Assembly (NCBI GenBank): GCA_937924505.1 | Contig: CALDSR010000003.1 | Span: forward strand, 36,447 to 100,446 | DNA: 64,000 nucleotides | Reading direction: 5' to 3' | From: an uncultured Granulosicoccus sp. | Lineage (GTDB): Bacteria; Pseudomonadota; Gammaproteobacteria; Granulosicoccales; Granulosicoccaceae | Shown: in pieces, positions 1-64,000 of the stretch | Layout of the letters: each line of letters opens with the position of its first letter | Numbering within the stretch: the stretch's first letter is position 1 | Notes under the pieces: generated by a model | Told to the model about the DNA's origin: nothing | The model's input: the letters and a program-made list of their open reading frames with translations, nothing else | The model's database searches: none | Position numbers and translations under genes: made by a program

Positions 1-1560
1 GATCCCGAGCGGTTCGAACGTTATCAGATGAGCGTTGCAGGCTTGTTTCTGGATTACTCCAAGAATCACATCACTGACGAAACTCGGTCCTTGTTGCTGT
101 CATTGGCTGAGCGACAGGACCTCACCGGGAAAATCAAAGCCCTGTTTGCTGGTGCCAAAGTCAATTCGACAGAGCACCGGGCAGCCTTGCATACTGCGCT
201 GCGAAATCGCTCGGGCGAAGCGGTCATGGTTGATGGTCAAGATGTGATGCCGGGTGTGCTTGACGTACTGTCTCGCATGCGGGTTTTCTCGGAAGCTGTG
301 CGAAGTGGACAATGGACCGGCTTCACTGGCAAACCGATCACCGATATTGTCAATATTGGAATCGGCGGTTCCGACCTTGGGCCTCTGATGGCCGTCGAAG
401 CGCTTGCGCCATTTGCCCATGAACGCCTGAGCTTGCATTTTGTCTCGAATGTCGATGACTCGCATCTGGTCTCGGCCCTTGCCAAGGTCGACCCGGAAAC
501 CACGTTGTTCGTGATCGCGTCAAAAACTTTTACAACGCAAGAGACGCTGACCAATGCGCACTCGGCACGCGCGTGGTTTCTCGAATCTGATGCGAGTGAA
601 AAAGATGTTGCCAAGCATTTTGTCGCCGTCTCGACCAATGGCGATGCGGTCGGTGAGTTCGGTATTGATACAACTAATATGTTCGGCTTCTGGGATTGGG
701 TCGGTGGACGCTATTCCTTGTGGTCTGCCATCGGTCTGCCTATCGTTCTTGCCATAGGCATGGATCGCTTTGAGCAGTTTTTGCAAGGTGGGCATGATAT
801 GGACATGCATTTTCGGGATGCGCCGCTAGCGGAGAATATGCCTGTCACGCTCGCACTACTGACGATCTGGTATTCGAATTTTCGCGGCAGCACGAGTCAT
901 CTTATCGCACCCTATGATCAGTATTTACACCGTTTCCCTGCGTATCTGCAGCAGCTGACGATGGAAAGCAATGGTAAATCCGTGCACCACGATGGTAGTG
1001 AGGTGCGTCATGCCACCGGTCCGATAATCTGGGGTGAACCCGGTACCAATGGTCAACATGCTTTCTTTCAGCTGTTGCATCAGGGCACCCACATCATTCC
1101 GACTGACTTCATCATGCCGCTTGAATCGTTGAACCCGCTCGGTAATCACCATGAGTTGCTGATGGCCAATTGCTTTGCCCAATCAGAGGCACTGATGCTT
1201 GGCAAGGATAGCGAAGCGGTGACGATTGAGATGTCTGCAGCCGGTGTTGCAAAAGACGAAATCGAAAGGCTGCTCGGTCATCGCTGTTTTTCCGGCAACC
1301 GTCCGAGCAATACCATTCTTGCGCATAGAATGGACCCGCACACGCTGGGCGCCTTGATCGCGCTTTATGAGCACAAGGTTTATGTCGAAGCGGCTATCTG
1401 GGATATCAACCCGTTCGATCAGTGGGGTGTTGAGCTGGGAAAACAACTTGCCCGGTCGATTGTCTCGGAAATGCAAACTCAAGCATCTGTCGGTTCGCAC
1501 GATGCGTCAACCAATGGATTGATCAATCGAGCGTTGAAGCTCAAAAATTTGCACGCCTGA
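1..1560 (+). CDS. pgi: Glucose-6-phosphate isomerase (5' end cut by window edge)
   Basis: Interconverts glucose-6-phosphate and fructose-6-phosphate in the cytoplasm (glycolysis/gluconeogenesis). The reading frame is open from base 1: residues DPERFERYQ precede the first in-window ATG at 28 and match the usual Pgi N-terminal region. The true start is therefore left of the window, and about 25-30 residues are missing compared with the roughly 549-residue E. coli enzyme. Visible family motifs are GIGGSDLGP, the sugar-phosphate-binding [26 protein letters not shown] and the C-terminal [10 protein letters not shown] with its catalytic lysine. The stop lies 7 bp before parC. Seen: frame and motifs. 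Inferred: incompleteness at the 5' end. Confidence 0.97.
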
Positions 1561-1567
1561 TATCCCT

Positions 1568-4024
1568 ATGGCCGCCCGTAAAAAATCATCCAGTACTTCG
1601 AAAAAGAAGGCGAAAGCCGGTAAGGTCATGAAAAAGACCGCCAGTCAAAGCGCTAAAAAAATGTCGAAGAAAACGGCAAAAAAAACCAACGAAAAAGTGT
1701 CTGAAGATCAGCCGAAATCGCGATCCAGGAAGGCGATGCGAGCTGACAACCAGGAACGGCAACAGTCACTGGTTCTGGCAGGCCCGGAATTTCTCGGGGA
1801 ATCGGTTGAGGAACTTTCGGTGAGTGCCTACACCGAAAAGGCTTACCTCGATTATTCGATGTACGTTATTCTCGATCGGGCCTTGCCACATATCGGTGAT
1901 GGTCTCAAGCCGGTGCAGCGACGCATCATCTATGCGATGTCAGAGCTTGGCTTGTCTGCCGTATCGAAGCACAAGAAATCCGCCCGAACCGTCGGTGATG
2001 TGCTCGGCAAGTTTCATCCGCACGGTGATACCGCCTGCTACGAAGCCATGGTACTGATGGCTCAACCTTTTACCTACCGATACCCGCTTGTCGATGGCCA
2101 AGGAAACTGGGGTTCTCAGGATGACCCAAAATCCTTTGCTGCCATGCGCTACACCGAGTCACGCCTGGCAAAATTCAGCAAGACGCTGTTGCAGGAACTG
2201 GGGCAGGGCACGGTTGATTTTGTCGCAAACTTTGATGGCACATTGAAGGAGCCTTCTTTATTGCCGTCCCGTCTGCCACATATTTTATTGAACAGTACGA
2301 CAGGTATTGCTGTTGGTATGGCAACCGATATTCCGCCGCATAATGTGGTGGAAGTCGGCAATGCCTGTATTCATCTGCTCGATAAACCACGTGCGACCCT
2401 CGACGACTTGCTCTCGTATATCAAAGGGCCAGACTATCCAACGCCTGCTGAAATCATATCTTCCGCTGAAGATATTCGGTCCATATATGAAACAGGCAAT
2501 GGTGGTTTGCGTTGTCGTGCCATCTACGAACGGGAAGGGCCTGACATTATCGTTACCGCGCTACCTTTTCAAGTCTCGGGTGCCAAAGTGTTGCAACAAA
2601 TACATCAGCAGATGCAGGCAAAGAAACTGCCGATGGTCGAAGACTTGCGCGATGAATCCGATCATGAAAACCCTACCCGCCTGGTTATAACGCCACGGAG
2701 CAACCGGGTTGATGTTGGTGATCTGATGCAGCATCTTTTCGCGACCACAGATCTTGAACGAACCTATCGCGTCAACATGAACGTGATTGGCCTCGATGGC
2801 CGACCGCAGGTCAAAGCCCTGCTGCCAATGCTGAAGGAATGGCTTGTCTATCGTATGGAAACCGTAAGACGTCGTTTGCAATGGCGGCTCGACAAGGTTG
2901 AGAAGCGGCTGCATATTCTTGAAGGACTGATGATCGCCTATCTCAATATCGATGAGGTCATCGCGATTATTCGCAACAACGATGAGCCGAAGCCGGTACT
3001 GATGAAACGGTTCAAAATCAGTGATGAACAGGCCGAAGCGATTCTTGAACTTAAATTGCGTCATCTTGCGCAACTCGAGGAGATGAAGATACAGGGTGAG
3101 CAAGACAAGCTCATCGAAGAGCGGGACAGTCTGCAGGCGACCCTTGGCTCGGATCGACGCATGAAGACCTTGGTCAAGAATGAACTCAAGGAAGATATAC
3201 AAACCTATGGCGATGATCGCCGCTCGGCTATCGTTGCGCGTGAAGCTGCCCAGGCGATTTCCGAAGCAGATCTGATACCCAGTGAAGCGATAACGGTGGT
3301 GTTATCCGAACGCGGTTGGGTCAGGGCGGGCAAGGGCCTTGATGTTGACCCGCGCAGTCTTAATTACAAGGCAGGTGACGCGTTTCAGAGTGCGGCCCGC
3401 GGACGCACCAATGGCACCGCAATGTTTCTTGATTCCACCGGACGTGTGTACTGCGTGCCGGCACACGGTTTCCCGTCGGCGCGTGGACTGGGTGAACCGA
3501 TCAGCGGTCGCCTGAAGCCTCCTGATGGATCACGCTTTATCAGTGTCTTGATGGGGGGGGACGATGAGAAATACTTGTTCTCCACCAGTGCAGGCTACGG
3601 TTTTGTCGCGACCCTCGGTGATCTGGTCAGCCGTAACAAGAGTGGCAAACTGGTTATCAGTGTGCCGGGTGGCGCGGAGGTTTTGCCAGCGGTTCCGGTC
3701 AAGTCACTGACCGAGGATGTTGTTGCGGCCATCAGTAGTTCTGGCAGCATGTTGACCTTCCCGGTTGGTGAGCTACCGGAGATGTCCAAGGGCAAGGGCA
3801 ACAAGATTTTCAATATTCCAGGCAAGAAGTTCAAGGCCGGTGAAGAGTCGATGGTGGCCTTGTCTGTTTTGTCATCAGGTGCCAAGCTGCGTATTACCAG
3901 CGGCAAAAGACATACGATTATCAAGTTTCGCGAGCTCGATGACTACGCAGGCACCCGTGGGCAACGTGGGCGCAAACTACCGCGAGGATTCCAGACAGTC
4001 CAGCGTGTTGATATAGAGTCCTGA
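1568..4024 (+). CDS. parC: DNA topoisomerase IV subunit A with lysine-rich N-terminal tail
   Basis: Breakage-reunion subunit of topoisomerase IV, which decatenates daughter chromosomes with ParE. The family core begins near residue 88 ([13 protein letters not shown]). [22 protein letters not shown] is the quinolone-pocket helix region and [10 protein letters not shown] carries the active-site tyrosine. Thr replaces the usual Ser at the position of E. coli Ser80. The C-terminal beta-pinwheel lacks a clear GyrA box (region [13 protein letters not shown]), which argues for ParC rather than GyrA; gyrA itself is at 25868. Residues 1-55 contain 18 lysines in an Ala/Ser/Thr-rich, histone-H1-like sequence that E. 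coli ParC lacks. 818 residues versus about 752. It follows pgi by 7 bp. Confidence 0.96.
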
Positions 4025-4117
4025 GGTCGCGAAGGCGCATCACCGTCGTCATTGAGGTAAAAACGATCGCAGGCCTTTGGATTTGCGGATAGTGGGAAAC
4101 CTGCGGCCTGTCATCGT

Positions 4118-4137
4118 CACATCCGTCACTGGATGTG
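4118..4137. terminator. Stem-loop between convergent parC and the REC/PAS gene
   Basis: CACATCC (4118-4124) pairs with GGATGTG (4131-4137) around a 6-base loop, in the 146 bp between two convergent stop codons. No T-run follows on either strand, so it is a weak candidate for a shared terminator or for mRNA 3'-end protection. Confidence 0.3.
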
Positions 4138-4170
4138 CGAGTTGCGGCTTTACAACGCCTTGACGATTGC

Positions 4171-5415
4171 TCAAGCTGCCCGACGGTGAGCGCCAAGCCG
4201 TCGGATCATGTCGTTGGCATCTAACGAATCGGGGGGCAGTGTCAAGGTGTTGATCTTGATGCCGCTATTCGCATCAGTAAGACCCCCCAGTGAGCCGAGA
4301 ACTTCATGAGCGTAGTTGGCCGCACTCCTCGATGGTTGATCGCTGGCAGGGCTCACCAGCAGCAGTGCATTCTTGCTGGCCCGCGCCAACAAGGTTTTCT
4401 CGGGGAAGCAGCGTTTCAAGGTATCGTGTGCCCGGTTTATGGATAAGTCTTGCAAGGTTCGTTCGACGCCATCATTCGTTTGTGCTGATGCCAGTTCGGG
4501 GAATTGCACCAGCATCGCGGTATAGCGTCGAGCGGTGAGTGTGGAGCCAAGAAACGATTGCAAGCGTGCATTCAAAGAGTCGGTTGCTGATACCTGCGAC
4601 ATACTTGCGTTGAGCAATGCCCCGGATTCGACGCTCTCGCTGGACGACCTTATTGGCTCGGGATCGATACTGATCAGCTGCGCCTGATGTGCAGGAAATT
4701 TTATCGCTTGTACGCAAACTTTATAGCGTTCCCCCGTTTGTACTGTGACTTCGAGTTGTGCAGGACTGTCCGCTGGCAGCTTCTCAATGGCAGTTCTTGA
4801 TGCCGGCGACAGCCAATCTTCCCAGCGACTCCATACGTTATCGAGCGTTTTCAGGTCGCTCGATATCTGATTCGGGTCCAGCAATGACAGCAGAGAATCA
4901 TTGGCGTCCAAAACAGCGTCCTCGCAACGCAACATGACCGCGTGCGGATGATTCGACAGGAGCGTATTGTGAATGCGTTGCTGCAGGTCGATTTTTTCGT
5001 TTGCCTGATGTAATTCGCTGATCAGCCGGCATTCATCGACGAGTTTGCCCAGAGCATGGCGCAAGGCGGCGGGCTTGCGCAAACTGACCACCTCGCTGGC
5101 GCCCTGTTGCAACCAGAGATCGAGCGGCCCTGCTTTCCTGTGTGGAACAACGACCAGTACTCGCAGGTCCGGATATCGAAGCAGGCAGGCTGGCAGGCGC
5201 TCGTCGACATCTTCGAGCACCAATATCGCCAGATCGTGGTGATGTACCGCGAGTTCGTGGCGCAGGGCGACAGAGTCTCTGACGTCGACGATGTGCGACA
5301 CTCGGCGACTGATGCTGACTTGGCGCTTCAATGATGCCTGTATCCGTTCATCGGCAGCCATCACAACCACCGACAACTGGACAGAATTTTTGGGTAGCTC
5401 GGTTCTGGTGCTCAC
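4171..5415 (-). CDS. REC-like / PAS / degenerate GGDEF regulatory protein
   Basis: Predicted cytoplasmic signalling protein of 414 residues with a GTG start. Residues about 12-130 look like a response-regulator receiver fold (alternating beta strands such as LSVVVMAAD and DLAILVLED, ending QGASEVVSLRKPAAL). A helical linker with a PAS-like segment follows (RCEDAVLDANDSLLSLL, about 160-240). The C-terminal part, about 280-410, resembles a diguanylate cyclase fold but has ASKNALLLVSP where GGDEF would be, so cyclase activity is unlikely. FimX-type proteins share the REC-PAS-GGDEF order but add an EAL domain, which is absent here. It is convergent with parC and divergent from efp. Domain assignment is by eye; the role, perhaps c-di-GMP sensing or a polar scaffold, is inference. 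Confidence 0.6.
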   Translation of the reverse strand: MSTRTELPKNSVQLSVVVMAADERIQASLKRQVSISRRVSHIVDVRDSVALRHELAVHHHDLAILVLEDVDERLPACLLRYPDLRVLVVVPHRKAGPLDLWLQQGASEVVSLRKPAALRHALGKLVDECRLISELHQANEKIDLQQRIHNTLLSNHPHAVMLRCEDAVLDANDSLLSLLDPNQISSDLKTLDNVWSRWEDWLSPASRTAIEKLPADSPAQLEVTVQTGERYKVCVQAIKFPAHQAQLISIDPEPIRSSSESVESGALLNASMSQVSATDSLNARLQSFLGSTLTARRYTAMLVQFPELASAQTNDGVERTLQDLSINRAHDTLKRCFPEKTLLARASKNALLLVSPASDQPSRSAANYAHEVLGSLGGLTDANSGIKINTLTLPPDSLDANDMIRRLGAHRRAA

Positions 5416-5493
5416 GCGAGGTTAAATTTCGGGCTTGTGATGATCTAGATAAAGTGTAGTTAGACGGTCCCGAATTGCGCTGACTTTCTCCGC

Positions 5494-5499
5494 TATAAT
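5494..5499 (+). promoter_or_regulatory. Candidate -10 box of the efp promoter
   Basis: A perfect TATAAT lies 42 bp before the efp ATG. No good -35 hexamer is found at 16-18 bp upstream, so this is a partial promoter call. The efp ribosome-binding site AGGGA follows shortly before the start codon. Confidence 0.4.
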
Positions 5500-5540
5500 G
5501 CGAAGCCGCTTGCGGCAGTCAACGGACACTAGGGATCACC

Positions 5541-6110
5541 ATGGCGAACTACAGCACCAACGAATTCAAGGGCGGATTGAAAATCATGCTCGATGGCGAT
5601 CCGCACAGCATCGTCAGCAACGAATTCGTCAAGCCCGGCAAGGGACAGGCCTTTACCCGTACCAAGGTGCGTAACCTGAAAACCGGTCGGGTCGTCGAGC
5701 GAACCTTCAAATCGGGTGAAAGCGTTGAATCGGCTGATGTCATGGACACCGAAATGCAGTACCTGTACTCCGACGGCGAGCTCTGGCATTTCATGGATCC
5801 GGCAACTTATGAACAACTCGCTGCTGACAAGACTGCGGTCGGTGACGCTCGCCTGTGGCTGATGGACGAGGCGATGTGTGAAGTTACCTTGTACAACGGG
5901 CAACCGCTGGCAGTCACGCCGCCCAACTTTGTTGAAATGGTGATCAAGGAAACTGACCCCGGTGTGCGTGGCGATACCGCAACCGGTGGTAACAAACCTG
6001 CCTATATGGAGACCGGTGCCGTCGTCAAGGTGCCGTTGTTCATTGAGGAAGGCGAGAAGATCAAGATTGACACACGCAATGGCGAGTATGTTTCCCGAGT
6101 CAAGTCTTGA
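5541..6110 (+). CDS. efp: Elongation factor P
   Basis: Three-domain tRNA-mimic factor that relieves ribosome stalling at polyproline. 189 residues, the normal length. The KOW-like N-domain carries the loop [11 protein letters not shown], with Lys34 at the beta-lysylation position used by EpmA-type ligases (not the arginine of the EarP type). TPPNFVEM and [11 protein letters not shown] and the C-terminal [18 protein letters not shown] match the family. The start is ATG with AGGGA upstream. The next gene, epmA, overlaps its stop codon, which supports the lysine-modified branch of EF-P. Confidence 0.97.
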
Positions 6111-7093
6111 CGACAAACGAAACGCCGCTCTGGCATCCCACAGCAACATCAGAAATTCTTGAGGCAGGCGCTAGTTTGCGCCGCTGCATTCGTGATTGGA
6201 TGCAAGCTGAAGATATCCTCGAAGTCGTCACTCCAGTCCTGTCCCGACATGCGGCGACCGATCCGCAGGTTCACAGTATTGTTGCGAGCGATGGCTCAGC
6301 CGCAGCTTGGTACTTGCACACGTCTCCGGAATTTCCGATGAAGCGACTGCTCAGCGCTTACCGTCGGGATATCTATCAGATAGCGCAGGTGTTTCGTCGC
6401 GATGAATCAGGCCGTTACCACAACATCGAATTTAGCTTGCTTGAGTGGTATCGCACGGGTTTTGATCATCATGAGTTGCTGCGTGATGTGTCGGCCTTGT
6501 TGAAAACGGTATGGCAAGCGTTTGATCGTGTCTGGCATGAACCGGTTTGCCTGTCTTACGGTGAAGTGGTTCGCGACTATCTTGGTGCGTGGCCGGAATC
6601 GTTAGCAGCCAGTGATATCAAACAGTATTTCGAGAAACAGCGGCGCTCTTATCCCGATGCGATTGGTGATGATCTCGACGCGGCCCTTGATCTGTTGTTC
6701 GACGAGTTCGTACTGCCGACATTTGATATCGACCGCATTACCTTTTTAACCGGCTATCCGGCAAGCCAGGCTGCATTGGCCAAGCTGGGCATTGATGCAC
6801 ACAATCGAAGCGTGGCAGAACGCTTTGAGATTTATGCCGGTGAAGTTGAATTGGCGAATGCTTTTCATGAGTTGTTGGATGCTGACACGCAAGCTGCACG
6901 GTTCAGCAGTGAAAATCAACTTCGGCAACGTACTGACTGCGCTGTGCCAGTCGATGAACATCTCATCGCGGCGCTGGAAGCTGGCATGCCGCAGTGTGCC
7001 GGTATTGCCTTGGGGCTGGATCGGCTTCTGATGGTGCTCACTGACATTGATGCTATAGAAAATGTCATGGCGTTTCCGGCTGAGCGTGCCTGA
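6107..7093 (+). CDS. epmA: EF-P--(R)-beta-lysine ligase (EpmA/PoxA/GenX)
   Basis: A class-II lysyl-tRNA-synthetase-like enzyme that attaches beta-lysine to EF-P Lys34. 328 residues, compared with 325 in E. coli. Class II motif 2 is visible ([21 protein letters not shown]), as is motif 3 ([13 protein letters not shown]) and the substrate-pocket segment [21 protein letters not shown]. It has no anticodon-binding domain, as expected. The start codon is TTG, overlapping the efp stop by 4 bp (TTGA), so translation is probably coupled. The radical-SAM partner EpmB is not in the window. Confidence 0.95.
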
Positions 7094-7563
7094 TGGACGT
7101 CCTGCGTCTGGCGGAGATCGGGCTTGACCCGCTGGAATCGCTACTGGCGCCCTTTGGTCTCGAGGTTTGCCGTGTCCCGGATGATGAAGCGATACCGGGC
7201 AGTCATTGGGGCGAAGAAGAGGCGGGTTTGATCAAACATCGTATTTATGTTCGGCGCGACACCCCGGTGCACTCGGCCTTGCACGAAGCTTGTCACTGGT
7301 TACTGATGTCTGAACAGCGTCGTCAACATTTACATACCGATGCCAAGGGAACTGCTGCCGAGGAAAACGCAGTCTGCTATCTGCAAATTGTGCTCAGTGA
7401 CCGCATACCAGGTATGGGGCGTGAGCGCATGTTCAGTGACATGGATCGTTGGGGCTATTCGTTCCGCCTTGGCAGTGCCAGGGCGTGGTTCAACGAAGAT
7501 GCCGAAGATGCCATCAGGTTTTTGCAGGCGCGGGAAGACTTCCAAGAAATTGTCCCATCCTGA
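7093..7563 (+). CDS. Small HExxH (zincin-like) protein coupled to epmA
   Basis: 156 residues with no signal peptide, so probably cytoplasmic. The sequence ALHEACHWLLM contains HExxH (His64, Glu65, His68). Glu90/Glu91 in GTAAEENAVCYLQ lies about 22 residues later, a suitable distance for a third zinc ligand in a gluzincin-type minimal metallopeptidase. The start ATG overlaps the epmA stop by 1 bp (TGATG), making it the third gene of an efp-epmA unit. Its last 50 bp overlap the convergent psd 3' end. I do not recognise a named family. A metallopeptidase or zinc-binding role is inferred from the motif only, and a link to EF-P from position only. Confidence 0.75.
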   Translation: MDVLRLAEIGLDPLESLLAPFGLEVCRVPDDEAIPGSHWGEEEAGLIKHRIYVRRDTPVHSALHEACHWLLMSEQRRQHLHTDAKGTAAEENAVCYLQIVLSDRIPGMGRERMFSDMDRWGYSFRLGSARAWFNEDAEDAIRFLQAREDFQEIVPS

Positions 7564-8377
7564 CCGCATCCCCTGCTTGCATGTCGACTCGCCAGGCCAC
7601 TGGATTTTCCATCAGTACAATGATGGTTGAACCCATATTGAAGCGTCCCATTTCGTCACCTTTGGCAAGGTTCACTGCTTGCTCACCGGGATAGTTGATC
7701 GTATTCATCGAGCGTTGTTGTGGTGGGGTAACCAACCCGTGCCAGACAGTTTCTATCGCAGCAACATTGATTGCACCGACGAGTACCAGGGCCATCAAGC
7801 CGGCATCGGTTTCGAATTGTGCGATGACTCGTTCATTGCGAGCGAACAGATTGGGTAGGGCGCGTACCGTGTGCGGACCAACACTGAATAGACGCCCGGG
7901 TATATGTGTTTGCGATAACAAGGTGCCTGCAACCGGCATGTGCAAACGGTGATAGTCACGCGGTGATAGATAGATCGTCGTGAAACCGCCGTTGGCGAGT
8001 CGTTGTGCGGCGTTCTGATCGCCACCGATTAAAACCTCAAGCGAGTAATCGCGACCCTTGGCCTGGTAGATTCGTCCTTCTGTGATTTTTCCGATTGCTG
8101 ATATGCGGCCATCAGCCGGCGAGCAAATGGAATGAGCTTCTCGGTCGATCGGCCTTGCCTCGGGTTTCAAGGCCCGCGTGAAAAAGCGGTTGAATGATGA
8201 ATAGCTGCCGAGTTCTTCCTCGACAGCATCTTTCATATCGACATCAAATTTACGGACAAACCAACGTATGGCAGCCGGCGTTGCGCGCGACTCCCGACGA
8301 GTCGCCCACAGCACGAGTCGTGAAAGGAAATGATGCGGAAGCGGATAGAGGCTGTATGTTTTTATCCAATCCCACAT
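7514..8377 (-). CDS. psd: Phosphatidylserine decarboxylase proenzyme
   Basis: Converts phosphatidylserine to phosphatidylethanolamine at the inner membrane, using a pyruvoyl group made by self-cleavage. 287 residues from the ATG at 8377. A TTG two codons... one codon upstream (8380) is possible but unnecessary. Family blocks present: YSSFNRFFTRALKPEARPI, CSPADGRI, YLSPRDYHRLHMPVAG and GRFNMGSTIIVL. The self-cleavage site is Gly249-Ser250 in MGST, where E. coli has LGST. It follows the PCu(A)C gene with a TGATG overlap. The 3' end overlaps the convergent HExxH gene by 50 bp. Confidence 0.95.
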   Translation of the reverse strand: MWDWIKTYSLYPLPHHFLSRLVLWATRRESRATPAAIRWFVRKFDVDMKDAVEEELGSYSSFNRFFTRALKPEARPIDREAHSICSPADGRISAIGKITEGRIYQAKGRDYSLEVLIGGDQNAAQRLANGGFTTIYLSPRDYHRLHMPVAGTLLSQTHIPGRLFSVGPHTVRALPNLFARNERVIAQFETDAGLMALVLVGAINVAAIETVWHGLVTPPQQRSMNTINYPGEQAVNLAKGDEMGRFNMGSTIIVLMENPVAWRVDMQAGDAVRMGQFLGSLPAPAKT

Positions 8378-8856
8378 CAATGGACTTCTTCCCCGCCACT
8401 TGTGTTGTGATCGCCGACCTGTTCAAGCTCGGTGGTCTTTTGTGGTTGGCCGACCGGTACATCCAGATACATGACGCCTGCGCTGGTTGTAATTATCAAG
8501 GGGACGGTATCGCCCTCTACAAGCTGCTTTTCAAGTCCCATAAGCATAAAGTGATAGCCGCCGTGCTTGAAGGCAACGGAGCCACCAGCCGGAACCTGAA
8601 CGCGGTCTTGCTTTTGCATTGACGCGACATCGTCGACAATCGTACTCAGATGGATTTCAACCATGTTGATTGCCGGGCTTGTCGCCGCTGTTATTTCGAT
8701 AGCGTCGCTGCCGGTATTGCGAAAGGTCATGAAGGCTGCGGCTACTTTGGCCCCCGGTGGTGTTGGCGCGATAAACGCGTTCTGCACTACGGGAAGTTCG
8801 GCCTGGGCTAGCAGCGGCATCAAGGCAACCAGTGCCAACAGGGTGTTTTTGATCAT
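8377..8856 (-). CDS. pcuC: Periplasmic copper chaperone PCu(A)C
   Basis: 159-residue exported cupredoxin-like Cu(I) chaperone that, with Sco proteins, metallates the CuA centre of cytochrome c oxidase. A signal peptide covers residues 1-19 (LALVALMPLLAQA). The complete family copper motif H-x10-M-x21-H-x-M is present exactly (His69, Met80, His102, Met104, within KHGGYHFML). It lies between the sco gene upstream and psd downstream on the same strand. The sco/pcuC pairing is the usual copper-delivery module; psd is probably carried along in the operon. The gene symbol follows common usage. Confidence 0.9.
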   Translation of the reverse strand: MIKNTLLALVALMPLLAQAELPVVQNAFIAPTPPGAKVAAAFMTFRNTGSDAIEITAATSPAINMVEIHLSTIVDDVASMQKQDRVQVPAGGSVAFKHGGYHFMLMGLEKQLVEGDTVPLIITTSAGVMYLDVPVGQPQKTTELEQVGDHNTSGGEEVH

Positions 8857-8901
8857 GCTTTTTTGCCTTGGTTGAATGCGTAATTGTTTTCAATGCTCGA
8901 A

Positions 8902-9648
8902 TCAGTTGAAAGCACTCATCAAGGTATTGTAGTCCTCAACGATGGTGGCCGCTTCGTGTGGTGGTGCGAATTTGGCTCGAACTCGCAGATCAGGATCCAC
9001 CAGCAACATGGATGCCGTGTGATCAACCAGGTAGTTTGCGGGATCCTCTTTGTTAGCGGTAAACGCGGCAACGACGCCGAGGGCGCGAGTGAGCTCATGG
9101 GTGGCGTTGAGATCACCGCTGATGCCAACAAATTCTTCACTGAAAAAACTAACGTAGTTTTTCATTATCTCAGGGGTGTCGCGAACCGGATCCACTGTCA
9201 TGAACACCACCTGCATTGGTGGTAAAGAGTCAGCTTCAAGTTTTGCGACTACCTCTTTCATCACGCTCAATGTGATCGGGCAAACGTCCGGGCAGTGGGT
9301 GTAGCCGAAGAACATCAGGCTCCATTGATCAGCCAGTGCCGCTTCAGTGATCTCTTCGCCATTGACATCAAGCAGACTGAAGGCAGGCACGGATTTGAAA
9401 TCGCTCGGCAATACCTGCGTGGATTTCAGCTTGGCTTGAACGCCTTGCAACCGGGTTGTTTCCTCGGACTGCGCCTGATTGATTGTTGCGTCTTTTGTCT
9501 GCGCCGCGGAATCTTCGATGCGAACCCGGCCATTGGAAAGCCCGGTCTTTGAGGCCACATAGATTCCGGCAAACAGGCCCGCGATAGCGATGGCAATCAC
9601 TGGCAAAAAGCGAAACCAGCGTGTTGATTTTGACGATTCCATTGGCAT
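8902..9648 (-). CDS. SCO1/SenC family CuA assembly protein
   Basis: Membrane-anchored thioredoxin-fold protein for copper delivery and thiol reduction at the cytochrome oxidase CuA site. 248 residues. One N-terminal membrane anchor (about residues 13-32, FLPVIAIAIAGLFAGIY) is followed by a Gln-rich linker and the SCO domain. Metal ligands are visible: the Cys pair in THCPDVCPITL and the distal His in YLVDHTASML. First gene of the minus-strand sco-pcuC-psd operon. Its ATG is only 6 bp from the prmB ATG (9655) on the other strand, so the promoter regions overlap coding sequence unless prmB starts later. Confidence 0.93.
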   Translation of the reverse strand: MPMESSKSTRWFRFLPVIAIAIAGLFAGIYVASKTGLSNGRVRIEDSAAQTKDATINQAQSEETTRLQGVQAKLKSTQVLPSDFKSVPAFSLLDVNGEEITEAALADQWSLMFFGYTHCPDVCPITLSVMKEVVAKLEADSLPPMQVVFMTVDPVRDTPEIMKNYVSFFSEEFVGISGDLNATHELTRALGVVAAFTANKEDPANYLVDHTASMLLVDPDLRVRAKFAPPHEAATIVEDYNTLMSAFN

Positions 9649-9654
9649 ACATCG

Positions 9655-10605
9655 ATGTTGTTAAGTCTTCCATTATACTCGTCATATCTCCATCTCGATC
9701 AATGGGCCCCGCCGCAAGTGCTGATACTGCCTGACGACAATGCCAGCCTTGAGCAAGCCATCCTGACCGCAGCCAGTGCGCTTTCAAGCGGGGAGGTTTT
9801 TTTCGGACATGGCGCCGCTACGGCCATAGACGAGGCCAGCTGGTTGATTCTGTCTGCTATTGGTCTTTCACCCGCCCTGGCCCCTGATTATTCCCGTCGT
9901 TTGTCGACAGATGAGGTCAATGCTTGTAACGAGATACTGAGCAAACGCATCGAACAACGCATACCGACAGCCTACCTGACCGGATCGGCCTGGTTTGCCG
10001 GGCATCGGTTCAAAAGTGATCATCGCGCGCTGGTACCACGCTCTCCGTTGGCAGAATTTATCGTGTCTGATTTTTACGGCGTACTTGAAAACAATCTGAC
10101 TCCGCGCATTCTTGATCTTTGTACCGGTAGCGCGTGTATCGCCATTGCTTGTGCCTATGAACTTTCCAAAGCCGTTGTTGTGGGTAGTGATCTGTCAGCC
10201 GACGCCTTGGCTTTGGCAAAAGAAAATGTCGCGATGCACGCCATGGAATCGCAAGTCAGTCTGATAGAGGGAAATCTCTTTGAAACCGTCAGAGGGAAAT
10301 TTGATCTCATTATCTCTAACCCACCGTATGTAGATGCGAGTGATCTCGCCTCCATGCCGGCTGAATTTCACCATGAACCGGCACTTGGATTGGCGTCGGG
10401 CGAGGATGGTCTTGATCTTGTCCGTCAAATGCTTGCGCAGGCAAGCGATTATCTGACTGACAACGGGGTATTGGTTGTTGAGGTTGGCAATAGTGCGCCT
10501 GCACTGGAAGCGGCATTTCCACAATTACCGTTTCATTGGCTGGAATTTGAACGCGGTGGCGATGGTGTATTTCTTTTGTATCGTGAGGAGCTGGATCGAA
10601 CGTGA
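9655..10605 (+). CDS. prmB: 50S ribosomal protein L3 glutamine methyltransferase
   Basis: SAM-dependent N5-glutamine methyltransferase acting on ribosomal protein L3. Motifs: SAM-binding LDLCTGSACIAIA, the Gln-methyltransferase signature SNPPYVDASDL, the PrmB-type HEPALGLASGEDGLDL, and LEFERGGDGVFLL near the end. These distinguish it from PrmC (HemK). 316 residues from ATG 9655. The first 21 codons do not resemble PrmB and contain a TATACT -10-like box (9674-9679), so GTG at 9718 (295 residues) is a serious alternative start. Divergent from sco. Confidence 0.92.
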   Translation: MLLSLPLYSSYLHLDQWAPPQVLILPDDNASLEQAILTAASALSSGEVFFGHGAATAIDEASWLILSAIGLSPALAPDYSRRLSTDEVNACNEILSKRIEQRIPTAYLTGSAWFAGHRFKSDHRALVPRSPLAEFIVSDFYGVLENNLTPRILDLCTGSACIAIACAYELSKAVVVGSDLSADALALAKENVAMHAMESQVSLIEGNLFETVRGKFDLIISNPPYVDASDLASMPAEFHHEPALGLASGEDGLDLVRQMLAQASDYLTDNGVLVVEVGNSAPALEAAFPQLPFHWLEFERGGDGVFLLYREELDRT

Positions 10606-10641
10606 CTCGCTCCGAAAACGATAGTGCGGAAATTTAAAATG

Positions 10642-10664
10642 CGGCTGGCCTTTGTGGCCAGCCG
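10642..10664. terminator. GC-rich hairpin downstream of prmB
   Basis: CGGCTGGCC (10642-10650) pairs perfectly with GGCCAGCCG (10656-10664) around loop TTTGT. On the plus strand it is followed by a purine run rather than Ts. On the minus strand the flank is ATTTTAAATTT. It is a probable bidirectional end between prmB and the convergent barrel gene. Confidence 0.6.
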
Positions 10665-10671
10665 AAAGGGG

Positions 10672-10697
10672 GTAAAAAAGTGTTCCTCATGAACACT
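10672..10697 (-). terminator. Intrinsic terminator of the 10712-11209 gene
   Basis: Read on the minus strand, AGTGTTC and GAACACT form a 7-bp stem (10679-10697) directly followed by CTTTTTTAC. It sits just past the stop codon at 10712, giving a textbook hairpin plus U-tract. Confidence 0.75.
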
Positions 10698-10711
10698 GGG
10701 TTGTTTGAGCG

Positions 10712-11209
10712 TTAGCTCAAATTCAGTTTCAGCTGAAAGAAAACAACAGCGTTATTACGTTGATCGCCAATATCGACCTGGGGCGAACCGCTGATATTAA
10801 GCACAGCTTTTTTGGTAATGCCAAGTTCCATCGCTGGTAAAGGCACGAGTTTGGTTTCCGGTTCGGAATCCCGTCTGAACTGTTTGTGTAGAATTGTCGC
10901 TCCAAGCATGAAACGCACGCGACCCGCAAACATCGGTTGAGTGGCGTAATTCAGACCGCCATAGGCTGCCTGATAACCGAAACTGTCAGATAGCGTGCCG
11001 ACGTGAAAACCGACCTTGCTCGATGGGGAGTACTCCCATCCGATGCCTGGCGTGAACGTGTTGCGCTCGTCGGCATTCTTGAAATGCAGCGCGATGGTGT
11101 TCAGAACCAGGTAACCGTCTTCAGCCTGTGCTGAGGGTGCGATTCCCACGCTCAGTGCGACTGCCGCAGGCAGTAGCAGCGCTTTGGCCAAAGTGTGTGG
11201 CCGCGTCAT
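10712..11209 (-). CDS. Small predicted outer-membrane beta-barrel protein
   Basis: 165 residues. A signal peptide (about 1-29, ending AQA) precedes alternating hydrophobic/polar strands with aromatic girdle residues (WEYSPSSKVGFHVG, YQAAYGGLNYATQ, AVVFFQLKLNLS). The size and pattern suit an 8-stranded outer-membrane barrel of the PagP/PagL/OmpW size class, but no catalytic signature identifies one. Only two acidic/His-rich spots appear and no lipid-A enzyme motif was found. Monocistronic, with its own terminator at 10672-10697. Function unknown. Confidence 0.65.
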   Translation of the reverse strand: MTRPHTLAKALLLPAAVALSVGIAPSAQAEDGYLVLNTIALHFKNADERNTFTPGIGWEYSPSSKVGFHVGTLSDSFGYQAAYGGLNYATQPMFAGRVRFMLGATILHKQFRRDSEPETKLVPLPAMELGITKKAVLNISGSPQVDIGDQRNNAVVFFQLKLNLS

Positions 11210-11865
11210 GCCAGTCTCCGAAATGATCTATGTCAAGAATTCGTCGTCGACTGTACTGAGACTGCATGTGGACTGCAAACGGTGCCAGAGAAGAGTGAAT
11301 ATCGTTTAATTTCAATTAGTTACATTGAATTTTTTGTTCGCCGACGAATTGGCGACCATCGTTATGTTGATGTAAGTGATTGATTTTCAGAGGAATATTG
11401 TGGAATTTCCTGGTTTCCATCTTGAGTGAGCGAAGCATGAAGTGCCGCGTCTTTTAACGCCGATTTGTCGTGTGGATGTGAATCGTGTCAGCCTGAGATG
11501 AGGGATAAGCATTGTAAATGCGCTGGTATTGTCACGGCCAGGCCAATGGCGGCCGGGAAGATAAATGCCCGTGTCCGACTGTGTAAAAAACCGCCTGCCG
11601 ATTCAATTCAAACTGCAGGGGGGCATTCGACACCTGGTGGTCGATCTCCCGTCAACGTATGGCCGTGACCATCGATGTTGGCCGGCGAGTGGCATGATTG
11701 AATCAGCGCGTTCGTGCCGACATTGCGCTGGGCTCCGTTCCAGTGTCATTCACGGAAACGTCTGTAATTCGTGATATCTCCGTGAGAACTTCACGATACA
11801 TCGCCATTCCCAGATTATCGTTGTATCCAACTTCTCAATCCCATAAAACAGGAAAGAAATACATC
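11210..11865. other. 656-bp stretch without a supported gene
   Basis: Lies between the start of the barrel gene (minus) and the spondin-domain gene (plus), so it should hold both promoters. The left third (to about 11400) is AT-rich. The right part contains short open frames (11465-11668 and 11565-11774) with no ribosome-binding site, no recognisable protein features and no match to neighbours; I do not call them. No tRNA or riboswitch consensus is recognised. It may be decayed coding DNA or a long leader. Confidence 0.5.
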
Positions 11866-12852
11866 GTGAACCGACAGAAAATCATAGCGGCAACGCTGGC
11901 TACCGGAATGAGCATTGCGCTATCGTCTACAGCGAGCGCGGCGACATACGAGGTCAGAGTGATCAATTTGACCAGTGGCATACACTTCACACCCCTGATC
12001 GCAGCGACGCATGCACCCTCGGCCCGGATATTTTCAGCGGGCAGTGCAGCATCACCGGAGCTGCAAGCAATCGCGGAAGGCGGCGACATTGGACCCATGG
12101 CCGCATTGCTGGAAAGCATCGGTGCAACCGTTGCCAGCAGTGAGGGTTTGCTTGCGCCTGGCGGTACCGCAACGATTGTGATCAACGACGGCACCGGTTC
12201 TGTGTTGTCACTCGCCAGCATGCTTCTGCCCACCAATGACGGCTTCGTCGGTCTCAATTCTGTCAGCTTGCCGGGCACAGGAGAATCCGTAACGTACGAT
12301 GCGATCGGCTACGATGCTGGCACCGAAGCTAACGATGAACTTGTGGGTAGTGGAGCACCGGGCGAAGCCGGCTTTCCTGCGCCACCTCCGGTTGTTGCCA
12401 CCGGCACGGGAACGGGCGGCACGGGAGTACCAGGCCGTGCAGAGGGCTTCGTGCATGTTCATCGTAACGTCGTCGGGGATGACAACGCCGAAGGCGGTTC
12501 AAGCGATATTAACGAATATGTGCATCGTTGGCTGAACCCTGTCGCTCGCATCACCATCACAGCGATGGGTGATGACGGCAGTAGCGTGAGTGCTGTCACC
12601 GGCATCAGCGCCATCGCGTACTCCAGTTCCGCACTCGAAGTGTTCTGGGATGCCGCAACCTCATCGAGCTCATTCGTTACAGGCTATGAAATTCGCCGCA
12701 ACGGCATTGTCGTGGATACCCGTGATGGCATCAGCTTTTTCGACGAAGGTCTGGAAGCAGGTGCTGAATTTACCTACGAGGTTAGAGCGATGGACGCAGA
12801 AGGCAATTTTGGTGAGCCAGCGAGTGTTACTTTGCGGACTAACGCAGAGTAG
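11866..12852 (+). CDS. Exported spondin-domain protein with C-terminal FN3 domain
   Basis: 328 residues from GTG 11866, preceded by AGGAA at 11850-11854 and giving a clean signal peptide (IIAATLATGMSIALSSTASA). An in-frame ATG at 11698 would add 56 residues without secretion features. Residues about 24-195 match a Spondin_N-type domain: YEVRVINLTSGIHFTPL at the start, a Gly/Ala-rich middle, then EGFVHVHRNVVGD. Residues about 235-325 form a fibronectin type III domain (LEVFWDAATSSSSFVTGYEIRRNG, FTYEVRAMDAEGNFGE). Probably a periplasmic or surface adhesion/matrix protein. The spondin assignment is pattern recognition and the role is unknown. Confidence 0.8.
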   Translation: MNRQKIIAATLATGMSIALSSTASAATYEVRVINLTSGIHFTPLIAATHAPSARIFSAGSAASPELQAIAEGGDIGPMAALLESIGATVASSEGLLAPGGTATIVINDGTGSVLSLASMLLPTNDGFVGLNSVSLPGTGESVTYDAIGYDAGTEANDELVGSGAPGEAGFPAPPPVVATGTGTGGTGVPGRAEGFVHVHRNVVGDDNAEGGSSDINEYVHRWLNPVARITITAMGDDGSSVSAVTGISAIAYSSSALEVFWDAATSSSSFVTGYEIRRNGIVVDTRDGISFFDEGLEAGAEFTYEVRAMDAEGNFGEPASVTLRTNAE

Positions 12853-12863
12853 CAATTTGTGGC

Positions 12864-12881
12864 GAGGCCAGGGAGGGCCTC
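12864..12881. terminator. Short hairpin between convergent genes
   Basis: GAGGCC and GGCCTC pair (6 bp, 6-base loop) in the 32 bp between the spondin gene stop and the convergent lipoprotein stop. There is no U-tract, so it is only a weak terminator candidate. Confidence 0.3.
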
Positions 12882-12884
12882 AGT

Positions 12885-13520
12885 TCAAGTCGATGAAGCT
12901 TGAAGGTTTTCGGATTGCAGATCATCGATAATCAACTTGAACATTTGATCCGCGAATTGATCCCATTCCCTGCTACTACGATTACTTTCATTATCAGGCA
13001 TGGTAAAGCGGATTTTTAAAAAGGTGCCTTCATGTTCGGTCTGGTACACAAGCGTATATGACGCGAGATTTTCTTGTAGATAGGTAGCCTGTACTCGCGC
13101 AACTGTTCTGATGCCTTGCGATTTGGTTGCCGCATCCACTACATTGAAATTGACGTAGTACCCTTGCTTGACGGCTTCGCCCAAAGCCTGCATTGTCGCC
13201 CGAGTAGAGCCGAGTACCAGTTGATTGTGCTCCAGAGTTTTGTTTTCCTCATCAACCGGATAGACAAAAACGCTGGCGATGCGGCGTTTGCGCTTATTGC
13301 TATACCGTAGCTGGTAGCCGTCGCCAGCTTCGTCGAAGTAGCGATAATTCACATAGTCAAAAGATTCAATCGATTCCGGCAGTGTTTGAATCAGTGAGGG
13401 CTCTGCTTGGGTTTCCGTTTTAGGTGTGTCGCCAGAAATATCGAGCGCTGGATTTGTCGACGCGCACGCGGACAGCAAATAGAGCGCCAGCACTACCAGA
13501 GAATGTCGCAAAGCAGCCAT
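12885..13520 (-). CDS. Hypothetical lipoprotein
   Basis: 211 residues from ATG 13520. A TTG two codons upstream (13526) adds nothing. Lipoprotein signal VVLALYLLSAC puts the acylated Cys near residue 19. The mature part has a TPKTETQAEP linker and then an alpha/beta globular region (YRYFDEAGDGYQLRYSNKRKRRIASVFVYPVD ... VNFNVVDAATK ... YTLVYQTEHEGTFLKIRFTMPD). No enzyme motif is recognised. Predicted to be anchored in the outer or inner membrane facing the periplasm. Function unknown. Confidence 0.75.
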   Translation of the reverse strand: MAALRHSLVVLALYLLSACASTNPALDISGDTPKTETQAEPSLIQTLPESIESFDYVNYRYFDEAGDGYQLRYSNKRKRRIASVFVYPVDEENKTLEHNQLVLGSTRATMQALGEAVKQGYYVNFNVVDAATKSQGIRTVARVQATYLQENLASYTLVYQTEHEGTFLKIRFTMPDNESNRSSREWDQFADQMFKLIIDDLQSENLQASST

Positions 13521-13714
13521 GACCAAGCTCGAAAAAAGTGAAACCGTGGTCGGCTTGCAGCAAGTATCACTCCAGAGTTGTCGGTTTACAGGCTATTGAG
13601 TTGTATGAGTGACTGTTCAGCGGCCGATCGGGTACTGCTGGGCCATATTTTTTGCGCCCTCGGCGGAATTTGTGACACACACTTGGCCTCTTGTCTTAAT
13701 GCAAGGCACGGTTG

Positions 13715-13963
13715 TCACGTCAGGCTGGTGCCCGAGGCCTTTGTCAGCGAAAAGCGTTCGACGTCCTTGCCCTCGTGTGTCGCCGGCGCCTGCCACAGCG
13801 TCAGTGGCCGCACCCAGATGCCACGTTCGGCGTAGAGGGCCTGATAGACCACCAGCCATTCCTCGGTCTCTGAATGACGGGCCATGCCAAGTACCTGATA
13901 CTCGCGGCCTTTGTAATGTTTGTAGCGTCCGGGGGCCGGCGCGTTTTCTGGCGTCTTGTTCAT
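13715..13963 (-). CDS. DUF1653 family protein
   Basis: 82-residue cytoplasmic protein with the family core GRYKHYKGREYQVLGMARHSETEEWLVVYQALYAERGIWVRPLTLW, split here as GRYKHYKGREYQVLG, ARHSETEEWLVVYQALY and GIWVRPLTLW. DUF1653 proteins are small SH3-like proteins of unknown function. Its start lies 33 bp from the divergent transglycosylase-like gene, so the two share a very short promoter region. A longer minus-strand frame across the same DNA (13617-13973) is an out-of-frame shadow. Confidence 0.88.
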   Translation of the reverse strand: MNKTPENAPAPGRYKHYKGREYQVLGMARHSETEEWLVVYQALYAERGIWVRPLTLWQAPATHEGKDVERFSLTKASGTSLT

Positions 13964-13996
13964 GATGCGTCAAGTTTATCTGACTACACTCGCGTT

Positions 13997-14620
13997 ATGC
14001 TTTTACGAACTCGTTCCGTTCTTCTGCTAGTGGTGATGTTGGTGCTCACCCAAGCGTGCGCCACCGCGCCACCGCGCAATCCGGAAAACATCTGCTCGAT
14101 CTTCAAGGAAAAACGCGGCTGGCATAAAACGGCAGTCTCTGCGGAAAAAAAGTGGGGCAGCTCGATGCATATTCCGATGGCCTTCATGTACCAGGAATCT
14201 GCGTTCCAGAGAAAGGCCAGACCGCCGCGGCGCAAGTTACTGGGATTCATTCCATGGCGTCGTTTGAGTTCCGCCTACGGCTACGCACAGGCGATCAATG
14301 GCACCTGGCGTTCCTACATCGACGCCACTGGCGAGCATTGGCGCGAACGACATGACTTTGCTGACGCAACTGACTTTATACACTGGTACATGCTCCGAGC
14401 GGCTAAAGTGAACGGTATCTCTCGAGGAGACGCGGAAAAGTTGTATCTTAACTATCACGAAGGGCCGGCAGGTTATGCGCGTGGTACCCACAAAAAGAAA
14501 CCGTGGCTGATTCGTGCGGCGACAAATGTACAGTCAAGGGCCGATCGCTACGCTGCGCAATACGCAAGCTGCGAAGCATCTCTGAAGCCTGGTTTTTTCA
14601 GGCGACTCATGGGGTGGTAG
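13997..14620 (+). CDS. Transglycosylase-SLT-like lipoprotein
   Basis: 207 residues from ATG 13997. An in-frame start at 13874 would add 41 residues overlapping the DUF1653 gene and hide the lipoprotein signal. LVVMLVLTQAC is a lipobox with Cys near residue 22. The lysozyme-like core has YQESAFQ, with Glu in the place of the catalytic acid, then SSAYGYAQAINGTW and the C-terminal LNYHEGPAGYARG, the order seen in soluble lytic transglycosylases (ES, GLMQ, AYNxG). Probably cleaves or binds peptidoglycan at the outer membrane. The motifs are variants, so activity is likely but not certain. Confidence 0.82.
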   Translation: MLLRTRSVLLLVVMLVLTQACATAPPRNPENICSIFKEKRGWHKTAVSAEKKWGSSMHIPMAFMYQESAFQRKARPPRRKLLGFIPWRRLSSAYGYAQAINGTWRSYIDATGEHWRERHDFADATDFIHWYMLRAAKVNGISRGDAEKLYLNYHEGPAGYARGTHKKKPWLIRAATNVQSRADRYAAQYASCEASLKPGFFRRLMGW

Positions 14621-14648
14621 TCCTGTAGGCTCACTACGCGGGTGCAGT

Positions 14649-15182
14649 TCAAAGCATATCGTCAAACGCGAACAACTGACCTTCACCGCGCTCGTGTGCC
14701 AACAGCCACTGTTTGGTTGGCAGGCCACCGCCGAATCCCGTCAGGTTTCCGCTTGCGCCAATAACGCGGTGACAAGGAATGATGATCGATAGGGGATTTG
14801 CACCGTTTGCTGCGCCAACAGCGCGGCTGGCTTTGGGTTTACCAAGGCTCTTTGCAATTTCGCCATAGCTGCAAGTTTTGGCGTATTTGATCGTGGTAAG
14901 TTTCTGCCATACGGCACGCTGAAAGCTCGTGCCCTCCGGTGCCAGATCAAGATCAAACGTCTGTCGCTTGCCAGCAAAGTATTCATCAAGTTGTGTGACC
15001 ACCGCGTCAAATTCGGACGAGGGCAAATCATCTCCGCCGGGTAGGTAGTTGACATGTTGCCAGTTGTCGTCAGCCTTTCTGCTTCGGCAGCCTTCGGGAA
15101 AGATAATATGTTTGAGACCTTCGTTGTTCAACGCAATCAGCAGGCGGCCAACGGGGGATTCATAGTGGATATAACGAAGCAT
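14649..15182 (-). CDS. ogt: Methylated-DNA--protein-cysteine methyltransferase (Ogt type)
   Basis: Direct-reversal repair of O6-methylguanine by suicide transfer to a cysteine. 177 residues from ATG 15182 (MLRYIHYESPVGRLLIA matches the family N-terminus). A longer frame to 15251 adds 23 residues unlike the family. Motifs: active-site IIPCHRVIG, the helix-turn-helix region CSYGEIAKSLGKPKASRAVGAANGANP, and GFGGGLPTKQWLLAHE. It has no AraC/Ada domain, so it is Ogt-like rather than Ada. Divergent from the HlyU-like gene. Confidence 0.93.
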   Translation of the reverse strand: MLRYIHYESPVGRLLIALNNEGLKHIIFPEGCRSRKADDNWQHVNYLPGGDDLPSSEFDAVVTQLDEYFAGKRQTFDLDLAPEGTSFQRAVWQKLTTIKYAKTCSYGEIAKSLGKPKASRAVGAANGANPLSIIIPCHRVIGASGNLTGFGGGLPTKQWLLAHERGEGQLFAFDDML

Positions 15183-15268
15183 TCGGCTGAATTGGTAGCG
15201 AAAGTGAGGCGAGGTGTGCACAGTCCCGCCGCTCATTATATGATGAGCCATCGCGACGGGGGTTGATC

Positions 15269-15580
15269 ATGGGTATTGGGACTTTTCTAGGTAAATTGTT
15301 TGGCAGTTCGGGGGGCGGTGACGGCGCTAGTCAAGGAGTAGCTTCAGATCCGATTGAACACGAGGGATTCGTCATCGTTGCAAACCCGATCAAGGAAGGT
15401 GGTCAGTACAAGACGGCGGGAACGATCAGTAAACGTGTGGGTGAGGAAGAAATGTCGACCCAGTTCATTCGCGCAGACAATCACGCTGATCAGCAATCAG
15501 CGATAGATCACTCCGTACAAAAAGCCAAACAGATCATTCGCGAGCAGGGTGATCATATGTTCGATCGCGCGAATGTTTGA
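15269..15580 (+). CDS. HlyU family protein
   Basis: 103 residues from ATG 15269; a TTG two codons earlier is less likely. It matches the HlyU family (Pfam Transcrip_act HlyU): EGFVIVANPIKEGGQYKTAGTISK, STQFIRADNHADQQSAIDHSVQKAKQIIREQGD. The founding Vibrio HlyU label has been applied to more than one family; this small protein has no obvious winged-helix DNA-binding sequence, so its regulatory role is uncertain. It sits 18 bp before the protease gene on the same strand and is probably co-transcribed. Confidence 0.8.
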   Translation: MGIGTFLGKLFGSSGGGDGASQGVASDPIEHEGFVIVANPIKEGGQYKTAGTISKRVGEEEMSTQFIRADNHADQQSAIDHSVQKAKQIIREQGDHMFDRANV

Positions 15581-15598
15581 GCTGACAGGGTCACGTCG

Positions 15599-17125
15599 TT
15601 GATCAGTGGTGTGCTCAGGTTTTCCACAATTTTTTTTTCATTCATTTTTATTGTCGCGACTGAGGCCCACGCGCAGGCGCTGAATTTTGAGGCAATCGGT
15701 GATAACCCTGTTGTGCCGGAACTGAGCCCCGGTACCGCTCGTGTTCGTGCTGCCTTGGTCGACTCCGGCATCAATTACCTGTTACCGGAAATTGCCCATG
15801 GTCTCGCCAGAGATGCAGACGGCAAGCTTATCGCCTATGACTTTTGGGACATGGATGATAGGCCGTTTGATTCACACCCGTTGTCCAATGGTCGTGTTGT
15901 CAGGCATGGCACACGTACGGCGTCGCTGTTCATGCACGAAGCACCCGATGCGGCTCTGGTCGCCTATCGCTATCCGCGACCTGACATGACACGCATGCGA
16001 CAGTTGATACAACATGCTGTCGACAATGATGTTCGTGTTATTGGCCTGCCACTCGGTAGTAATCGATCTGATCTCTGGACGGTATTTGCAGAGGTGGCGC
16101 GTGAGAACCCTGATTTGTTATTCATTGCGTCTGCCGGAAACAACGGACGTGACATTGATCAGGAGCCGGTCTATCCAGCAGCACTGGATCTGGATAATAT
16201 GTTGGTAGTGACCTCAGCCGATGATTTTGTCAGGCCAGCCGATGGCGTAAACTGGGGTCGCAATAGTGTTGACTACCTCGTTCCGGCCGAGAATCGGCGC
16301 GTCATTGAGTTTGATGGTTCCACAGGCAAGGCATCCGGCTCGAGCTATGCCGTACCGCGAGCGCTTGCCTTGGCGGCCCGTCTTGTCGCGGTTCATCCAG
16401 ATTTCACCGCCGAAGATATTCTTCAATGGATTAGAAGACGATTTGCTGATGGTACAGCGCCACATCAAATAGGTTCTGGGTATTTGGCTGACCCGCAGAT
16501 CGGTATAACGCAGACACCGCTTGTTGAGAAACAAAGTAGTTATACGCCGACCAAGGTTACGGTCGACACCGAAGAAACGACTGACGGACCTGCAGACTTT
16601 CTGTCTGTTCCCGTTGAATTGATCGTTCTGAATTCAGCCTATGATGATCAACGTATCAGTGCCATGCTCGATCAGGCTGCTGGAATTTTGCAACAGTGTG
16701 CATTCAATATTGCGCATGTTGACATCCTGCATGCGCAGGTTGCACAGTATCAACAGGATCTGAGTACTGGTCCTGCTAAAACGGTCATGCAATCGCTGCG
16801 TTCCAGTGGGCCCGACAGGAAGCTCACCATTGTGCTCGCGCACGATACCCGTATGCAATTGGCGTTCGATGCTGAAGCATTTGGTCGCGCCAATACTCGT
16901 AACCGACCTTGGTTAACTGATTCGGTCTGGCTGACGGTGGCGCTTGAAGACGAAGGAATTGCACTCGCGCACGAGATGTTTCATGTGCTGGCAAATTCAG
17001 GTGAGCATACGACGACGGACGGCAATTTGATGTTGGCTCGAACGACGGGTAATAATGTAAAGCTGAACGATAGGCAATGTCGTGCGGCGCGGCTTAATGC
17101 GCAGCGTCATGGCTTGGTTCGATAG
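15599..17125 (+). CDS. Exported subtilase fused to a zincin-like HExxH domain
   Basis: 508 residues. The TTG start has AGGG 8 bp upstream; GTG 15611 is an alternative. Signal peptide: TIFFSFIFIVATEAHA. The S8 subtilase core has Asp55 (ALVDSGIN), His103 (RHGTRTASL), oxyanion Asn181 (ASAGNNG) and Ser249 in GSSYAVP, a variant of GTSMAxP. After a linker (about 300-335), a second domain of about 170 residues ends with HEMFHVLANSGEH (His458, Glu459, His462, then Glu469/His470) and GNLML, the zinc site and NLM turn expected of a metallopeptidase. Both active sites look intact by motif, so the protein may be a dual serine/metallo protease. The second domain's family is not recognised. Confidence 0.8.
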   Translation: MISGVLRFSTIFFSFIFIVATEAHAQALNFEAIGDNPVVPELSPGTARVRAALVDSGINYLLPEIAHGLARDADGKLIAYDFWDMDDRPFDSHPLSNGRVVRHGTRTASLFMHEAPDAALVAYRYPRPDMTRMRQLIQHAVDNDVRVIGLPLGSNRSDLWTVFAEVARENPDLLFIASAGNNGRDIDQEPVYPAALDLDNMLVVTSADDFVRPADGVNWGRNSVDYLVPAENRRVIEFDGSTGKASGSSYAVPRALALAARLVAVHPDFTAEDILQWIRRRFADGTAPHQIGSGYLADPQIGITQTPLVEKQSSYTPTKVTVDTEETTDGPADFLSVPVELIVLNSAYDDQRISAMLDQAAGILQQCAFNIAHVDILHAQVAQYQQDLSTGPAKTVMQSLRSSGPDRKLTIVLAHDTRMQLAFDAEAFGRANTRNRPWLTDSVWLTVALEDEGIALAHEMFHVLANSGEHTTTDGNLMLARTTGNNVKLNDRQCRAARLNAQRHGLVR

Positions 17126-17349
17126 ACAGATCAGGCCTCAAGGGCAAGTTGTTGAGCTTGAGCATTTTTTCGGGCTTTATTTGGTGAGGTATATGACCTC
17201 TCCGAGAACCTGAATTCTGGCGGCATGGGCTCAATATCTACAATCTGATGAAGGGGTGATGAAGAGCCACTATCCAGGCTGGACTTTAGTTGAAGTGATT
17301 CAGGGTAATTCTGTTACAGCGGTAACATGGAAGCTGGGGGCTTAACTCT

Positions 17350-18237
17350 TTATTCAATTTCGGCCGACCAGTCATAGTTGTTTATTTGATTGGTTAATAA
17401 GCCCAGGCCCGGGGTTGAATCGGACTGCTCTACATAAGCAAATTCTATCCGGCGTCGCATTTTCGGATCGCTGATTGGTCGGGATTCAAGTGTCGGGTGT
17501 AATAGCGAGAATTTCGGGATTACACTGACGCCAAGGCCATCTTGAATCAGGCTTTGAATCCAGTCTTCTCGCTGGCTGCGAAAAGCCACTGCCAGGTCCA
17601 GTTCACTGTCGGCACAGTAGGCCAGAAAGTCGTTTCGAAACTCGCAGTGCAGGCGATCAACGTAGCGTTCCCCCGCAATAGCGCGCAAAGGTACTTCGTC
17701 CATTGCTGAAAATGCATGTCCGTTGGCGAAAGCTACAACGATAGGTTCTTCAAACAGATCCACGTACTTTATACGATCATGGGCTGCACCACGCCGAGAG
17801 CAAAACGCGCCATCGATAGCGCCGGACAATAACAAGTCTGTGATGCTCGCTGGAGTAACATCGTGTAGCACCAGAGACATCATCGGGTGCGCTGTTTGAA
17901 ATTGCTTAAGCAACCCGCCAAGAGCAACCGGCCCTATGGTGCACATAAGGCCAATGTTCAGTTCATCCAGCTCGCCGCTGGTGACCGCTTTTGCGGTTGT
18001 CCTGACCAGTTTTCTGGTTCTGTCGATTTGCTGAAAATGTGTTCGCAGAGTTTTACCAAGCATGGTCAACTCTGTGTTGCGACCGTCGCGGTGAATCAAC
18101 TCGCCACCCAATTCGGATTCAAGTCGTTTTATAGATTGTGTTAATGCTGGTTGCGTGACATGGCACAGTTCCGCTGCGCGAGTAAAATTTAACGTATCCG
18201 ATACCGCCAGAAAAAAGCGAACCTGATTAAAGTCCAT
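17350..18237 (-). CDS. LysR family transcriptional regulator
   Basis: 295 residues. An N-terminal winged helix-turn-helix (MDFNQVRFFLAVSDTLNFTRAAELCHVTQPALTQSIKRLE, residues 1-60) is typical of LysR. It is followed by a periplasmic-binding-protein-like effector domain (about 90-290, FEEPIVVAFANGHAFS, QREDWIQSLIQDGLGVSVIPK). It is divergent from the cytochrome P460 gene across about 490 bp, so it may control that gene or itself. The effector is unknown. Confidence 0.93.
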   Translation of the reverse strand: MDFNQVRFFLAVSDTLNFTRAAELCHVTQPALTQSIKRLESELGGELIHRDGRNTELTMLGKTLRTHFQQIDRTRKLVRTTAKAVTSGELDELNIGLMCTIGPVALGGLLKQFQTAHPMMSLVLHDVTPASITDLLLSGAIDGAFCSRRGAAHDRIKYVDLFEEPIVVAFANGHAFSAMDEVPLRAIAGERYVDRLHCEFRNDFLAYCADSELDLAVAFRSQREDWIQSLIQDGLGVSVIPKFSLLHPTLESRPISDPKMRRRIEFAYVEQSDSTPGLGLLTNQINNYDWSAEIE

Positions 18238-18726
18238 ATTAATATACCTTAAATTGACTAACTCACAACGTTGATGTCAGGCGATTGGAGCTGAGAGTAT
18301 TTCGGTCTAATGCTCGGGGTGCCAGTTGCAGGAAATATTATATGTAGAAAATACGAGTAATTGATAAATGAAATGGTACTCGTCGTCGTTGGGGTAATCA
18401 GACAGTATCGCACCATCGTGTTGTATTCCAGCGTAGTCTGGCATCAAGCTTTATTTTGCACGCTTGAGTACCAGGTAGAACCGAATGTTTCGCAACATAA
18501 GCATTCGTTATAGTTGTAACTTAAATGGTTATTTCTCCATCAATCTGTTGTTCGTTAGACTTTGTCGTCAGGAGTTTGCCCAAGCAAGCTAACTCCGTTA
18601 AAAAAAAGCAGTCACAGTGAAGAAAGGCACTGGTGTTGGCGCCATAGGTGGCGTGAAGTCCAATCTTAAGAAGTCCAATCCTAAATAGTACGCGATCTTA
18701 AAGAGGTAAGTAAAAGGATGGTGATC
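18238..18726. other. 489-bp divergent intergenic region
   Basis: AT-rich stretch between the lysR-type gene (minus) and cytochrome P460 (plus), holding both promoters. No clear sigma70 pair is identified. Near the right end is a 15-bp tandem repeat (18655-18684). A very short Lys/Gly-rich frame (GTG 18617 to TAG 18688) overlaps that repeat; it is not called as a gene. Confidence 0.5.
18655..18684 (+). repeat. 15-bp tandem repeat, two copies
   Basis: GAAGTCCAATCTTAA (18655-18669) is followed immediately by GAAGTCCAATCCTAA (18670-18684), with 14 of 15 bases identical. It lies 43 bp before the P460 start, in its leader or promoter region. Confidence 0.85.
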
Positions 18727-19293
18727 ATGTTTACGAGGAACATTGCACGGGTAATGCTGTTTTTTTGTGCGGCATTGTTAGTCATGCAAATGTCTGTTGC
18801 TGCGGCCATGGACAAGTTCTCTCCCTATGTGGATGAGAACGGTACGATCTCTTTACCCAATGATTTTCGTCTGCACATGGTGCATCTTGGATCGTGGTTT
18901 GTCGCTGAAGGCGGCGCGAGTGGTTTTCATGATGTGTATACGGAAGCTGCCAGCGCCAAATTTTACAGGGAAAACGGCGCATTCCCGGATGGCGCGACGC
19001 TAGTGAAAGAGTTGCGTGCCCATCAGGCTGGTCAATACACCACTGGTGATAATGTCAATTTTGCCACCGACGGGTTGAAACAGTGGTTCGTGATGGTCAA
19101 GGATAGCACTGGCAGGTTTCCCGACAACCCGGTCTGGGGAGACGGCTGGGGTTGGGCATTGTTCAAGACGACAGATACCAGTGTCAATGCTGCATCCGAT
19201 TACAAGACCGATTGCCTGGGTTGCCATGTGCCAGCCAAGGATTCGGACTGGATCTATGTCGAGGCCTATCCAACATTAACCGCACCTGAGTAA
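18727..19293 (+). CDS. Cytochrome P460 family protein
   Basis: 188 residues from ATG 18727, chosen because AGGA lies 8 bp upstream; ATG 18718 is also in frame. A signal peptide (VMLFFCAALLVMQMSVAAA) exports it to the periplasm. The P460 fold pattern is visible (LPNDFRLHMVHLGSWFV, GWGWALF), with one c-type heme site CLGCHVPAKDSDWIYVEAYPTL at the end. Family members oxidise hydroxylamine or nitric oxide (P460), or bind NO (cytochrome c'-beta). The Lys that crosslinks heme in true P460 cannot be assigned by eye. Possible role in nitrosative stress. Confidence 0.88.
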   Translation: MFTRNIARVMLFFCAALLVMQMSVAAAMDKFSPYVDENGTISLPNDFRLHMVHLGSWFVAEGGASGFHDVYTEAASAKFYRENGAFPDGATLVKELRAHQAGQYTTGDNVNFATDGLKQWFVMVKDSTGRFPDNPVWGDGWGWALFKTTDTSVNAASDYKTDCLGCHVPAKDSDWIYVEAYPTLTAPE

Positions 19294-19304
19294 TAGTTGA
19301 ATCA

Positions 19305-19336
19305 CGAGCGCTAGTAGCAATCGCGAGCGCTAGTAG
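19305..19336 (+). repeat. 13-bp direct repeat between P460 and beta-propeller genes
   Basis: CGAGCGCTAGTAG occurs at 19305-19317 and 19324-19336 (19-bp spacing), just after the P460 stop. It contains the partial palindrome GAGCGCT. Too short to assign; possibly a protein-binding site or slippage product. Confidence 0.7.
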
Positions 19337-19370
19337 AATTAATATTCAATTGTAGAAAAGGAATATTGTT

Positions 19371-20627
19371 ATGCTCAATCAAGCTGTTAGACACATCGTT
19401 TCTTTAGCGCTACTTTCACCCATATTGGTGGCCTGTAGCTCCAGTGATGACGACGATTCGGCAGGTACCCCGCTGGACGGAAGTGCTATTGTCGGGGCCG
19501 TGTATGCAATGGACAATGGAGAGACGGTGAACAACATCGTCGCTTATGCTCGTGCTAACGACGGGTCGTTATCACTGGTTGGCTCAACGGCCACTGAAGG
19601 TCAAGGTACGGGCCCGAACAATGTTGCCAGTGGTCCGGGAGGGGATACTGTTGACCCATTAGCCTCTAACTACTCGCTACAAATGTCATCGGATAACCAG
19701 TTTCTTTTCGCAGTCAACGCGGGTTCTGATCAGATATCCTCTTTTTCGGTCAATGCTGACATGAGCCTGACCCATGTTTCGACCGTCGCCAGTGGCGGTG
19801 GCGACCCGGTCAGCATCGCTACCTCCGGCTCGACACTGTTTGTGGCAAACACAAATACCGGTGTCGGCGACATTGCGCCTTTCTCGATCGGTGCTGACGG
19901 CACCTTGAGCAGCGCTGGCGAAAGTATCGCGTTGAATGGTCGCCCAACGGCTATTGTGTTTAGTCCCGACAGCAACTCGTTGGTGGCAGCGCTGGTTGAT
20001 ACCAATCAGCTTCAGGTTTTCAGTGTCTCGGGTACATCGCTGTCGCAAACACAGCTCTTTACTTACCCGAGTTCACCCGAAGGGAGAAATGTTGCGAACC
20101 CATTCGGGTTGTCAGCATACGAGCGTGGTGGTGCCGAATTCCTGCTGGTTGGTGAAGCGCGCGTATTTGATGCAGACGGCAACGCGGCCCCGCAAACATC
20201 TTCCGTGTCAACGTTTTCCTTGTCGGGTGGTGCGGTGACTCCAGTGAACCTGGACATGCGTACTGATGCCGATAATGACGATACTGTTGGTCCGATTACT
20301 TCGTGCTGGGCGATCACAAACGACGACGGAACCTTGGGTTTTACATCAAATACCTTCTCCAACAACCTGTCATCCTTTACATTGGATGATTCGGGAAATG
20401 CAACCTTGAGTGTGTCTGCCGCCTTTCAGGATCCGGCAGAGGATTTCAACGACGTTGGCTTTACCGATCAGATGGCAATAGGCAGCAGGGTTTATCAGCT
20501 TGCTGGCGCATCCGGGGAAATCATCGTATTTGAGGCTGATGCGACGACAGGTGCTTTGACAGAGATTGATCGCGAATCCAGTGGACTGTCCTTGCTTGGT
20601 GGCAATCAGGGTATTACTGGTTTCTAG
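19371..20627 (+). CDS. Beta-propeller lipoprotein (lactonase-like)
   Basis: 418 residues with AAAAGGA upstream of ATG. Lipoprotein signal ALLSPILVAC (Cys about 22) is followed by an acidic SSSDDDDS spacer. The rest shows repeated blades of the 6-phosphogluconolactonase/3-carboxymuconate cyclase-like propeller type: QMSSDNQFLFAVNAGSDQISSFSVNADMSLTHV, TLFVANTNTGVGDIAPFSIGADGTL, VFSPDSNSLVAALVDTNQLQVFSV. No enzyme activity can be assigned; surface binding is as likely as lactonase activity. Convergent with davB. Confidence 0.82.
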   Translation: MLNQAVRHIVSLALLSPILVACSSSDDDDSAGTPLDGSAIVGAVYAMDNGETVNNIVAYARANDGSLSLVGSTATEGQGTGPNNVASGPGGDTVDPLASNYSLQMSSDNQFLFAVNAGSDQISSFSVNADMSLTHVSTVASGGGDPVSIATSGSTLFVANTNTGVGDIAPFSIGADGTLSSAGESIALNGRPTAIVFSPDSNSLVAALVDTNQLQVFSVSGTSLSQTQLFTYPSSPEGRNVANPFGLSAYERGGAEFLLVGEARVFDADGNAAPQTSSVSTFSLSGGAVTPVNLDMRTDADNDDTVGPITSCWAITNDDGTLGFTSNTFSNNLSSFTLDDSGNATLSVSAAFQDPAEDFNDVGFTDQMAIGSRVYQLAGASGEIIVFEADATTGALTEIDRESSGLSLLGGNQGITGF

Positions 20628-20815
20628 GAGAATCCGCTCCGGCGCGCGGCGTGCTGTCGCGCTGCCAACAAGGTCAATTGAGAGGTGGATTGCTCCAGTA
20701 GCTTAGCACTGCCGAACAGGGCGATTTCATTGGTGAGGGTTTGGTCGACACGGTGTACGGTCGGCCAAGGTTCAACGGGTGGCGGGAGGCGCGCGAGAAT
20801 ATTGCAGGCCCTGGA

Positions 20816-22468
20816 TCAGGCATCAAGATCAATGGGTGCCAGTTCACTGAATACATCGCCGGGGCCAGGATTGTCCGGATGCGTGTTTCCACCGATATGT
20901 TGCACAATCCCCCACACGGCATTCAATGCCGTTTGCACTGCGCCTTCCGCCCAACCCGGTGTCCATGACACATCATCGCCTGCGATAAAAATGCCTCGTT
21001 GTTCATGACTTTTGTCCGCTTGCATGAAGTGCGTGTACATACGGCGGTTGTAGCGATAGTGTCCGGGCAGGGCGCCCTTGAATGCCCCCAGAAAATTCGG
21101 GTCAGCTTCCCATGAAATGGTTATCGGTTGGCCAATGATATGTTGCCTGATGTCGAGCTTGGGATAGATTTTTCCAAGAGCGCTGAGCGCAAGCTCGACG
21201 CGTTTCTCAACCGGTAGCGGCAGCATCTTCAATGCATCTGCCATCCAAGTGTAACTTAAACAGATAACGCCTGGCTTGTTTTCACCGTTGTCGAACAAGT
21301 ATGTACCACGCGTCAATCGGTCAGTCAGTGTCATGCTCATGACAGGCTCGCCGGTATCCGGATCGATATCTTTCCAGAACGGGCGGTCGACCATGACAAA
21401 TGTCTTTGATGATTGCATATAGCTGGTTCGGTCCAGGGCCATCCAGTCATCCTGCGAGAACAAGGATTCATCCGTTTCGATGCTGGTGGTCAGGAGCCAA
21501 CTTTGACAGGTGGCGAGCACCACCGGAAACTCATGACGATTACCGAATTGGTCGGTGACAGCAAACAAGTTTTCGCCCTGACGATCAATGCGCTTTACAC
21601 CAGGTCGCGTTGCGCCACTGTTCAAGGACTCAAGCGATGTACCAGCGGGCCAATGTTCACACTCTGGCCTTGTCTGCCACAGGCGTCGAGGTAATTGCTC
21701 GGCACCACCGACAATGTAGTGCTGATTGTCGTCACATTCGGTCAGTACGACGCGGAGTATCTCGAGCATGGTGTTACGAAAGTCTGAATCCCATCCGCCG
21801 GTGCCAAAGCCTACTTGTCCAAACATCTCGCGATGTTTGAAGCTGAGTTGTTTGAAGGCGTTGCTGGTTGCGATGAAATCATAAAAAGTTCTGTCATCCC
21901 AGTTGCGCACCAGTGCATCCCAATAGTGTTTTACCCCGACAGCATCCTTGGCGCGGATGGCTTTCTGGATTTTTGTAAAGTGTGCTTCGGTTTCCAGTGC
22001 GTCCTGCCACGCGTGTGCGACGAGTTTGAAATCTTCGGGCAGATCATCGACCGTTCGAGCAATACGCGTAACACCTGCAAGGTCAATGACGGTGGTTCCA
22101 GCCGCTTCCGTCAAGGGGTTGGGGAAGGGTTCAAGCTTGAGGCCAGCGAGGCGTCGATAGTGATCAAAGGCGGTTGCCGATTCCGGAAAACGCATGCCAC
22201 CAAGTTCGGCCACGATATCGTGACCATTGGTAAAGCGTTGCGACCGCAGTCGACCACCCATACGGCCTTGTTCGAAAACGATCGGGCGTAGCCCGAGCTT
22301 CATCAGTTCATAGGCGGCGACCAGACCGGACATGCCTGCGCCAATGATGGCAACTGGTGTGCCGTGCTTTGCTGGCGGTACAGAACCGAGGCCTGACGGA
22401 TGCGTAAGCCAATCGTCATAAGCGAACGGAAAATCAGGCCCGAATACGGTAGTGCTGCTACCTGTCAT
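20816..22468 (-). CDS. davB: L-lysine 2-monooxygenase-like flavin amine oxidase (DavB)
   Basis: 550-residue FAD enzyme resembling Pseudomonas lysine 2-monooxygenase, which oxidatively decarboxylates L-lysine to 5-aminopentanamide. Close motif-level agreement is seen in FGPDFPFAYDDWLTHPSGLG, the dinucleotide fold VAIIGAGMSGLVAAYELMKLGL, AELGGMRFP, GQVGFGTGGWDSDF, MALDRTSYMQSSKTF, SWEADPNFLGAFKGALPGHYRYN and GIFIAGDDVSWTPGWAEGAVQTALNAVWG. The adjacent amidase davA supplies the next step. Tryptophan or arginine monooxygenases are related alternatives, but the davA partner favours lysine. Last gene of the minus-strand ubiG run, 22 bp after davA. Confidence 0.88.
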   Translation of the reverse strand: MTGSSTTVFGPDFPFAYDDWLTHPSGLGSVPPAKHGTPVAIIGAGMSGLVAAYELMKLGLRPIVFEQGRMGGRLRSQRFTNGHDIVAELGGMRFPESATAFDHYRRLAGLKLEPFPNPLTEAAGTTVIDLAGVTRIARTVDDLPEDFKLVAHAWQDALETEAHFTKIQKAIRAKDAVGVKHYWDALVRNWDDRTFYDFIATSNAFKQLSFKHREMFGQVGFGTGGWDSDFRNTMLEILRVVLTECDDNQHYIVGGAEQLPRRLWQTRPECEHWPAGTSLESLNSGATRPGVKRIDRQGENLFAVTDQFGNRHEFPVVLATCQSWLLTTSIETDESLFSQDDWMALDRTSYMQSSKTFVMVDRPFWKDIDPDTGEPVMSMTLTDRLTRGTYLFDNGENKPGVICLSYTWMADALKMLPLPVEKRVELALSALGKIYPKLDIRQHIIGQPITISWEADPNFLGAFKGALPGHYRYNRRMYTHFMQADKSHEQRGIFIAGDDVSWTPGWAEGAVQTALNAVWGIVQHIGGNTHPDNPGPGDVFSELAPIDLDA

Positions 22469-22490
22469 GTATGTTTGCCCGTTAAGTCTG

Positions 22491-23312
22491 TCAGTTTTTC
22501 TGCGCGCTTTTCATGTGCTGCTCGTAAAGCTGCGCACGACGATCACGATGGTAAGGCAGGCTTTTGCGAATCTCGCTGATGGCATTTTTCGACAGCATTG
22601 CAGTCAACAATCCTTGATCGGAGTCAGCATGAGCCAGGACTTCGCCATCAGGACCGGCTATGCAGCTCTTGCCCGCATACTCAAGACTGTTTTCGACACC
22701 ACAGTAGTTCGCGTAGGCTAGATACACCTGGTTCTCGGCAGCGCGTACCCGGGTGACATGGGTGGCGACAAAGTCCCACGGATGCATCAGTGCGGTTGGT
22801 ATCAGGATCAGCTCAGCGCCGGACAAGGCGTGGTGGCGTACTGTTTCAGGAAATTCCACGTCGTAGCAAATAAGCAGCCCGATCTTCCAACCCTTGTAGT
22901 TGACCAATGGTGCAAATGTGTTGCCCGGCTGGAACAGCTGCCGATCAAGGTCACCCCAAAGATGGGTCTTGCGATAGTGCCCGATTGATTGTCCTGTCTC
23001 ATCGATGAATTGGGTGCTGTTGTACAAGGCATCAGCGTCTTGTTCGATATAGCCATAGACAATCGCGATATTGTTGCGCTTTGCGATCGTTGTGATTTTA
23101 TTGAAAGCTTCGCCGTCTCGTCGTTCAGCCATGCGTTTCGCCGCATCGAGACTGATGTTGTATCCAGTAACACTTGCTTCCGGTAACAGCAACAGATCGT
23201 TACCCGCATCGGCGGCGACCTTGGCGTAGTCGTCGATGCGTTGCAGGCTGACTGTCAAAGCTTCCGGCGTTGGCGCATGTTGCAGCAAGGAAATATGCAG
23301 TGTATCGCTCAT
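22491..23312 (-). CDS. davA: 5-aminopentanamidase-like nitrilase-superfamily hydrolase (DavA)
   Basis: 273 residues. Carbon-nitrogen hydrolase catalytic triad visible: Glu in LLLLPEASVTGYN, Lys in HYRKTHLWGDLDRQLF, and Cys in GLLICYDVEFPE. Wider agreement with Pseudomonas DavA (NNIAIVYGYIEQD, YLAYANYCGVENSLEYAGKS). It hydrolyses 5-aminopentanamide to 5-aminovalerate plus ammonia after DavB. The downstream DavT/DavD enzymes are not in the window. Co-oriented, 19 bp after the SDR gene. Confidence 0.87.
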   Translation of the reverse strand: MSDTLHISLLQHAPTPEALTVSLQRIDDYAKVAADAGNDLLLLPEASVTGYNISLDAAKRMAERRDGEAFNKITTIAKRNNIAIVYGYIEQDADALYNSTQFIDETGQSIGHYRKTHLWGDLDRQLFQPGNTFAPLVNYKGWKIGLLICYDVEFPETVRHHALSGAELILIPTALMHPWDFVATHVTRVRAAENQVYLAYANYCGVENSLEYAGKSCIAGPDGEVLAHADSDQGLLTAMLSKNAISEIRKSLPYHRDRRAQLYEQHMKSAQKN

Positions 23313-23331
23313 AATTTCGAATGCCCCGGCG

Positions 23332-24120
23332 TTAGACGTTATGGAAAGCCTTGCCGTTGATCGCTCGATCTTGTCGACTGATCAACCAGTTAAGCGTGCC
23401 AAGTGCTTGTTCAGGCAGCGGCGATTCGTCTTCCTGTTCACCGGGAAAAGCGCGGCGTCGCAACGGTGTTCGCATGGGGCCTGGATCGAAACCGTTGATG
23501 GCCAGTTGCGAGAAACCGTCACCGCCATCGATGGGCTGATCATTTTCATCAGCGAGCATATGCATCATGGCCTGCAGTGCCTGTTTAGAGATGCCGTAGC
23601 CACCCCAGTAGGCACTTGGTTTGTTGTCCAGCAGGAACACCATACTGGCCAGTGTCGATTCTTTCAATAACGGCAACATGGCAAGCGACAACAAGCGTGC
23701 GCTGCTCAGATTTACAGACATGACACGCATCCATTCTGCGTGTGCAATACCGGTCATCGGCGTCGGCGTTCCGAGATCGGCTGCGGTATGCACAAGTGCG
23801 TCCAGCCCGCCCAATTCGTTATAAACCAGTTCGGCGAGCTCAGCGTAGGCGGCTTCATTTGCCTTGTCTTGTTCGATCGGAACGATGGCGGGTGTTTGGG
23901 CTCCGTTGGCAAGCAGTGCATCGTAGAGCTTCTCGAGCTTCTTTTCCTTTCTGGATATGAGCACAACCGTTGCACCGGCTGCGGCCAGGGATTTTGACAA
24001 GGCTGTGCCAAGGCCGCCGGTTGCACCGGTGATGGCAATGTTCTTTCCGACCAGTGCATTTGCTGCCAATTGGAACTGCTGTTGCTCTGCACTGGCCTGC
24101 TGGTAGTTGGGATCAATCAT
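23332..24120 (-). CDS. YciK-like short-chain dehydrogenase
   Basis: 262-residue Rossmann-fold SDR. Cofactor site ITGATGGLGTALSKSLA; VHTAADLG takes the place of NAG; active-site YGISK. The C-terminal RTPLRRRAFPGE segment recalls the YciK branch (R-x-AFP). The usual catalytic Ser before Tyr is not obvious: the segment reads VFLLDNKPSAYWGGYGISK, shorter than in YciK, so catalytic competence is uncertain. Lies between the squalene/phytoene-synthase-like gene and davA with gaps of about 20-25 bp. Confidence 0.85.
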   Translation of the reverse strand: MIDPNYQQASAEQQQFQLAANALVGKNIAITGATGGLGTALSKSLAAAGATVVLISRKEKKLEKLYDALLANGAQTPAIVPIEQDKANEAAYAELAELVYNELGGLDALVHTAADLGTPTPMTGIAHAEWMRVMSVNLSSARLLSLAMLPLLKESTLASMVFLLDNKPSAYWGGYGISKQALQAMMHMLADENDQPIDGGDGFSQLAINGFDPGPMRTPLRRRAFPGEQEDESPLPEQALGTLNWLISRQDRAINGKAFHNV

Positions 24121-24144
24121 GGGCTGGAGTGTACGCCACCAGGG

Positions 24145-24990
24145 CTAATGACGCCGGTGGCGCCAGGCAATATAGAACTTTCGGATGGGCGTCAAGGTCG
24201 CGCGCTCAGAGACAAGCCGGGTACCCCGGCGTTGCCAAAGTTTTAACTGCGCAGCCCGCAGTTTTGCCAGTCGCCACAACGGTAGTTGTTCGGATTGTTG
24301 TAATGCCGAGCATAGGGATTCATCAGAAAAAGCGCTGTCGAAACACGAAAGTGCATTGTTGATCGCTTCCTCGAGTATTGTCTTTGCGCCTTCAGTAGTC
24401 AGCGATTCTGGTGACAGCGAATGCCTGTCGTAGGTTTCATCGCTGAACACCGCAAATCCGCGATGCAGAAGATAAGGCAGGCGATAGAGACTGTCGTGCT
24501 TTGCAAATGCAAGGGCAAGATCTTCCGCTTGTATGGCCTGATTATTCAAGGGCTCCCGGTTGGTAGTGGTCGGCGTGTCGTCAGTATCCGCTTGTACGTC
24601 GTGCAATGCATCACTGAGTAAAGCCAGTCGGGATTTGAAAGAGGACAGCAACAGCTCGTTTGCTTCCTGGTCAGTCTGACTTTGCGTGTAACGGGTACTG
24701 GCGGCGCTGGACAATATCGACAGGCAATGGCGAATCGCTACCTGCTTACCCCCTAACAGTGCTTTATTTTCCTCGCAAGCTGGATGTCGTGGTGTCGATT
24801 TGGCCAGCCTCTCCAGTTCTTCGTGCCACCAATGGATTTTCTTCTCAGCGACCGTAGGCTCCTGCACGTCATCAAGGCTGCTCGACAGAGCATGGATCAG
24901 GGTCAGGCGCTTGAGGAAATTTATCCTTGCTGTTGGTTGTGTCCAGAGCAAGCTGTAGTACAAGCTTGATCCATCGTGAGGGGTGATCAC
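24145..24990 (-). CDS. Squalene/phytoene synthase-like protein
   Basis: 281 residues with a GTG start overlapping the ubiG stop (GTGA), so probably translationally coupled. The N-terminal [12 protein letters not shown] and [35 protein letters not shown] match the divergent squalene/phytoene synthase-like family of gammaproteobacteria. The paired DxxxD metal motifs of true synthases are not clear, so it may be a non-catalytic lipid-binding relative, as proposed for Coq/complex-I assembly members of this superfamily. The ubiG neighbour makes a quinone connection plausible but unproved. Confidence 0.72.
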
Positions 24991-25718
24991 TGCTGGCTGT
25001 TTGCGTCGTCAATTCGGGTGGCGGCGATCATGAAATTCACAGCGACATCATCCTCAAGCTTGTAGCGTTTGTTTAGCGGGTTGTAGGTCAGGCCGATGAT
25101 TTCATCAACCCGCAAGCCAGCTTGGCGACAGAAGCTATCGAGTTCGGAGGGTTTGATGAATTTGTCCCACTCGTGGGTGCCTCGAGGCAGTAGGCGAAGC
25201 ACGTACTCGGCACCAATGATGGCAAACAAATAGGATTTTGGATTGCGATTGATGGTTGAGAAAAATACCTTGCCACCAGGCTTTACCAACGCGCTACAGG
25301 CGGCCACGGTTGAAGCTGGGTCCGGGACATGTTCCAGCATTTCGAGACAAGTCACCACATCGAAACTGGCGGGTTCTCTTGCGGCGCAATCTTCTGCTGA
25401 AATAGCTTCGTAATCCAGGGTTGCGCCAACGTCCAGTGCATGCAGGCGGGCGACCGACAGCGGTGCATCGGCCAAATCTATACCAAGAACCTTGGCACCA
25501 GCGGTCGCCATCGATTCCGCGAGAATGCCGCCACCACAGCCCACATCGAGCACACGCGATTGCGTGAGATCCACACGATCCTGAATCCAGCCAAGGCGCA
25601 GGGGATTGATGTCATGCAGTGGCCTGAATTCGCTGTTCGGGTCCCACCAACGGCTGGCCAGTTCCTGAAATTTGGCGAGTTCGGCGGGGTCTACGTTGGG
25701 CGTGGTTGTAGTTGTCAT
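24987..25718 (-). CDS. ubiG: Ubiquinone biosynthesis O-methyltransferase
   Basis: SAM methyltransferase performing both O-methylations of ubiquinone synthesis. 243 residues from ATG 25718; the frame extends to 25775, but the extra 19 residues are unlike the family. Motifs: [32 protein letters not shown] motif [35 protein letters not shown] and KFIKPSEL. Divergent from gyrA, as in E. coli. First gene of a run ubiG - squalene/phytoene-like - SDR - davA - davB. Confidence 0.96.
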
Positions 25719-25867
25719 GGAGGTAATTTTAACAGTCTCGGGGACCGGGTATGGATACAGCGAAGTCACGGTCAAATGCGGCTTGAAACTACGGTTTTCG
25801 GGCCCTGTGTGGTAGAATTACAAGGTTGATCTATCCCGATCGTAAACACTGATTGGCCCCGCAATAC

Positions 25868-28579
25868 ATGTCTGATTTTGCCAAAGAAATACTGCCCATC
25901 AATCTCGAGGATGAGATGCGGCAGTCCTTCCTCGATTACGCCATGAGCGTTATCGTATCGCGTGCCTTGCCGGATGTTCGAGACGGACTGAAACCTGTGC
26001 ATCGTCGCATTTTGTATGCAATGCACGAGCAAAGTTACAACTGGAATCGTCCTTACAAGAAATCGGCTCGCGTTGTCGGTGAAGTCATGGGTAAGTACCA
26101 CCCGCACGGCGACTCTGCCATTTACGATTCCATGGTCCGCATGGCGCAGCCTTTCAGTATGCGTTACATGATGGTTGATGGGCAGGGTAACTTTGGCTCA
26201 GTCGATGGTGATCCACCGGCGGCGATGCGTTACACCGAAGTGCGCATGGCCAAAATCACTCAGGAACTGCTGGCAGATATCGATCAGGAAACGGTCGACT
26301 TCATCCCTAACTATGATGGCTCTGAACGTGAGCCGGCTGTGTTGCCCTCACGCATTCCGAATCTGTTGGTCAATGGTGGAACCGGTATCGCTGTGGGCAT
26401 GGCGACAAACATTCCGCCGCACAATATTTCGGAAGTCATCAACGCCACGATTGCCATGCTTGATGATCCAACGATTACCGTTGAAGGTTTGATGGAGCAT
26501 CTTCCGGGGCCGGATTTCCCCACCAAAGGCATTATTAACGGCGCTCGCGGTATTCGCGAGGCTTATCGCACAGGGCGCGGCAAGATCTACGTTCGGGCCA
26601 AGGCCGATGTCGAACACAACGAGAAGACCGGCAAGGACACGATCATCGTTACCGAGCTGCCCTACCAGGTCAACAAGGCGCGTTTACTGGAAAAAGTTGC
26701 CGAGCTTGTAAAAGATAAAAAGATCGAAGGCATCACCGAACTACGCGACGAGTCCGATAAAGATGGCATGCGTGTCGTTATCGAGTTACGTCGCGGTGAG
26801 TCGGGCGATGTTCTGCTGAACCAGTTGTACAAGCAGACACAGTTGCAAGTGGTCTTCGGCATCAATATGGTCGCGCTCGATGAAGGGCAGCCAAAGCTTC
26901 TCAATCTTCATGATGTATTGGTTGCGTTTATTCGCCATCGGCGTGAAATCGTCACGCGGCGTACGGTTTATCTGCTGCGCAAGGCGCGAGAACGTGCCCA
27001 TGTATTGGAAGGTCTTGCGGTTGCACTGGCGAACATCGATCCAATCATTCAGCTGATCAAGGAATCACAGAATTCGCAGGAGGCCAAGGAAAAGCTGGTC
27101 GCGCAAACCTGGGAGCCGGGTATCGTCAGTGGCATGCTTGAGCGTGCGGGTGCAGAAGCTTCCAAGCCGGATAATCTGGGTGAGGAATTTGGCCTGCACG
27201 ATGGTCGCTACCAACTCACTGAAGTGCAGGCTCAGGCCATTCTCGATCTACGCCTGCATCGCCTGACCGGTCTCGAGCAAGACAAGATCGTTGAAGAGTA
27301 TCGTGAGATCCTTGAGCAGATCGAAGATTACCTGGACATCCTGACTGATCCCGAGCGCCTGCGTCTGGTTATTCGTGGTGAGCTGGTGGACATCATCGAT
27401 CAATACGGTGATCAGCGTAATACTGCAATCCAGGTCGATCATTCCGAAATGACGGTTGAGGATCTCATCGCTGATGAAGCGGTAGTCGTCACGCTGTCAC
27501 ATGGTGGTTATGCCAAGGCGCAGCCCTTGTCAGATTACCGTGCTCAACGTCGTGGTGGTCGCGGCAAGTCAGCCACCGCCATGAAGGATGAGGACTTTGT
27601 CGACAAGCTCTTTGTCGCCAGTATGCATGACACTGTATTGTTCTTTACCAGTGTCGGTAAGGTGTACTGGAAGCGTGTCTACGAATTACCGGTGGCCAGC
27701 CGCAACTCGCGCGGACGACCGATCGTCAATCTCCTGCCTTTGGAAGAAAACGAACGTGTCAACGCAGTACTGACCGTACGCGAATACACGGATACTGAAT
27801 TTGTCGTCTTCGCGACGAGTAAAGGTGTGGTCAAGAAAACCGCCTTGTCCGACTTTTCCCGTCCACGGACCAATGGCATCATTGCTATCGACTTGCGCGT
27901 TGATGATTTCCTGATCGATGTGGCGCTGACCAATGGCAATAACGATGTCATGTTGTTCTCAAGTGGTGGTCGAGCCATGCGTTTTAATGAAGCGAATGTA
28001 CGCAAGATGGGCCGAACCGCGGCGGGTGTTCGCGGTATCAAGATGCCGGAAGAGGATACGGTGATCGGTCTGATTGTCGTCGGCGAAGGCAGTATTCTGA
28101 GTGCCACCAAGAACGGCTATGGCAAACGCACACAGCCTGAGGACTATCCCACCAAAGGACGCGGTGGCATGGGTGTCATTGATATCAAGACATCCGAGCG
28201 TAACGGTCCGGTCATTGGTGCGGTGCAAGTACGTGATGATGACGAGATCATGTTGATCACCGATGGTGGCACCTTGGTTCGAACGGCCGTTGCCGAAGTG
28301 TCAACCGTCGGTCGTAACACGCAAGGTGTGCGGCTAATTCGCCTGACCGCCGGTGAGTCATTGGTCGAATTGACCGCGATCGACGAGGCTGATGCAAATA
28401 CTGATGAATTGGTCGATGAGTTGGATGGTGACGAAACCACGCCTGCCGCTACAGCTTCGGATACGGCAGACCGTTCTGATGCGGTTGCATCTGACGAAGA
28501 CAACTCGACACCAGATACCGCTGAAGACGCTGATCAAGACACCAGCGGCGGTGATGAAGACGATACTGACAACGCTTAG
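25868..28579 (+). CDS. gyrA: DNA gyrase subunit A
   Basis: Breakage-reunion subunit of gyrase. 903 residues from ATG 25868 ([17 protein letters not shown], as in the family); an upstream TTG at 25853 is not needed. The quinolone-resistance region [19 protein letters not shown] retains the sensitive-type Ser and Asp. Active-site Tyr is in [10 protein letters not shown]. The GyrA box QRRGGRGK is present, so this subunit wraps DNA. The last 60 or so residues are a highly acidic Asp/Glu/Thr tail, longer than in E. coli (875 residues). It heads the gyrA-serC-pheA-tyrA block. Confidence 0.98.
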
Positions 28580-28606
28580 TGGTTCTGTCTGAGCGCTTTG
28601 GCTTCG

Positions 28607-29686
28607 ATGCGTCTTCCCAATTTCAATGCAGGTCCTGCGGCTATGCCGCAGGCAGTATTGGAGCGTATACGCGCCGAATTGCTCGACTATCAAGGTCGCG
28701 GTTTATCCGTGCTTGAAATGAGTCATCGCAGTGATGACTTCATGGCAATTGCGACACAGGCGGAAACGCATCTTCGGACCCTGTTGACGATACCCGACAA
28801 CTATCGAGTCTTGTTTATGCAAGGCGGCGCGAACGCGCAATTCTCACTGACGGTTAACAACCTCGATGTTGATAGTCATGTTGCTTATGCCAATACCGGT
28901 TACTGGTCAACACAGGCGATTACCGATGCTGCCAGGTTGACTCAAGTCACGACCGTGTGTGAACTGAACGAACAACCGCGGCTATCGATACCTGCTCCCG
29001 GGCAATGGCAAATTCCGGATAGCGCTAGTTACTTGCATATAACGGACAATGAAACCATCGATGGTGTTGTGTTTGACCAGACGCCAGAGACGACGCTGCC
29101 GCTGGTGTGTGATATGTCGTCATCGATACTGTCCAGACCTGTGGATATCGAGTCGTATGGGATGATCTATGCTGGCGCGCAAAAAAATATTGGACCCGCT
29201 GGCATTACCATCGTCATCATTCGCGACGATCTCCTTGAACGTTCACGCCAGCAAGCGAGCGTGCCACGGGTATTCAGCTATGCTGAGATGAGTGATGGTG
29301 GCTCCATGCTGAACACGCCACCGACGTTTGCCTGGTATGCCTCCTGTTGCGTTTTCGAATGGTTGATCGAACAAGGCGGGCTTGACGTGATCGCTGAACG
29401 AAACATAGCCCAGGCATCGCTCGTCTATCAATGTATTGACGAAAACGACTGTTTTGACAATCGAGTGGCTGACGCTAATCGCTCTATCATGAATATTCCG
29501 TTTGATTTGCCTGACACGGCGCTTGTTCAGAAATTTCTTCAAGGCGCGTCTGATCTGGGTCTGATTGGCCTGAAAGGACACAAGTCGCGTGGTGGAATTC
29601 GCGCCAGTTTGTACAATGGCGTCACTGATGAGGCGGTCGATGCGCTTGTTAACTATATGTCCGACTTCTCGCGGAACCAGGCATGA
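28607..29686 (+). CDS. serC: Phosphoserine aminotransferase
   Basis: PLP enzyme converting 3-phosphohydroxypyruvate to phosphoserine, also used in pyridoxal phosphate synthesis. 359 residues from ATG 28607 (RLPNFNAGPAAMPQAVLE); TTG 28598 is in frame but unlikely. SHRSDDF, FMQGGANAQFS and the PLP lysine in YAGAQKNIGPAG are visible. Located 27 bp after gyrA; its stop overlaps the pheA start by 4 bp (ATGA). Confidence 0.97.
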   Translation: MRLPNFNAGPAAMPQAVLERIRAELLDYQGRGLSVLEMSHRSDDFMAIATQAETHLRTLLTIPDNYRVLFMQGGANAQFSLTVNNLDVDSHVAYANTGYWSTQAITDAARLTQVTTVCELNEQPRLSIPAPGQWQIPDSASYLHITDNETIDGVVFDQTPETTLPLVCDMSSSILSRPVDIESYGMIYAGAQKNIGPAGITIVIIRDDLLERSRQQASVPRVFSYAEMSDGGSMLNTPPTFAWYASCCVFEWLIEQGGLDVIAERNIAQASLVYQCIDENDCFDNRVADANRSIMNIPFDLPDTALVQKFLQGASDLGLIGLKGHKSRGGIRASLYNGVTDEAVDALVNYMSDFSRNQA

Positions 29687-30783
29687 CAACAAAAAAAGAC
29701 AGCGAAAAAAGCCTTGGCGATATCCGCAAGATAATCGACGCCATTGACCTTGAAATTCACGGCCTGTTAAATCGGCGGGCTGAAGCTGCCCTCAAGGTTG
29801 CTGATATCAAGCTTCGCGAAGCGGCGGGCGCGCCGGTGGATTTCTATCGTCCTGAGCGAGAGGCGCAGATACTGAATGAAGTCGCCTCGCGCAATAGCGG
29901 CCCGATGAATGACCGCGCGGTGCAGCGCATATTTCGCGAAATTATCTCCGCAAGCCTGGCGCTTGAAGAGCCAATGCGGGTTGCGTATCTCGGACCTGAA
30001 GGCACGTATTGCCAAACCGCAGCCGAGCAGCACTTTGGTCATGCGGTCATCACGCAGCCTGAAGCGGGTATCAGTGAGATTTTCTCGGCCGTTGAAAACG
30101 ATCGAGCTCGCTTTGGTGTGGTTCCGGTTGAGAATTCAACCGAAGGTGCGATCAATCAAACTTTGGATCTGTTGACGACAACGTCACTTCGTATTTGTGG
30201 TGAATTAAGCCTTCGAATACAACATCGCTTGCTGAGCCGGCAAGCAAATCGGGCCGATGTGAAAGCCGTGCACGCGCACCCGCAATCACTGGCGCAGTGC
30301 CGCCACTGGCTTGATGCCAACTTGCCGGGTATTCCGCGCATCAGTGAAAGCAGCAATGCAGCCGCTGCACACCTGGCCGTTGACGACAATCGAATCGCGG
30401 CGATTGCCGGTGAAGCCGCTGCCAGCCATTACGATTTGACGACGCTTGCGGCTGGAATCGAGGATGAAAAAAACAATACAACCCGGTTTTATGTCATTGG
30501 CGATCAGCAAATACCGCCTAGTGGCAAGGACTCAACATCACTGTTGGTTAGCGCACCACACCAGCCGGGTGGATTGCTCAAACTGCTTGAACCTTTGGAA
30601 ACTGCGGGAATCAGCATGACCCGGATTGAATCACGCCCGGACAAGTCGGCGATGTGGGAATATGTTTTCTTTATTGATGTCGATGGTCATGAGGATGACG
30701 ATAATTTGAAATCGGTTTTGCGCGAAATCCGGGAGATCGCGCCAAAGCTGCGTGTGCTCGGCTCCTATCCTCGCGCCCTGTAG
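29683..30783 (+). CDS. pheA: Chorismate mutase / prephenate dehydratase (P-protein)
   Basis: Bifunctional enzyme making phenylpyruvate from chorismate. 366 residues: AroQ-type mutase at about 10-95 (IRKIIDAIDLEIHGLLNRRAE), prephenate dehydratase at about 100-280 (VAYLGPEGTYCQTAAEQHFG, VPVENSTEGAINQTLDLL, NTTRFYVIG), and an ACT regulatory domain at about 288-365 (APHQPGGLLKLLEPLETAGISMTRIESRPD) for phenylalanine feedback. Overlaps serC by 4 bp. tyrA follows directly, with no hisC between them as found in Pseudomonas. Confidence 0.97.
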   Translation: MTTKKDSEKSLGDIRKIIDAIDLEIHGLLNRRAEAALKVADIKLREAAGAPVDFYRPEREAQILNEVASRNSGPMNDRAVQRIFREIISASLALEEPMRVAYLGPEGTYCQTAAEQHFGHAVITQPEAGISEIFSAVENDRARFGVVPVENSTEGAINQTLDLLTTTSLRICGELSLRIQHRLLSRQANRADVKAVHAHPQSLAQCRHWLDANLPGIPRISESSNAAAAHLAVDDNRIAAIAGEAAASHYDLTTLAAGIEDEKNNTTRFYVIGDQQIPPSGKDSTSLLVSAPHQPGGLLKLLEPLETAGISMTRIESRPDKSAMWEYVFFIDVDGHEDDDNLKSVLREIREIAPKLRVLGSYPRAL

Positions 30784-30790
30784 GGATGTC

Positions 30791-31651
30791 GTGAACTTCA
30801 AACACCTGTCGGTATGTGTGATTGGCCTTGGCATGATTGGTGGCTCTTTCGCTGGTGCCCTGAAACGCGCTGGGCATCAAGGCAAGATCGGCGCGGTCGT
30901 TCGACGCGCTGATGTCGGCAAGCTTGGCGTCGAGCTTGATTTGATCGATCACTACACCACGGCCATTGACGAAACTATCGCCGAGTTCGATGTGATCATG
31001 CTCGCCGTGCCGATGCTCAGCATGCGCGAGCAGATGATTGAGCTTAAGCCGTTTGTCCGGCCGAATACGATTATCACGGATGCCGGGAGTGTCAAAGGTC
31101 AGTTTGTCAGAGACGCGGAGTCGGTGTTTGATTCTCTGGCGCAACTGGTCCCTGGTCACCCGATTGCAGGCAGAGAGAAGACTGGTGTCGAGGCCTCTGA
31201 CGTTACCTTGTTTACCAACAAGCGAGTATTGCTGACACCCACAGCGACAACATCGCCCGATGCGGTGGCGGTTGTCTCAGCATTGTGGGAGTCAACGGGG
31301 GCCGCGGTTGAGACGATTGGTGTCGAGCAGCACGACCGTGTATTGGCCGCGACCAGTCATTTGCCCCATGTTCTGGCCTTTGCACTGGTCGATACGCTCG
31401 CCACACAACAGGAAGCCGAAGAAATTTTCCGTTATGCGGCGGGGGGGTTCAAGGATTTCACCCGAATTGCCTCAAGTGATGCAATTATGTGGCGGGATGT
31501 GTGTCTGAGCAATCGAGACGCGATTCTTGACTCAATTGATCAACTTGATGAGCATCTTAAACAGTTGCGCAGCGCCATAGCCGACAAAGACGCTAGTCAA
31601 CTTGAAGCCATTTTCAGGCGTGCACGTGTTACCCGGGACTCACATACGTGA
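30791..31651 (+). CDS. tyrA: Prephenate dehydrogenase
   Basis: NAD-dependent arm of tyrosine synthesis. 286 residues from GTG 30791, with AGGGA just upstream and 7 bp after pheA; a longer in-frame ATG at 30752 lies within pheA. Nucleotide motif VCVIGLGMIGGSFAGALKRAG. Also visible: ITDAGSVKGQFV, GHPIAGREKTGVEAS, VLAATSHLPHVLAFAL and GGFKDFTRIASSD. There is no fused AroA or chorismate mutase domain. In related genomes aroA follows directly; here about 5.3 kb of other genes intervene. Confidence 0.96.
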   Translation: MNFKHLSVCVIGLGMIGGSFAGALKRAGHQGKIGAVVRRADVGKLGVELDLIDHYTTAIDETIAEFDVIMLAVPMLSMREQMIELKPFVRPNTIITDAGSVKGQFVRDAESVFDSLAQLVPGHPIAGREKTGVEASDVTLFTNKRVLLTPTATTSPDAVAVVSALWESTGAAVETIGVEQHDRVLAATSHLPHVLAFALVDTLATQQEAEEIFRYAAGGFKDFTRIASSDAIMWRDVCLSNRDAILDSIDQLDEHLKQLRSAIADKDASQLEAIFRRARVTRDSHT

Positions 31652-31717
31652 GCTTTTCGAGAATTGGTAGTCTTTTTGTAACAGATGTGCCGTCAACCAG
31701 TCGTTAAACTGATCATT

Positions 31718-33676
31718 ATGAAAAATTACCTAGTTGGACGAAGCCTCATCCTGGCCGTTTGTTTCGGCAGTATTGTCGCGTGCTCGTCAGGCAGTTCACC
31801 GATCGATGAGGGCCTGACATCTGGCGGGACAACCGGCGGGACAACCGGAGGGACGACTGGTGGCACCACAGGTGGGTCAACGGGTGGCACGACCGGTGGT
31901 AACCCCCCGACGGGCGGGACGACTGATGGCGTCGGTGCTTCTGGCACTCCGGGTGTTTTTAGCGGACTGAATGTTTTTCATCGCAGCGGGCAGACATTCC
32001 TGACCTGGAATGAAGCCAACGATCAGACTGGCTATCACGTCTATCGATCCAGTCAACCGATTACGGATGCGAATTTGTCATCCGCTCAGCGATTGACCGA
32101 GCAGTGGGGCGCGTTGGACGCGTTAACATCCTTGCATCGTATGGCAGGTAACGCTGCACCGGCAAATTTCGTTATCAATGAATTGTCGGCACCGCTTCGC
32201 GACGACGAAGGCTTGTTCGTTTACACGGTTCAGTCCAATGAAGCAGGTCCGGCTTTCTATGCCGTGACTGAAGTCGTAAATGGTTCTGAGATTCGCACGG
32301 TGACGCCTGGACAAACGGCAACAGCGGAGGCGGTGGTCGAGCAGTTTGCCTCACCACTGCCGATACTGGTTGCGTCGGTCAACGGTGGTCGTGGCAGACT
32401 TTATACGCAGTTCATGGACTACGCGAACTGGAATCCAACATTGAAAGGCTATGCCTTCAACTACGCGGTTGCTCTACCAGCCGATTACAACCCGTCGATA
32501 GCTTACCCGTTGCGCCTGGAACTACACGCGTACGGTGAGCGGCACAAATTTGTTGAACAGACTGAGTTTGACTGGCCAGTCATTCAATTGTTTACCGATG
32601 ACCCTGGTGCCAATGAGGGTACGCTGCACACTTGGTGGTACGGATTTGCTGCAGAGCATGACTATCGACGCAGCAGTACCCCGCAAGGTGGACTCGTGGT
32701 CAACTTCACTGAGCAACGTGTCATGCGTGCCATCGAAGAGGTGATCCGGGACCCGGATATCAATGTCGACACGAATCTGATTCATGCTTTCGGGCACTCC
32801 ATGGGAGCCTCGGGTGCCTTGTCCCTTGGCATGCGCTACGGCAATGTGTTTGCCGGGATATACGCCAGTGAACCGATGACGAACTACCGAACCAGCCCGA
32901 CATTCGAAAACGAGTTCATCAGCCTGTGGGGACAGAAAGCGCCGAACCTCATGATCGAAAATAGTGGCCCGTTCTCCGACATCATTCGTCAATACAGTAC
33001 CAGTGGCACATCACCCACACTTGTCTGGGACTGGATGGATCATCCCCGCCAGCTAGCCAGACGTAGTGGCGAGGATATGGCGTATCTGATGGTCGATCAT
33101 GGCAAGCAAGATACCGTGATTGACTGGCAGACTCAGGGACGACCTTTCGTGCGCGCGCTGACCGATGGCAAGCGTGGCTTTTCAGGACAATCCATTGGCG
33201 ATGCCGGACACTTTTGGCAAGGTTTCGGTGGCGTGCCATCGGATCAGTTCGGTTTTGGCTTTAGTTCGAATACAGGTTGGGTATATCAACGCGACGTCAG
33301 TTTTCCGGGCATCCTCAATGCCAGTGGTTCAGGCGCGGTGGATGCGGGATCTTCCGGAGACGACCGCTATAACCTGACCATTGAGTGGTCGACACCGTGG
33401 TTATCGTTTCATCAGCCTATTGTGGATGAGCCGAATCGCTATGAAATATCCCTGCGTTCGACATCCGGGGCCAATCAGACTGCTGATATCACGCCGCGTC
33501 GCACCACTGGTTTCAATCCAGGTGCGGGTCAGACCTGCAGTTGGACGGCGGTTGGCATCAGCTCAGGCGACACGGTCGGCCAGGGTAGCGATGTCGTGGA
33601 CTCTGTGGGTTTGTTCACCGCGCGGCAAGTCCCTATATTTGCCGGAAGTGGCTCACGCCTTCGAATATCCTGCTGA
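31718..33676 (+). CDS. Exported lipoprotein alpha/beta-hydrolase (esterase-like) with Thr-Gly linker
   Basis: 652 residues from ATG 31718, which gives a lipoprotein signal (LAVCFGSIVAC, Cys about 22); ATG 31685 would add 11 residues. A TGGT-rich low-complexity linker (about 35-75) leads to an FN3-like region (SGLNVFHRSGQTFLTWNEANDQTGYHVYRS). A catalytic alpha/beta hydrolase follows with nucleophile GHSMGASG (Ser about 361), DHGKQD and DAGHFW as likely Asp and His. A C-terminal beta domain of about 130 residues ends it. The architecture suggests a surface-attached polyester or carbohydrate esterase. It sits in the tyrA-aroA gap with a GH10 xylanase, which favours a hemicellulose-related substrate (inference). 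Confidence 0.8.
   Translation: MKNYLVGRSLILAVCFGSIVACSSGSSPIDEGLTSGGTTGGTTGGTTGGTTGGSTGGTTGGNPPTGGTTDGVGASGTPGVFSGLNVFHRSGQTFLTWNEANDQTGYHVYRSSQPITDANLSSAQRLTEQWGALDALTSLHRMAGNAAPANFVINELSAPLRDDEGLFVYTVQSNEAGPAFYAVTEVVNGSEIRTVTPGQTATAEAVVEQFASPLPILVASVNGGRGRLYTQFMDYANWNPTLKGYAFNYAVALPADYNPSIAYPLRLELHAYGERHKFVEQTEFDWPVIQLFTDDPGANEGTLHTWWYGFAAEHDYRRSSTPQGGLVVNFTEQRVMRAIEEVIRDPDINVDTNLIHAFGHSMGASGALSLGMRYGNVFAGIYASEPMTNYRTSPTFENEFISLWGQKAPNLMIENSGPFSDIIRQYSTSGTSPTLVWDWMDHPRQLARRSGEDMAYLMVDHGKQDTVIDWQTQGRPFVRALTDGKRGFSGQSIGDAGHFWQGFGGVPSDQFGFGFSSNTGWVYQRDVSFPGILNASGSGAVDAGSSGDDRYNLTIEWSTPWLSFHQPIVDEPNRYEISLRSTSGANQTADITPRRTTGFNPGAGQTCSWTAVGISSGDTVGQGSDVVDSVGLFTARQVPIFAGSGSRLRISC
31825..31926 (+). 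repeat. In-frame short tandem repeat coding a Thr-Gly linker
   Basis: Degenerate 12-base repeats coding for Thr-Gly-Gly-Thr units (with Ser, Asn and Pro variants) form the flexible spacer after the lipoprotein anchor. Synonymous third-position changes show it is selected as protein. The unit number may vary between strains. Confidence 0.85.
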
Positions 33677-33810
33677 TTGCGCAGGCTTAATGTGAATTGC
33701 AGCATTACAAGCTTTCGCCCAGGTCTCATAAACATCGCTTCGCTGTAAAGACGACACTCGCTGACACCGCCAATTACAGATAACGGTGTGAAATTGCAAG
33801 AGGTTGGCGA

Positions 33811-34638
33811 ATGGGGATCAGCAAGACACTTCTGGGCTGTGCTTTTGTGTCTGTCAGTGCGGCGGCTTCGGCCGCTACCATTGACGACAGCTATGCTGAA
33901 TCTTCAGCAAGTCTGCTGCAGCGTACCGATCCGCAATTGTTTACATTGATTGCCAATGCGGATGCCAGCTTGACGAACAATCGCGTGCATATCGAGCGAT
34001 GGTATGACAAGCCGGGAGTCATCAGGCCAACCACCGTTATTGCCGAGACGATCGCCAATACCGATGACGCTTACGAAGGCAGTCCATCAAATGATTTTTT
34101 GCGCGATCTTGTCATGCCAACTGCGCTGGAAGATTCGTATGTCGTCGACGCATTTTCGGGCGATGACGAAACGCAACTTATCATGTGGGCAGAGATCGAC
34201 GAAACACACGACCGTGACGATGCCAAGCCGTATACAAGGGCCTATCAGCGTACCTACGAACGGGCGCGGATCAATTTCGAATCCAGCATTCTTGATATCG
34301 GTCGGCAGCTTGCAAGAGTCGAGTCATTGGATACCGGCACCTTAACGTACCAGCGAAGCTGGGTATCGGACAGTTTTCGTATTTCACGCAGCGAACCTCC
34401 CGAACATCTGTTTGCGGCGGATCAGGTCGACAACGAATTTTTCAGCCTGCGCATGACGCGGTGGTGGAATGCCGATGACTATGCGCTGCATGTTGACTAC
34501 TACTTGTTGGTGCGTGATGCCGAGATTTTGCCCGACGATGAGCATCGCTTCCACGACGCTGTGGTGCAAGCTCAGAACCTGTTGAGCTTTACCGTGGGTG
34601 ATGCGCGGGAAGTGGTGACTGCCGAAGCTGCTCAATAG
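33811..34638 (+). CDS. Hypothetical exported protein
   Basis: 275 residues with AAGAGG upstream and a signal peptide (LLGCAFVSVSAAASA). The mature part is acidic and alpha/beta mixed: NRVHIERWYDKPGVIRPTTVIAETIAN, RAYQRTYERARINFESSILDIGRQLARVESL, FSLRMTRWWNADDYALHVDYYLLVRDAEILPDDEHRFHDAV. No family is recognised. Lies between the esterase and the xylanase, same strand, with gaps of 134 and 213 bp. It may act with them but nothing in the sequence proves it. Confidence 0.7.
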   Translation: MGISKTLLGCAFVSVSAAASAATIDDSYAESSASLLQRTDPQLFTLIANADASLTNNRVHIERWYDKPGVIRPTTVIAETIANTDDAYEGSPSNDFLRDLVMPTALEDSYVVDAFSGDDETQLIMWAEIDETHDRDDAKPYTRAYQRTYERARINFESSILDIGRQLARVESLDTGTLTYQRSWVSDSFRISRSEPPEHLFAADQVDNEFFSLRMTRWWNADDYALHVDYYLLVRDAEILPDDEHRFHDAVVQAQNLLSFTVGDAREVVTAEAAQ

Positions 34639-34851
34639 CGGCTGCAGTGCCAGTATCGGTGTCCCGGTCTTGGCCGAGATGGTGAGATCGGTCATGGAAT
34701 GTCTGCTGATTCACGAAATCCGGTCCAAATTCCTACCTTTGTGAGTGATCTGACGTTTCCCTGACCAGCGTGTATAGATTCTAGCCCTTGATCGACAGGC
34801 AGCTCCGGTAGAATTCACGGTTCACCAGTTACTTTCAAATCAGGTCCCTCT

Positions 34852-36786
34852 GTGCTCAACGCCAAAGAATCATCTCCTGTAGCCCGGCGCATCGCTGCGC
34901 TGATGCTAGTTCTGTCAGTTGGCATGTTGTCGGCCTGTGGCGGTGGCGGTTCCGATTCTGATGGTGAACCCGGCGGGTCTGATGGTGGCAACCCGGATGG
35001 TTCTGATAGCTTACTGCCGCCTTTGCCATCGCCTGCGTTGACGCCAGAGCCGTCTCAGGATGATGAACCGCTATCCGAATCGATCGACTTGAACACGATA
35101 AGCGATTTCGTCGTTGTCAGAGACGCCGGTGATCCCTTGCCCGACGTTAAAGTAGCTACATTGACGATTGATGACTTCAATGCGGGTATTCCTGCGCCAG
35201 TCATCGAGATACCACCGACGGTTGATCCGGCGACCAATGCAGCACCGTTTTTTGAAGGTTTACAAAACCAGGAATTGTTCGCGGGAGAAATTCTTGAGAT
35301 TGTTTATCGGCCGCTTGATACTGATGGCGAACTGCCGGGCATGTTTCCAAACGATCTGCCGAAAGGGGCTTCGTTCGACGACAACTTTGATGGCTCGAAA
35401 ACATTTCGTTGGCAACCTTTGCAAGGTGATGTTGGTATTCGCGAGTTCGCCGTAACCGCTGTTGATGCAGCCAATCCTGCGTACCGTTCTACGCAGAACA
35501 TTCGCATAAAAATTAATTTGCCAGAGGATGAGTCAGGCATCCCGAACGTTGCGCCCACGCTCGACCGATTACCGGATTTTGAATATACCGTGCGCGTCGA
35601 TGATCCAGTGGTGGTTGAGCTCAAGGGCATCGATCTGAACGGCACAACCCCCGTCATCGAGTTACCAGACGCGCCAGTGGGTTCAAGTTTTAATGCCCAT
35701 CCGTTTCGTGACGGTATATTCGTGTTGAAGTTTGTCCCGACCACCGTCGGTGTTCTTGATCTTGCGGTATTGGTACGTGATTCAGAAGATGCGAATCTGA
35801 GCACGCTTGAGACTTTCGATATCACGGTGGCCGCTGCGGACTATCCAGCCCGTAGTGGCCAGCGTTTGAAATCGTTGGCCGCCGCGCGTTCAATCTTGTT
35901 TGGTTATGCTTCAGCCGATGAGTTCTACCATCAACCTGATGGTGCTTTGTATGCCGATATTGCGGCGTCCGATTTTGATTTCGTAACACCTGAAGGATCG
36001 ATGAAGATGGGCATCATCAATCCATTACCGGGCCGCTATGATTTTGCCAGAGCCGACAATCTCGTTCGCTTTGCTCGTCAGAACAATATGCAGGTGCATG
36101 GTCATACCCTGGTCTGGCACCGCCTCTTGCCCGATTGGATATTGAATGCCCCGACCACCGATATCGAAGGGCATATGCGTGAACACATCGATCGCTTGAT
36201 CACACGCTATCGCAATGACGTCAAGCTTTGGGATGTGGTCAATGAACCGATTGCCGAATTTGGTGGTTTTCGAGATTCGGTTTGGTTCTCGGCGATGGGT
36301 GAGTCTTATATATCGACTGCGCTCAGGCAAGCCCGTGACAGCGACCCGGATGCAAGCTTGTTGATCAATGAATTTGATGTTGAGGTGCCGGGGCCCAAAC
36401 AGGATACCTTCTTCGAGATGCTCGACGATTTGATCGCTGCTGATGTGCCGCTTGATGGCGTTGGGTTTCAGTTACATGTGTTCACCAGTTTTGATCAGTT
36501 TGATGATGTACGCGCGGCGTTTCAACGAGTGGCTGACCTTGATCTGGATATCTATATCACCGAACTTGATGTGTCACTGGAAAGCGGTGCGAACAACGAA
36601 ATCCAGGCTGATGTGTTTCGGCAGCTGGTCTCCTTGTGTCTGGAGCAAACTCGCTGCAAGGCCGTACAAACCTGGGGTTTTACTGATCAATATTCGTTTC
36701 GGCGTATGTTCAATCCTTTGATTTTTAATCGCAGCTATCAGGAAAAACCTGCCTACAACGCCGTGCAGGACGCGCTGAGCAACTGA
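34852..36786 (+). CDS. GH10 endo-1,4-beta-xylanase lipoprotein
   Basis: 644 residues, GTG start. Lipoprotein signal LVLSVGMLSAC (about residues 19-29) is followed by a Gly/Ser/Asp linker, two Ig/cadherin-like beta domains (about 115-325; NAAPFFEGLQNQELFAGE and NVAPTLDRLPDFEYTVRVDDPV start them), then the GH10 TIM barrel (about 335-640). GH10 marks: LVWHRLLPDWI; acid/base Glu about 465 in WDVVNEP; LLINEFDV; GVGFQLHVF; nucleophile Glu about 571 in ITELDVS; AVQTWGFTDQYSF. It cleaves xylan at the cell surface. An unusual location, just before aroA in the aromatic operon. Confidence 0.92.
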   Translation: MLNAKESSPVARRIAALMLVLSVGMLSACGGGGSDSDGEPGGSDGGNPDGSDSLLPPLPSPALTPEPSQDDEPLSESIDLNTISDFVVVRDAGDPLPDVKVATLTIDDFNAGIPAPVIEIPPTVDPATNAAPFFEGLQNQELFAGEILEIVYRPLDTDGELPGMFPNDLPKGASFDDNFDGSKTFRWQPLQGDVGIREFAVTAVDAANPAYRSTQNIRIKINLPEDESGIPNVAPTLDRLPDFEYTVRVDDPVVVELKGIDLNGTTPVIELPDAPVGSSFNAHPFRDGIFVLKFVPTTVGVLDLAVLVRDSEDANLSTLETFDITVAAADYPARSGQRLKSLAAARSILFGYASADEFYHQPDGALYADIAASDFDFVTPEGSMKMGIINPLPGRYDFARADNLVRFARQNNMQVHGHTLVWHRLLPDWILNAPTTDIEGHMREHIDRLITRYRNDVKLWDVVNEPIAEFGGFRDSVWFSAMGESYISTALRQARDSDPDASLLINEFDVEVPGPKQDTFFEMLDDLIAADVPLDGVGFQLHVFTSFDQFDDVRAAFQRVADLDLDIYITELDVSLESGANNEIQADVFRQLVSLCLEQTRCKAVQTWGFTDQYSFRRMFNPLIFNRSYQEKPAYNAVQDALSN

Positions 36787-36790
36787 GCCT

Positions 36791-36862
36791 TGCCTCGGTT
36801 GCGGCTGTCTGGTCGTAGCGTGTACATGCCTGGGTTGCAGCTGACTGGGCCCAGCATGTACT
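36791..36862 (+). repeat. Two tandem degenerate 36-bp units upstream of aroA
   Basis: Bases 36791-36826 and 36827-36862 align without gaps at 28 of 36 positions (both start TGCCT, contain GGTTGC and end GTAC plus one base). They lie between the xylanase stop and the aroA start. They may be an old duplication or a structured leader; there is no match to a known element. Confidence 0.65.
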
Positions 36863-36938
36863 TGCGACGTCCGCCGCCGCATGAGATCATGTTTTTACCC
36901 AGTGCGTTTCTGCACCTTAATATCCAAGAGCCACTCTC

Positions 36939-38267
36939 TTGAGTACCTCAAAACTGACTTTTACGGCCCACCCGGCCACGCGACTTTCGGGTCGAATTCG
37001 TGTTCCTGGTGATAAATCCATGTCTCATCGTTCCATCATGTTCGGTGCGATCGCCCATGGCACTACGTCGGTGACCGGTTTCCTCGAAGGCGAGGACAGC
37101 CTGCATACGCTCGATGCGTTTCGTACGATGGGCGTACGTATAGAGCGGGGTGGGCCTGGCGAGGTCACCTTGTATGGCAAGGGCCCAGAAGGATTGTCGC
37201 CAGCATCGGCGCCGATTTATCTCGGTAACAGCGGGACCGGTATGCGTCTGATGAGTGGCTTGCTTGCGGGTTTGAACCTGCCGACTACGCTGACCGGCGA
37301 CGAGTCCCTGAGCGGTCGGCCAATGCGGCGTATTGTCGATCCTCTGAATAGCATGGGCGCATCAGTCAAAACTGCAGATGGTGGCACGCCCCCACTGCAC
37401 ATCGAACGCGGCGGACAACTGCGCGGAATCGAGTATACCTCTCCCATCGCAAGTGCCCAGGTGAAGTCGGCGATCCTGCTCGCGGGGCTCTCGGCCAGTG
37501 GCACGACTACCGTACACGAGCCGGCAGTCACGCGTGATCATACCGAGCGCATGTTGCGTGGCTTTGGCGTAGAGGTTATCAGCGATGGGCTGACGGCAAG
37601 TATCGAAGGTGGTCAGTCGCTGACCGCGACCTCATTAACGGTGCCAGGTGACATCTCTTCATCCGCTTTTTATCTGGTGGGCGCGAGCATGACACCGGGG
37701 TCCGACTTGATAATCGAAGGTGTTGGCATGAATCCATCGCGCACCGGCGTCATTGATATCCTGCGTTTGATGGGGGCCAGTATCGATGTGCGCAACCCGC
37801 GTGATGCTGGTGGCGAGCCCGTTGCTGATTTGCATGTCATTGGTGGACAGTTGCGTGGTATCGAGGTGCCTGAAAATCTGGTATCGCTGGCGATCGATGA
37901 GTTTCCGGCCTTGTTTGTGGCGGCCCTGGGTGCCAGTGGCCAGACCGTGGTGAGCGGTGCTGAAGAATTGCGGGTAAAGGAAACCGATCGGATCCAGGTC
38001 ATGACGAACGGGCTCAGGGCACTCGGTGCATCGATAGAAGACACCGCCGATGGTGCGCGTATTCAGGGTGGCACTGATGGCACGGCACGACTCGCTGGCG
38101 GAACGGTAGATAGCGTCGGCGATCATCGAACCGCCATGGCGTTTTCGATGGCCTCATTGATCAGCGATGCGCCGATCACGATCCTTGATTGTGCCAATGT
38201 GAATACCTCATTTCCCGGATTTGCTGATCTCGCCAATGCCAATGGCTTGCAACTTGACGTGAGCTGA
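36939..38267 (+). CDS. aroA: 3-phosphoshikimate 1-carboxyvinyltransferase (EPSP synthase)
   Basis: Sixth shikimate-pathway step. 442 residues with a TTG start (no in-frame ATG fits the N-terminus). Motifs: RVPGDKSMSHRS, LGNSGTGMRLM, LTGDESLSGRPMRRIVDPL, SAQVKSAILLAG, MNPSRTG, ELRVKETDRI and DHRTAMAF. RPMxR, SAQVK and the overall wording place it near class II (CP4-like) enzymes. The residue at the CP4 Ala100 position is Gly, the type associated with normal glyphosate binding. Followed 14 bp later by cmk. Confidence 0.96.
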   Translation: MSTSKLTFTAHPATRLSGRIRVPGDKSMSHRSIMFGAIAHGTTSVTGFLEGEDSLHTLDAFRTMGVRIERGGPGEVTLYGKGPEGLSPASAPIYLGNSGTGMRLMSGLLAGLNLPTTLTGDESLSGRPMRRIVDPLNSMGASVKTADGGTPPLHIERGGQLRGIEYTSPIASAQVKSAILLAGLSASGTTTVHEPAVTRDHTERMLRGFGVEVISDGLTASIEGGQSLTATSLTVPGDISSSAFYLVGASMTPGSDLIIEGVGMNPSRTGVIDILRLMGASIDVRNPRDAGGEPVADLHVIGGQLRGIEVPENLVSLAIDEFPALFVAALGASGQTVVSGAEELRVKETDRIQVMTNGLRALGASIEDTADGARIQGGTDGTARLAGGTVDSVGDHRTAMAFSMASLISDAPITILDCANVNTSFPGFADLANANGLQLDVS

Positions 38268-38281
38268 TACAGTTCCACCCC

Positions 38282-38959
38282 ATGAATATTCCGGTTATCA
38301 CGATTGACGGGCCATCTGGTGCCGGCAAGGGTACGATTGCGCAACAGCTGGCTGATCGTCTTGATTACCGGCTACTGGACAGCGGGGCCGTGTATCGCGC
38401 GGCTGCTGTTCATGCCCTCAGATGCGGCTCCAATCTCGATGACGAGGAATCCGTTATGGCAGCCATGGATACGCTTGAGGCACGCTTTGAGCCCAGTTTA
38501 TCGGGGGTGCAGGTATTTCTGGCAGATGTCGATATCACGCCTGAATTACGCCTGGAAACCACTGGCTCAGCGGCTTCCCGAGTCGCCGTGATGCCGCGGG
38601 TGCGCGAGTCTCTGCTCGATGAACAGCGGAGTTTTCGCACCGCGCCTGGCCTGGTTGCCGACGGACGAGATATGGGTACTGTGGTGTTTCCTGATGCAAC
38701 GCTGAAGGTATTTCTGTCGGCCTCTGCGGCAGTCCGCGCCGAGAGACGAGCTAAGCAGTTGAAAGACAAAGGGATTGAGACTACAATGCCCGGCTTGCTG
38801 CAGGAGATAGAAGCGCGGGATCAACGAGATTCGACACGGGCACATTCACCGCTGAGAGCTGCGGAGGGTGCACTTGTCATTGATTCCAGCAGCCTGACGA
38901 TCGGTGATGTTCTCAACGAGATCATCAAAGCCTTGCCTGAAGAACTGTACGTTACCTGA
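38282..38959 (+). CDS. cmk: Cytidylate kinase
   Basis: Phosphorylates CMP/dCMP. 225 residues. P-loop ITIDGPSGAGKGTIAQQLA, LDSGAVYRAAA, and the NMP-binding/lid parts VADGRDMGTVVFPDATLKVFL and RDQRDSTRAHSPL are all present. Conserved position between aroA and rpsA. Confidence 0.97.
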   Translation: MNIPVITIDGPSGAGKGTIAQQLADRLDYRLLDSGAVYRAAAVHALRCGSNLDDEESVMAAMDTLEARFEPSLSGVQVFLADVDITPELRLETTGSAASRVAVMPRVRESLLDEQRSFRTAPGLVADGRDMGTVVFPDATLKVFLSASAAVRAERRAKQLKDKGIETTMPGLLQEIEARDQRDSTRAHSPLRAAEGALVIDSSSLTIGDVLNEIIKALPEELYVT

Positions 38960-39169
38960 TAAGGGTTCTCGAACGGTTGACAGAATGGCTGCTGCGTCTG
39001 GAGTGACCCTTGCATCAAGCAGTCCGGGCTGTGTGTCTGACATCTAAATCAGATAGGCAACCAACCTGCAAAACGTTACCACTGTGCCAGGAGTGCACAG
39101 TGTCCATTTAACTACCCATCGTCTTGCCATGACGGCATTGCGTCATTCACCAACAGGTTACATTCCTAC

Positions 39170-40852
39170 ATGTCAGAATCTTTTGCGGAGCTGTTTGAAG
39201 AGAGTATTTCCAACGCTCAAATGAAAACCGGGTCAATCCTGACCGGTACAGTCGTTGATATCACCGGTGACTATGTCATCGTCAACGCGGGCCTTAAATC
39301 TGAAGGTGCCGTGCCCATCGAAGAGTTTGAAAATGAATCAGGCGAAGCCGCTGTCAAAATTGGCGACACGGTTGAGGTCGCACTCGATTCAGTTGAAGAC
39401 GGTTTCGGTGAAACCAAGTTGTCTCACGAAAAGGCACGCCGTGCGCGTAGCTGGACGGTGCTGGAAAAAGCACAAGAGAACGACGAGATCATCAAAGGCA
39501 ACATTACCGGCAAGGTCAAGGGCGGCTTTACGGTTGAAGTCTGCGATATCCGCGCATTCCTGCCGGGCTCACTCGTTGACGTTCGTCCGGTTCGTGATAC
39601 CAGCTACCTCGAAGGCAAGGAACTGGAATTCAAGGTAATCAAGCTTGATCAGCGTCGTAACAATGTGGTTGTTTCGCGTCGTGCGGTTGTTGAATCCGAA
39701 TACAGTGCCGAGCGCGAGCAACTGCTCGAAAATCTGCAAGAAGGACAAGAAATCACTGGTATCGTCAAGAACCTTACCGATTACGGTGCATTCCTTGATC
39801 TCGGTGGCATTGACGGACTGTTGCATATCACTGACATGGCCTGGAAGCGCGTCAAGCATCCTTCCGAAGTGGTTGAGGTGGGTCAGGAAATGCATGTCAA
39901 GGTACTCAAGTTCGATCGCGAACGTAACCGCGTATCGCTTGGCCTGAAGCAACTCGGTGAAGATCCATGGGTCGATCTTACCCGTCGTTATCCGGAAGGC
40001 TCACGCCTGTTCGGCAAGGTCACGAACATTGCTGACTACGGTTGCTTTGTCGAGATCGAGGAAGGGGTCGAAGGTCTGGTTCACGTCTCTGAAATGGATT
40101 GGACCAACCGTAACGTCAACCCGAACAAGGTTGTCGCCTTGGGTGATGAGGTCGAAGTCATGATTCTCGACATCGATCAGGAGCGTCGTCGTATCTCGCT
40201 CGGTATCAAGCAATGCAAGCCGAATCCTTGGGAAGACTTCTCCGAATCCTTCAACAAGGGTGACAAGGTTTCCGGCACCATCAAGTCAATTACTGACTTC
40301 GGTATCTTTATTGGCCTTGACGGTGGTATTGATGGTCTTATTCACTTGTCTGATCTGTCCTGGAACGAGACTGGCGAAGAAGCCGTTCACAACTACAAAA
40401 AAGGCGACGAGCTGGAAGCGGTTGTGCTTGCAGTTGATCCAGAGCGTGAGCGTATCTCACTTGGCGTCAAGCAGATCGAGCGCGATCCATTTGGTCAGTG
40501 GGTTGCTGACAACCCGAAAGGCAGTATCGTTAAAGGTACCGTCAAGGAAGTTGATCAGAAAGCTGCAGTCGTTGATCTCGGTGAGGGCGTCGAAGGTGTA
40601 TTGCGTGCCAGTGAAATTGCCCGCGATCGCGTCGAAGATGTCCGTCAGCATCTCAAAGAAGGTGAAGTCGTTGAAGCCAAGTTCATTGGCACCGATCGAA
40701 AGTCGCGCATGCTGAGTCTGTCGATCAAGGCGAAGGATTACGCTGAAGAAGCCGAAGCCATGCAGGATTACAACGACACGAGCGGTGAATCATCCGGTGG
40801 TACGACACTGGGTGATTTGATGAAAGAACAGCTCGGCGACCTCGACAAGTAA
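39170..40852 (+). CDS. rpsA: 30S ribosomal protein S1
   Basis: mRNA-binding ribosomal protein. 560 residues with six S1 (OB-fold) repeats: visible starts are [80 protein letters not shown] and [18 protein letters not shown] 210-bp leader precedes it, as expected for an autogenously controlled S1 mRNA, and lacks a strong Shine-Dalgarno sequence before the ATG. A strong terminator follows the stop. Confidence 0.98.
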
Positions 40853-40880
40853 GAGGTCAAGGTGTTGTCGTAGCAATGAA

Positions 40881-40910
40881 GGGCGAGGTAGCGATACCTC
40901 GCCCTTTTTT
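40881..40910 (+). terminator. Intrinsic terminator after rpsA
   Basis: GGGCGAGGTA (40881-40890) pairs perfectly with TACCTCGCCC (40895-40904) around loop GCGA, followed by six Ts. It separates rpsA from ihfB, so ihfB probably relies on read-through or its own promoter. Confidence 0.92.
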
Positions 40911-40931
40911 ACAACAGCTAAACGAGGTCCC

Positions 40932-41312
40932 ATGAACGATAGCTCACGCACAGATAACAGCTTGACCAAATCGGATCTGATCGATTCCCTGGCGCGCAAC
41001 CAGAACCACCTTGCGCAGAAAGATGTCGAGCTGGCTGTCAAAAGCCTGCTTGAAAAAATGAGTCAGGAACTGGCCAATGGGGACCGTATCGAGATTCGCG
41101 GATTTGGCAGTTTCAGCTTGCATTTTCGTGGCGCAAGAATGGGGCGTAACCCGAAATCCGGAGATGCGGTTGCGCTGCGTGGCAAACATGTTCCGCACTT
41201 CAAACCGGGCAAAGAGCTCCGCGAACGCGTGAATGAGCTTGCCCAATCGCGTCAAGAGACCGGTAACGGGGAAGCCGGTATGTCTGCTGGCGCACCGGGT
41301 GACAATACTTAG
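40932..41312 (+). CDS. ihfB: Integration host factor subunit beta
   Basis: HU/IHF-family DNA-bending subunit. 126 residues; the first 95 follow the IHF-beta pattern ([91 protein letters not shown], quoted in parts: [36 protein letters not shown]). About 30 extra Gly/Ala/Glu-rich residues extend the C-terminus beyond the usual 94. Position after rpsA is the conserved one for ihfB. Confidence 0.95.
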
Positions 41313-41321
41313 CGCATAGCG

Positions 41322-42485
41322 ATGCTCAACCTTCTCTGGTTTTTGTTACCGGTTGCAGCAGCTGCCGGCTGGTTTGCTGCGCGACGCAGTGGAGCTGCGC
41401 GGCCGGAAGCTTTCTGGGATTACGCGAGTAATTTTCACGAAGGCTTGAACGTACTGTTGAATGAACGACAGGGTAGCCCGACTGATCTCTTTGACAGCTT
41501 GTCCGATACAGATCGCGATACTGCCGATACGCATATTGCGCTTGGCAATCTTTATCGACGCCGTGGCGATGTCGAACGGGCTATCCTGCTGCATGAAAGC
41601 CTGCTTGAAAAGGTCGAACTCGGTGATGAAGTACATGCTGCTGCGCGTCTGGCACTGGCGCATGACTACAGCTCTGCAGGTCTCCTTGATCGATCTGAAA
41701 AAGCCCTGCGCGATCTGATTGCAACCGGGCATCGCAAGGGTGATGCCTACAAAAGCCTGCTGCAGTTGCACGAACGTGAGCGCGACTGGGGACAAGCGAT
41801 TGCTGTGGCTGAAGACTATCAACGCGAGACTGGTGACGGTAATTCTGCACTGGTTGCTCATTATTATTGTGAGCTGTCGGCCAAAGCGAGTGCCGATGGC
41901 TACACGGATGAGGCTCGTACGCTGCTGGACAAGGCATTGTCCAGTGATCCGGAAAGCGCTCGCGCGAACATCATGATCGCTGAGTTGGCTCTGGCAGGCG
42001 GTGATACGCAAACGGCCATCGATCGATATGCACTGGTTGAACGGCAGCGTCCAGATCTGATGCCAGAGACCATCGAGCAACGATTCGACGCACTATGTGG
42101 CAGTGAGGACACTTCTCAGCTACATGCTTTTGTTGATCACATTCGTAACCAGCGCAATGCCTATTCGGTTGTTCGCAAGACTCGAGACGTTATCGAACAG
42201 ATTGACGGACTCGACGCGGCCGATAAATTCTTCAAGGCGCAGGTACTCAAACGTCCATCATTGAAAGGTTTGCGTGATTGGGTTTCCGATCAGGTGCCCT
42301 TAAGTCGCCCTGGTGAGCGCGAAAAGGTTCAAGTCATTTTGCAACTTCTGGATCAGGTCACTGAAGACAAGCCAACCTACCAATGCAGCCACTGTGGGTT
42401 TCAGGGGAATGTGTTGCATTGGCGTTGCCCCAGTTGTGGAACCTGGGACAGTGTGCGCACGATCATTGGTGTCGAAGGAGAGTAG
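41322..42485 (+). CDS. lapB: LPS assembly protein B (YciM)
   Basis: 387-residue inner-membrane TPR protein that couples LpxC proteolysis by FtsH to LPS supply. An N-terminal membrane anchor (LLWFLLPVAAAAGWFAARR) is followed by TPR helices (about 70-330, e.g. DTHIALGNLYRRRGDVERAILLHESLL) and a C-terminal rubredoxin-like zinc site (CSHCG ... CPSCG). Starts 9 bp after ihfB. The usual small partner lapA is missing between ihfB and lapB. Confidence 0.95.
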   Translation: MLNLLWFLLPVAAAAGWFAARRSGAARPEAFWDYASNFHEGLNVLLNERQGSPTDLFDSLSDTDRDTADTHIALGNLYRRRGDVERAILLHESLLEKVELGDEVHAAARLALAHDYSSAGLLDRSEKALRDLIATGHRKGDAYKSLLQLHERERDWGQAIAVAEDYQRETGDGNSALVAHYYCELSAKASADGYTDEARTLLDKALSSDPESARANIMIAELALAGGDTQTAIDRYALVERQRPDLMPETIEQRFDALCGSEDTSQLHAFVDHIRNQRNAYSVVRKTRDVIEQIDGLDAADKFFKAQVLKRPSLKGLRDWVSDQVPLSRPGEREKVQVILQLLDQVTEDKPTYQCSHCGFQGNVLHWRCPSCGTWDSVRTIIGVEGE

Positions 42486-42490
42486 ACAAT

Positions 42491-43249
42491 ATGACTTGTA
42501 TCATCACAGCGCTTGATTTCGCTCGGACAGAGGATGCGACTCGCCTTGTCGCGCAGCTGGATCCGGCATTGACTCGCGTCAAGATTGGTAATGAGCTCTT
42601 TACTGTCGGTGGGCCGGCATTGGTCGAGCATTGTCAGTCACTAGGTTTTGATGTGTTTCTGGACCTCAAATACCACGATATACCGAACACCGTGGCAAAG
42701 GCGGTCGCGGCGGCCGGTTCACTCGGTGTGTGGATGGTAAACCTGCATGCAAGCGGTGGCTTGCGCATGATGTTGGCAGCCCGCGAGGCACTCGTTCCTT
42801 ATTCGGGTGACAAGGGAACACGTCTTATCGGTGTCACTGTATTAACCAGTTTCGATGCCGATGAGCTGGCGGATATTGGATTTGCGGCGACACCCGCTGA
42901 ACAGGCAGTGCAATTTGCCGCACAGGTTGCTGATGCAGGCCTTGATGGCGTGGTGTGTTCGGCGCACGAGGCAGCGGCTATCAAGGCGGCGCACGGCTCG
43001 CATTTTTTGACTGTGACCCCCGGTGTTCGACCGACAGGCAGCGCCGTCACAACCAGCGGCAACCACTCTGATGACCAGCGCCGCGTCATGACGCCGGTCG
43101 ATGCCATCAATAACGGTAGCGACTATCTGGTTATTGGTCGTCCAATCACTCAGGCGAAGAACCCCACCGACATGCTGTCGAGGATTCATCGCGAAGTTCA
43201 AGCCTCAACGGTGATCACTGAGCAAACCCATAACGGAGAAACCGCCTGA
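42491..43249 (+). CDS. pyrF: Orotidine-5'-phosphate decarboxylase
   Basis: Final step of UMP synthesis. 252 residues from ATG 42491 (MTCIITALDFA); the frame stays open upstream inside lapB but lacks family sequence. Catalytic block FLDLKYHDIPNTVAKAV, VTVLTSF, TPGVRPTG and YLVIGRPITQAKNP are present. It follows lapB by 5 bp and its stop overlaps the next ATG by 1 bp. Confidence 0.96.
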   Translation: MTCIITALDFARTEDATRLVAQLDPALTRVKIGNELFTVGGPALVEHCQSLGFDVFLDLKYHDIPNTVAKAVAAAGSLGVWMVNLHASGGLRMMLAAREALVPYSGDKGTRLIGVTVLTSFDADELADIGFAATPAEQAVQFAAQVADAGLDGVVCSAHEAAAIKAAHGSHFLTVTPGVRPTGSAVTTSGNHSDDQRRVMTPVDAINNGSDYLVIGRPITQAKNPTDMLSRIHREVQASTVITEQTHNGETA

Positions 43250-43848
43250 TGGCAGCGGATCAGAAGATCTATATCTCGGCGCAGCAGCTACTTGAGGATT
43301 CTCTCGAGATCGGTCGGCAGATTCTGCTCAGTGACTTTCGTCCGGACTTTATTGTGGGTGTCTGGCGAGGCGGGACTCCCGTCGGCATCATGGTTCAGGA
43401 GTTGCTCGATTTTTACGGCGTCGAGACTGACCATATTTCCATTCGTACGTCGTCCTATGCTGGAATGAACCGTAAGGAAACGCCGGTCAGGGTGCATGGG
43501 TTGAGTTATTTGACGCAAAAGGTCAATGCCGAGGACTCATTACTGATTGTCGATGATGTATTCGATACCGGTCTGAGCGTCAAATCAATCATTGACAAGC
43601 TCAAGCGACGTTGTCGGCGGAATCTGCCCCACGAGCTTCGCATCGCAACTGCCTACTACAAACCAAGTAAAAACCAGACTGACTTTGAACCTGACTTCTG
43701 TGCCCACAAGATGGATGACTGGCTGGTTTTCCCACATGAAATGGAAGGACTGTCCCGCGAGGAGATTCGCATCAATAAACCGCACCTGATCCCCGTTATG
43801 GAGTCACTGGAGGGCAAGGTCGCACCGACTAAAATTCGCCACGAGTGA
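43249..43848 (+). CDS. Phosphoribosyltransferase family protein (Gpt/Hpt-like)
   Basis: 199-residue type I phosphoribosyltransferase. PRPP loop LLIVDDVFDTGLSVKSII; VGVWRGGTPVGIM is the PPi loop region; SYAGMNRKETPVRVHGL is the flexible loop. The C-terminal FEPDFCAHKMDDWLVFPHE resembles xanthine/hypoxanthine-guanine enzymes (W in the base-binding hood). The substrate base is not certain. Translationally coupled to pyrF (TGATG), which suggests a nucleotide-salvage partner. Confidence 0.88.
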   Translation: MAADQKIYISAQQLLEDSLEIGRQILLSDFRPDFIVGVWRGGTPVGIMVQELLDFYGVETDHISIRTSSYAGMNRKETPVRVHGLSYLTQKVNAEDSLLIVDDVFDTGLSVKSIIDKLKRRCRRNLPHELRIATAYYKPSKNQTDFEPDFCAHKMDDWLVFPHEMEGLSREEIRINKPHLIPVMESLEGKVAPTKIRHE

Positions 43849-43863
43849 TTGAACTCCCGACAC

Positions 43864-43892
43864 TTGTCGTTTTGCTCGAAAATCCCTACACT
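43864..43892 (+). promoter_or_regulatory. Candidate promoter of tRNA-Leu
   Basis: TTGTCG (43864-43869) and TACACT (43887-43892) are separated by 17 bp, and would start transcription about 5-6 bases before the mature tRNA 5' end. Each hexamer has two mismatches to consensus. Confidence 0.4.
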
Positions 43893-43903
43893 CATCCGAG
43901 TGC

Positions 43904-43990
43904 GCCGGAGTGGTGGAATTGGTAGACACGCCGGATTCAAAATCCGGTTCTGGAAACAGAGTGCGAGTTCAAGTCTCGCCTCCGGCACCA
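43904..43990 (+). tRNA. tRNA-Leu (anticodon CAA)
   Basis: 87-nt class II tRNA. The acceptor arm GCCGGAG (43904-43910) pairs with CTCCGGC (43980-43986), and CCA is genome-encoded. D-arm TGGTGGAATTGGTAGACACG; anticodon stem CCGGA/TCCGG with loop TTCAAAA (anticodon CAA); variable arm; T-arm GAGTTCAAGTCTC. It reads UUG codons. The flank downstream shows no integrase and no repeated tRNA end inside the window. Confidence 0.97.
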
Positions 43991-44207
43991 ACCCAGACAT
44001 AGCTGGGTAATATTAGCTGACGATCGATGCGGACATTTCTGATCGTCACACTCTTTTTAAATTCCTCGATTAATCTTTCTCGTTCGCTGCTATTATTTTT
44101 GCGGTGATTACGCTGTATCGAATTCCTGTACAGTGGTGCAGGGAGACAACAGCTGATTCTCGCGATCTTGACACTTGTAAGGCCAGCAGGATTACGTTGA
44201 ACGGGTT

Positions 44208-45611
44208 ATGCGGCATACGGATTTGACAAGTACTATCGCTGTTCCATGGAAGGTAGCGGCTTATCTTTGCCTGCTCTTTCTAATAGCTTGTGGAAGTGGC
44301 TCTGACTCGTCGCTCGATGATCCCAGAGACGATCAAACGCCTGTCATTGATGACGATAACCTCGTCTTTTCAGGCCCGGTTCATTTTCTGCATGGCTACA
44401 TCCGAAGCGATCAAGTTGGCATTCGTTTATTGCCGATAGATGAGACCTTCGAATTGCAATTCTCCGAGGCCACATTTTCTGCAAGCTCAGGCGTCCTGCG
44501 TGTCAGTGGGCCATGTTTTGACATGCTGATCAATACCCGCCGAAATGGAAATGAGCTTGTCTTGAGCGACTCACGCAATACTCGCCCGCTTGGTTGCCAG
44601 GCAACGTTTGCCAATCAAACACTGTCCGACACATTGCAGACTGTAATGAGTGTGTTGCAATCGGATGCCATCACTATTGAGTCGACGGAGAACTTCCTGT
44701 TGCTCGGCCCGCAAGGTGGTGAGTTACTGGCCTTCAACACCCGGCCACTTCGGGCCAATGATCGCGAATTGGACGAAGCTGCGAGCCTATTGCAAAGACG
44801 ATGGGCACTTGAATCGATTCGAACGCTGGAGTCCGGTGTTGTGGCAGTCCCTCTTGGCATGACGGCTTTCATGAGCTTTGGTCAAGGCCAGGCGCTTGAT
44901 TTGGATCTGGGTTGTTCCAGTGGTAGCGGCGGAGCGATCATTGGGGCCGGGATTATCTCGATTATTGATCTGACATTTACAGAGTCCCTTTGTTTTGCTG
45001 ATGATTCTGTACAAGATTATCCGACTGAAATCGTCGAGGCATTCTTTACTCAGGGCAATGTTATACCGCCAGCTTTTTTCATACAGAATGATCAACTGAT
45101 GTTGTTCAATGGTCGTGACACCGTACTGGTTTTTTCCGGGCGCCTGGTTAACGATACCGAGACGCTTCCAATGGTTAGTGAATTGGACAGAGGTGACCTG
45201 ACGCTGGGCGGGATTGACGTAGACTCGGTGCAAAGACGTACCGATATCATTCGGGACCAGATTGCGTTGGACGGGCTGTACAGCTCACTCATCACTGACT
45301 TTGGACTAACGCAACTTGAATCACCAACTGTCGATTTCAATCGTTTTACCGTTATCGCCGTATTTTATGGTCATAACAGCCAAACGGGTTATGACTTGGT
45401 TGTACGCAATGCTGTAGAGACGGAACGGGGCCTGGATGTTTTTCTCACCAGTCGCGACCCGGATAGCAGTGTGTTGAATACGAACTGCCTTGTCGAGGAT
45501 GCGGAGTCAGCACCGTTTTCCGTTGTGTTGGTCGATAGCCGACAAACACCAGTGACAACCCGAATTCGCGAGACGTCATTTTGTACCGGCTTGTGGGATA
45601 TTGTGGGCTGA
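44208..45611 (+). CDS. Lipoprotein with META-like and PrcB-like domains
   Basis: 467 residues. Lipoprotein signal LCLLFLIAC (Cys about 28) and an acidic linker. Two stretches resemble META/HslJ domains: about 85-175 (SGPCFDMLINTRRNGNELVLSDS, TIESTENFLLLGPQGGELLAF) and about 195-315 (RRWALESIRTLE, QNDQLMLFNGRDTVLVFSG). The last 100 residues match the PrcB_C pattern (TVDFNRFTVIAVFYGHNSQTGYDLVV, FLTSRDPDSSVLNTNC, FSVVLVDS). Monocistronic, 217 bp downstream of tRNA-Leu. Domain calls are by eye; the function, perhaps an envelope stress or protease-inhibitor-like factor, is inference. Confidence 0.7.
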   Translation: MRHTDLTSTIAVPWKVAAYLCLLFLIACGSGSDSSLDDPRDDQTPVIDDDNLVFSGPVHFLHGYIRSDQVGIRLLPIDETFELQFSEATFSASSGVLRVSGPCFDMLINTRRNGNELVLSDSRNTRPLGCQATFANQTLSDTLQTVMSVLQSDAITIESTENFLLLGPQGGELLAFNTRPLRANDRELDEAASLLQRRWALESIRTLESGVVAVPLGMTAFMSFGQGQALDLDLGCSSGSGGAIIGAGIISIIDLTFTESLCFADDSVQDYPTEIVEAFFTQGNVIPPAFFIQNDQLMLFNGRDTVLVFSGRLVNDTETLPMVSELDRGDLTLGGIDVDSVQRRTDIIRDQIALDGLYSSLITDFGLTQLESPTVDFNRFTVIAVFYGHNSQTGYDLVVRNAVETERGLDVFLTSRDPDSSVLNTNCLVEDAESAPFSVVLVDSRQTPVTTRIRETSFCTGLWDIVG

Positions 45612-45634
45612 GTGTCGAAGGTCGCGAAATAAAG

Positions 45635-46618
45635 TCACGCGTTAAGCCCCTTCATGCCTTCTTCGGTATAACGCTCACCGGCAACCGGTAGCTGCGCTAT
45701 CGCGTCTTCAAGATTGTTCATTTCATTGTGTGAAAGGGCGACTTGAGCAGCAGCTATATTTTCGTTCAGATACCTGGTTCGCTTGGTTCCGGGAATGGGC
45801 ACGATGTCGTCACCTTTAGCTAACAACCAGGCTAATGCGATCTGTGCTGGTGTACAGTTTTTTGCATGAGCCAGTTCGGTGACAACCTTAACAATCGCGG
45901 TGTTGGTTTCAATGTTCTTGCTGGTAAAACGAGGCAGGTTGCCGCGGAAGTCGTCACTGCCGAAAGTACTATTTTTATAGTCGGTTCCAGTCAGAAATCC
46001 GCGCCCCAGTGGTGAGTAAGGGACAAAACCGATGCCCAGTTCGCGGCATGTTGGCAGTATTTCCTGCTCGACATCGCGCGTCCAAAGAGAGTACTCAGAC
46101 TGCACTGCCGTGACTGGATGCACGGCATGTGCTCTGTGTAGCGTCTCGGCGCTGACTTCACACAAACCGATATGCGCAATCTTGCCTTCTGTTACCAGCT
46201 GCGATAGCGCGCCCATGACTTCTTCGATGGGGCGGGATCGGTCGATGCGGTGAACGTAGTACAGGTCGATTCTATCGACGCCCAGACGTCGCAGTGATGC
46301 CTCGCAGGCACTCTTGGTATAGGCAGGACTGTTATCCAGCGTTCTGGCGTATTCGCCGGGTTTGCGCACAATGCCGAATTTGGTTGCGATCACCGCCTCA
46401 GGTTTGCGTTCTGCCAAAAAACGACCGATCAGTTCCTCGTTGTGATGCGAGCCGTACATGTCTGCAGTATCGAAAAACGTGACACCCAGATCGGCCGCGC
46501 GATTCAATACAGCCATTGATTCGATATCGTCACGCGGGCCATAGAATTCACTCATTCCCATGCAACCGAGGCCCAGGGCTGAAACCGCAAGTGTCGGGGA
46601 CAATGATCGTTGTTGCAT
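45635..46618 (-). CDS. Aldo/keto reductase
   Basis: 327-residue NADPH-dependent (beta/alpha)8 oxidoreductase. Catalytic tetrad visible: Asp in TFFDTADMYG (with its Tyr), Lys in VIATKFG, His in DLYYVHRID. YSPLGRGFLTG and the C-terminal IVPIPGTKRTRYLNEN cofactor segment belong to the AKR13/YakC-like branch. Convergent with the META lipoprotein (23 bp apart), divergent from queA. Physiological substrate unknown. Confidence 0.93.
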   Translation of the reverse strand: MQQRSLSPTLAVSALGLGCMGMSEFYGPRDDIESMAVLNRAADLGVTFFDTADMYGSHHNEELIGRFLAERKPEAVIATKFGIVRKPGEYARTLDNSPAYTKSACEASLRRLGVDRIDLYYVHRIDRSRPIEEVMGALSQLVTEGKIAHIGLCEVSAETLHRAHAVHPVTAVQSEYSLWTRDVEQEILPTCRELGIGFVPYSPLGRGFLTGTDYKNSTFGSDDFRGNLPRFTSKNIETNTAIVKVVTELAHAKNCTPAQIALAWLLAKGDDIVPIPGTKRTRYLNENIAAAQVALSHNEMNNLEDAIAQLPVAGERYTEEGMKGLNA

Positions 46619-46744
46619 CGGGTCGCTGCCTTTTTCGTGATAGGGGACAAGCTAAAGCATCCTGGCTCGAATTGACAGCAATCAATTTCACGCATCAAAG
46701 CGTTACTATTGTCCGCCGCCTCTCGTCATCGGTTACCGCCTCCA

Positions 46745-48936
<2,192 letters not shown>

Positions 48937-49024
48937 CGCCTGCCAGCGCTATCCTCGACACTCCCTGTGGCATAATAAGGGGTTGTCCTAACCTGTCCCT
49001 GTGACGCCGACGAGAGACCTCACC

Positions 49025-49348
49025 ATGGATTTTTTCATCAGTAATGCCTACGCCCAGAGCGCCGGAGGCGCGAGCCCGATAGCCGGTCTTTTGCCGTTGT
49101 TCCTCATGTTGCCGATTCTGTATTTTTTGATGATTCGTCCGCAGCAAAAACGCATGAAAGAACACAAACAAATGATCGAAGCCTTGAAGAAGGGCGACGA
49201 GGTCGTCACCAATGGTGGCTTGGGCGGCACGATTACCAATGTGGGCGACGCATTCATCACGATTCGAGTGGCAGAGTCAGTCGAGGTCAATGTACAAAAG
49301 CCATCGATCGCAGCACTCCTGCCGTCCGGTACCTTGAAAGCCATTTGA
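49025..49348 (+). CDS. yajC: Preprotein translocase subunit YajC
   Basis: 107-residue single-span inner-membrane protein associated with SecDF. ATG 49025 (MDFFISNAYAQS) matches the family; an in-frame ATG at 49001 does not. Transmembrane helix at about 20-40 (GLLPLFLMLPILYFLMIRPQQKR), then the cytoplasmic GDEVVTNGGLGGTITNVGD. First gene of yajC-secD-secF. Confidence 0.96.
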   Translation: MDFFISNAYAQSAGGASPIAGLLPLFLMLPILYFLMIRPQQKRMKEHKQMIEALKKGDEVVTNGGLGGTITNVGDAFITIRVAESVEVNVQKPSIAALLPSGTLKAI

Positions 49349-49386
49349 TCCCTTCGTCTTAATCCTTTCTGGCGCAGTCAATCCGT

Positions 49387-51204
49387 ATGACCAATACCAA
49401 CCCACTTTGGAAAGTACTGCTGCTGGCAGTAGTACTGATCACCGGTCTGCTTTACGCGCTGCCGAACATCTATGGCAGTGACCCCGCGGTACAGATATCT
49501 GCGCGTGGTGATGATCTGCGACCAGAAAATATCGAAACGATCCGTCAGGCTGTCAGGGCCGCTGGATACAGCGACGCTGAAATTCGCACCGAAGACGGGC
49601 GGGCTTATGTGCTGTTTGCCAGCGAAGATGAACAGATCAAGGCGCGTGATCTACTCGCCGAGTCGCTTGATCGTTCAACCTATATCACGTCGTTGAATCT
49701 GGTTCCAGCGAGTCCGGAATGGCTACGCAAGATCGCGGCCCCGATGTTTCTTGGTCTGGACCTGCGCGGTGGTGTTCATTTTCTGATGGAAGTGGATATG
49801 TCTGCCGCCATCGACACCGCCGAAGAGCGTTTTATCGCGGATTGGAAAAGTCAGGTTCGCGAAGAAAGAATGCGTGGCACCTCCATCGTCCATAAGGATG
49901 GGCAGCTGGTTGCGCGGTTTCGTGATGAGGCCAGCCGCGACAAAATGTTTACGGCCTTTGGTGTCGACGGCTTTGACCTTGACTTTACGACCCGTGAAGA
50001 AGGGGAGTTCGCCTACATTGAGGCGAATCTGACCGAGCTTGCGGCTGACACCGAACGACGCGCTGCCTTGCAACAGAATATCGTGACCCTGCGCAATCGT
50101 GTGAATGAGCTGGGCGTCTCTGAACCGGTCATTCAGCAGCAAGGGCTGGAACGCATAGTTGTTCAACTCCCGGGTGTGCAGGATACTGTTCAGGCCAAGG
50201 AGATTCTGGGGGCAACGGCAACGCTTGAGTATCGGCTGGTGACCAGTGGGTCAGATTCACGTGCATATAAACGACGTGACGATGGTTCAACCGTTAACCT
50301 CAGTCGCGATATCATCGTCACAGGTGATCAGATCAAAAGCGCGCGGGCAGGTATTGATCAACAAACGCAAACCCCGAATGTCAGCGTGACACTTGATAAC
50401 CAGGGTGCGCGACGTATGCGAGAAGTCACCCAGGATAACGTCGGCAACCCGATGGCGGTTGTCTATATCGAAAACCGTCTCGACACCAAAGTGGTCGACG
50501 GTGAGACCATCAAGAAAACGACCAAGACCGAAGAGGTCATCAGTGTGGCTACCATCCGTGACGTGCTCAGCCACAATTTTCAGACAACGGGACTGGGTTC
50601 GGAAGAGGCGTCAAGGCTCGCACTGTTGCTGCGCGCGGGTGCGCTCAAAGCGCCGGTTCAGATTGTCGAAGAACGAACGATCGGCCCGAGCCTCGGCAAG
50701 GACAATATTCGTCAAGGTTTTCTGTCTGCCCTCATCGGCCTTGCCCTGATATTGGTTTTCATGGCTTTTTACTATCGGGTTTTCGGACTCATTGCGGGTG
50801 CTGCGCTGGTCATCAATGTGGTTCTGATTATTGCGGTTCTGGGCGTGCTTCAAGCAACGCTGACCTTACCGGGCATCGCGGGGATCGTGTTGACGACCGG
50901 TATGGCGGTGGATGCGAATGTATTGATCTTCGAGCGCATACGTGAAGAGCTCAGAGCATCCAGCGGGGTGCAGGCGGCTATTTCTCGAGGCTACGACAAG
51001 GCTTTTGTGACTATCGCCGATGCCAATGTCACGACACTGATCGCTGCGGTTGTGCTTTTCAGCATGGGTACCGGGCCGATCAAGGGGTTTGCCATTACCT
51101 TGTGTATTGGCATACTTACGTCGATGTTCACGGCTATCTTTGGTTCGCGAATTCTTGTCAACGCCCTCTTTGGTGGACGTCGCCGTGACACCTTGCCCAT
51201 TTAA
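49387..51204 (+). CDS. secD: Protein translocase subunit SecD
   Basis: 605-residue RND-type protein that uses proton motive force to complete Sec export. TM1 (VLLLAVVLITGLLYALPNIYG), the periplasmic P1 domain beginning after FLGLDLRGGVHFLMEVD, and a C-terminal block of five TM helices from about 445 (GFLSALIGLALILVFMAFYYR, GIAGIVLTTGMAVDANVLIFERIREEL) are visible. 38 bp after yajC, 53 bp before secF. Confidence 0.98.
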   Translation: MTNTNPLWKVLLLAVVLITGLLYALPNIYGSDPAVQISARGDDLRPENIETIRQAVRAAGYSDAEIRTEDGRAYVLFASEDEQIKARDLLAESLDRSTYITSLNLVPASPEWLRKIAAPMFLGLDLRGGVHFLMEVDMSAAIDTAEERFIADWKSQVREERMRGTSIVHKDGQLVARFRDEASRDKMFTAFGVDGFDLDFTTREEGEFAYIEANLTELAADTERRAALQQNIVTLRNRVNELGVSEPVIQQQGLERIVVQLPGVQDTVQAKEILGATATLEYRLVTSGSDSRAYKRRDDGSTVNLSRDIIVTGDQIKSARAGIDQQTQTPNVSVTLDNQGARRMREVTQDNVGNPMAVVYIENRLDTKVVDGETIKKTTKTEEVISVATIRDVLSHNFQTTGLGSEEASRLALLLRAGALKAPVQIVEERTIGPSLGKDNIRQGFLSALIGLALILVFMAFYYRVFGLIAGAALVINVVLIIAVLGVLQATLTLPGIAGIVLTTGMAVDANVLIFERIREELRASSGVQAAISRGYDKAFVTIADANVTTLIAAVVLFSMGTGPIKGFAITLCIGILTSMFTAIFGSRILVNALFGGRRRDTLPI

Positions 51205-51257
51205 ACCGGTTCGTTTGACTCGGCCTTCCCGCTTGCCTCAACACCACGAATGACATC

Positions 51258-52196
51258 ATGCGAAACCTGATCAATAATTCCTCGATAGATTTCATTGGTC
51301 GTCAGCGAGAGGCCATGATTCTGTCCGGCGCGCTGATCGTGATTGCGCTGCTGGCTATCCTGATTCGAGGTATGAATCTGGGTGTTGACTTCACTGGCGG
51401 CTACACGATTGAAGTCGGCTACGATCAAGCGCCGAGTCTTGACACCATTCGTGGCGCCATGGCTGAAGCCGAGATGCCGGATTCTCAAGTTCAGACCTTT
51501 GGTAAAAGCACCGATGTGCTGATACGTATGGCACCGCGTGATGACTTGTCGAGCGCCGATGTCAGTACAGAGGTGCTTCGCGTACTCGGTAGCGTGAGTG
51601 ATTCACCCATAACCATACGTCGCGTCGAATTTGTCGGGCCACAGGTAGGTGAAGAATTACGAGAGAAGGGTGGTATTGCAGTGCTTACCGCGCTTTTCTT
51701 TATTATTGTCTATATCTGGTTTCGCTTTGAAAAGAAATTCTCGGTGGGCTCTGTGTTGGCCCTGGTGCATGACGTCGTTATTACGGTGGGTATCTTTGCG
51801 CTGTTCCAGATCGAGTTTGATTTGACGATTCTCGCCGCCATTCTTGCAGTCATCGGCTACTCGCTTAACGATACCATTGTTGTGTTTGACCGCATCCGGG
51901 AGAACTTCCTGCTGCTCAGAAGTGAAACGCCGACTGAGGTCATGAATGTGTCGATCAACCAGACGCTGGCGCGTACGGTCATTACATCGTTGACGACCTT
52001 GCTGGTGTTGTTTTCCTTGTTTCTGTTCGGTGGCAAGATCATCAACGGGTTTGCACTCGCGCTCATTATTGGTGTTGTTGTCGGTACCTATTCTTCAATT
52101 TTTGTCGCCAGCGTATCCGTACTGCGGCTCGGAATTACCAAAGAAGATCTGATGCCAGTAGAGAAAGAAGGCGCTGATCTGGAGTCAACGCCTTGA
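51258..52196 (+). CDS. secF: Protein translocase subunit SecF
   Basis: 312-residue partner of SecD. TM1 (ILSGALIVIALLAILIRG), GVDFTGGYTIEV, then VLALVHDVVITVGIFALF, VIGYSLNDTIVVFDRIRENF and a final TM pair with GGKIINGFALALIIGVVVGTYSSIFVAS. Last gene of the yajC-secD-secF operon, convergent with suhB. Confidence 0.98.
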   Translation: MRNLINNSSIDFIGRQREAMILSGALIVIALLAILIRGMNLGVDFTGGYTIEVGYDQAPSLDTIRGAMAEAEMPDSQVQTFGKSTDVLIRMAPRDDLSSADVSTEVLRVLGSVSDSPITIRRVEFVGPQVGEELREKGGIAVLTALFFIIVYIWFRFEKKFSVGSVLALVHDVVITVGIFALFQIEFDLTILAAILAVIGYSLNDTIVVFDRIRENFLLLRSETPTEVMNVSINQTLARTVITSLTTLLVLFSLFLFGGKIINGFALALIIGVVVGTYSSIFVASVSVLRLGITKEDLMPVEKEGADLESTP

Positions 52197-52252
52197 TTTC
52201 AGCGTTAAATAATTACGCGCTGTCTTACCCGGCGCGCATTGTGGGGTACTGA

Positions 52253-53068
52253 TCAGCTCGGCTTTGCCATCTTCTTGCGCGCTGCCGACAAAGGTTTCAT
52301 GACCTCGATCATTTGATGATGCACCTTGGGTGTTGCGGCAATGACTTCGCCGCGAGTCATCCAGTCATCACCGGCATCGAAATCATTCAGCAAGCCACCC
52401 GCTTCACGCACGATGAGTCCACCGGCTGCAAGATCCCAGGTTTGTAGTCCGGAAAGCCAGGTGCCATCGAGCCGGCCGGCTGCTACGTAAGCGAGATCCA
52501 AGGCTCCGGAACCGAGTCGTCGGATGCCCGCAGCCCGTTCGGTGTAATGCCGACTGGTGCGTTGGTAGAAATCGAGATCCTGACCCGGTCGATAGGGAAA
52601 TCCGGTGCCGAGCAAAGCATCCGCCAGTTGTTTGGTTTGCGCGACGCGCATTCGTTTTCCGTCCAGGAAGGCACCTTCACCGCGGCTGGCCGTGAACAGT
52701 TCCTGACGCATTGGGTCATAGATGACAGCTTGATAAAGCTTGCCCTTTTGGTTCAGCGCGATCGACACACAGAAGTGCGGCAGGCCATGGATAAAGTTCA
52801 TGGTCCCATCCAGGGGATCGATGACCCATTGATACTCCGCCTCTTCCTTGCCGACCAAACCTGATTCTTCACATAGACAAGCGTGATCTGGAAAAGAGCG
52901 TTGCAGAATGCCGAGGATTTCGGCCTCTGCGTGGCGGTCAATTTCGGTGACCAGGTCGTTACGACCTTTGCGATCAATTTTTACGCTATCCATGCGATCG
53001 AAGTTTTGTGTGATGACTTTACCGGCAGCGCGAGCTGCTCGGATGCCGATATTCAGCATCGGATGCAT
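52253..53068 (-). CDS. suhB: Inositol-1-monophosphatase (SuhB)
   Basis: 271-residue Mg-dependent phosphatase that also acts in rRNA antitermination in enterobacteria. Motifs: CEESG, the metal site DPLDGTMNFIHGLPHFCVSIAL and the C-terminal TWDLAAGGLIVREAGG. Divergent from trmJ, the standard arrangement. Confidence 0.96.
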   Translation of the reverse strand: MHPMLNIGIRAARAAGKVITQNFDRMDSVKIDRKGRNDLVTEIDRHAEAEILGILQRSFPDHACLCEESGLVGKEEAEYQWVIDPLDGTMNFIHGLPHFCVSIALNQKGKLYQAVIYDPMRQELFTASRGEGAFLDGKRMRVAQTKQLADALLGTGFPYRPGQDLDFYQRTSRHYTERAAGIRRLGSGALDLAYVAAGRLDGTWLSGLQTWDLAAGGLIVREAGGLLNDFDAGDDWMTRGEVIAATPKVHHQMIEVMKPLSAARKKMAKPS

Positions 53069-53184
53069 AGGGGATTAAATCCGGGTTCAGGAGTGCGACA
53101 AGTGTAATGCCGAACGCTTGCGCCTGCTTGGTGGAGATGCACACAATGATCGATAAGCGATTCAGATGTGCGATTATCGTCATC

Positions 53185-54030
53185 ATGAGTGTAGAAATAG
53201 TTTTTGTATTGGTTGGCACCACACACAGTGGAAACATCGGCGCGGCTGCACGTGCGATCAAGGTCATGGGATTCAGCAAATTACGGCTTGTTGACGCCTG
53301 TTCGCATCGAACTGCCGAGGCGATCGCTCGTTCATCAGGGGCCAACGATATTCTGGAAAATGCTGCCTGTCATGACAGCCTCGATGCGGCGGTTGCCGAT
53401 TGTGTTGCGGTCATTGGGACCAGTGCTCGTTCGCGTAATCTGTCGGTGCCGATGCTTAGTTGTCGTGAGATCGCCGAAGAAATAGCTGTGTCGGCTGAGG
53501 CTGCAGATGACACCCAAACGGTGGCAATGGTTTTTGGTCATGAACGATCAGGCCTCAGTAACGAGTCGCTCGATCGATGTACACGCTTGCTGCGCATACC
53601 GTGTAATCCGGATTTCTCGTCGTTGAATCTGGGTAGCGCGGTGCAGGTGGTTGCCTATGAGTTGTCGCAAGCGCTCGAATCCGTCCCGCTTGGCCCGCCG
53701 CAACGCATGGCTGGAAAATGGAAACCGGCTTCCAGCCATGCTGCTGATGGTGCTGACGGGAAGCAAGCGGGGACGCTTGCGCCGGAGCAATTGACCGAGC
53801 TGACCGGTGAGTCTCCGTCAGCAGAAACCCCCGCCACCAGCGAGCAGATGCAACATTTTTTCGAGCATCTTGATCGGGTCATGATTGGCACCGGTTTCCT
53901 CGATCCGGATAACCCTCGTTATTTGCGCCGGCGACTGCGCCGTTATTTCGAGTCAAACCGTCCCAGCGAGGATGAACTGTCGATATTTCGAGGAATTCTG
54001 ACCTCAGTTGAACATCCCCGAACCCGATAA
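53185..54030 (+). CDS. trmJ: tRNA (cytidine/uridine-2'-O-)-methyltransferase TrmJ
   Basis: SPOUT methyltransferase for position 32 of tRNA. 281 residues from ATG 53185 (MSVEIVFVLVGTTHSGNIGAAARA); an in-frame ATG at 53107 adds 26 unrelated residues. VFGHERSGLSNE and NLGSAVQVVAYELSQAL are the knot motifs. A low-complexity insert of roughly 40 residues (HAADGADGKQAGTLAPEQ region) precedes the C-terminal dimerisation part, making it longer than E. coli TrmJ (246). Confidence 0.95.
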   Translation: MSVEIVFVLVGTTHSGNIGAAARAIKVMGFSKLRLVDACSHRTAEAIARSSGANDILENAACHDSLDAAVADCVAVIGTSARSRNLSVPMLSCREIAEEIAVSAEAADDTQTVAMVFGHERSGLSNESLDRCTRLLRIPCNPDFSSLNLGSAVQVVAYELSQALESVPLGPPQRMAGKWKPASSHAADGADGKQAGTLAPEQLTELTGESPSAETPATSEQMQHFFEHLDRVMIGTGFLDPDNPRYLRRRLRRYFESNRPSEDELSIFRGILTSVEHPRTR

Positions 54031-54069
54031 GTCTATTTGAGGAAGTGGGACGATCCCTGACAAACGGCG

Positions 54070-54100
54070 TATAATACTTGACCAATTCACTAGGAATTGG
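54070..54100 (+). promoter_or_regulatory. Promoter/operator-like region upstream of cysE
   Basis: A perfect TATAAT (54070-54075) is followed by ATACTTGAC (54073-54081 region), the left half of a type 1 IscR site, and by the inverted repeat CCAATTC/GAATTGG (54082-54088 and 54094-54100). No clear -35 is seen. It may make cysE transcription iron-sulfur responsive, but only one half-site matches. Confidence 0.4.
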
Positions 54101-54118
54101 CGGGCCGAAGGCACTGCT

Positions 54119-54874
54119 ATGTGGAAATTACTTAAAGAAGACGTAACCTGTGTGTTCGATCGGGACCCCGCGGCTCGCGGTGTTTTCGATGTCCTGACCT
54201 GCTATTCCGGTGTCCATGCGGTTATTTTGCACCGCTGTAATCACTGGCTGTGGCAGCGTGGCCTGCGTTGGCCAGCCCGTTTCCTCGGCAATATTGCACG
54301 CTGGTTGACGGGCATCGAGATTCACCCAGGGGCGAAAATCGGTCGCCGCTTCTTCGTCGATCACGGCACCGGTGTGGTCATTGGTGAAACTGCTGAAATT
54401 GGCGATGACGTCACGCTTTACCAAGGGGTGACATTAGGCGGTCGAAGCTCGGAAAAGGGCAAGCGACACCCGACCCTGGGCAACAATGTAGTAGTTGGTG
54501 CTGGCGCGAAGATCCTGGGCCCATTCACGGTAGAGGATGATGCACGTGTGGGCTCAAACGCGGTAGTACTCGATCCGGTGCCTGCTGGGGCGACCGTTGT
54601 CGGGGTCCCTGCGCGCATTGTTCGCTGCCGTAACGCGAGTGGAAACTGTTTTGAACTGGTGCGCGAAATGCGCGCTGAAAATTCGGCAAATCACGTCGGC
54701 TTTGACGCCTATGGCGTCGCCGGCATCGCTGAAGATCCCATGGAATCTGCCATCGATTCCCTGCAGCAGGAAGTCGCTGAATTGCGGGCCGAATTGATGC
54801 GTCTCCGTGAGGACACCGACCGCCAGGCTTCGAGCGGTGCGAAGTCGGTCAAAACGGGAACCGAGAGCTCCTGA
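54119..54874 (+). CDS. cysE: Serine O-acetyltransferase
   Basis: First step of cysteine synthesis, feeding sulfur to IscS. 251 residues: helical N-domain, then a left-handed beta-helix of hexapeptide repeats (about 65-170) with active-site His in [19 protein letters not shown] and [19 protein letters not shown]. Shorter N-terminus than E. coli CysE (273). The C-terminal 40 residues are predicted coiled coil ([21 protein letters not shown]). It stands directly before iscR, the common order outside enterobacteria. Confidence 0.96.
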
Positions 54875-54899
54875 ATCGGAAAGCGCCAAGCGGGGAACT

Positions 54900-54924
54900 A
54901 TACTTGACTAATTTAGTCAGGTAT
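54900..54924 (+). promoter_or_regulatory. Type 1 IscR operator upstream of iscR
   Basis: The 25 bases fit the type 1 [2Fe-2S]-IscR consensus at every position: left half ATACTTGACT (54900-54909), centre AATTT, right half AGTCAGGTAT (54915-54924). TTGACT inside it may also be the -35 element. Binding of holo-IscR here would repress iscR and the operon when clusters are plentiful. Confidence 0.9.
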
Positions 54925-55006
54925 GGGAAGATAGGCCTACTTCAAAGCGTGGTGTCGCTGGTTGTTTTTGGCCGGTAAGCAAACGGCATCTGAACGGGCT
55001 AAATCC

Positions 55007-55465
55007 ATGAAACTGACGACCAAAGGACGTTATGCGGTAACAGCGATGCTGGACCTTGCGCTGCATGCGGAAGAGGGCCCGGTGTCTCTGGCGGAAATCT
55101 CCCAGCGACAGGAAATTTCCTTGTCTTATCTCGAGCAGTTGTTTTCACGCCTGCGCAAGAACGGTTTGGTCACCAGCACACGGGGACCGGGTGGCGGCTA
55201 TCGCGTTGCACGTGATCTGGACAAGGTCGCTGTGTCGGAAATCATCGGTGCGGTTAACGAATCGGTTGACGCCACCCAATGTGCCGGCAAGGAAAATTGC
55301 CATAGCCATGGTCGCTGCCTGACGCACGACTTATGGGAAGGCTTGAGTGAACAGATAGAAGATTTTTTGAGCGGTGTATCGTTGCAGAACATGATCGATC
55401 AACGGCGCGTAAAAGCGGTGTCGATTCAGCAGGATCAAGTCATGGTCCAGCAACCCTACGCATAA
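55007..55465 (+). CDS. iscR: Fe-S cluster-responsive repressor IscR
   Basis: 152-residue Rrf2-family regulator from ATG 55007 ([20 protein letters not shown]); the frame upstream is not family-like. A winged helix ([33 protein letters not shown]) is followed by the cluster ligands in [19 protein letters not shown] (three Cys and His). It represses its own operon through the operator at 54900-54924. Confidence 0.98.
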
Positions 55466-55509
55466 CGTATGTATTCAAGTATCAATCAAAGGTTTCGAGG
55501 CTGACTATA

Positions 55510-56733
55510 GTGAGTTCCCTAAACATCCCAATTTACATGGACTACTCCGCTACCACACCCGTGGATGAACGAGTTGCTGCGAAGATGGCAGAGTGTCTGA
55601 CCCAGCAAGGGCATTTTGGTAACCCTGCATCGCGGTCCCACCCGTTTGGCTGGCAAGCGGATGAGCTGGTTGAGCAAGCACGTGACAACGTGGCCAATCT
55701 CCTCGGTGCCAACTCCAAGGAAATCGTCTGGACTTCGGGTGCAACTGAATCTGACAACCTGGCGATCAAAGGCGCGGCTCGTTTTAATGTCAAGAAGGGC
55801 AAGCATATCGTCACACTGAAGACAGAGCACAAGGCCGTTCTGGATACTTGTCGTCAGCTGGAGCGAGAAGGTTTTGAAGTGACTTACCTTGATCCCCTGG
55901 ACAATGGCTTGCTTGATATGGATGCCTTCAAAGCAGCGTTGCGTGATGACACGACCGTTGTATCGATCATGCACGTCAACAACGAAATTGGTGTTATCCA
56001 GGACATTGCTGCGATTGGTGCAATCACGCGTGAGAAAGGCATTGTCTTTCACGTCGATGCGGCGCAGAGCCCGGGCAAGGTAAAGATCGACGTCAATGAA
56101 ATGAACGTTGACCTGATGTCGCTATGTGCTCACAAGGTCTATGGGCCGAAAGGTATTGGTGCCTTGTATGTGCGACGCAAGCCGCGTTGCCGTATCGAAG
56201 CGCAGATCCATGGCGGTGGTCACGAACGTGGCATGCGCTCTGGCACATTGGCGACTCACCAGATTGTCGGTATGGGCGAGTCTTTCCGTCTCGCACACGA
56301 GGAAATGGCTGCAGAAAACGATCGCCTGCGCCTGTTGCGTGATCGCTTGTGGAACGGCCTGAACGATATGGAAGAGATCTACATCAATGGTGATCTTGAG
56401 CAGCGTATTCCGGGCAATCTGAATGTAAGCTTTAATTTTGTCGAAGGTGAGAGCCTGATCATGTCGATGAAGGACATTGCTGTATCGAGTGGTTCGGCCT
56501 GCACCAGTGCGAGTCTGGAGCCGTCTTACGTGTTGCGCGCAATTGGCCGCAACGATGAGCTCGCTCACAGTTCTATTCGTTTTACCATCGGCCGTTTTAC
56601 AACCGAAGAAGAAGTGGACTTCACGATCAAGCAGACGCGTGGCGCCGTCGAGAAGCTCCGAGCGCTGTCACCTTTATGGGACATGCACAAGGAAGGAATC
56701 GATCTCGATTCGGTTGAATGGGCTCATCACTAA
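55510..56733 (+). CDS. iscS: Cysteine desulfurase IscS
   Basis: PLP enzyme supplying persulfide sulfur to IscU. 407 residues, GTG start. [40 protein letters not shown], the PLP lysine in [18 protein letters not shown], and the active-site loop [21 protein letters not shown] are all present. 44 bp after iscR. Confidence 0.98.
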
Positions 56734-56795
56734 TTTATTATTTACTTGCGTAGAGCTCGAAAGGCTCTGCGTCCAAACAGTTCAGGAGAAAGCAC

Positions 56796-57212
56796 ATGGC
56801 TTATAGCGACAAAGTACTGGATCACTACGAAAATCCACGTAACGTTGGCGTCCTAGACAAGGATGATCCCAATGTAGGAACCGGCATGGTGGGTGCGCCT
56901 GCCTGCGGTGACGTCATGCGTCTGCAGATCAAGGTCAGCGACGAAGGCATTATTGAAGATGCCAAATTCAAAACCTATGGTTGTGGATCAGCCATTGCAT
57001 CGTCTTCGCTGGTGACTGAAATGGTCAAGGGCAAGACGCTCGAAGAAGTGGGTGAAATCCGGAACAAGCACATCGCTGATGAATTAGCGTTGCCGCCGGT
57101 AAAGATTCACTGTTCTGTATTGGCAGAAGATGCTATCGCTGCAGCTATCGCTGATATCAAGGCGAAGCGTGGCGAAACCAAAGCAGAACCTGCTGACGCA
57201 GCAGCCAGCTAG
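56796..57212 (+). CDS. iscU: Fe-S cluster scaffold IscU
   Basis: 138 residues. Cluster ligands at Cys37 (GAPACGDVM, with Asp39), Cys63 ([13 protein letters not shown]) and Cys106; the HscA recognition motif LPPVK precedes [10 protein letters not shown]. The C-terminus extends about 10 residues past E. coli IscU (128). Follows iscS by 62 bp. Confidence 0.98.
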
Positions 57213-57291
57213 AAACGGTTCCATAGAAACGGTTTTTGGCACACGCCAAAACGGAAACGAAGAGGTCTGGCCAGTCTGTGTGGACTGGCCA
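57210..57291 (+). other. Structured iscU-iscA intergenic: direct repeat and two stem-loops
   Basis: TAGAAACGGTT is repeated (57210-57220, 57224-57234). TTTTGGC/GCCAAAA form a 7-bp hairpin (57234-57251), and TGGCCAGTC/GACTGGCCA a 9-bp hairpin (57268-57291). Neither is followed by a U-tract, so mRNA processing or stability or translational control of iscA is more likely than termination. Confidence 0.6.
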
Positions 57292-57309
57292 AAAAACCGG
57301 ATAAGGTAC

Positions 57310-57633
57310 ATGGGTATTACGCTGACAGATCGTGCAGCAGAGCACGTCAAAGGCTATCTTGACAAACGTGGCAAGGGTATTGGCCTGCGTCTGGCTGTGC
57401 GCACAACCGGTTGTTCGGGGCTCGCCTATGTCCTCGAATTCGCAGACGAGGTTGCTGCAAACGATGAAGTCTTTGAAGACAATGACGTGACAGTCGTCAT
57501 CGACAAGAAAAGTCTTGTCTATCTGGAAGGTACCGAGCTCGATTTTGCCAAGGAAGGGTTGAACGAAGGGTTCAGATTCAAGAACCCGAATGTCAAGGAT
57601 GAGTGTGGCTGTGGAGAGTCCTTCACTATCTAG
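57310..57633 (+). CDS. iscA: Fe-S assembly protein IscA
   Basis: A-type carrier of 107 residues. ATG 57310 is preceded by ATAAGG; longer in-frame starts lie inside iscU. Conserved cysteines: [15 protein letters not shown] (Cys35) and DECGCGESF (Cys99, Cys101). Separated from iscU by a structured 97-bp spacer. Confidence 0.97.
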
Positions 57634-57751
57634 CGCGTCTGGGTGTAATGGTAAGATTGATCCAATAACTGCCGTTCATGCCAATCTCCAACACAACTCA
57701 GCGGCCTGGTCTCCTAGCCTGGCAACGCGTCACGACCGAGACTTGACGACC

Positions 57752-58300
57752 ATGCAGGTCGATTTAACCCGCAATTACTACGAGCTATTTGAATTGCCCG
57801 TGCAGTTCGAACTAGACACCGATCACTTGACGTCGCGATTTCGTGCGTTGCAAAAGGCCTTGCATCCCGATCGTTTCGCGGGTGCGACCGATACTGAAAA
57901 ACGCTGGTCGGTGCAGGCCGCCAGTTTTGTAAACGAGGCCTACCAGACCTTGAACAAACCTATCGCCAGAGCAGCTTATATATTGTCACTCAACGGTATA
58001 TCGATCGACGAAGAAACCGATACACAGATGTCACCGAGTTTTTTGATGGAGCAAATGGAGATGCGTGAAGCATTGGAAGCGGCACCCGAAAACGCAGAGC
58101 CCTTTGCCGCGCTTGATCGGCTTGCTGGTCAACTCAAGATCAGTTGCGAGCAGCAAGCCGCGGCGTTTGGTGTTGCGGCGGCATCCTCTGATTGGCAAGC
58201 GGGCAGAACGGTCGTTCGCCAATGGCAGTTTCTCGACAAACTGCAAAGAGAAGTGCGAGATGCTGAAGAGCGTCTGGATGTCTACGGTGAGAGGTTATAA
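57752..58300 (+). CDS. hscB: Fe-S co-chaperone HscB
   Basis: J-domain protein that brings IscU to HscA. 182 residues from ATG 57752 ([15 protein letters not shown]); the in-frame extension to 57590 overlaps iscA and is not family-like. The J-domain motif HPD is in [10 protein letters not shown]. The C-terminal three-helix bundle (about 90-182) is the IscU-binding part. A 118-bp spacer follows iscA; hscA starts 2 bp after the stop. Confidence 0.95.
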
Positions 58301-58302
58301 GC

Positions 58303-60171
58303 GTGGCACTGTTGCAAATAGCCGAACCCGGTGAGTCGCAAGCACCTCATCAGCATCGTCTGGCTGTCGGTATCGATCTCGGTACAACCAATTCATTGGT
58401 AGCGGCCGTACGTAGTGGTGAATCGAGTGTGTTGCCGGATGCTGCTGGACGTCGAGCAATACCGTCTGTCGTGCATTATGCAGATGACAAGACGGTGACT
58501 GTCGGTCATGATGCCGAGTCCATCGTCGGTGATGCCTTGAGTACGATTCGATCAGCGAAGCGATTGATGGGCAAGGGCGCGGATGATCTTGCTGGAAGCT
58601 GGTTGAATGAGCACTATCAATTTGATACTGAATCAGCATCCATCCCGCTGTTCAAAACAGCCGCAGGATCCAGGAGTGCGATAGAAGTATCCGCAGAGAT
58701 ACTGTATAGCCTTAAGGTTCGGGCTGAAGAAACACTCGGCGGTGAATTGGTCGGAGCCGTGATCACCGTGCCGGCTTATTTCGATGATGCCCAACGTCAG
58801 GCGACAAAAGATGCCGCTGCCTTGAGTGGTTTACAGGTTTTGCGCCTTTTGAACGAACCGACCGCCGCTGCCGTCGCCTATGGTCTCGATACACGGGATG
58901 AAGGCACCGTTGCGATTTTTGATCTCGGTGGAGGCACCTTTGATATTTCACTGTTGAAGATGCAGCGCGGTGTTTTCGAAGTTTTGGCCACAGCCGGCGA
59001 CACAGCGCTGGGCGGTGACGATATCGATAATCTTGTTGTTGGCTGGATTCTTGAGCAAGCTGGCGTTGACGCGCTTGCAAGCGAGCAGGATCATAGCGAT
59101 GTAAAAGCGCTTGCACGTGCAGCAAAGGAGGCCTTGTCAAACTCGCCGGAGACATCAATTGATTTTGCCGCCGAAGGACAGCAATGGCAGGGGACGCTGA
59201 CTCTCGAGACCTTCAATGCGCTGATCGAAGCACTGGTGCAACGAACGCTTGCACCTTGCCGGCAGGTTATTCGTGATGCGCAAATCAACCGTGATGATAT
59301 CGATGCCGTGGTCATGGTTGGCGGTTCCACGCGTGTGCCATTAGTGCGGGAAAAAGTCAGTGAATTCTTCCGTCAGGATGTGCTGACCGATATTGATCCT
59401 GATGAAGTCGTCGCTATCGGCGCTGCCATTCAAGCCGATGTACTTGCCGGCAACAAACCAGACAACGACTTGTTGCTACTGGATGTAACGCCCTTGTCGC
59501 TCGGGTTAGAGACCATGGGTGGTCTGGTTGAGAAGGTCATCCCGCGCAACACAACCATTCCGATTGCGCGCGGTCAGGAATTTACGACTTACAAGGACGG
59601 GCAGAGCGCAATGGCCTTGCATGTACTGCAAGGTGAACGCGAAATGGTGTCCGATTGCCGTTCCCTGGCACGCTTTGAATTAACCGGTTTTCCGGCACGT
59701 GTTGCTGGCGCTGCGCGCATTCAAGTGCTGTTCCAGGTAGACGCCGATGGCCTGCTCACGGTCAGCGCTCTGGAAAAAGAAAGTGGTGTTGTGGCAAGCA
59801 TTGATGTCAAGCCATCCTACGGGCTGAGCGACGGCGAAATCGAGGAGATGTTGCGCGCTTCCATGGAACATGCTTCAGAAGATATGCAGGCGCGCGCCTT
59901 GGCTGAACAGAAAGTCGAAGCGCAGCGAGTGCTCGAAGCCGTACACAGTGCGCTTGATGCTGATGGTGATGAACATTTGAGCACCGAAGAGCGTTCGGCT
60001 ATTGATAAACTGATCGCTGATCTCCGCGCACGCATCGATAGCGGTGATCGAAACGAAATACATGACGCCGTGCACGCACTCGAAGCCGGTAGCACAAACT
60101 TTGTCGAGCGACGCATGAATGCCAGTGTCAGAAAGATGATGGCAGGCCAAAGCGTCGGCGAATTTGATTGA
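58303..60171 (+). CDS. hscA: Hsp70-type chaperone HscA
   Basis: 622-residue specialised Hsp70 that drives cluster release from IscU by binding its LPPVK loop. GTG start. ATPase signatures: [29 protein letters not shown] and [18 protein letters not shown] substrate-binding domain ([16 protein letters not shown] ...) and helical lid follow. Longest gene of the isc operon. Confidence 0.98.
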
Positions 60172-60189
60172 CTCAGGAGCTGATGGCAG

Positions 60190-60528
60190 ATGCCAAATAT
60201 AACCATTAAACCCCATCATGAAATTTGCCCTGACGGCGCAAGCTTCACCGTCGACCCGGGTATCTCCGTGTGTGATGCGATGCTCCGCAATGGCGTTGAT
60301 ATCGAACACGCCTGCGAGAAGTCATGCGCTTGCACTACCTGCCATGTGCATGTGCGTGAGGGTGGGGAGAGTATCGACGAGGCTGATGAGCTTGAAGAAG
60401 ATTATCTCGACAAGGCTTGGGGTCTGGACCCGGATTCCCGATTGAGCTGTCAGGCCATTGTGGCGGACAAGGATCTGATCATCGAGATTCCCAAGTACAC
60501 CATCAATATGGTGTCTGAAAACCACTAG
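60190..60528 (+). CDS. fdx: ISC-type [2Fe-2S] ferredoxin
   Basis: 112-residue electron donor for cluster assembly. Ligands C-x5-C-x2-C in [15 protein letters not shown] and a distal Cys in [32 protein letters not shown] is the usual adrenodoxin-like helix region. 18 bp after hscA. Confidence 0.97.
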
Positions 60529-60590
60529 GACCCTTGACTGCAGCGACGACAAAGACTGCCGCTGTACTGTCGGAGATTGGAGAAGAACTG

Positions 60591-60791
60591 ATGCAACTGA
60601 AATGGACTGACATTCGAGAGATCGCCATTGAGCTGGCCGAAGCCCATCCGGACGTGGATCCCCAGTATGTGCGCTTTACTGATATGCATGCCTGGATTTG
60701 TGCACTGGAAGACTTTGACGATGACCCGGAAAAGTCCAGCGAAGGCATTCTTGAAGGTATTCAGATGACTTGGATTGATGAAGTCGATTGA
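60591..60791 (+). CDS. iscX: ISC accessory protein IscX
   Basis: 66-residue acidic IscS-binding regulator and iron donor candidate, the same length as E. coli IscX. ATG 60591 has GGAG upstream; the in-frame extension to 60534 is not family-like. [38 protein letters not shown] and the C-terminal MTWIDEVD are diagnostic. Last gene of the operon, before a hairpin terminator. Confidence 0.96.
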
Positions 60792-60817
60792 GTTGTTGGT
60801 TCTATAGTCAGTTGTGC

Positions 60818-60843
60818 AGCCGTTCATGTGACGACGGCTTTTT
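60818..60843 (+). terminator. Intrinsic terminator of the isc operon
   Basis: AGCCGT (60818-60823) pairs with ACGGCT (60834-60839), followed by a five-T run, 27 bp after the iscX stop. The stem is short but the U-tract is immediate. Confidence 0.65.
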
Positions 60844-60883
60844 GAAGAGAATGTCATGATGCCAAACGTGAGTTGAATTACCC

Positions 60884-61897
60884 ATGTCATTCGCGATTAG
60901 CATCGACGATATCGAAGCGGCAGCCTCACGCCTCAAGGACGTGGCTGTTGTTACACCGCTACTGGAAAGCCCCTATCTGAACGAGGTTGCCGGGCGGCGT
61001 GTTTTGGTCAAGGCTGAAGTCTTGCAGCGAACCGGCTCATTCAAATTTCGTGGCGCCTGGAACGCAGTTACCGCGTTGCAGGAAAGGAATCGGGGGCAGG
61101 GCGTAATCGCCTATTCATCTGGAAACCACGCGCAAGGTATCGCTCAAGCGGCCGCTCTACATGGCGTTGCTGCGGTGATTATCATGCCCAATGATGCACC
61201 GGCATTGAAACTTGCCAACACACGGGCATTGGGCGCTGAAGTGATTCTCTATGACAGGCCCGGTGGTGAGTCTCGCGAATCGGTCGGTGAGTTGCTTGCT
61301 GAACAACGCGGCCTGCATTTGATCCGGCCCTACGATGATCCTGATGTCATGGCGGGTCAGGGAAGTTGCGGTCTGGAGATAGTCGAGCAGGCTGCGAAGG
61401 CGGGTGTCGATTCAGGCGATGTATTTGTTTGTTGTGGAGGCGGTGGTCTATCTTCAGGTATTGCGATCGCCATGCAAGCGAAAGCCCCGCAGTTTCGTGT
61501 GCGACCTGTTGAGCCGGCAAGTTCCGACGACGTTCGTCGTTCTCTTCTGGCAGGCCATCGTATCGCCAACGAAACGCAAAGCACATCCATTTGCGATGCC
61601 ATTGTGACGCCGATGCCGGGTGAGCTGAGCTTTCCGATACTGGATTCCTTAGCCGGTCCTGGTTTGTGTGTCAGTGATGAAGATGTGCTTAAGGCTATGG
61701 CACAGTCGATGTTGCGTTTGAAACTGGTGGTTGAGCCCGGCGGCGCAGTCGCGTTGGCCGCTGCTCTGTTCGCAACAGTTGAAAATCGGGGTGCAGAAGT
61801 GGATGCATCCTCATCCTCGGATGCGGTTTGTTGCGTGGTAACTGGTGGCAATGCCGATCCTGCGATGTTAATGAGAGCGATTGATCGTTTTGCTTAA
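60884..61897 (+). CDS. Threonine/serine dehydratase-like PLP enzyme
   Basis: 337-residue fold-type II PLP enzyme. PLP lysine in RTGSFKFRGAWNAV; YSSGNHAQGIAQAAALHG; phosphate-binding CCGGGGLSSGIAIAM; C-terminal VVEPGGAVALAAALF and VVTGGNAD. No ACT domain, so it resembles catabolic threonine ammonia-lyase, serine racemase or threo-hydroxyaspartate dehydratase rather than biosynthetic IlvA. VEPASSDDVRRSLLAGHRI differs from the common PEGADD wording. Exact substrate not assignable. Confidence 0.88.
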   Translation: MSFAISIDDIEAAASRLKDVAVVTPLLESPYLNEVAGRRVLVKAEVLQRTGSFKFRGAWNAVTALQERNRGQGVIAYSSGNHAQGIAQAAALHGVAAVIIMPNDAPALKLANTRALGAEVILYDRPGGESRESVGELLAEQRGLHLIRPYDDPDVMAGQGSCGLEIVEQAAKAGVDSGDVFVCCGGGGLSSGIAIAMQAKAPQFRVRPVEPASSDDVRRSLLAGHRIANETQSTSICDAIVTPMPGELSFPILDSLAGPGLCVSDEDVLKAMAQSMLRLKLVVEPGGAVALAAALFATVENRGAEVDASSSSDAVCCVVTGGNADPAMLMRAIDRFA

Positions 61898-61966
61898 GTA
61901 ATGGCTCATAGCCAGTAGCTACGCGTTAAAGCCGCTTTGCCTATTGGAAGCATTGGTTTTTCAGTG

Positions 61967-62101
61967 TTACGCGCTCTGAAAACGCTCCACGGATATGAAT
62001 CCGTCTATCTGCTCCAGCAAGGGGCGTAATTCTTCGGCTATCGATAAGTACTCGTCGTATTGACTGTCTTTTGGACTAACTTCGAAAATGACAGCGATCA
62101 C
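61967..62101 (-). pseudogene. Truncated antibiotic-biosynthesis-monooxygenase (ABM) domain remnant
   Basis: A 44-codon frame, GTG 62101 to TAA 61967, overlapping the upstream NIPSNAP stop by 4 bp (GTGA). It reads VIAVIFEVSPKD, then YLSIAEELRPLLEQIDG and FISVERFQS, the N-terminal half of small ABM-domain proteins that normally run to about 100 residues with a following SLSFW region. The frame ends right after FQSA, and the missing half is not found in the other two frames downstream. It is probably a 3'-truncated gene, though a short functional protein cannot be excluded. Confidence 0.65.
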
Positions 62102-62421
62102 GATGTTGGTCCGTGTGGTGCTGATGCCCGTTTTAAAAAAGTGCGATCCTCTCGAAGTAGAAATTTTTCCTGTTGGGCGAATTCGTAGTTTTCGCGACCT
62201 ATTGGATCGTTTGCCAGCCTTGTTCGATATTGTTCGTATGCTGCAAGGTTAGCTATCTCATAGATGCCATAGGCCAGTGTGCTTGACCCTTCATGTGGCG
62301 AGTAGTAACCAATGAGATTGGCCCCGCAACGAGGAATGGCCTGTCCCCAATTACGCGCATATTGATTGAATTGGTATTTCTTGCTTGGATCAATGTGGTA
62401 GCGAATGATGCAGGTCAGCAT
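62098..62421 (-). CDS. NIPSNAP family protein
   Basis: 107-residue ferredoxin-like-fold protein: MLTCIIRYHIDPSKKYQFNQYARNWGQAIPRCG, YYSPHEGSSTLAYGIYEIANLAAYEQYRTRLANDP. No catalytic motif; family function is poorly known. It is followed with a 4-bp overlap by the truncated ABM frame, so two dimeric alpha-beta barrel proteins were originally translated together. Divergent from the ArsR-type regulator 87 bp away. Confidence 0.85.
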   Translation of the reverse strand: MLTCIIRYHIDPSKKYQFNQYARNWGQAIPRCGANLIGYYSPHEGSSTLAYGIYEIANLAAYEQYRTRLANDPIGRENYEFAQQEKFLLREDRTFLKRASAPHGPTS

Positions 62422-62508
62422 GATTAAAATCCATTGCGGTAGTGATTGAATTCGATGATGAGATTATGCAAGACTGACCGTCTTGAATGCTTCGGTGTGG
62501 ATCGAACT

Positions 62509-63186
62509 ATGGAATACTCGCCCAACATTGCACGGATAGGAACACTGCTCGGCGACAATACGCGTGCGCGAATGCTCTCGACACTGATGCATGGCAAGGC
62601 ACTGACTGCATCAGAACTGGCTCGCGATGCGGGAGTCACAGCGCAAACAGCTTCGACACATTTGGCAAAATTGGAATCAGGTGGTCTTCTTGCGTTACGC
62701 AAGCAAGGAAGACACAAATATTTCACCATCGCCAACGAGGAAGTGGCGACCTTGCTTGAGTCCATGATGGGGCTAACGACTCGCGACAACTCACAAATCC
62801 TTGCCACTGGTCCGCGTGATTCAAACTTGCGCAAAGCCAGAGTCTGTTACAACCATTTGGCAGGTGGAAAGAGTGTGCAGCTTTATGATTACCTGCTGGC
62901 AAAGCAATATCTTCTGGAGGTCAACGGCACGCCAGAGCTCAGCGAGCAGGGCGAAAATTTTGTAAAGAGCTTTGGTATTGATCTAGATCTGCTGCAAAAA
63001 TCAAAATCACCACTTTGCAAAGCCTGCCTTGACTGGAGCGAACGCCGATCACATCTCGCTGGCAGTCTTGGCAGGGCGTTCCTTGCAAAGTTCGAATCAA
63101 TGCGCTGGCTGAGTCGTGGTGAAGGGCGCATCGTTACTTTTAGTACGAAAGGGCGGCGAGAATTTGATGCGATGTTTGGTGATTGA
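62509..63186 (+). CDS. ArsR-type (HTH_20) transcriptional regulator
   Basis: 225 residues from ATG 62509 (MEYSPNIARIGTLLGDNTRARMLSTLMHG, the usual family start); in-frame ATG 62446 adds 21 unrelated residues. Winged helix at about 10-85 (LTASELARDAGVTAQTASTHLAKLESGGLL, KQGRHKYFTIA). The C-terminal region (RKARVCYNHLAGGKSVQLYDYLL, CKACLDWSERRSHLAGSLGRAF) is typical of this longer ArsR subgroup. Probably controls the divergent NIPSNAP gene and itself (inference from position). Confidence 0.88.
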   Translation: MEYSPNIARIGTLLGDNTRARMLSTLMHGKALTASELARDAGVTAQTASTHLAKLESGGLLALRKQGRHKYFTIANEEVATLLESMMGLTTRDNSQILATGPRDSNLRKARVCYNHLAGGKSVQLYDYLLAKQYLLEVNGTPELSEQGENFVKSFGIDLDLLQKSKSPLCKACLDWSERRSHLAGSLGRAFLAKFESMRWLSRGEGRIVTFSTKGRREFDAMFGD

Positions 63187-63391
63187 TTCAACCGTATAGT
63201 TCTAGCGTTTTTCTTTAGCCCTGGATTTGGCAGTAATATCGACCGATTGCCTAGCGAAGGCGTTGGAGATGTCGGCAGATATTTGATGTCTGTTCTTGGG
63301 TAAAATGGGCTGCTGGTATTCAAGATATATATTTGAAATAAAGGTACTTTCTGTTTATGTCGACTGTTATGCCTAAATAGGATCGAAGTTC

Positions 63392-63970
63392 ATGGATAGC
63401 CCAATAGATAAATTTGAAGTTTGGTGGCGGGATGCTTTAGTCGATAGTCCATTAAAGCAAAGAAGTCCAGTATGCATATCAACGATTGACGAGAATGGGT
63501 TTCCATCTGGAAGATTTGTTGATCTAAAATCTGTAAGTGATGAAGGTTTTGTATTCTGTTCTTACTTGGACTCAAATAAGGGTAAGCAGATTTCAAATAA
63601 CGCCAAATCTGCGATGACATTCTGGTGGGATCACGTTGGTTATCAGATCCGTGTTGTCGGTTACGCACAAGAGATATCCAAAGTGGAGGCAGAAAGATTC
63701 TGGATTACACGCACCAGAAGTGCCCAAATGACAACCACTGCCTTTGATCAAAGCGCGCCTTTAGAGTCTGAGGGCTTTTTGGCGGCGCATCTCCAAAATA
63801 TTTCGGAACAGTTTGACGGTCAACCTATTCCAATGCCAGTTAATTGGGGAGGTTATCTCATCAAGCCAATTACGATAGAGTTTCTTACTTTTCGCGACAG
63901 CAGATTGCACCTGCGGGAGTCATTTGAATATATTGACGGTCATTGGGTTAAGCGTCTTCTTCAACCGTAA
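63392..63970 (+). CDS. pdxH: Pyridoxamine 5'-phosphate oxidase-like protein
   Basis: 192-residue FMN flavoprotein of the PdxH family, making pyridoxal 5'-phosphate. SPVCISTIDENGFPSGRFVDLKSVSDEGFVFCSYLDSNKG is the FMN-binding start (quoted as two parts: ISTIDENGFPSGRFVDLK, FCSYLDSNKG). WWDHVGYQIRVVGYAQEIS and the C-terminal MPVNWGGYLIKPITIEF, RESFEYIDGHWVKRLLQP match. Shorter than E. coli PdxH (218). Codons and base composition are visibly AT-richer than neighbours (some 60-base lines near one-third G+C), suggesting acquisition by transfer. A second, canonical pdxH elsewhere is possible. Confidence 0.85.
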   Translation: MDSPIDKFEVWWRDALVDSPLKQRSPVCISTIDENGFPSGRFVDLKSVSDEGFVFCSYLDSNKGKQISNNAKSAMTFWWDHVGYQIRVVGYAQEISKVEAERFWITRTRSAQMTTTAFDQSAPLESEGFLAAHLQNISEQFDGQPIPMPVNWGGYLIKPITIEFLTFRDSRLHLRESFEYIDGHWVKRLLQP

Positions 63971-63991
63971 TTGGTATAACAAGAAGGTTCT

Positions 63992-64000
63992 ATGAATCTG
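63992..64000 (+). CDS. Possible start of a further gene, cut by the window edge
   Basis: AGAAGG (63982-63987) lies 4 bp before ATG at 63992, 21 bp after the pdxH-like stop. Only three codons (MNL) are in the window, so no product can be named. Confidence 0.3.

Follow-up and report, generated by a model that had tools for sequence, protein, structure and literature searches.

A predicted two-domain protease of Granulosicoccus combining a subtilase with a metzincin-like domain

A gene of an uncultured Granulosicoccus sp. encodes what is likely, judging from sequence conservation and predicted structure, an exported endopeptidase that combines two chemically different active sites, one of a subtilase and the other of a metzincin-fold zinc protease. 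The presence of two mechanistically different complete protease sites in one chain had been proposed in a sequence-only reading of this DNA, and both the conservation and the predicted folds support it. The strongest argument for two active sites is that both of them are complete in the readable fused copies of the gene. The window, that is, the whole stretch of DNA analysed here, comprises 64,000 nucleotides; the coordinates of all features are given in Table 1.

Table 1. Features of the protease gene, its product and the adjacent gene (window coordinates).
Feature	Position	Strand	Comment
HlyU-family gene	15263..15580	+	ends 18 bases ahead of the protease gene; PF10115, E 1.1e-25
Fused S8 subtilase / metzincin-like gene	15599..17125	+	508 aa, TTG start; homologues from database search
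Signal-peptide-like N-terminus, residues 1-26	15599..15676	+	ends AHA-Q; by-eye reading; model helix 7-25
S8 subtilase catalytic domain, residues 46-304	15734..16510	+	
Catalytic Asp55	15761..15763	+	kept in 120/120 proteins
Catalytic His103	15905..15907	+	kept in 120/120 proteins
Oxyanion-hole Asn181	16139..16141	+	kept in 120/120 proteins
Catalytic Ser249 in GSSYAVP (247-253)	16343..16345	+	kept in 120/120 proteins
Interdomain linker, residues 305-332	16511..16594	+	pLDDT 63 at residues 321-330
Metzincin-like zinc-protease domain (predicted), residues 333-508	16595..17122	+	
Cys367	16697..16699	+	120/120 proteins
HExxHx7H zinc motif HEMFHVLANSGEH, residues 458-470	16970..17008	+	119/119 covering proteins; 71/71 readable fused loci
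Leu477-Met478, proposed Met-turn	17027..17032	+	within G475-N476-L477-M478-L479; 119/119 covering proteins
Cys494	17078..17080	+	118/118 covering proteins

Homologues and loci

The database search yielded 996 homologues (E 0.001 or better), and the best 120 of them were used. Conservation counts with n=120 refer to the window protein and 119 homologues, P0002 being excluded as the database copy of the window protein; counts for the C-terminal site also exclude P0010, which ends before it. Three alignments were made: A1 with 117 of 121 proteins (P0002, P0010, P0023 and P0024 were left out), A2 with 11 of 15 selected slices and the window, and A3 with 71 of 120 short-protein matches and the window, 72 members in all. 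To collect the loci, one genome of each species was searched for the patterns YRYPRPDM and ALAHE[LM][FY]H, which yielded 123 relatives; the best 80 were kept. The main frame is seen in 79 of them, the exception being L070, where the contig begins inside the subtilase. The conservation counts carry selection, as the proteins are the best 120 of 996 and the loci were picked by motif patterns. The loci are the weaker evidence, since one of the patterns contains HExxH and frame picking required the Ser-site motif.

Several of the homologues are MAG proteins labelled as S8 or S8/S53 family peptidases of Granulosicoccus. Those members of the family that are named at all are at present called "hypothetical protein" or "S8/S53 family peptidase", and the domain calls already on record for the listed homologues (best 120 of 996) cover the subtilase half only.

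The gene product and the subtilase domain

An alternative start codon is GTG at 15611, and P0002 has 504 amino acids. The N-terminus resembles a Sec-type signal peptide, by which the protein would be exported. The predicted model of the window protein has a pTM of 0.89, from which we infer that the two domains are probably packed into one body. No recognisable prodomain is present for either protease in the window protein, which is unusual for both protease classes; in particular, the I9 prodomain has no Pfam match either there or in the five relatives scanned.

The window protein has the triad order Asp, His, Ser and the oxyanion-hole Asn of the S8 subtilases, and the four residues proposed for these roles in the sequence-only reading turned out to be invariant (Table 1). 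Among the 79 loci, His103, Asn181 and Ser249 are present in all and Asp55 in 78, the contig of L067 beginning after the Asp. Peptidase_S8 is the sole Pfam family above its cut-off in the window protein (52.2 bits against 21.8); three subtilase-type NCBIfam models match as well, each far under its own cut-off. The first domain is confidently predicted to adopt the subtilisin fold. The GSSYAVP sequence around the nucleophile had been regarded as a departure, but it is the ordinary form here: GSSYAVPR occurs in 109 of 120 proteins. Of the 79 loci, 19 have it, and GSSYAVSR, GSSYAVAR and GSSYAAAR are common among them as a whole as well.

The zinc motif and the metzincin-like domain

The proposed zinc ligands are His458, His462 and His470, with Glu459 as the proposed general base. 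Each of these four residues, as well as L477 and M478, is present in 119/119 proteins covering the site, so that HExxHx7H is seen in 119 of 120 proteins, the sole miss being P0010. The motif and the following GNLML lie where they had been read, and no homologue lacking HExxH, the case that would have spoken against the zinc site, is found among the covering proteins or the readable fused loci. The observation that the spacing of the metal site is non-standard for a metzincin holds without exception in these sets, the third His being 8 residues past the second; the canonical HExxHxxGxxH spacing followed by [NS][LIV]M occurs in 0/120 proteins. The Glu adjacent to the third His, also pointed out earlier, is not a feature of the family, as position 469 is Glu in only 47 of 119 proteins.

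HExxHx7H is present in the subtilase frame in 71 of 79 loci (from the best 80 of 123), L067 being counted although its contig begins after the Asp. The other eight are L069 (contig end), L075 (unreadable stretch), and L074 and L076-L080, which have the subtilase only. The Met-turn methionine of metzincins corresponds to M478, and Met is found in 69 of 71 loci. The fused loci L029 and L030 have NLL instead of NLM at the Met-turn; all three His and the Glu are intact there.

In a confident structure prediction the C-terminal region is a metzincin, with the five-stranded sheet, backing helix, active-site helix and C-terminal helix of that fold. Together with the conserved motif this suggests that the domain binds zinc and is catalytic. 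Cys367 and Cys494 are both conserved and hence may form a disulphide in the exported protein.

Distribution

Among the best 80 of 123 loci, fused forms occur in records of Granulosicoccus or Granulosicoccaceae, Chromatiales, Acidiferrobacter, Thioglobus and Competibacteraceae, as well as in an Olavius symbiont and in unplaced Gammaproteobacteria or Proteobacteria. Single fused MAGs are labelled Rhodobacteraceae (L051) and Betaproteobacteria (L071). In six loci labelled Alphaproteobacteria (L074, L076-L080) the chain ends after the subtilase.

A whole-genome search for the metzincin-like domain gave matches in 9 of 12 genomes, the misses being three of the six Alphaproteobacteria-labelled genomes with the subtilase-only form. 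In larger genome samples scoring was confined to the first 7 to 10 candidates of each genome, so that misses are possible. They yielded no convincing domain in the Alphaproteobacteria: there was one match in the phylum sample (398 genomes) and one in the class sample (289 genomes), both marginal and partial (E 5e-4 and 3e-4). In the class of G002, 10 of 369 genomes match, eight in frames of at least 507 aa and the remaining two in shorter frames (246 and 234 aa); in the class of G008 there are 7 matches in 274 genomes, six of which are already among those of the G002 class. The family of G002 has matches in 36 of 48 genomes, one place each. Counted on the metzincin-like domain, 34 of these 36 are in frames of at least 507 residues, one with an internal stop. 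The other two are weak (E 3e-13 with an internal stop, and 2e-8) and belong to a different short protein by a TPR-like gene. In these two genomes, at L101:6318-7004 and L102:2668-3396, a short protein with HExxHx7H is encoded beside TPR-like and porin-like genes, as read by eye; the L101 protein has a lipobox-like N-terminus.

The stand-alone domain and the extra N-terminal domain

A profile search limited to short proteins yielded 381 matches, and HExxHx7H is present in 119 of the best 120. In one short-protein relative, P0239, the second His of HExxH is lost (HELSP); this is likely an inactive copy or a sequence error. A complete protein of secreted appearance, according to a crude hydropathy rule, is seen in 58 of the best 120, and 12 of these have a lipobox-like Cys. 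Other short rows are cut pieces of fused proteins that retain a subtilase stretch, e.g. P0126, P0131 and P0236.

Quick trees were constructed for both domains. In the tree of the metzincin-like domain the fused and stand-alone forms are strongly sorted, since 5 changes suffice where shuffling requires 42.9 on average. This makes it likely, though not proven, that the fusion took place once, because some of the stand-alone rows that occur inside the fused part may be fragments from contig ends.

Most loci (68 of 79, including the six labelled Alphaproteobacteria) have an extra domain of about 150 residues ahead of the subtilase, for example L009:7222-9165. It is present in 33 of the 119 listed proteins (best of 996), which are the window's closer kin, and has no Pfam match in the five proteins scanned; it may be a subtilase prodomain or a chaperone. 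The possibility that this domain is hidden in the window was rejected, as a profile made of 67 relatives has no match in any of the six frames. In the subtilase tree, which contains the window and 79 loci, an SH-aLRT support of 99 unites the six Alphaproteobacteria-labelled sequences. The extra domain is truly absent from ten rows (the window, L001-L008 and L042), and these also form one group, with support 95; L019 and L067 lack it merely because their contigs begin there. Since the ten rows form one supported group, the simplest explanation is a single loss of the domain in the Granulosicoccus lineage.

Gene neighbourhood

The HlyU-family gene and the protease gene are possibly co-transcribed. 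The former adjoins the protease gene in the window and in 8 other loci, but it was not found by ORF picking in L001, L004 and L042, where the upstream sequence is present. The neighbour cluster shared most often occurs in 21 of 80 (the window and 79 loci); its median distance is 2.5 kb, and its 24 proteins may mix paralogues. The genes shared near the window copy are common only to Granulosicoccus and a few Granulosicoccaceae loci. As no gene accompanies the whole family in the window and 79 loci, a functional partner could not be derived from the neighbourhood, which indicates neither a substrate nor a partner gene. Between the protease gene and the amine-oxidase gene, at 17350-20627 of the window, there are LysR, cytochrome P460 and lactonase-type beta-propeller genes. 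None of the three falls into a cluster with a gene from the flanks fetched for the 79 loci.

Proposed function and alternative explanations

In the reading that we favour, the signal peptide would direct the chain to the periplasm or beyond. The first domain would cut peptide bonds by means of Asp55, His103 and Ser249, assisted by the oxyanion-hole Asn181. In the second domain, zinc would be held by His458, His462 and His470, water activated by Glu459, and Met478 would provide the Met-turn beneath the metal. Selection would keep both domains catalytic, and the two neighbouring sites would cooperate on a common protein substrate. Provided that both sites are active, the protein is a naturally occurring double protease of the serine and metallo types, retained in many genomes labelled Gammaproteobacteria, and the family would acquire a name.

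A further suggestion, possible but on balance doubtful, is that the C-terminal domain stands for a metzincin family not described so far, whose zinc loop is two residues longer (HExxHx3[ND]xGxH, then NLM), and that the fused subtilase acts as its activator. The result would be a self-activating two-mechanism protease with no classical prodomain, the Granulosicoccus lineage having also dropped the extra N-terminal domain. Such a variant with a longer loop would bear on the strictness of the HExxHxxGxxH rule.

It is rather unlikely that the subtilase is chiefly a built-in maturase, which cuts the linker and so releases or unlocks the metzincin-like domain as the main worker. The chain would then be a precursor, with the subtilase replacing the missing prodomain or activating partner. 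The linker is indeed variable, with 25-92 residues between alignment positions 299 and 338 (n=120 proteins), and modelled with lower confidence, and in the window protein there is no prodomain match ahead of the metzincin-like domain. Further, that domain can work unfused, since it is also found in short proteins, many of them with a signal-like N-terminus (58 of the best 120 of 381, by crude hydropathy). However, no subtilase is encoded beside the stand-alone gene in L086 and L090, within about 1.5 kb on each side, and the three whole-searched Alphaproteobacteria genomes with the subtilase-only form have no metzincin-like domain. As each domain occurs without the other, each seems to have its own work. 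The pTM of the model, too, would speak for a packed pair.

Much less probable is that only the subtilase cuts, while the C-terminal domain serves for binding or targeting, either as a pseudo-protease of metzincin fold or as a zinc domain that is not a peptidase. The non-standard zinc spacing, the Leu at the Met-turn of two fused loci, the defective P0239 and the weakness of the matches to many HExxH families are in line with it. On the other hand, the general-base Glu and the three His are kept in all 119 covering proteins, which a pseudo-enzyme would not need, and the predicted fold is a peptidase fold. Finally, the idea that HExxH arose fortuitously in what is just a C-terminal extension of a subtilase was rejected as next to impossible. 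HExxH does arise in 1.6% of 20000 shuffles of the window protein (HExxHx7H in 0.035%), but it is conserved over 119 proteins and 71 loci, with no covering sequence lacking it at this distance; the predicted metzincin fold, the proposed Met-turn and the existence of relatives among short proteins likewise speak against chance.

Comparison with known systems

The nearest named S8 subtilases are deseasin MCP-01, thermitase, subtilisin BPN' and Plasmodium SUB1, as well as the cyanobactin proteases PatA/PagA. The usual S8 nucleophile motif is GTSMAxP. The window protein differs from these subtilases in having GSSYAVP at this place and a predicted second protease domain.

For the C-terminal domain, all Pfam and NCBIfam models stay below their cut-offs in the window protein, and scans of the 72 A3 members yielded no family covering it. 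Weak matches at the HExxH helix are produced by DUF5700, M13, M78, HtpX and DUF6055. DUF5700 scores 10.7 bits in the window protein and 13 for the domain alone, below the cut-off of 25. Over the A3 members its best E is 0.00064 (18 members matching), and that of M13 is 0.0046 (38 members); the better match of mycosin (1.1e-6, 5 members) is attributed to A3 rows retaining a piece of the subtilase. The PADLOC search had no match at E 1, and a role in a defence system was rejected.

The fold matches of the C-terminal model are nearest to the pappalysin type, the best, ulilysin rows, sharing 16–17% identity. The pappalysin-type metzincins ulilysin, mirolysin and PAPP-A are 11–17% identical to the domain and have HExxHxxGxxH, in contrast to HExxHx7H here. 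The adamalysins (ADAM, ADAMTS) and fragilysin share 7–19% identity, and the zinc motif of the window protein is again two residues longer. Although the fold is nearest to the pappalysins, Pfam M43 matches neither the window protein nor any of the 12 A2 rows at E 1, and it is not among the 25 listed of 31 families for A3. A sequence search of the PDB with the C-terminal profile (A2) produced six rows up to E 10, namely ADP-ribosylation factors, taken as chance matches, and fragilysin (E 1.4); ulilysin, mirolysin and PAPP-A are absent from them.

In the open-licence literature, judged by titles and abstract openings, no subtilase-metzincin fusion was recognised, nor any bacterial protein that pairs serine and metallo peptidase units, and the spelled-out HExxHx7H motif had no match. 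Both halves of the protein are of known kinds, and the departures are the fusion and the longer zinc motif. According to the MEROPS papers (PMC4702814, PMC5753285), peptidase units of different families can occur together in a single protein, as in the polyprotein of potato virus Y, so that chains with two units are known in principle. The window protein likewise has two unrelated peptidase units in one chain; unlike that polyprotein, it is bacterial, and its units are predicted to be of the serine and metallo types.
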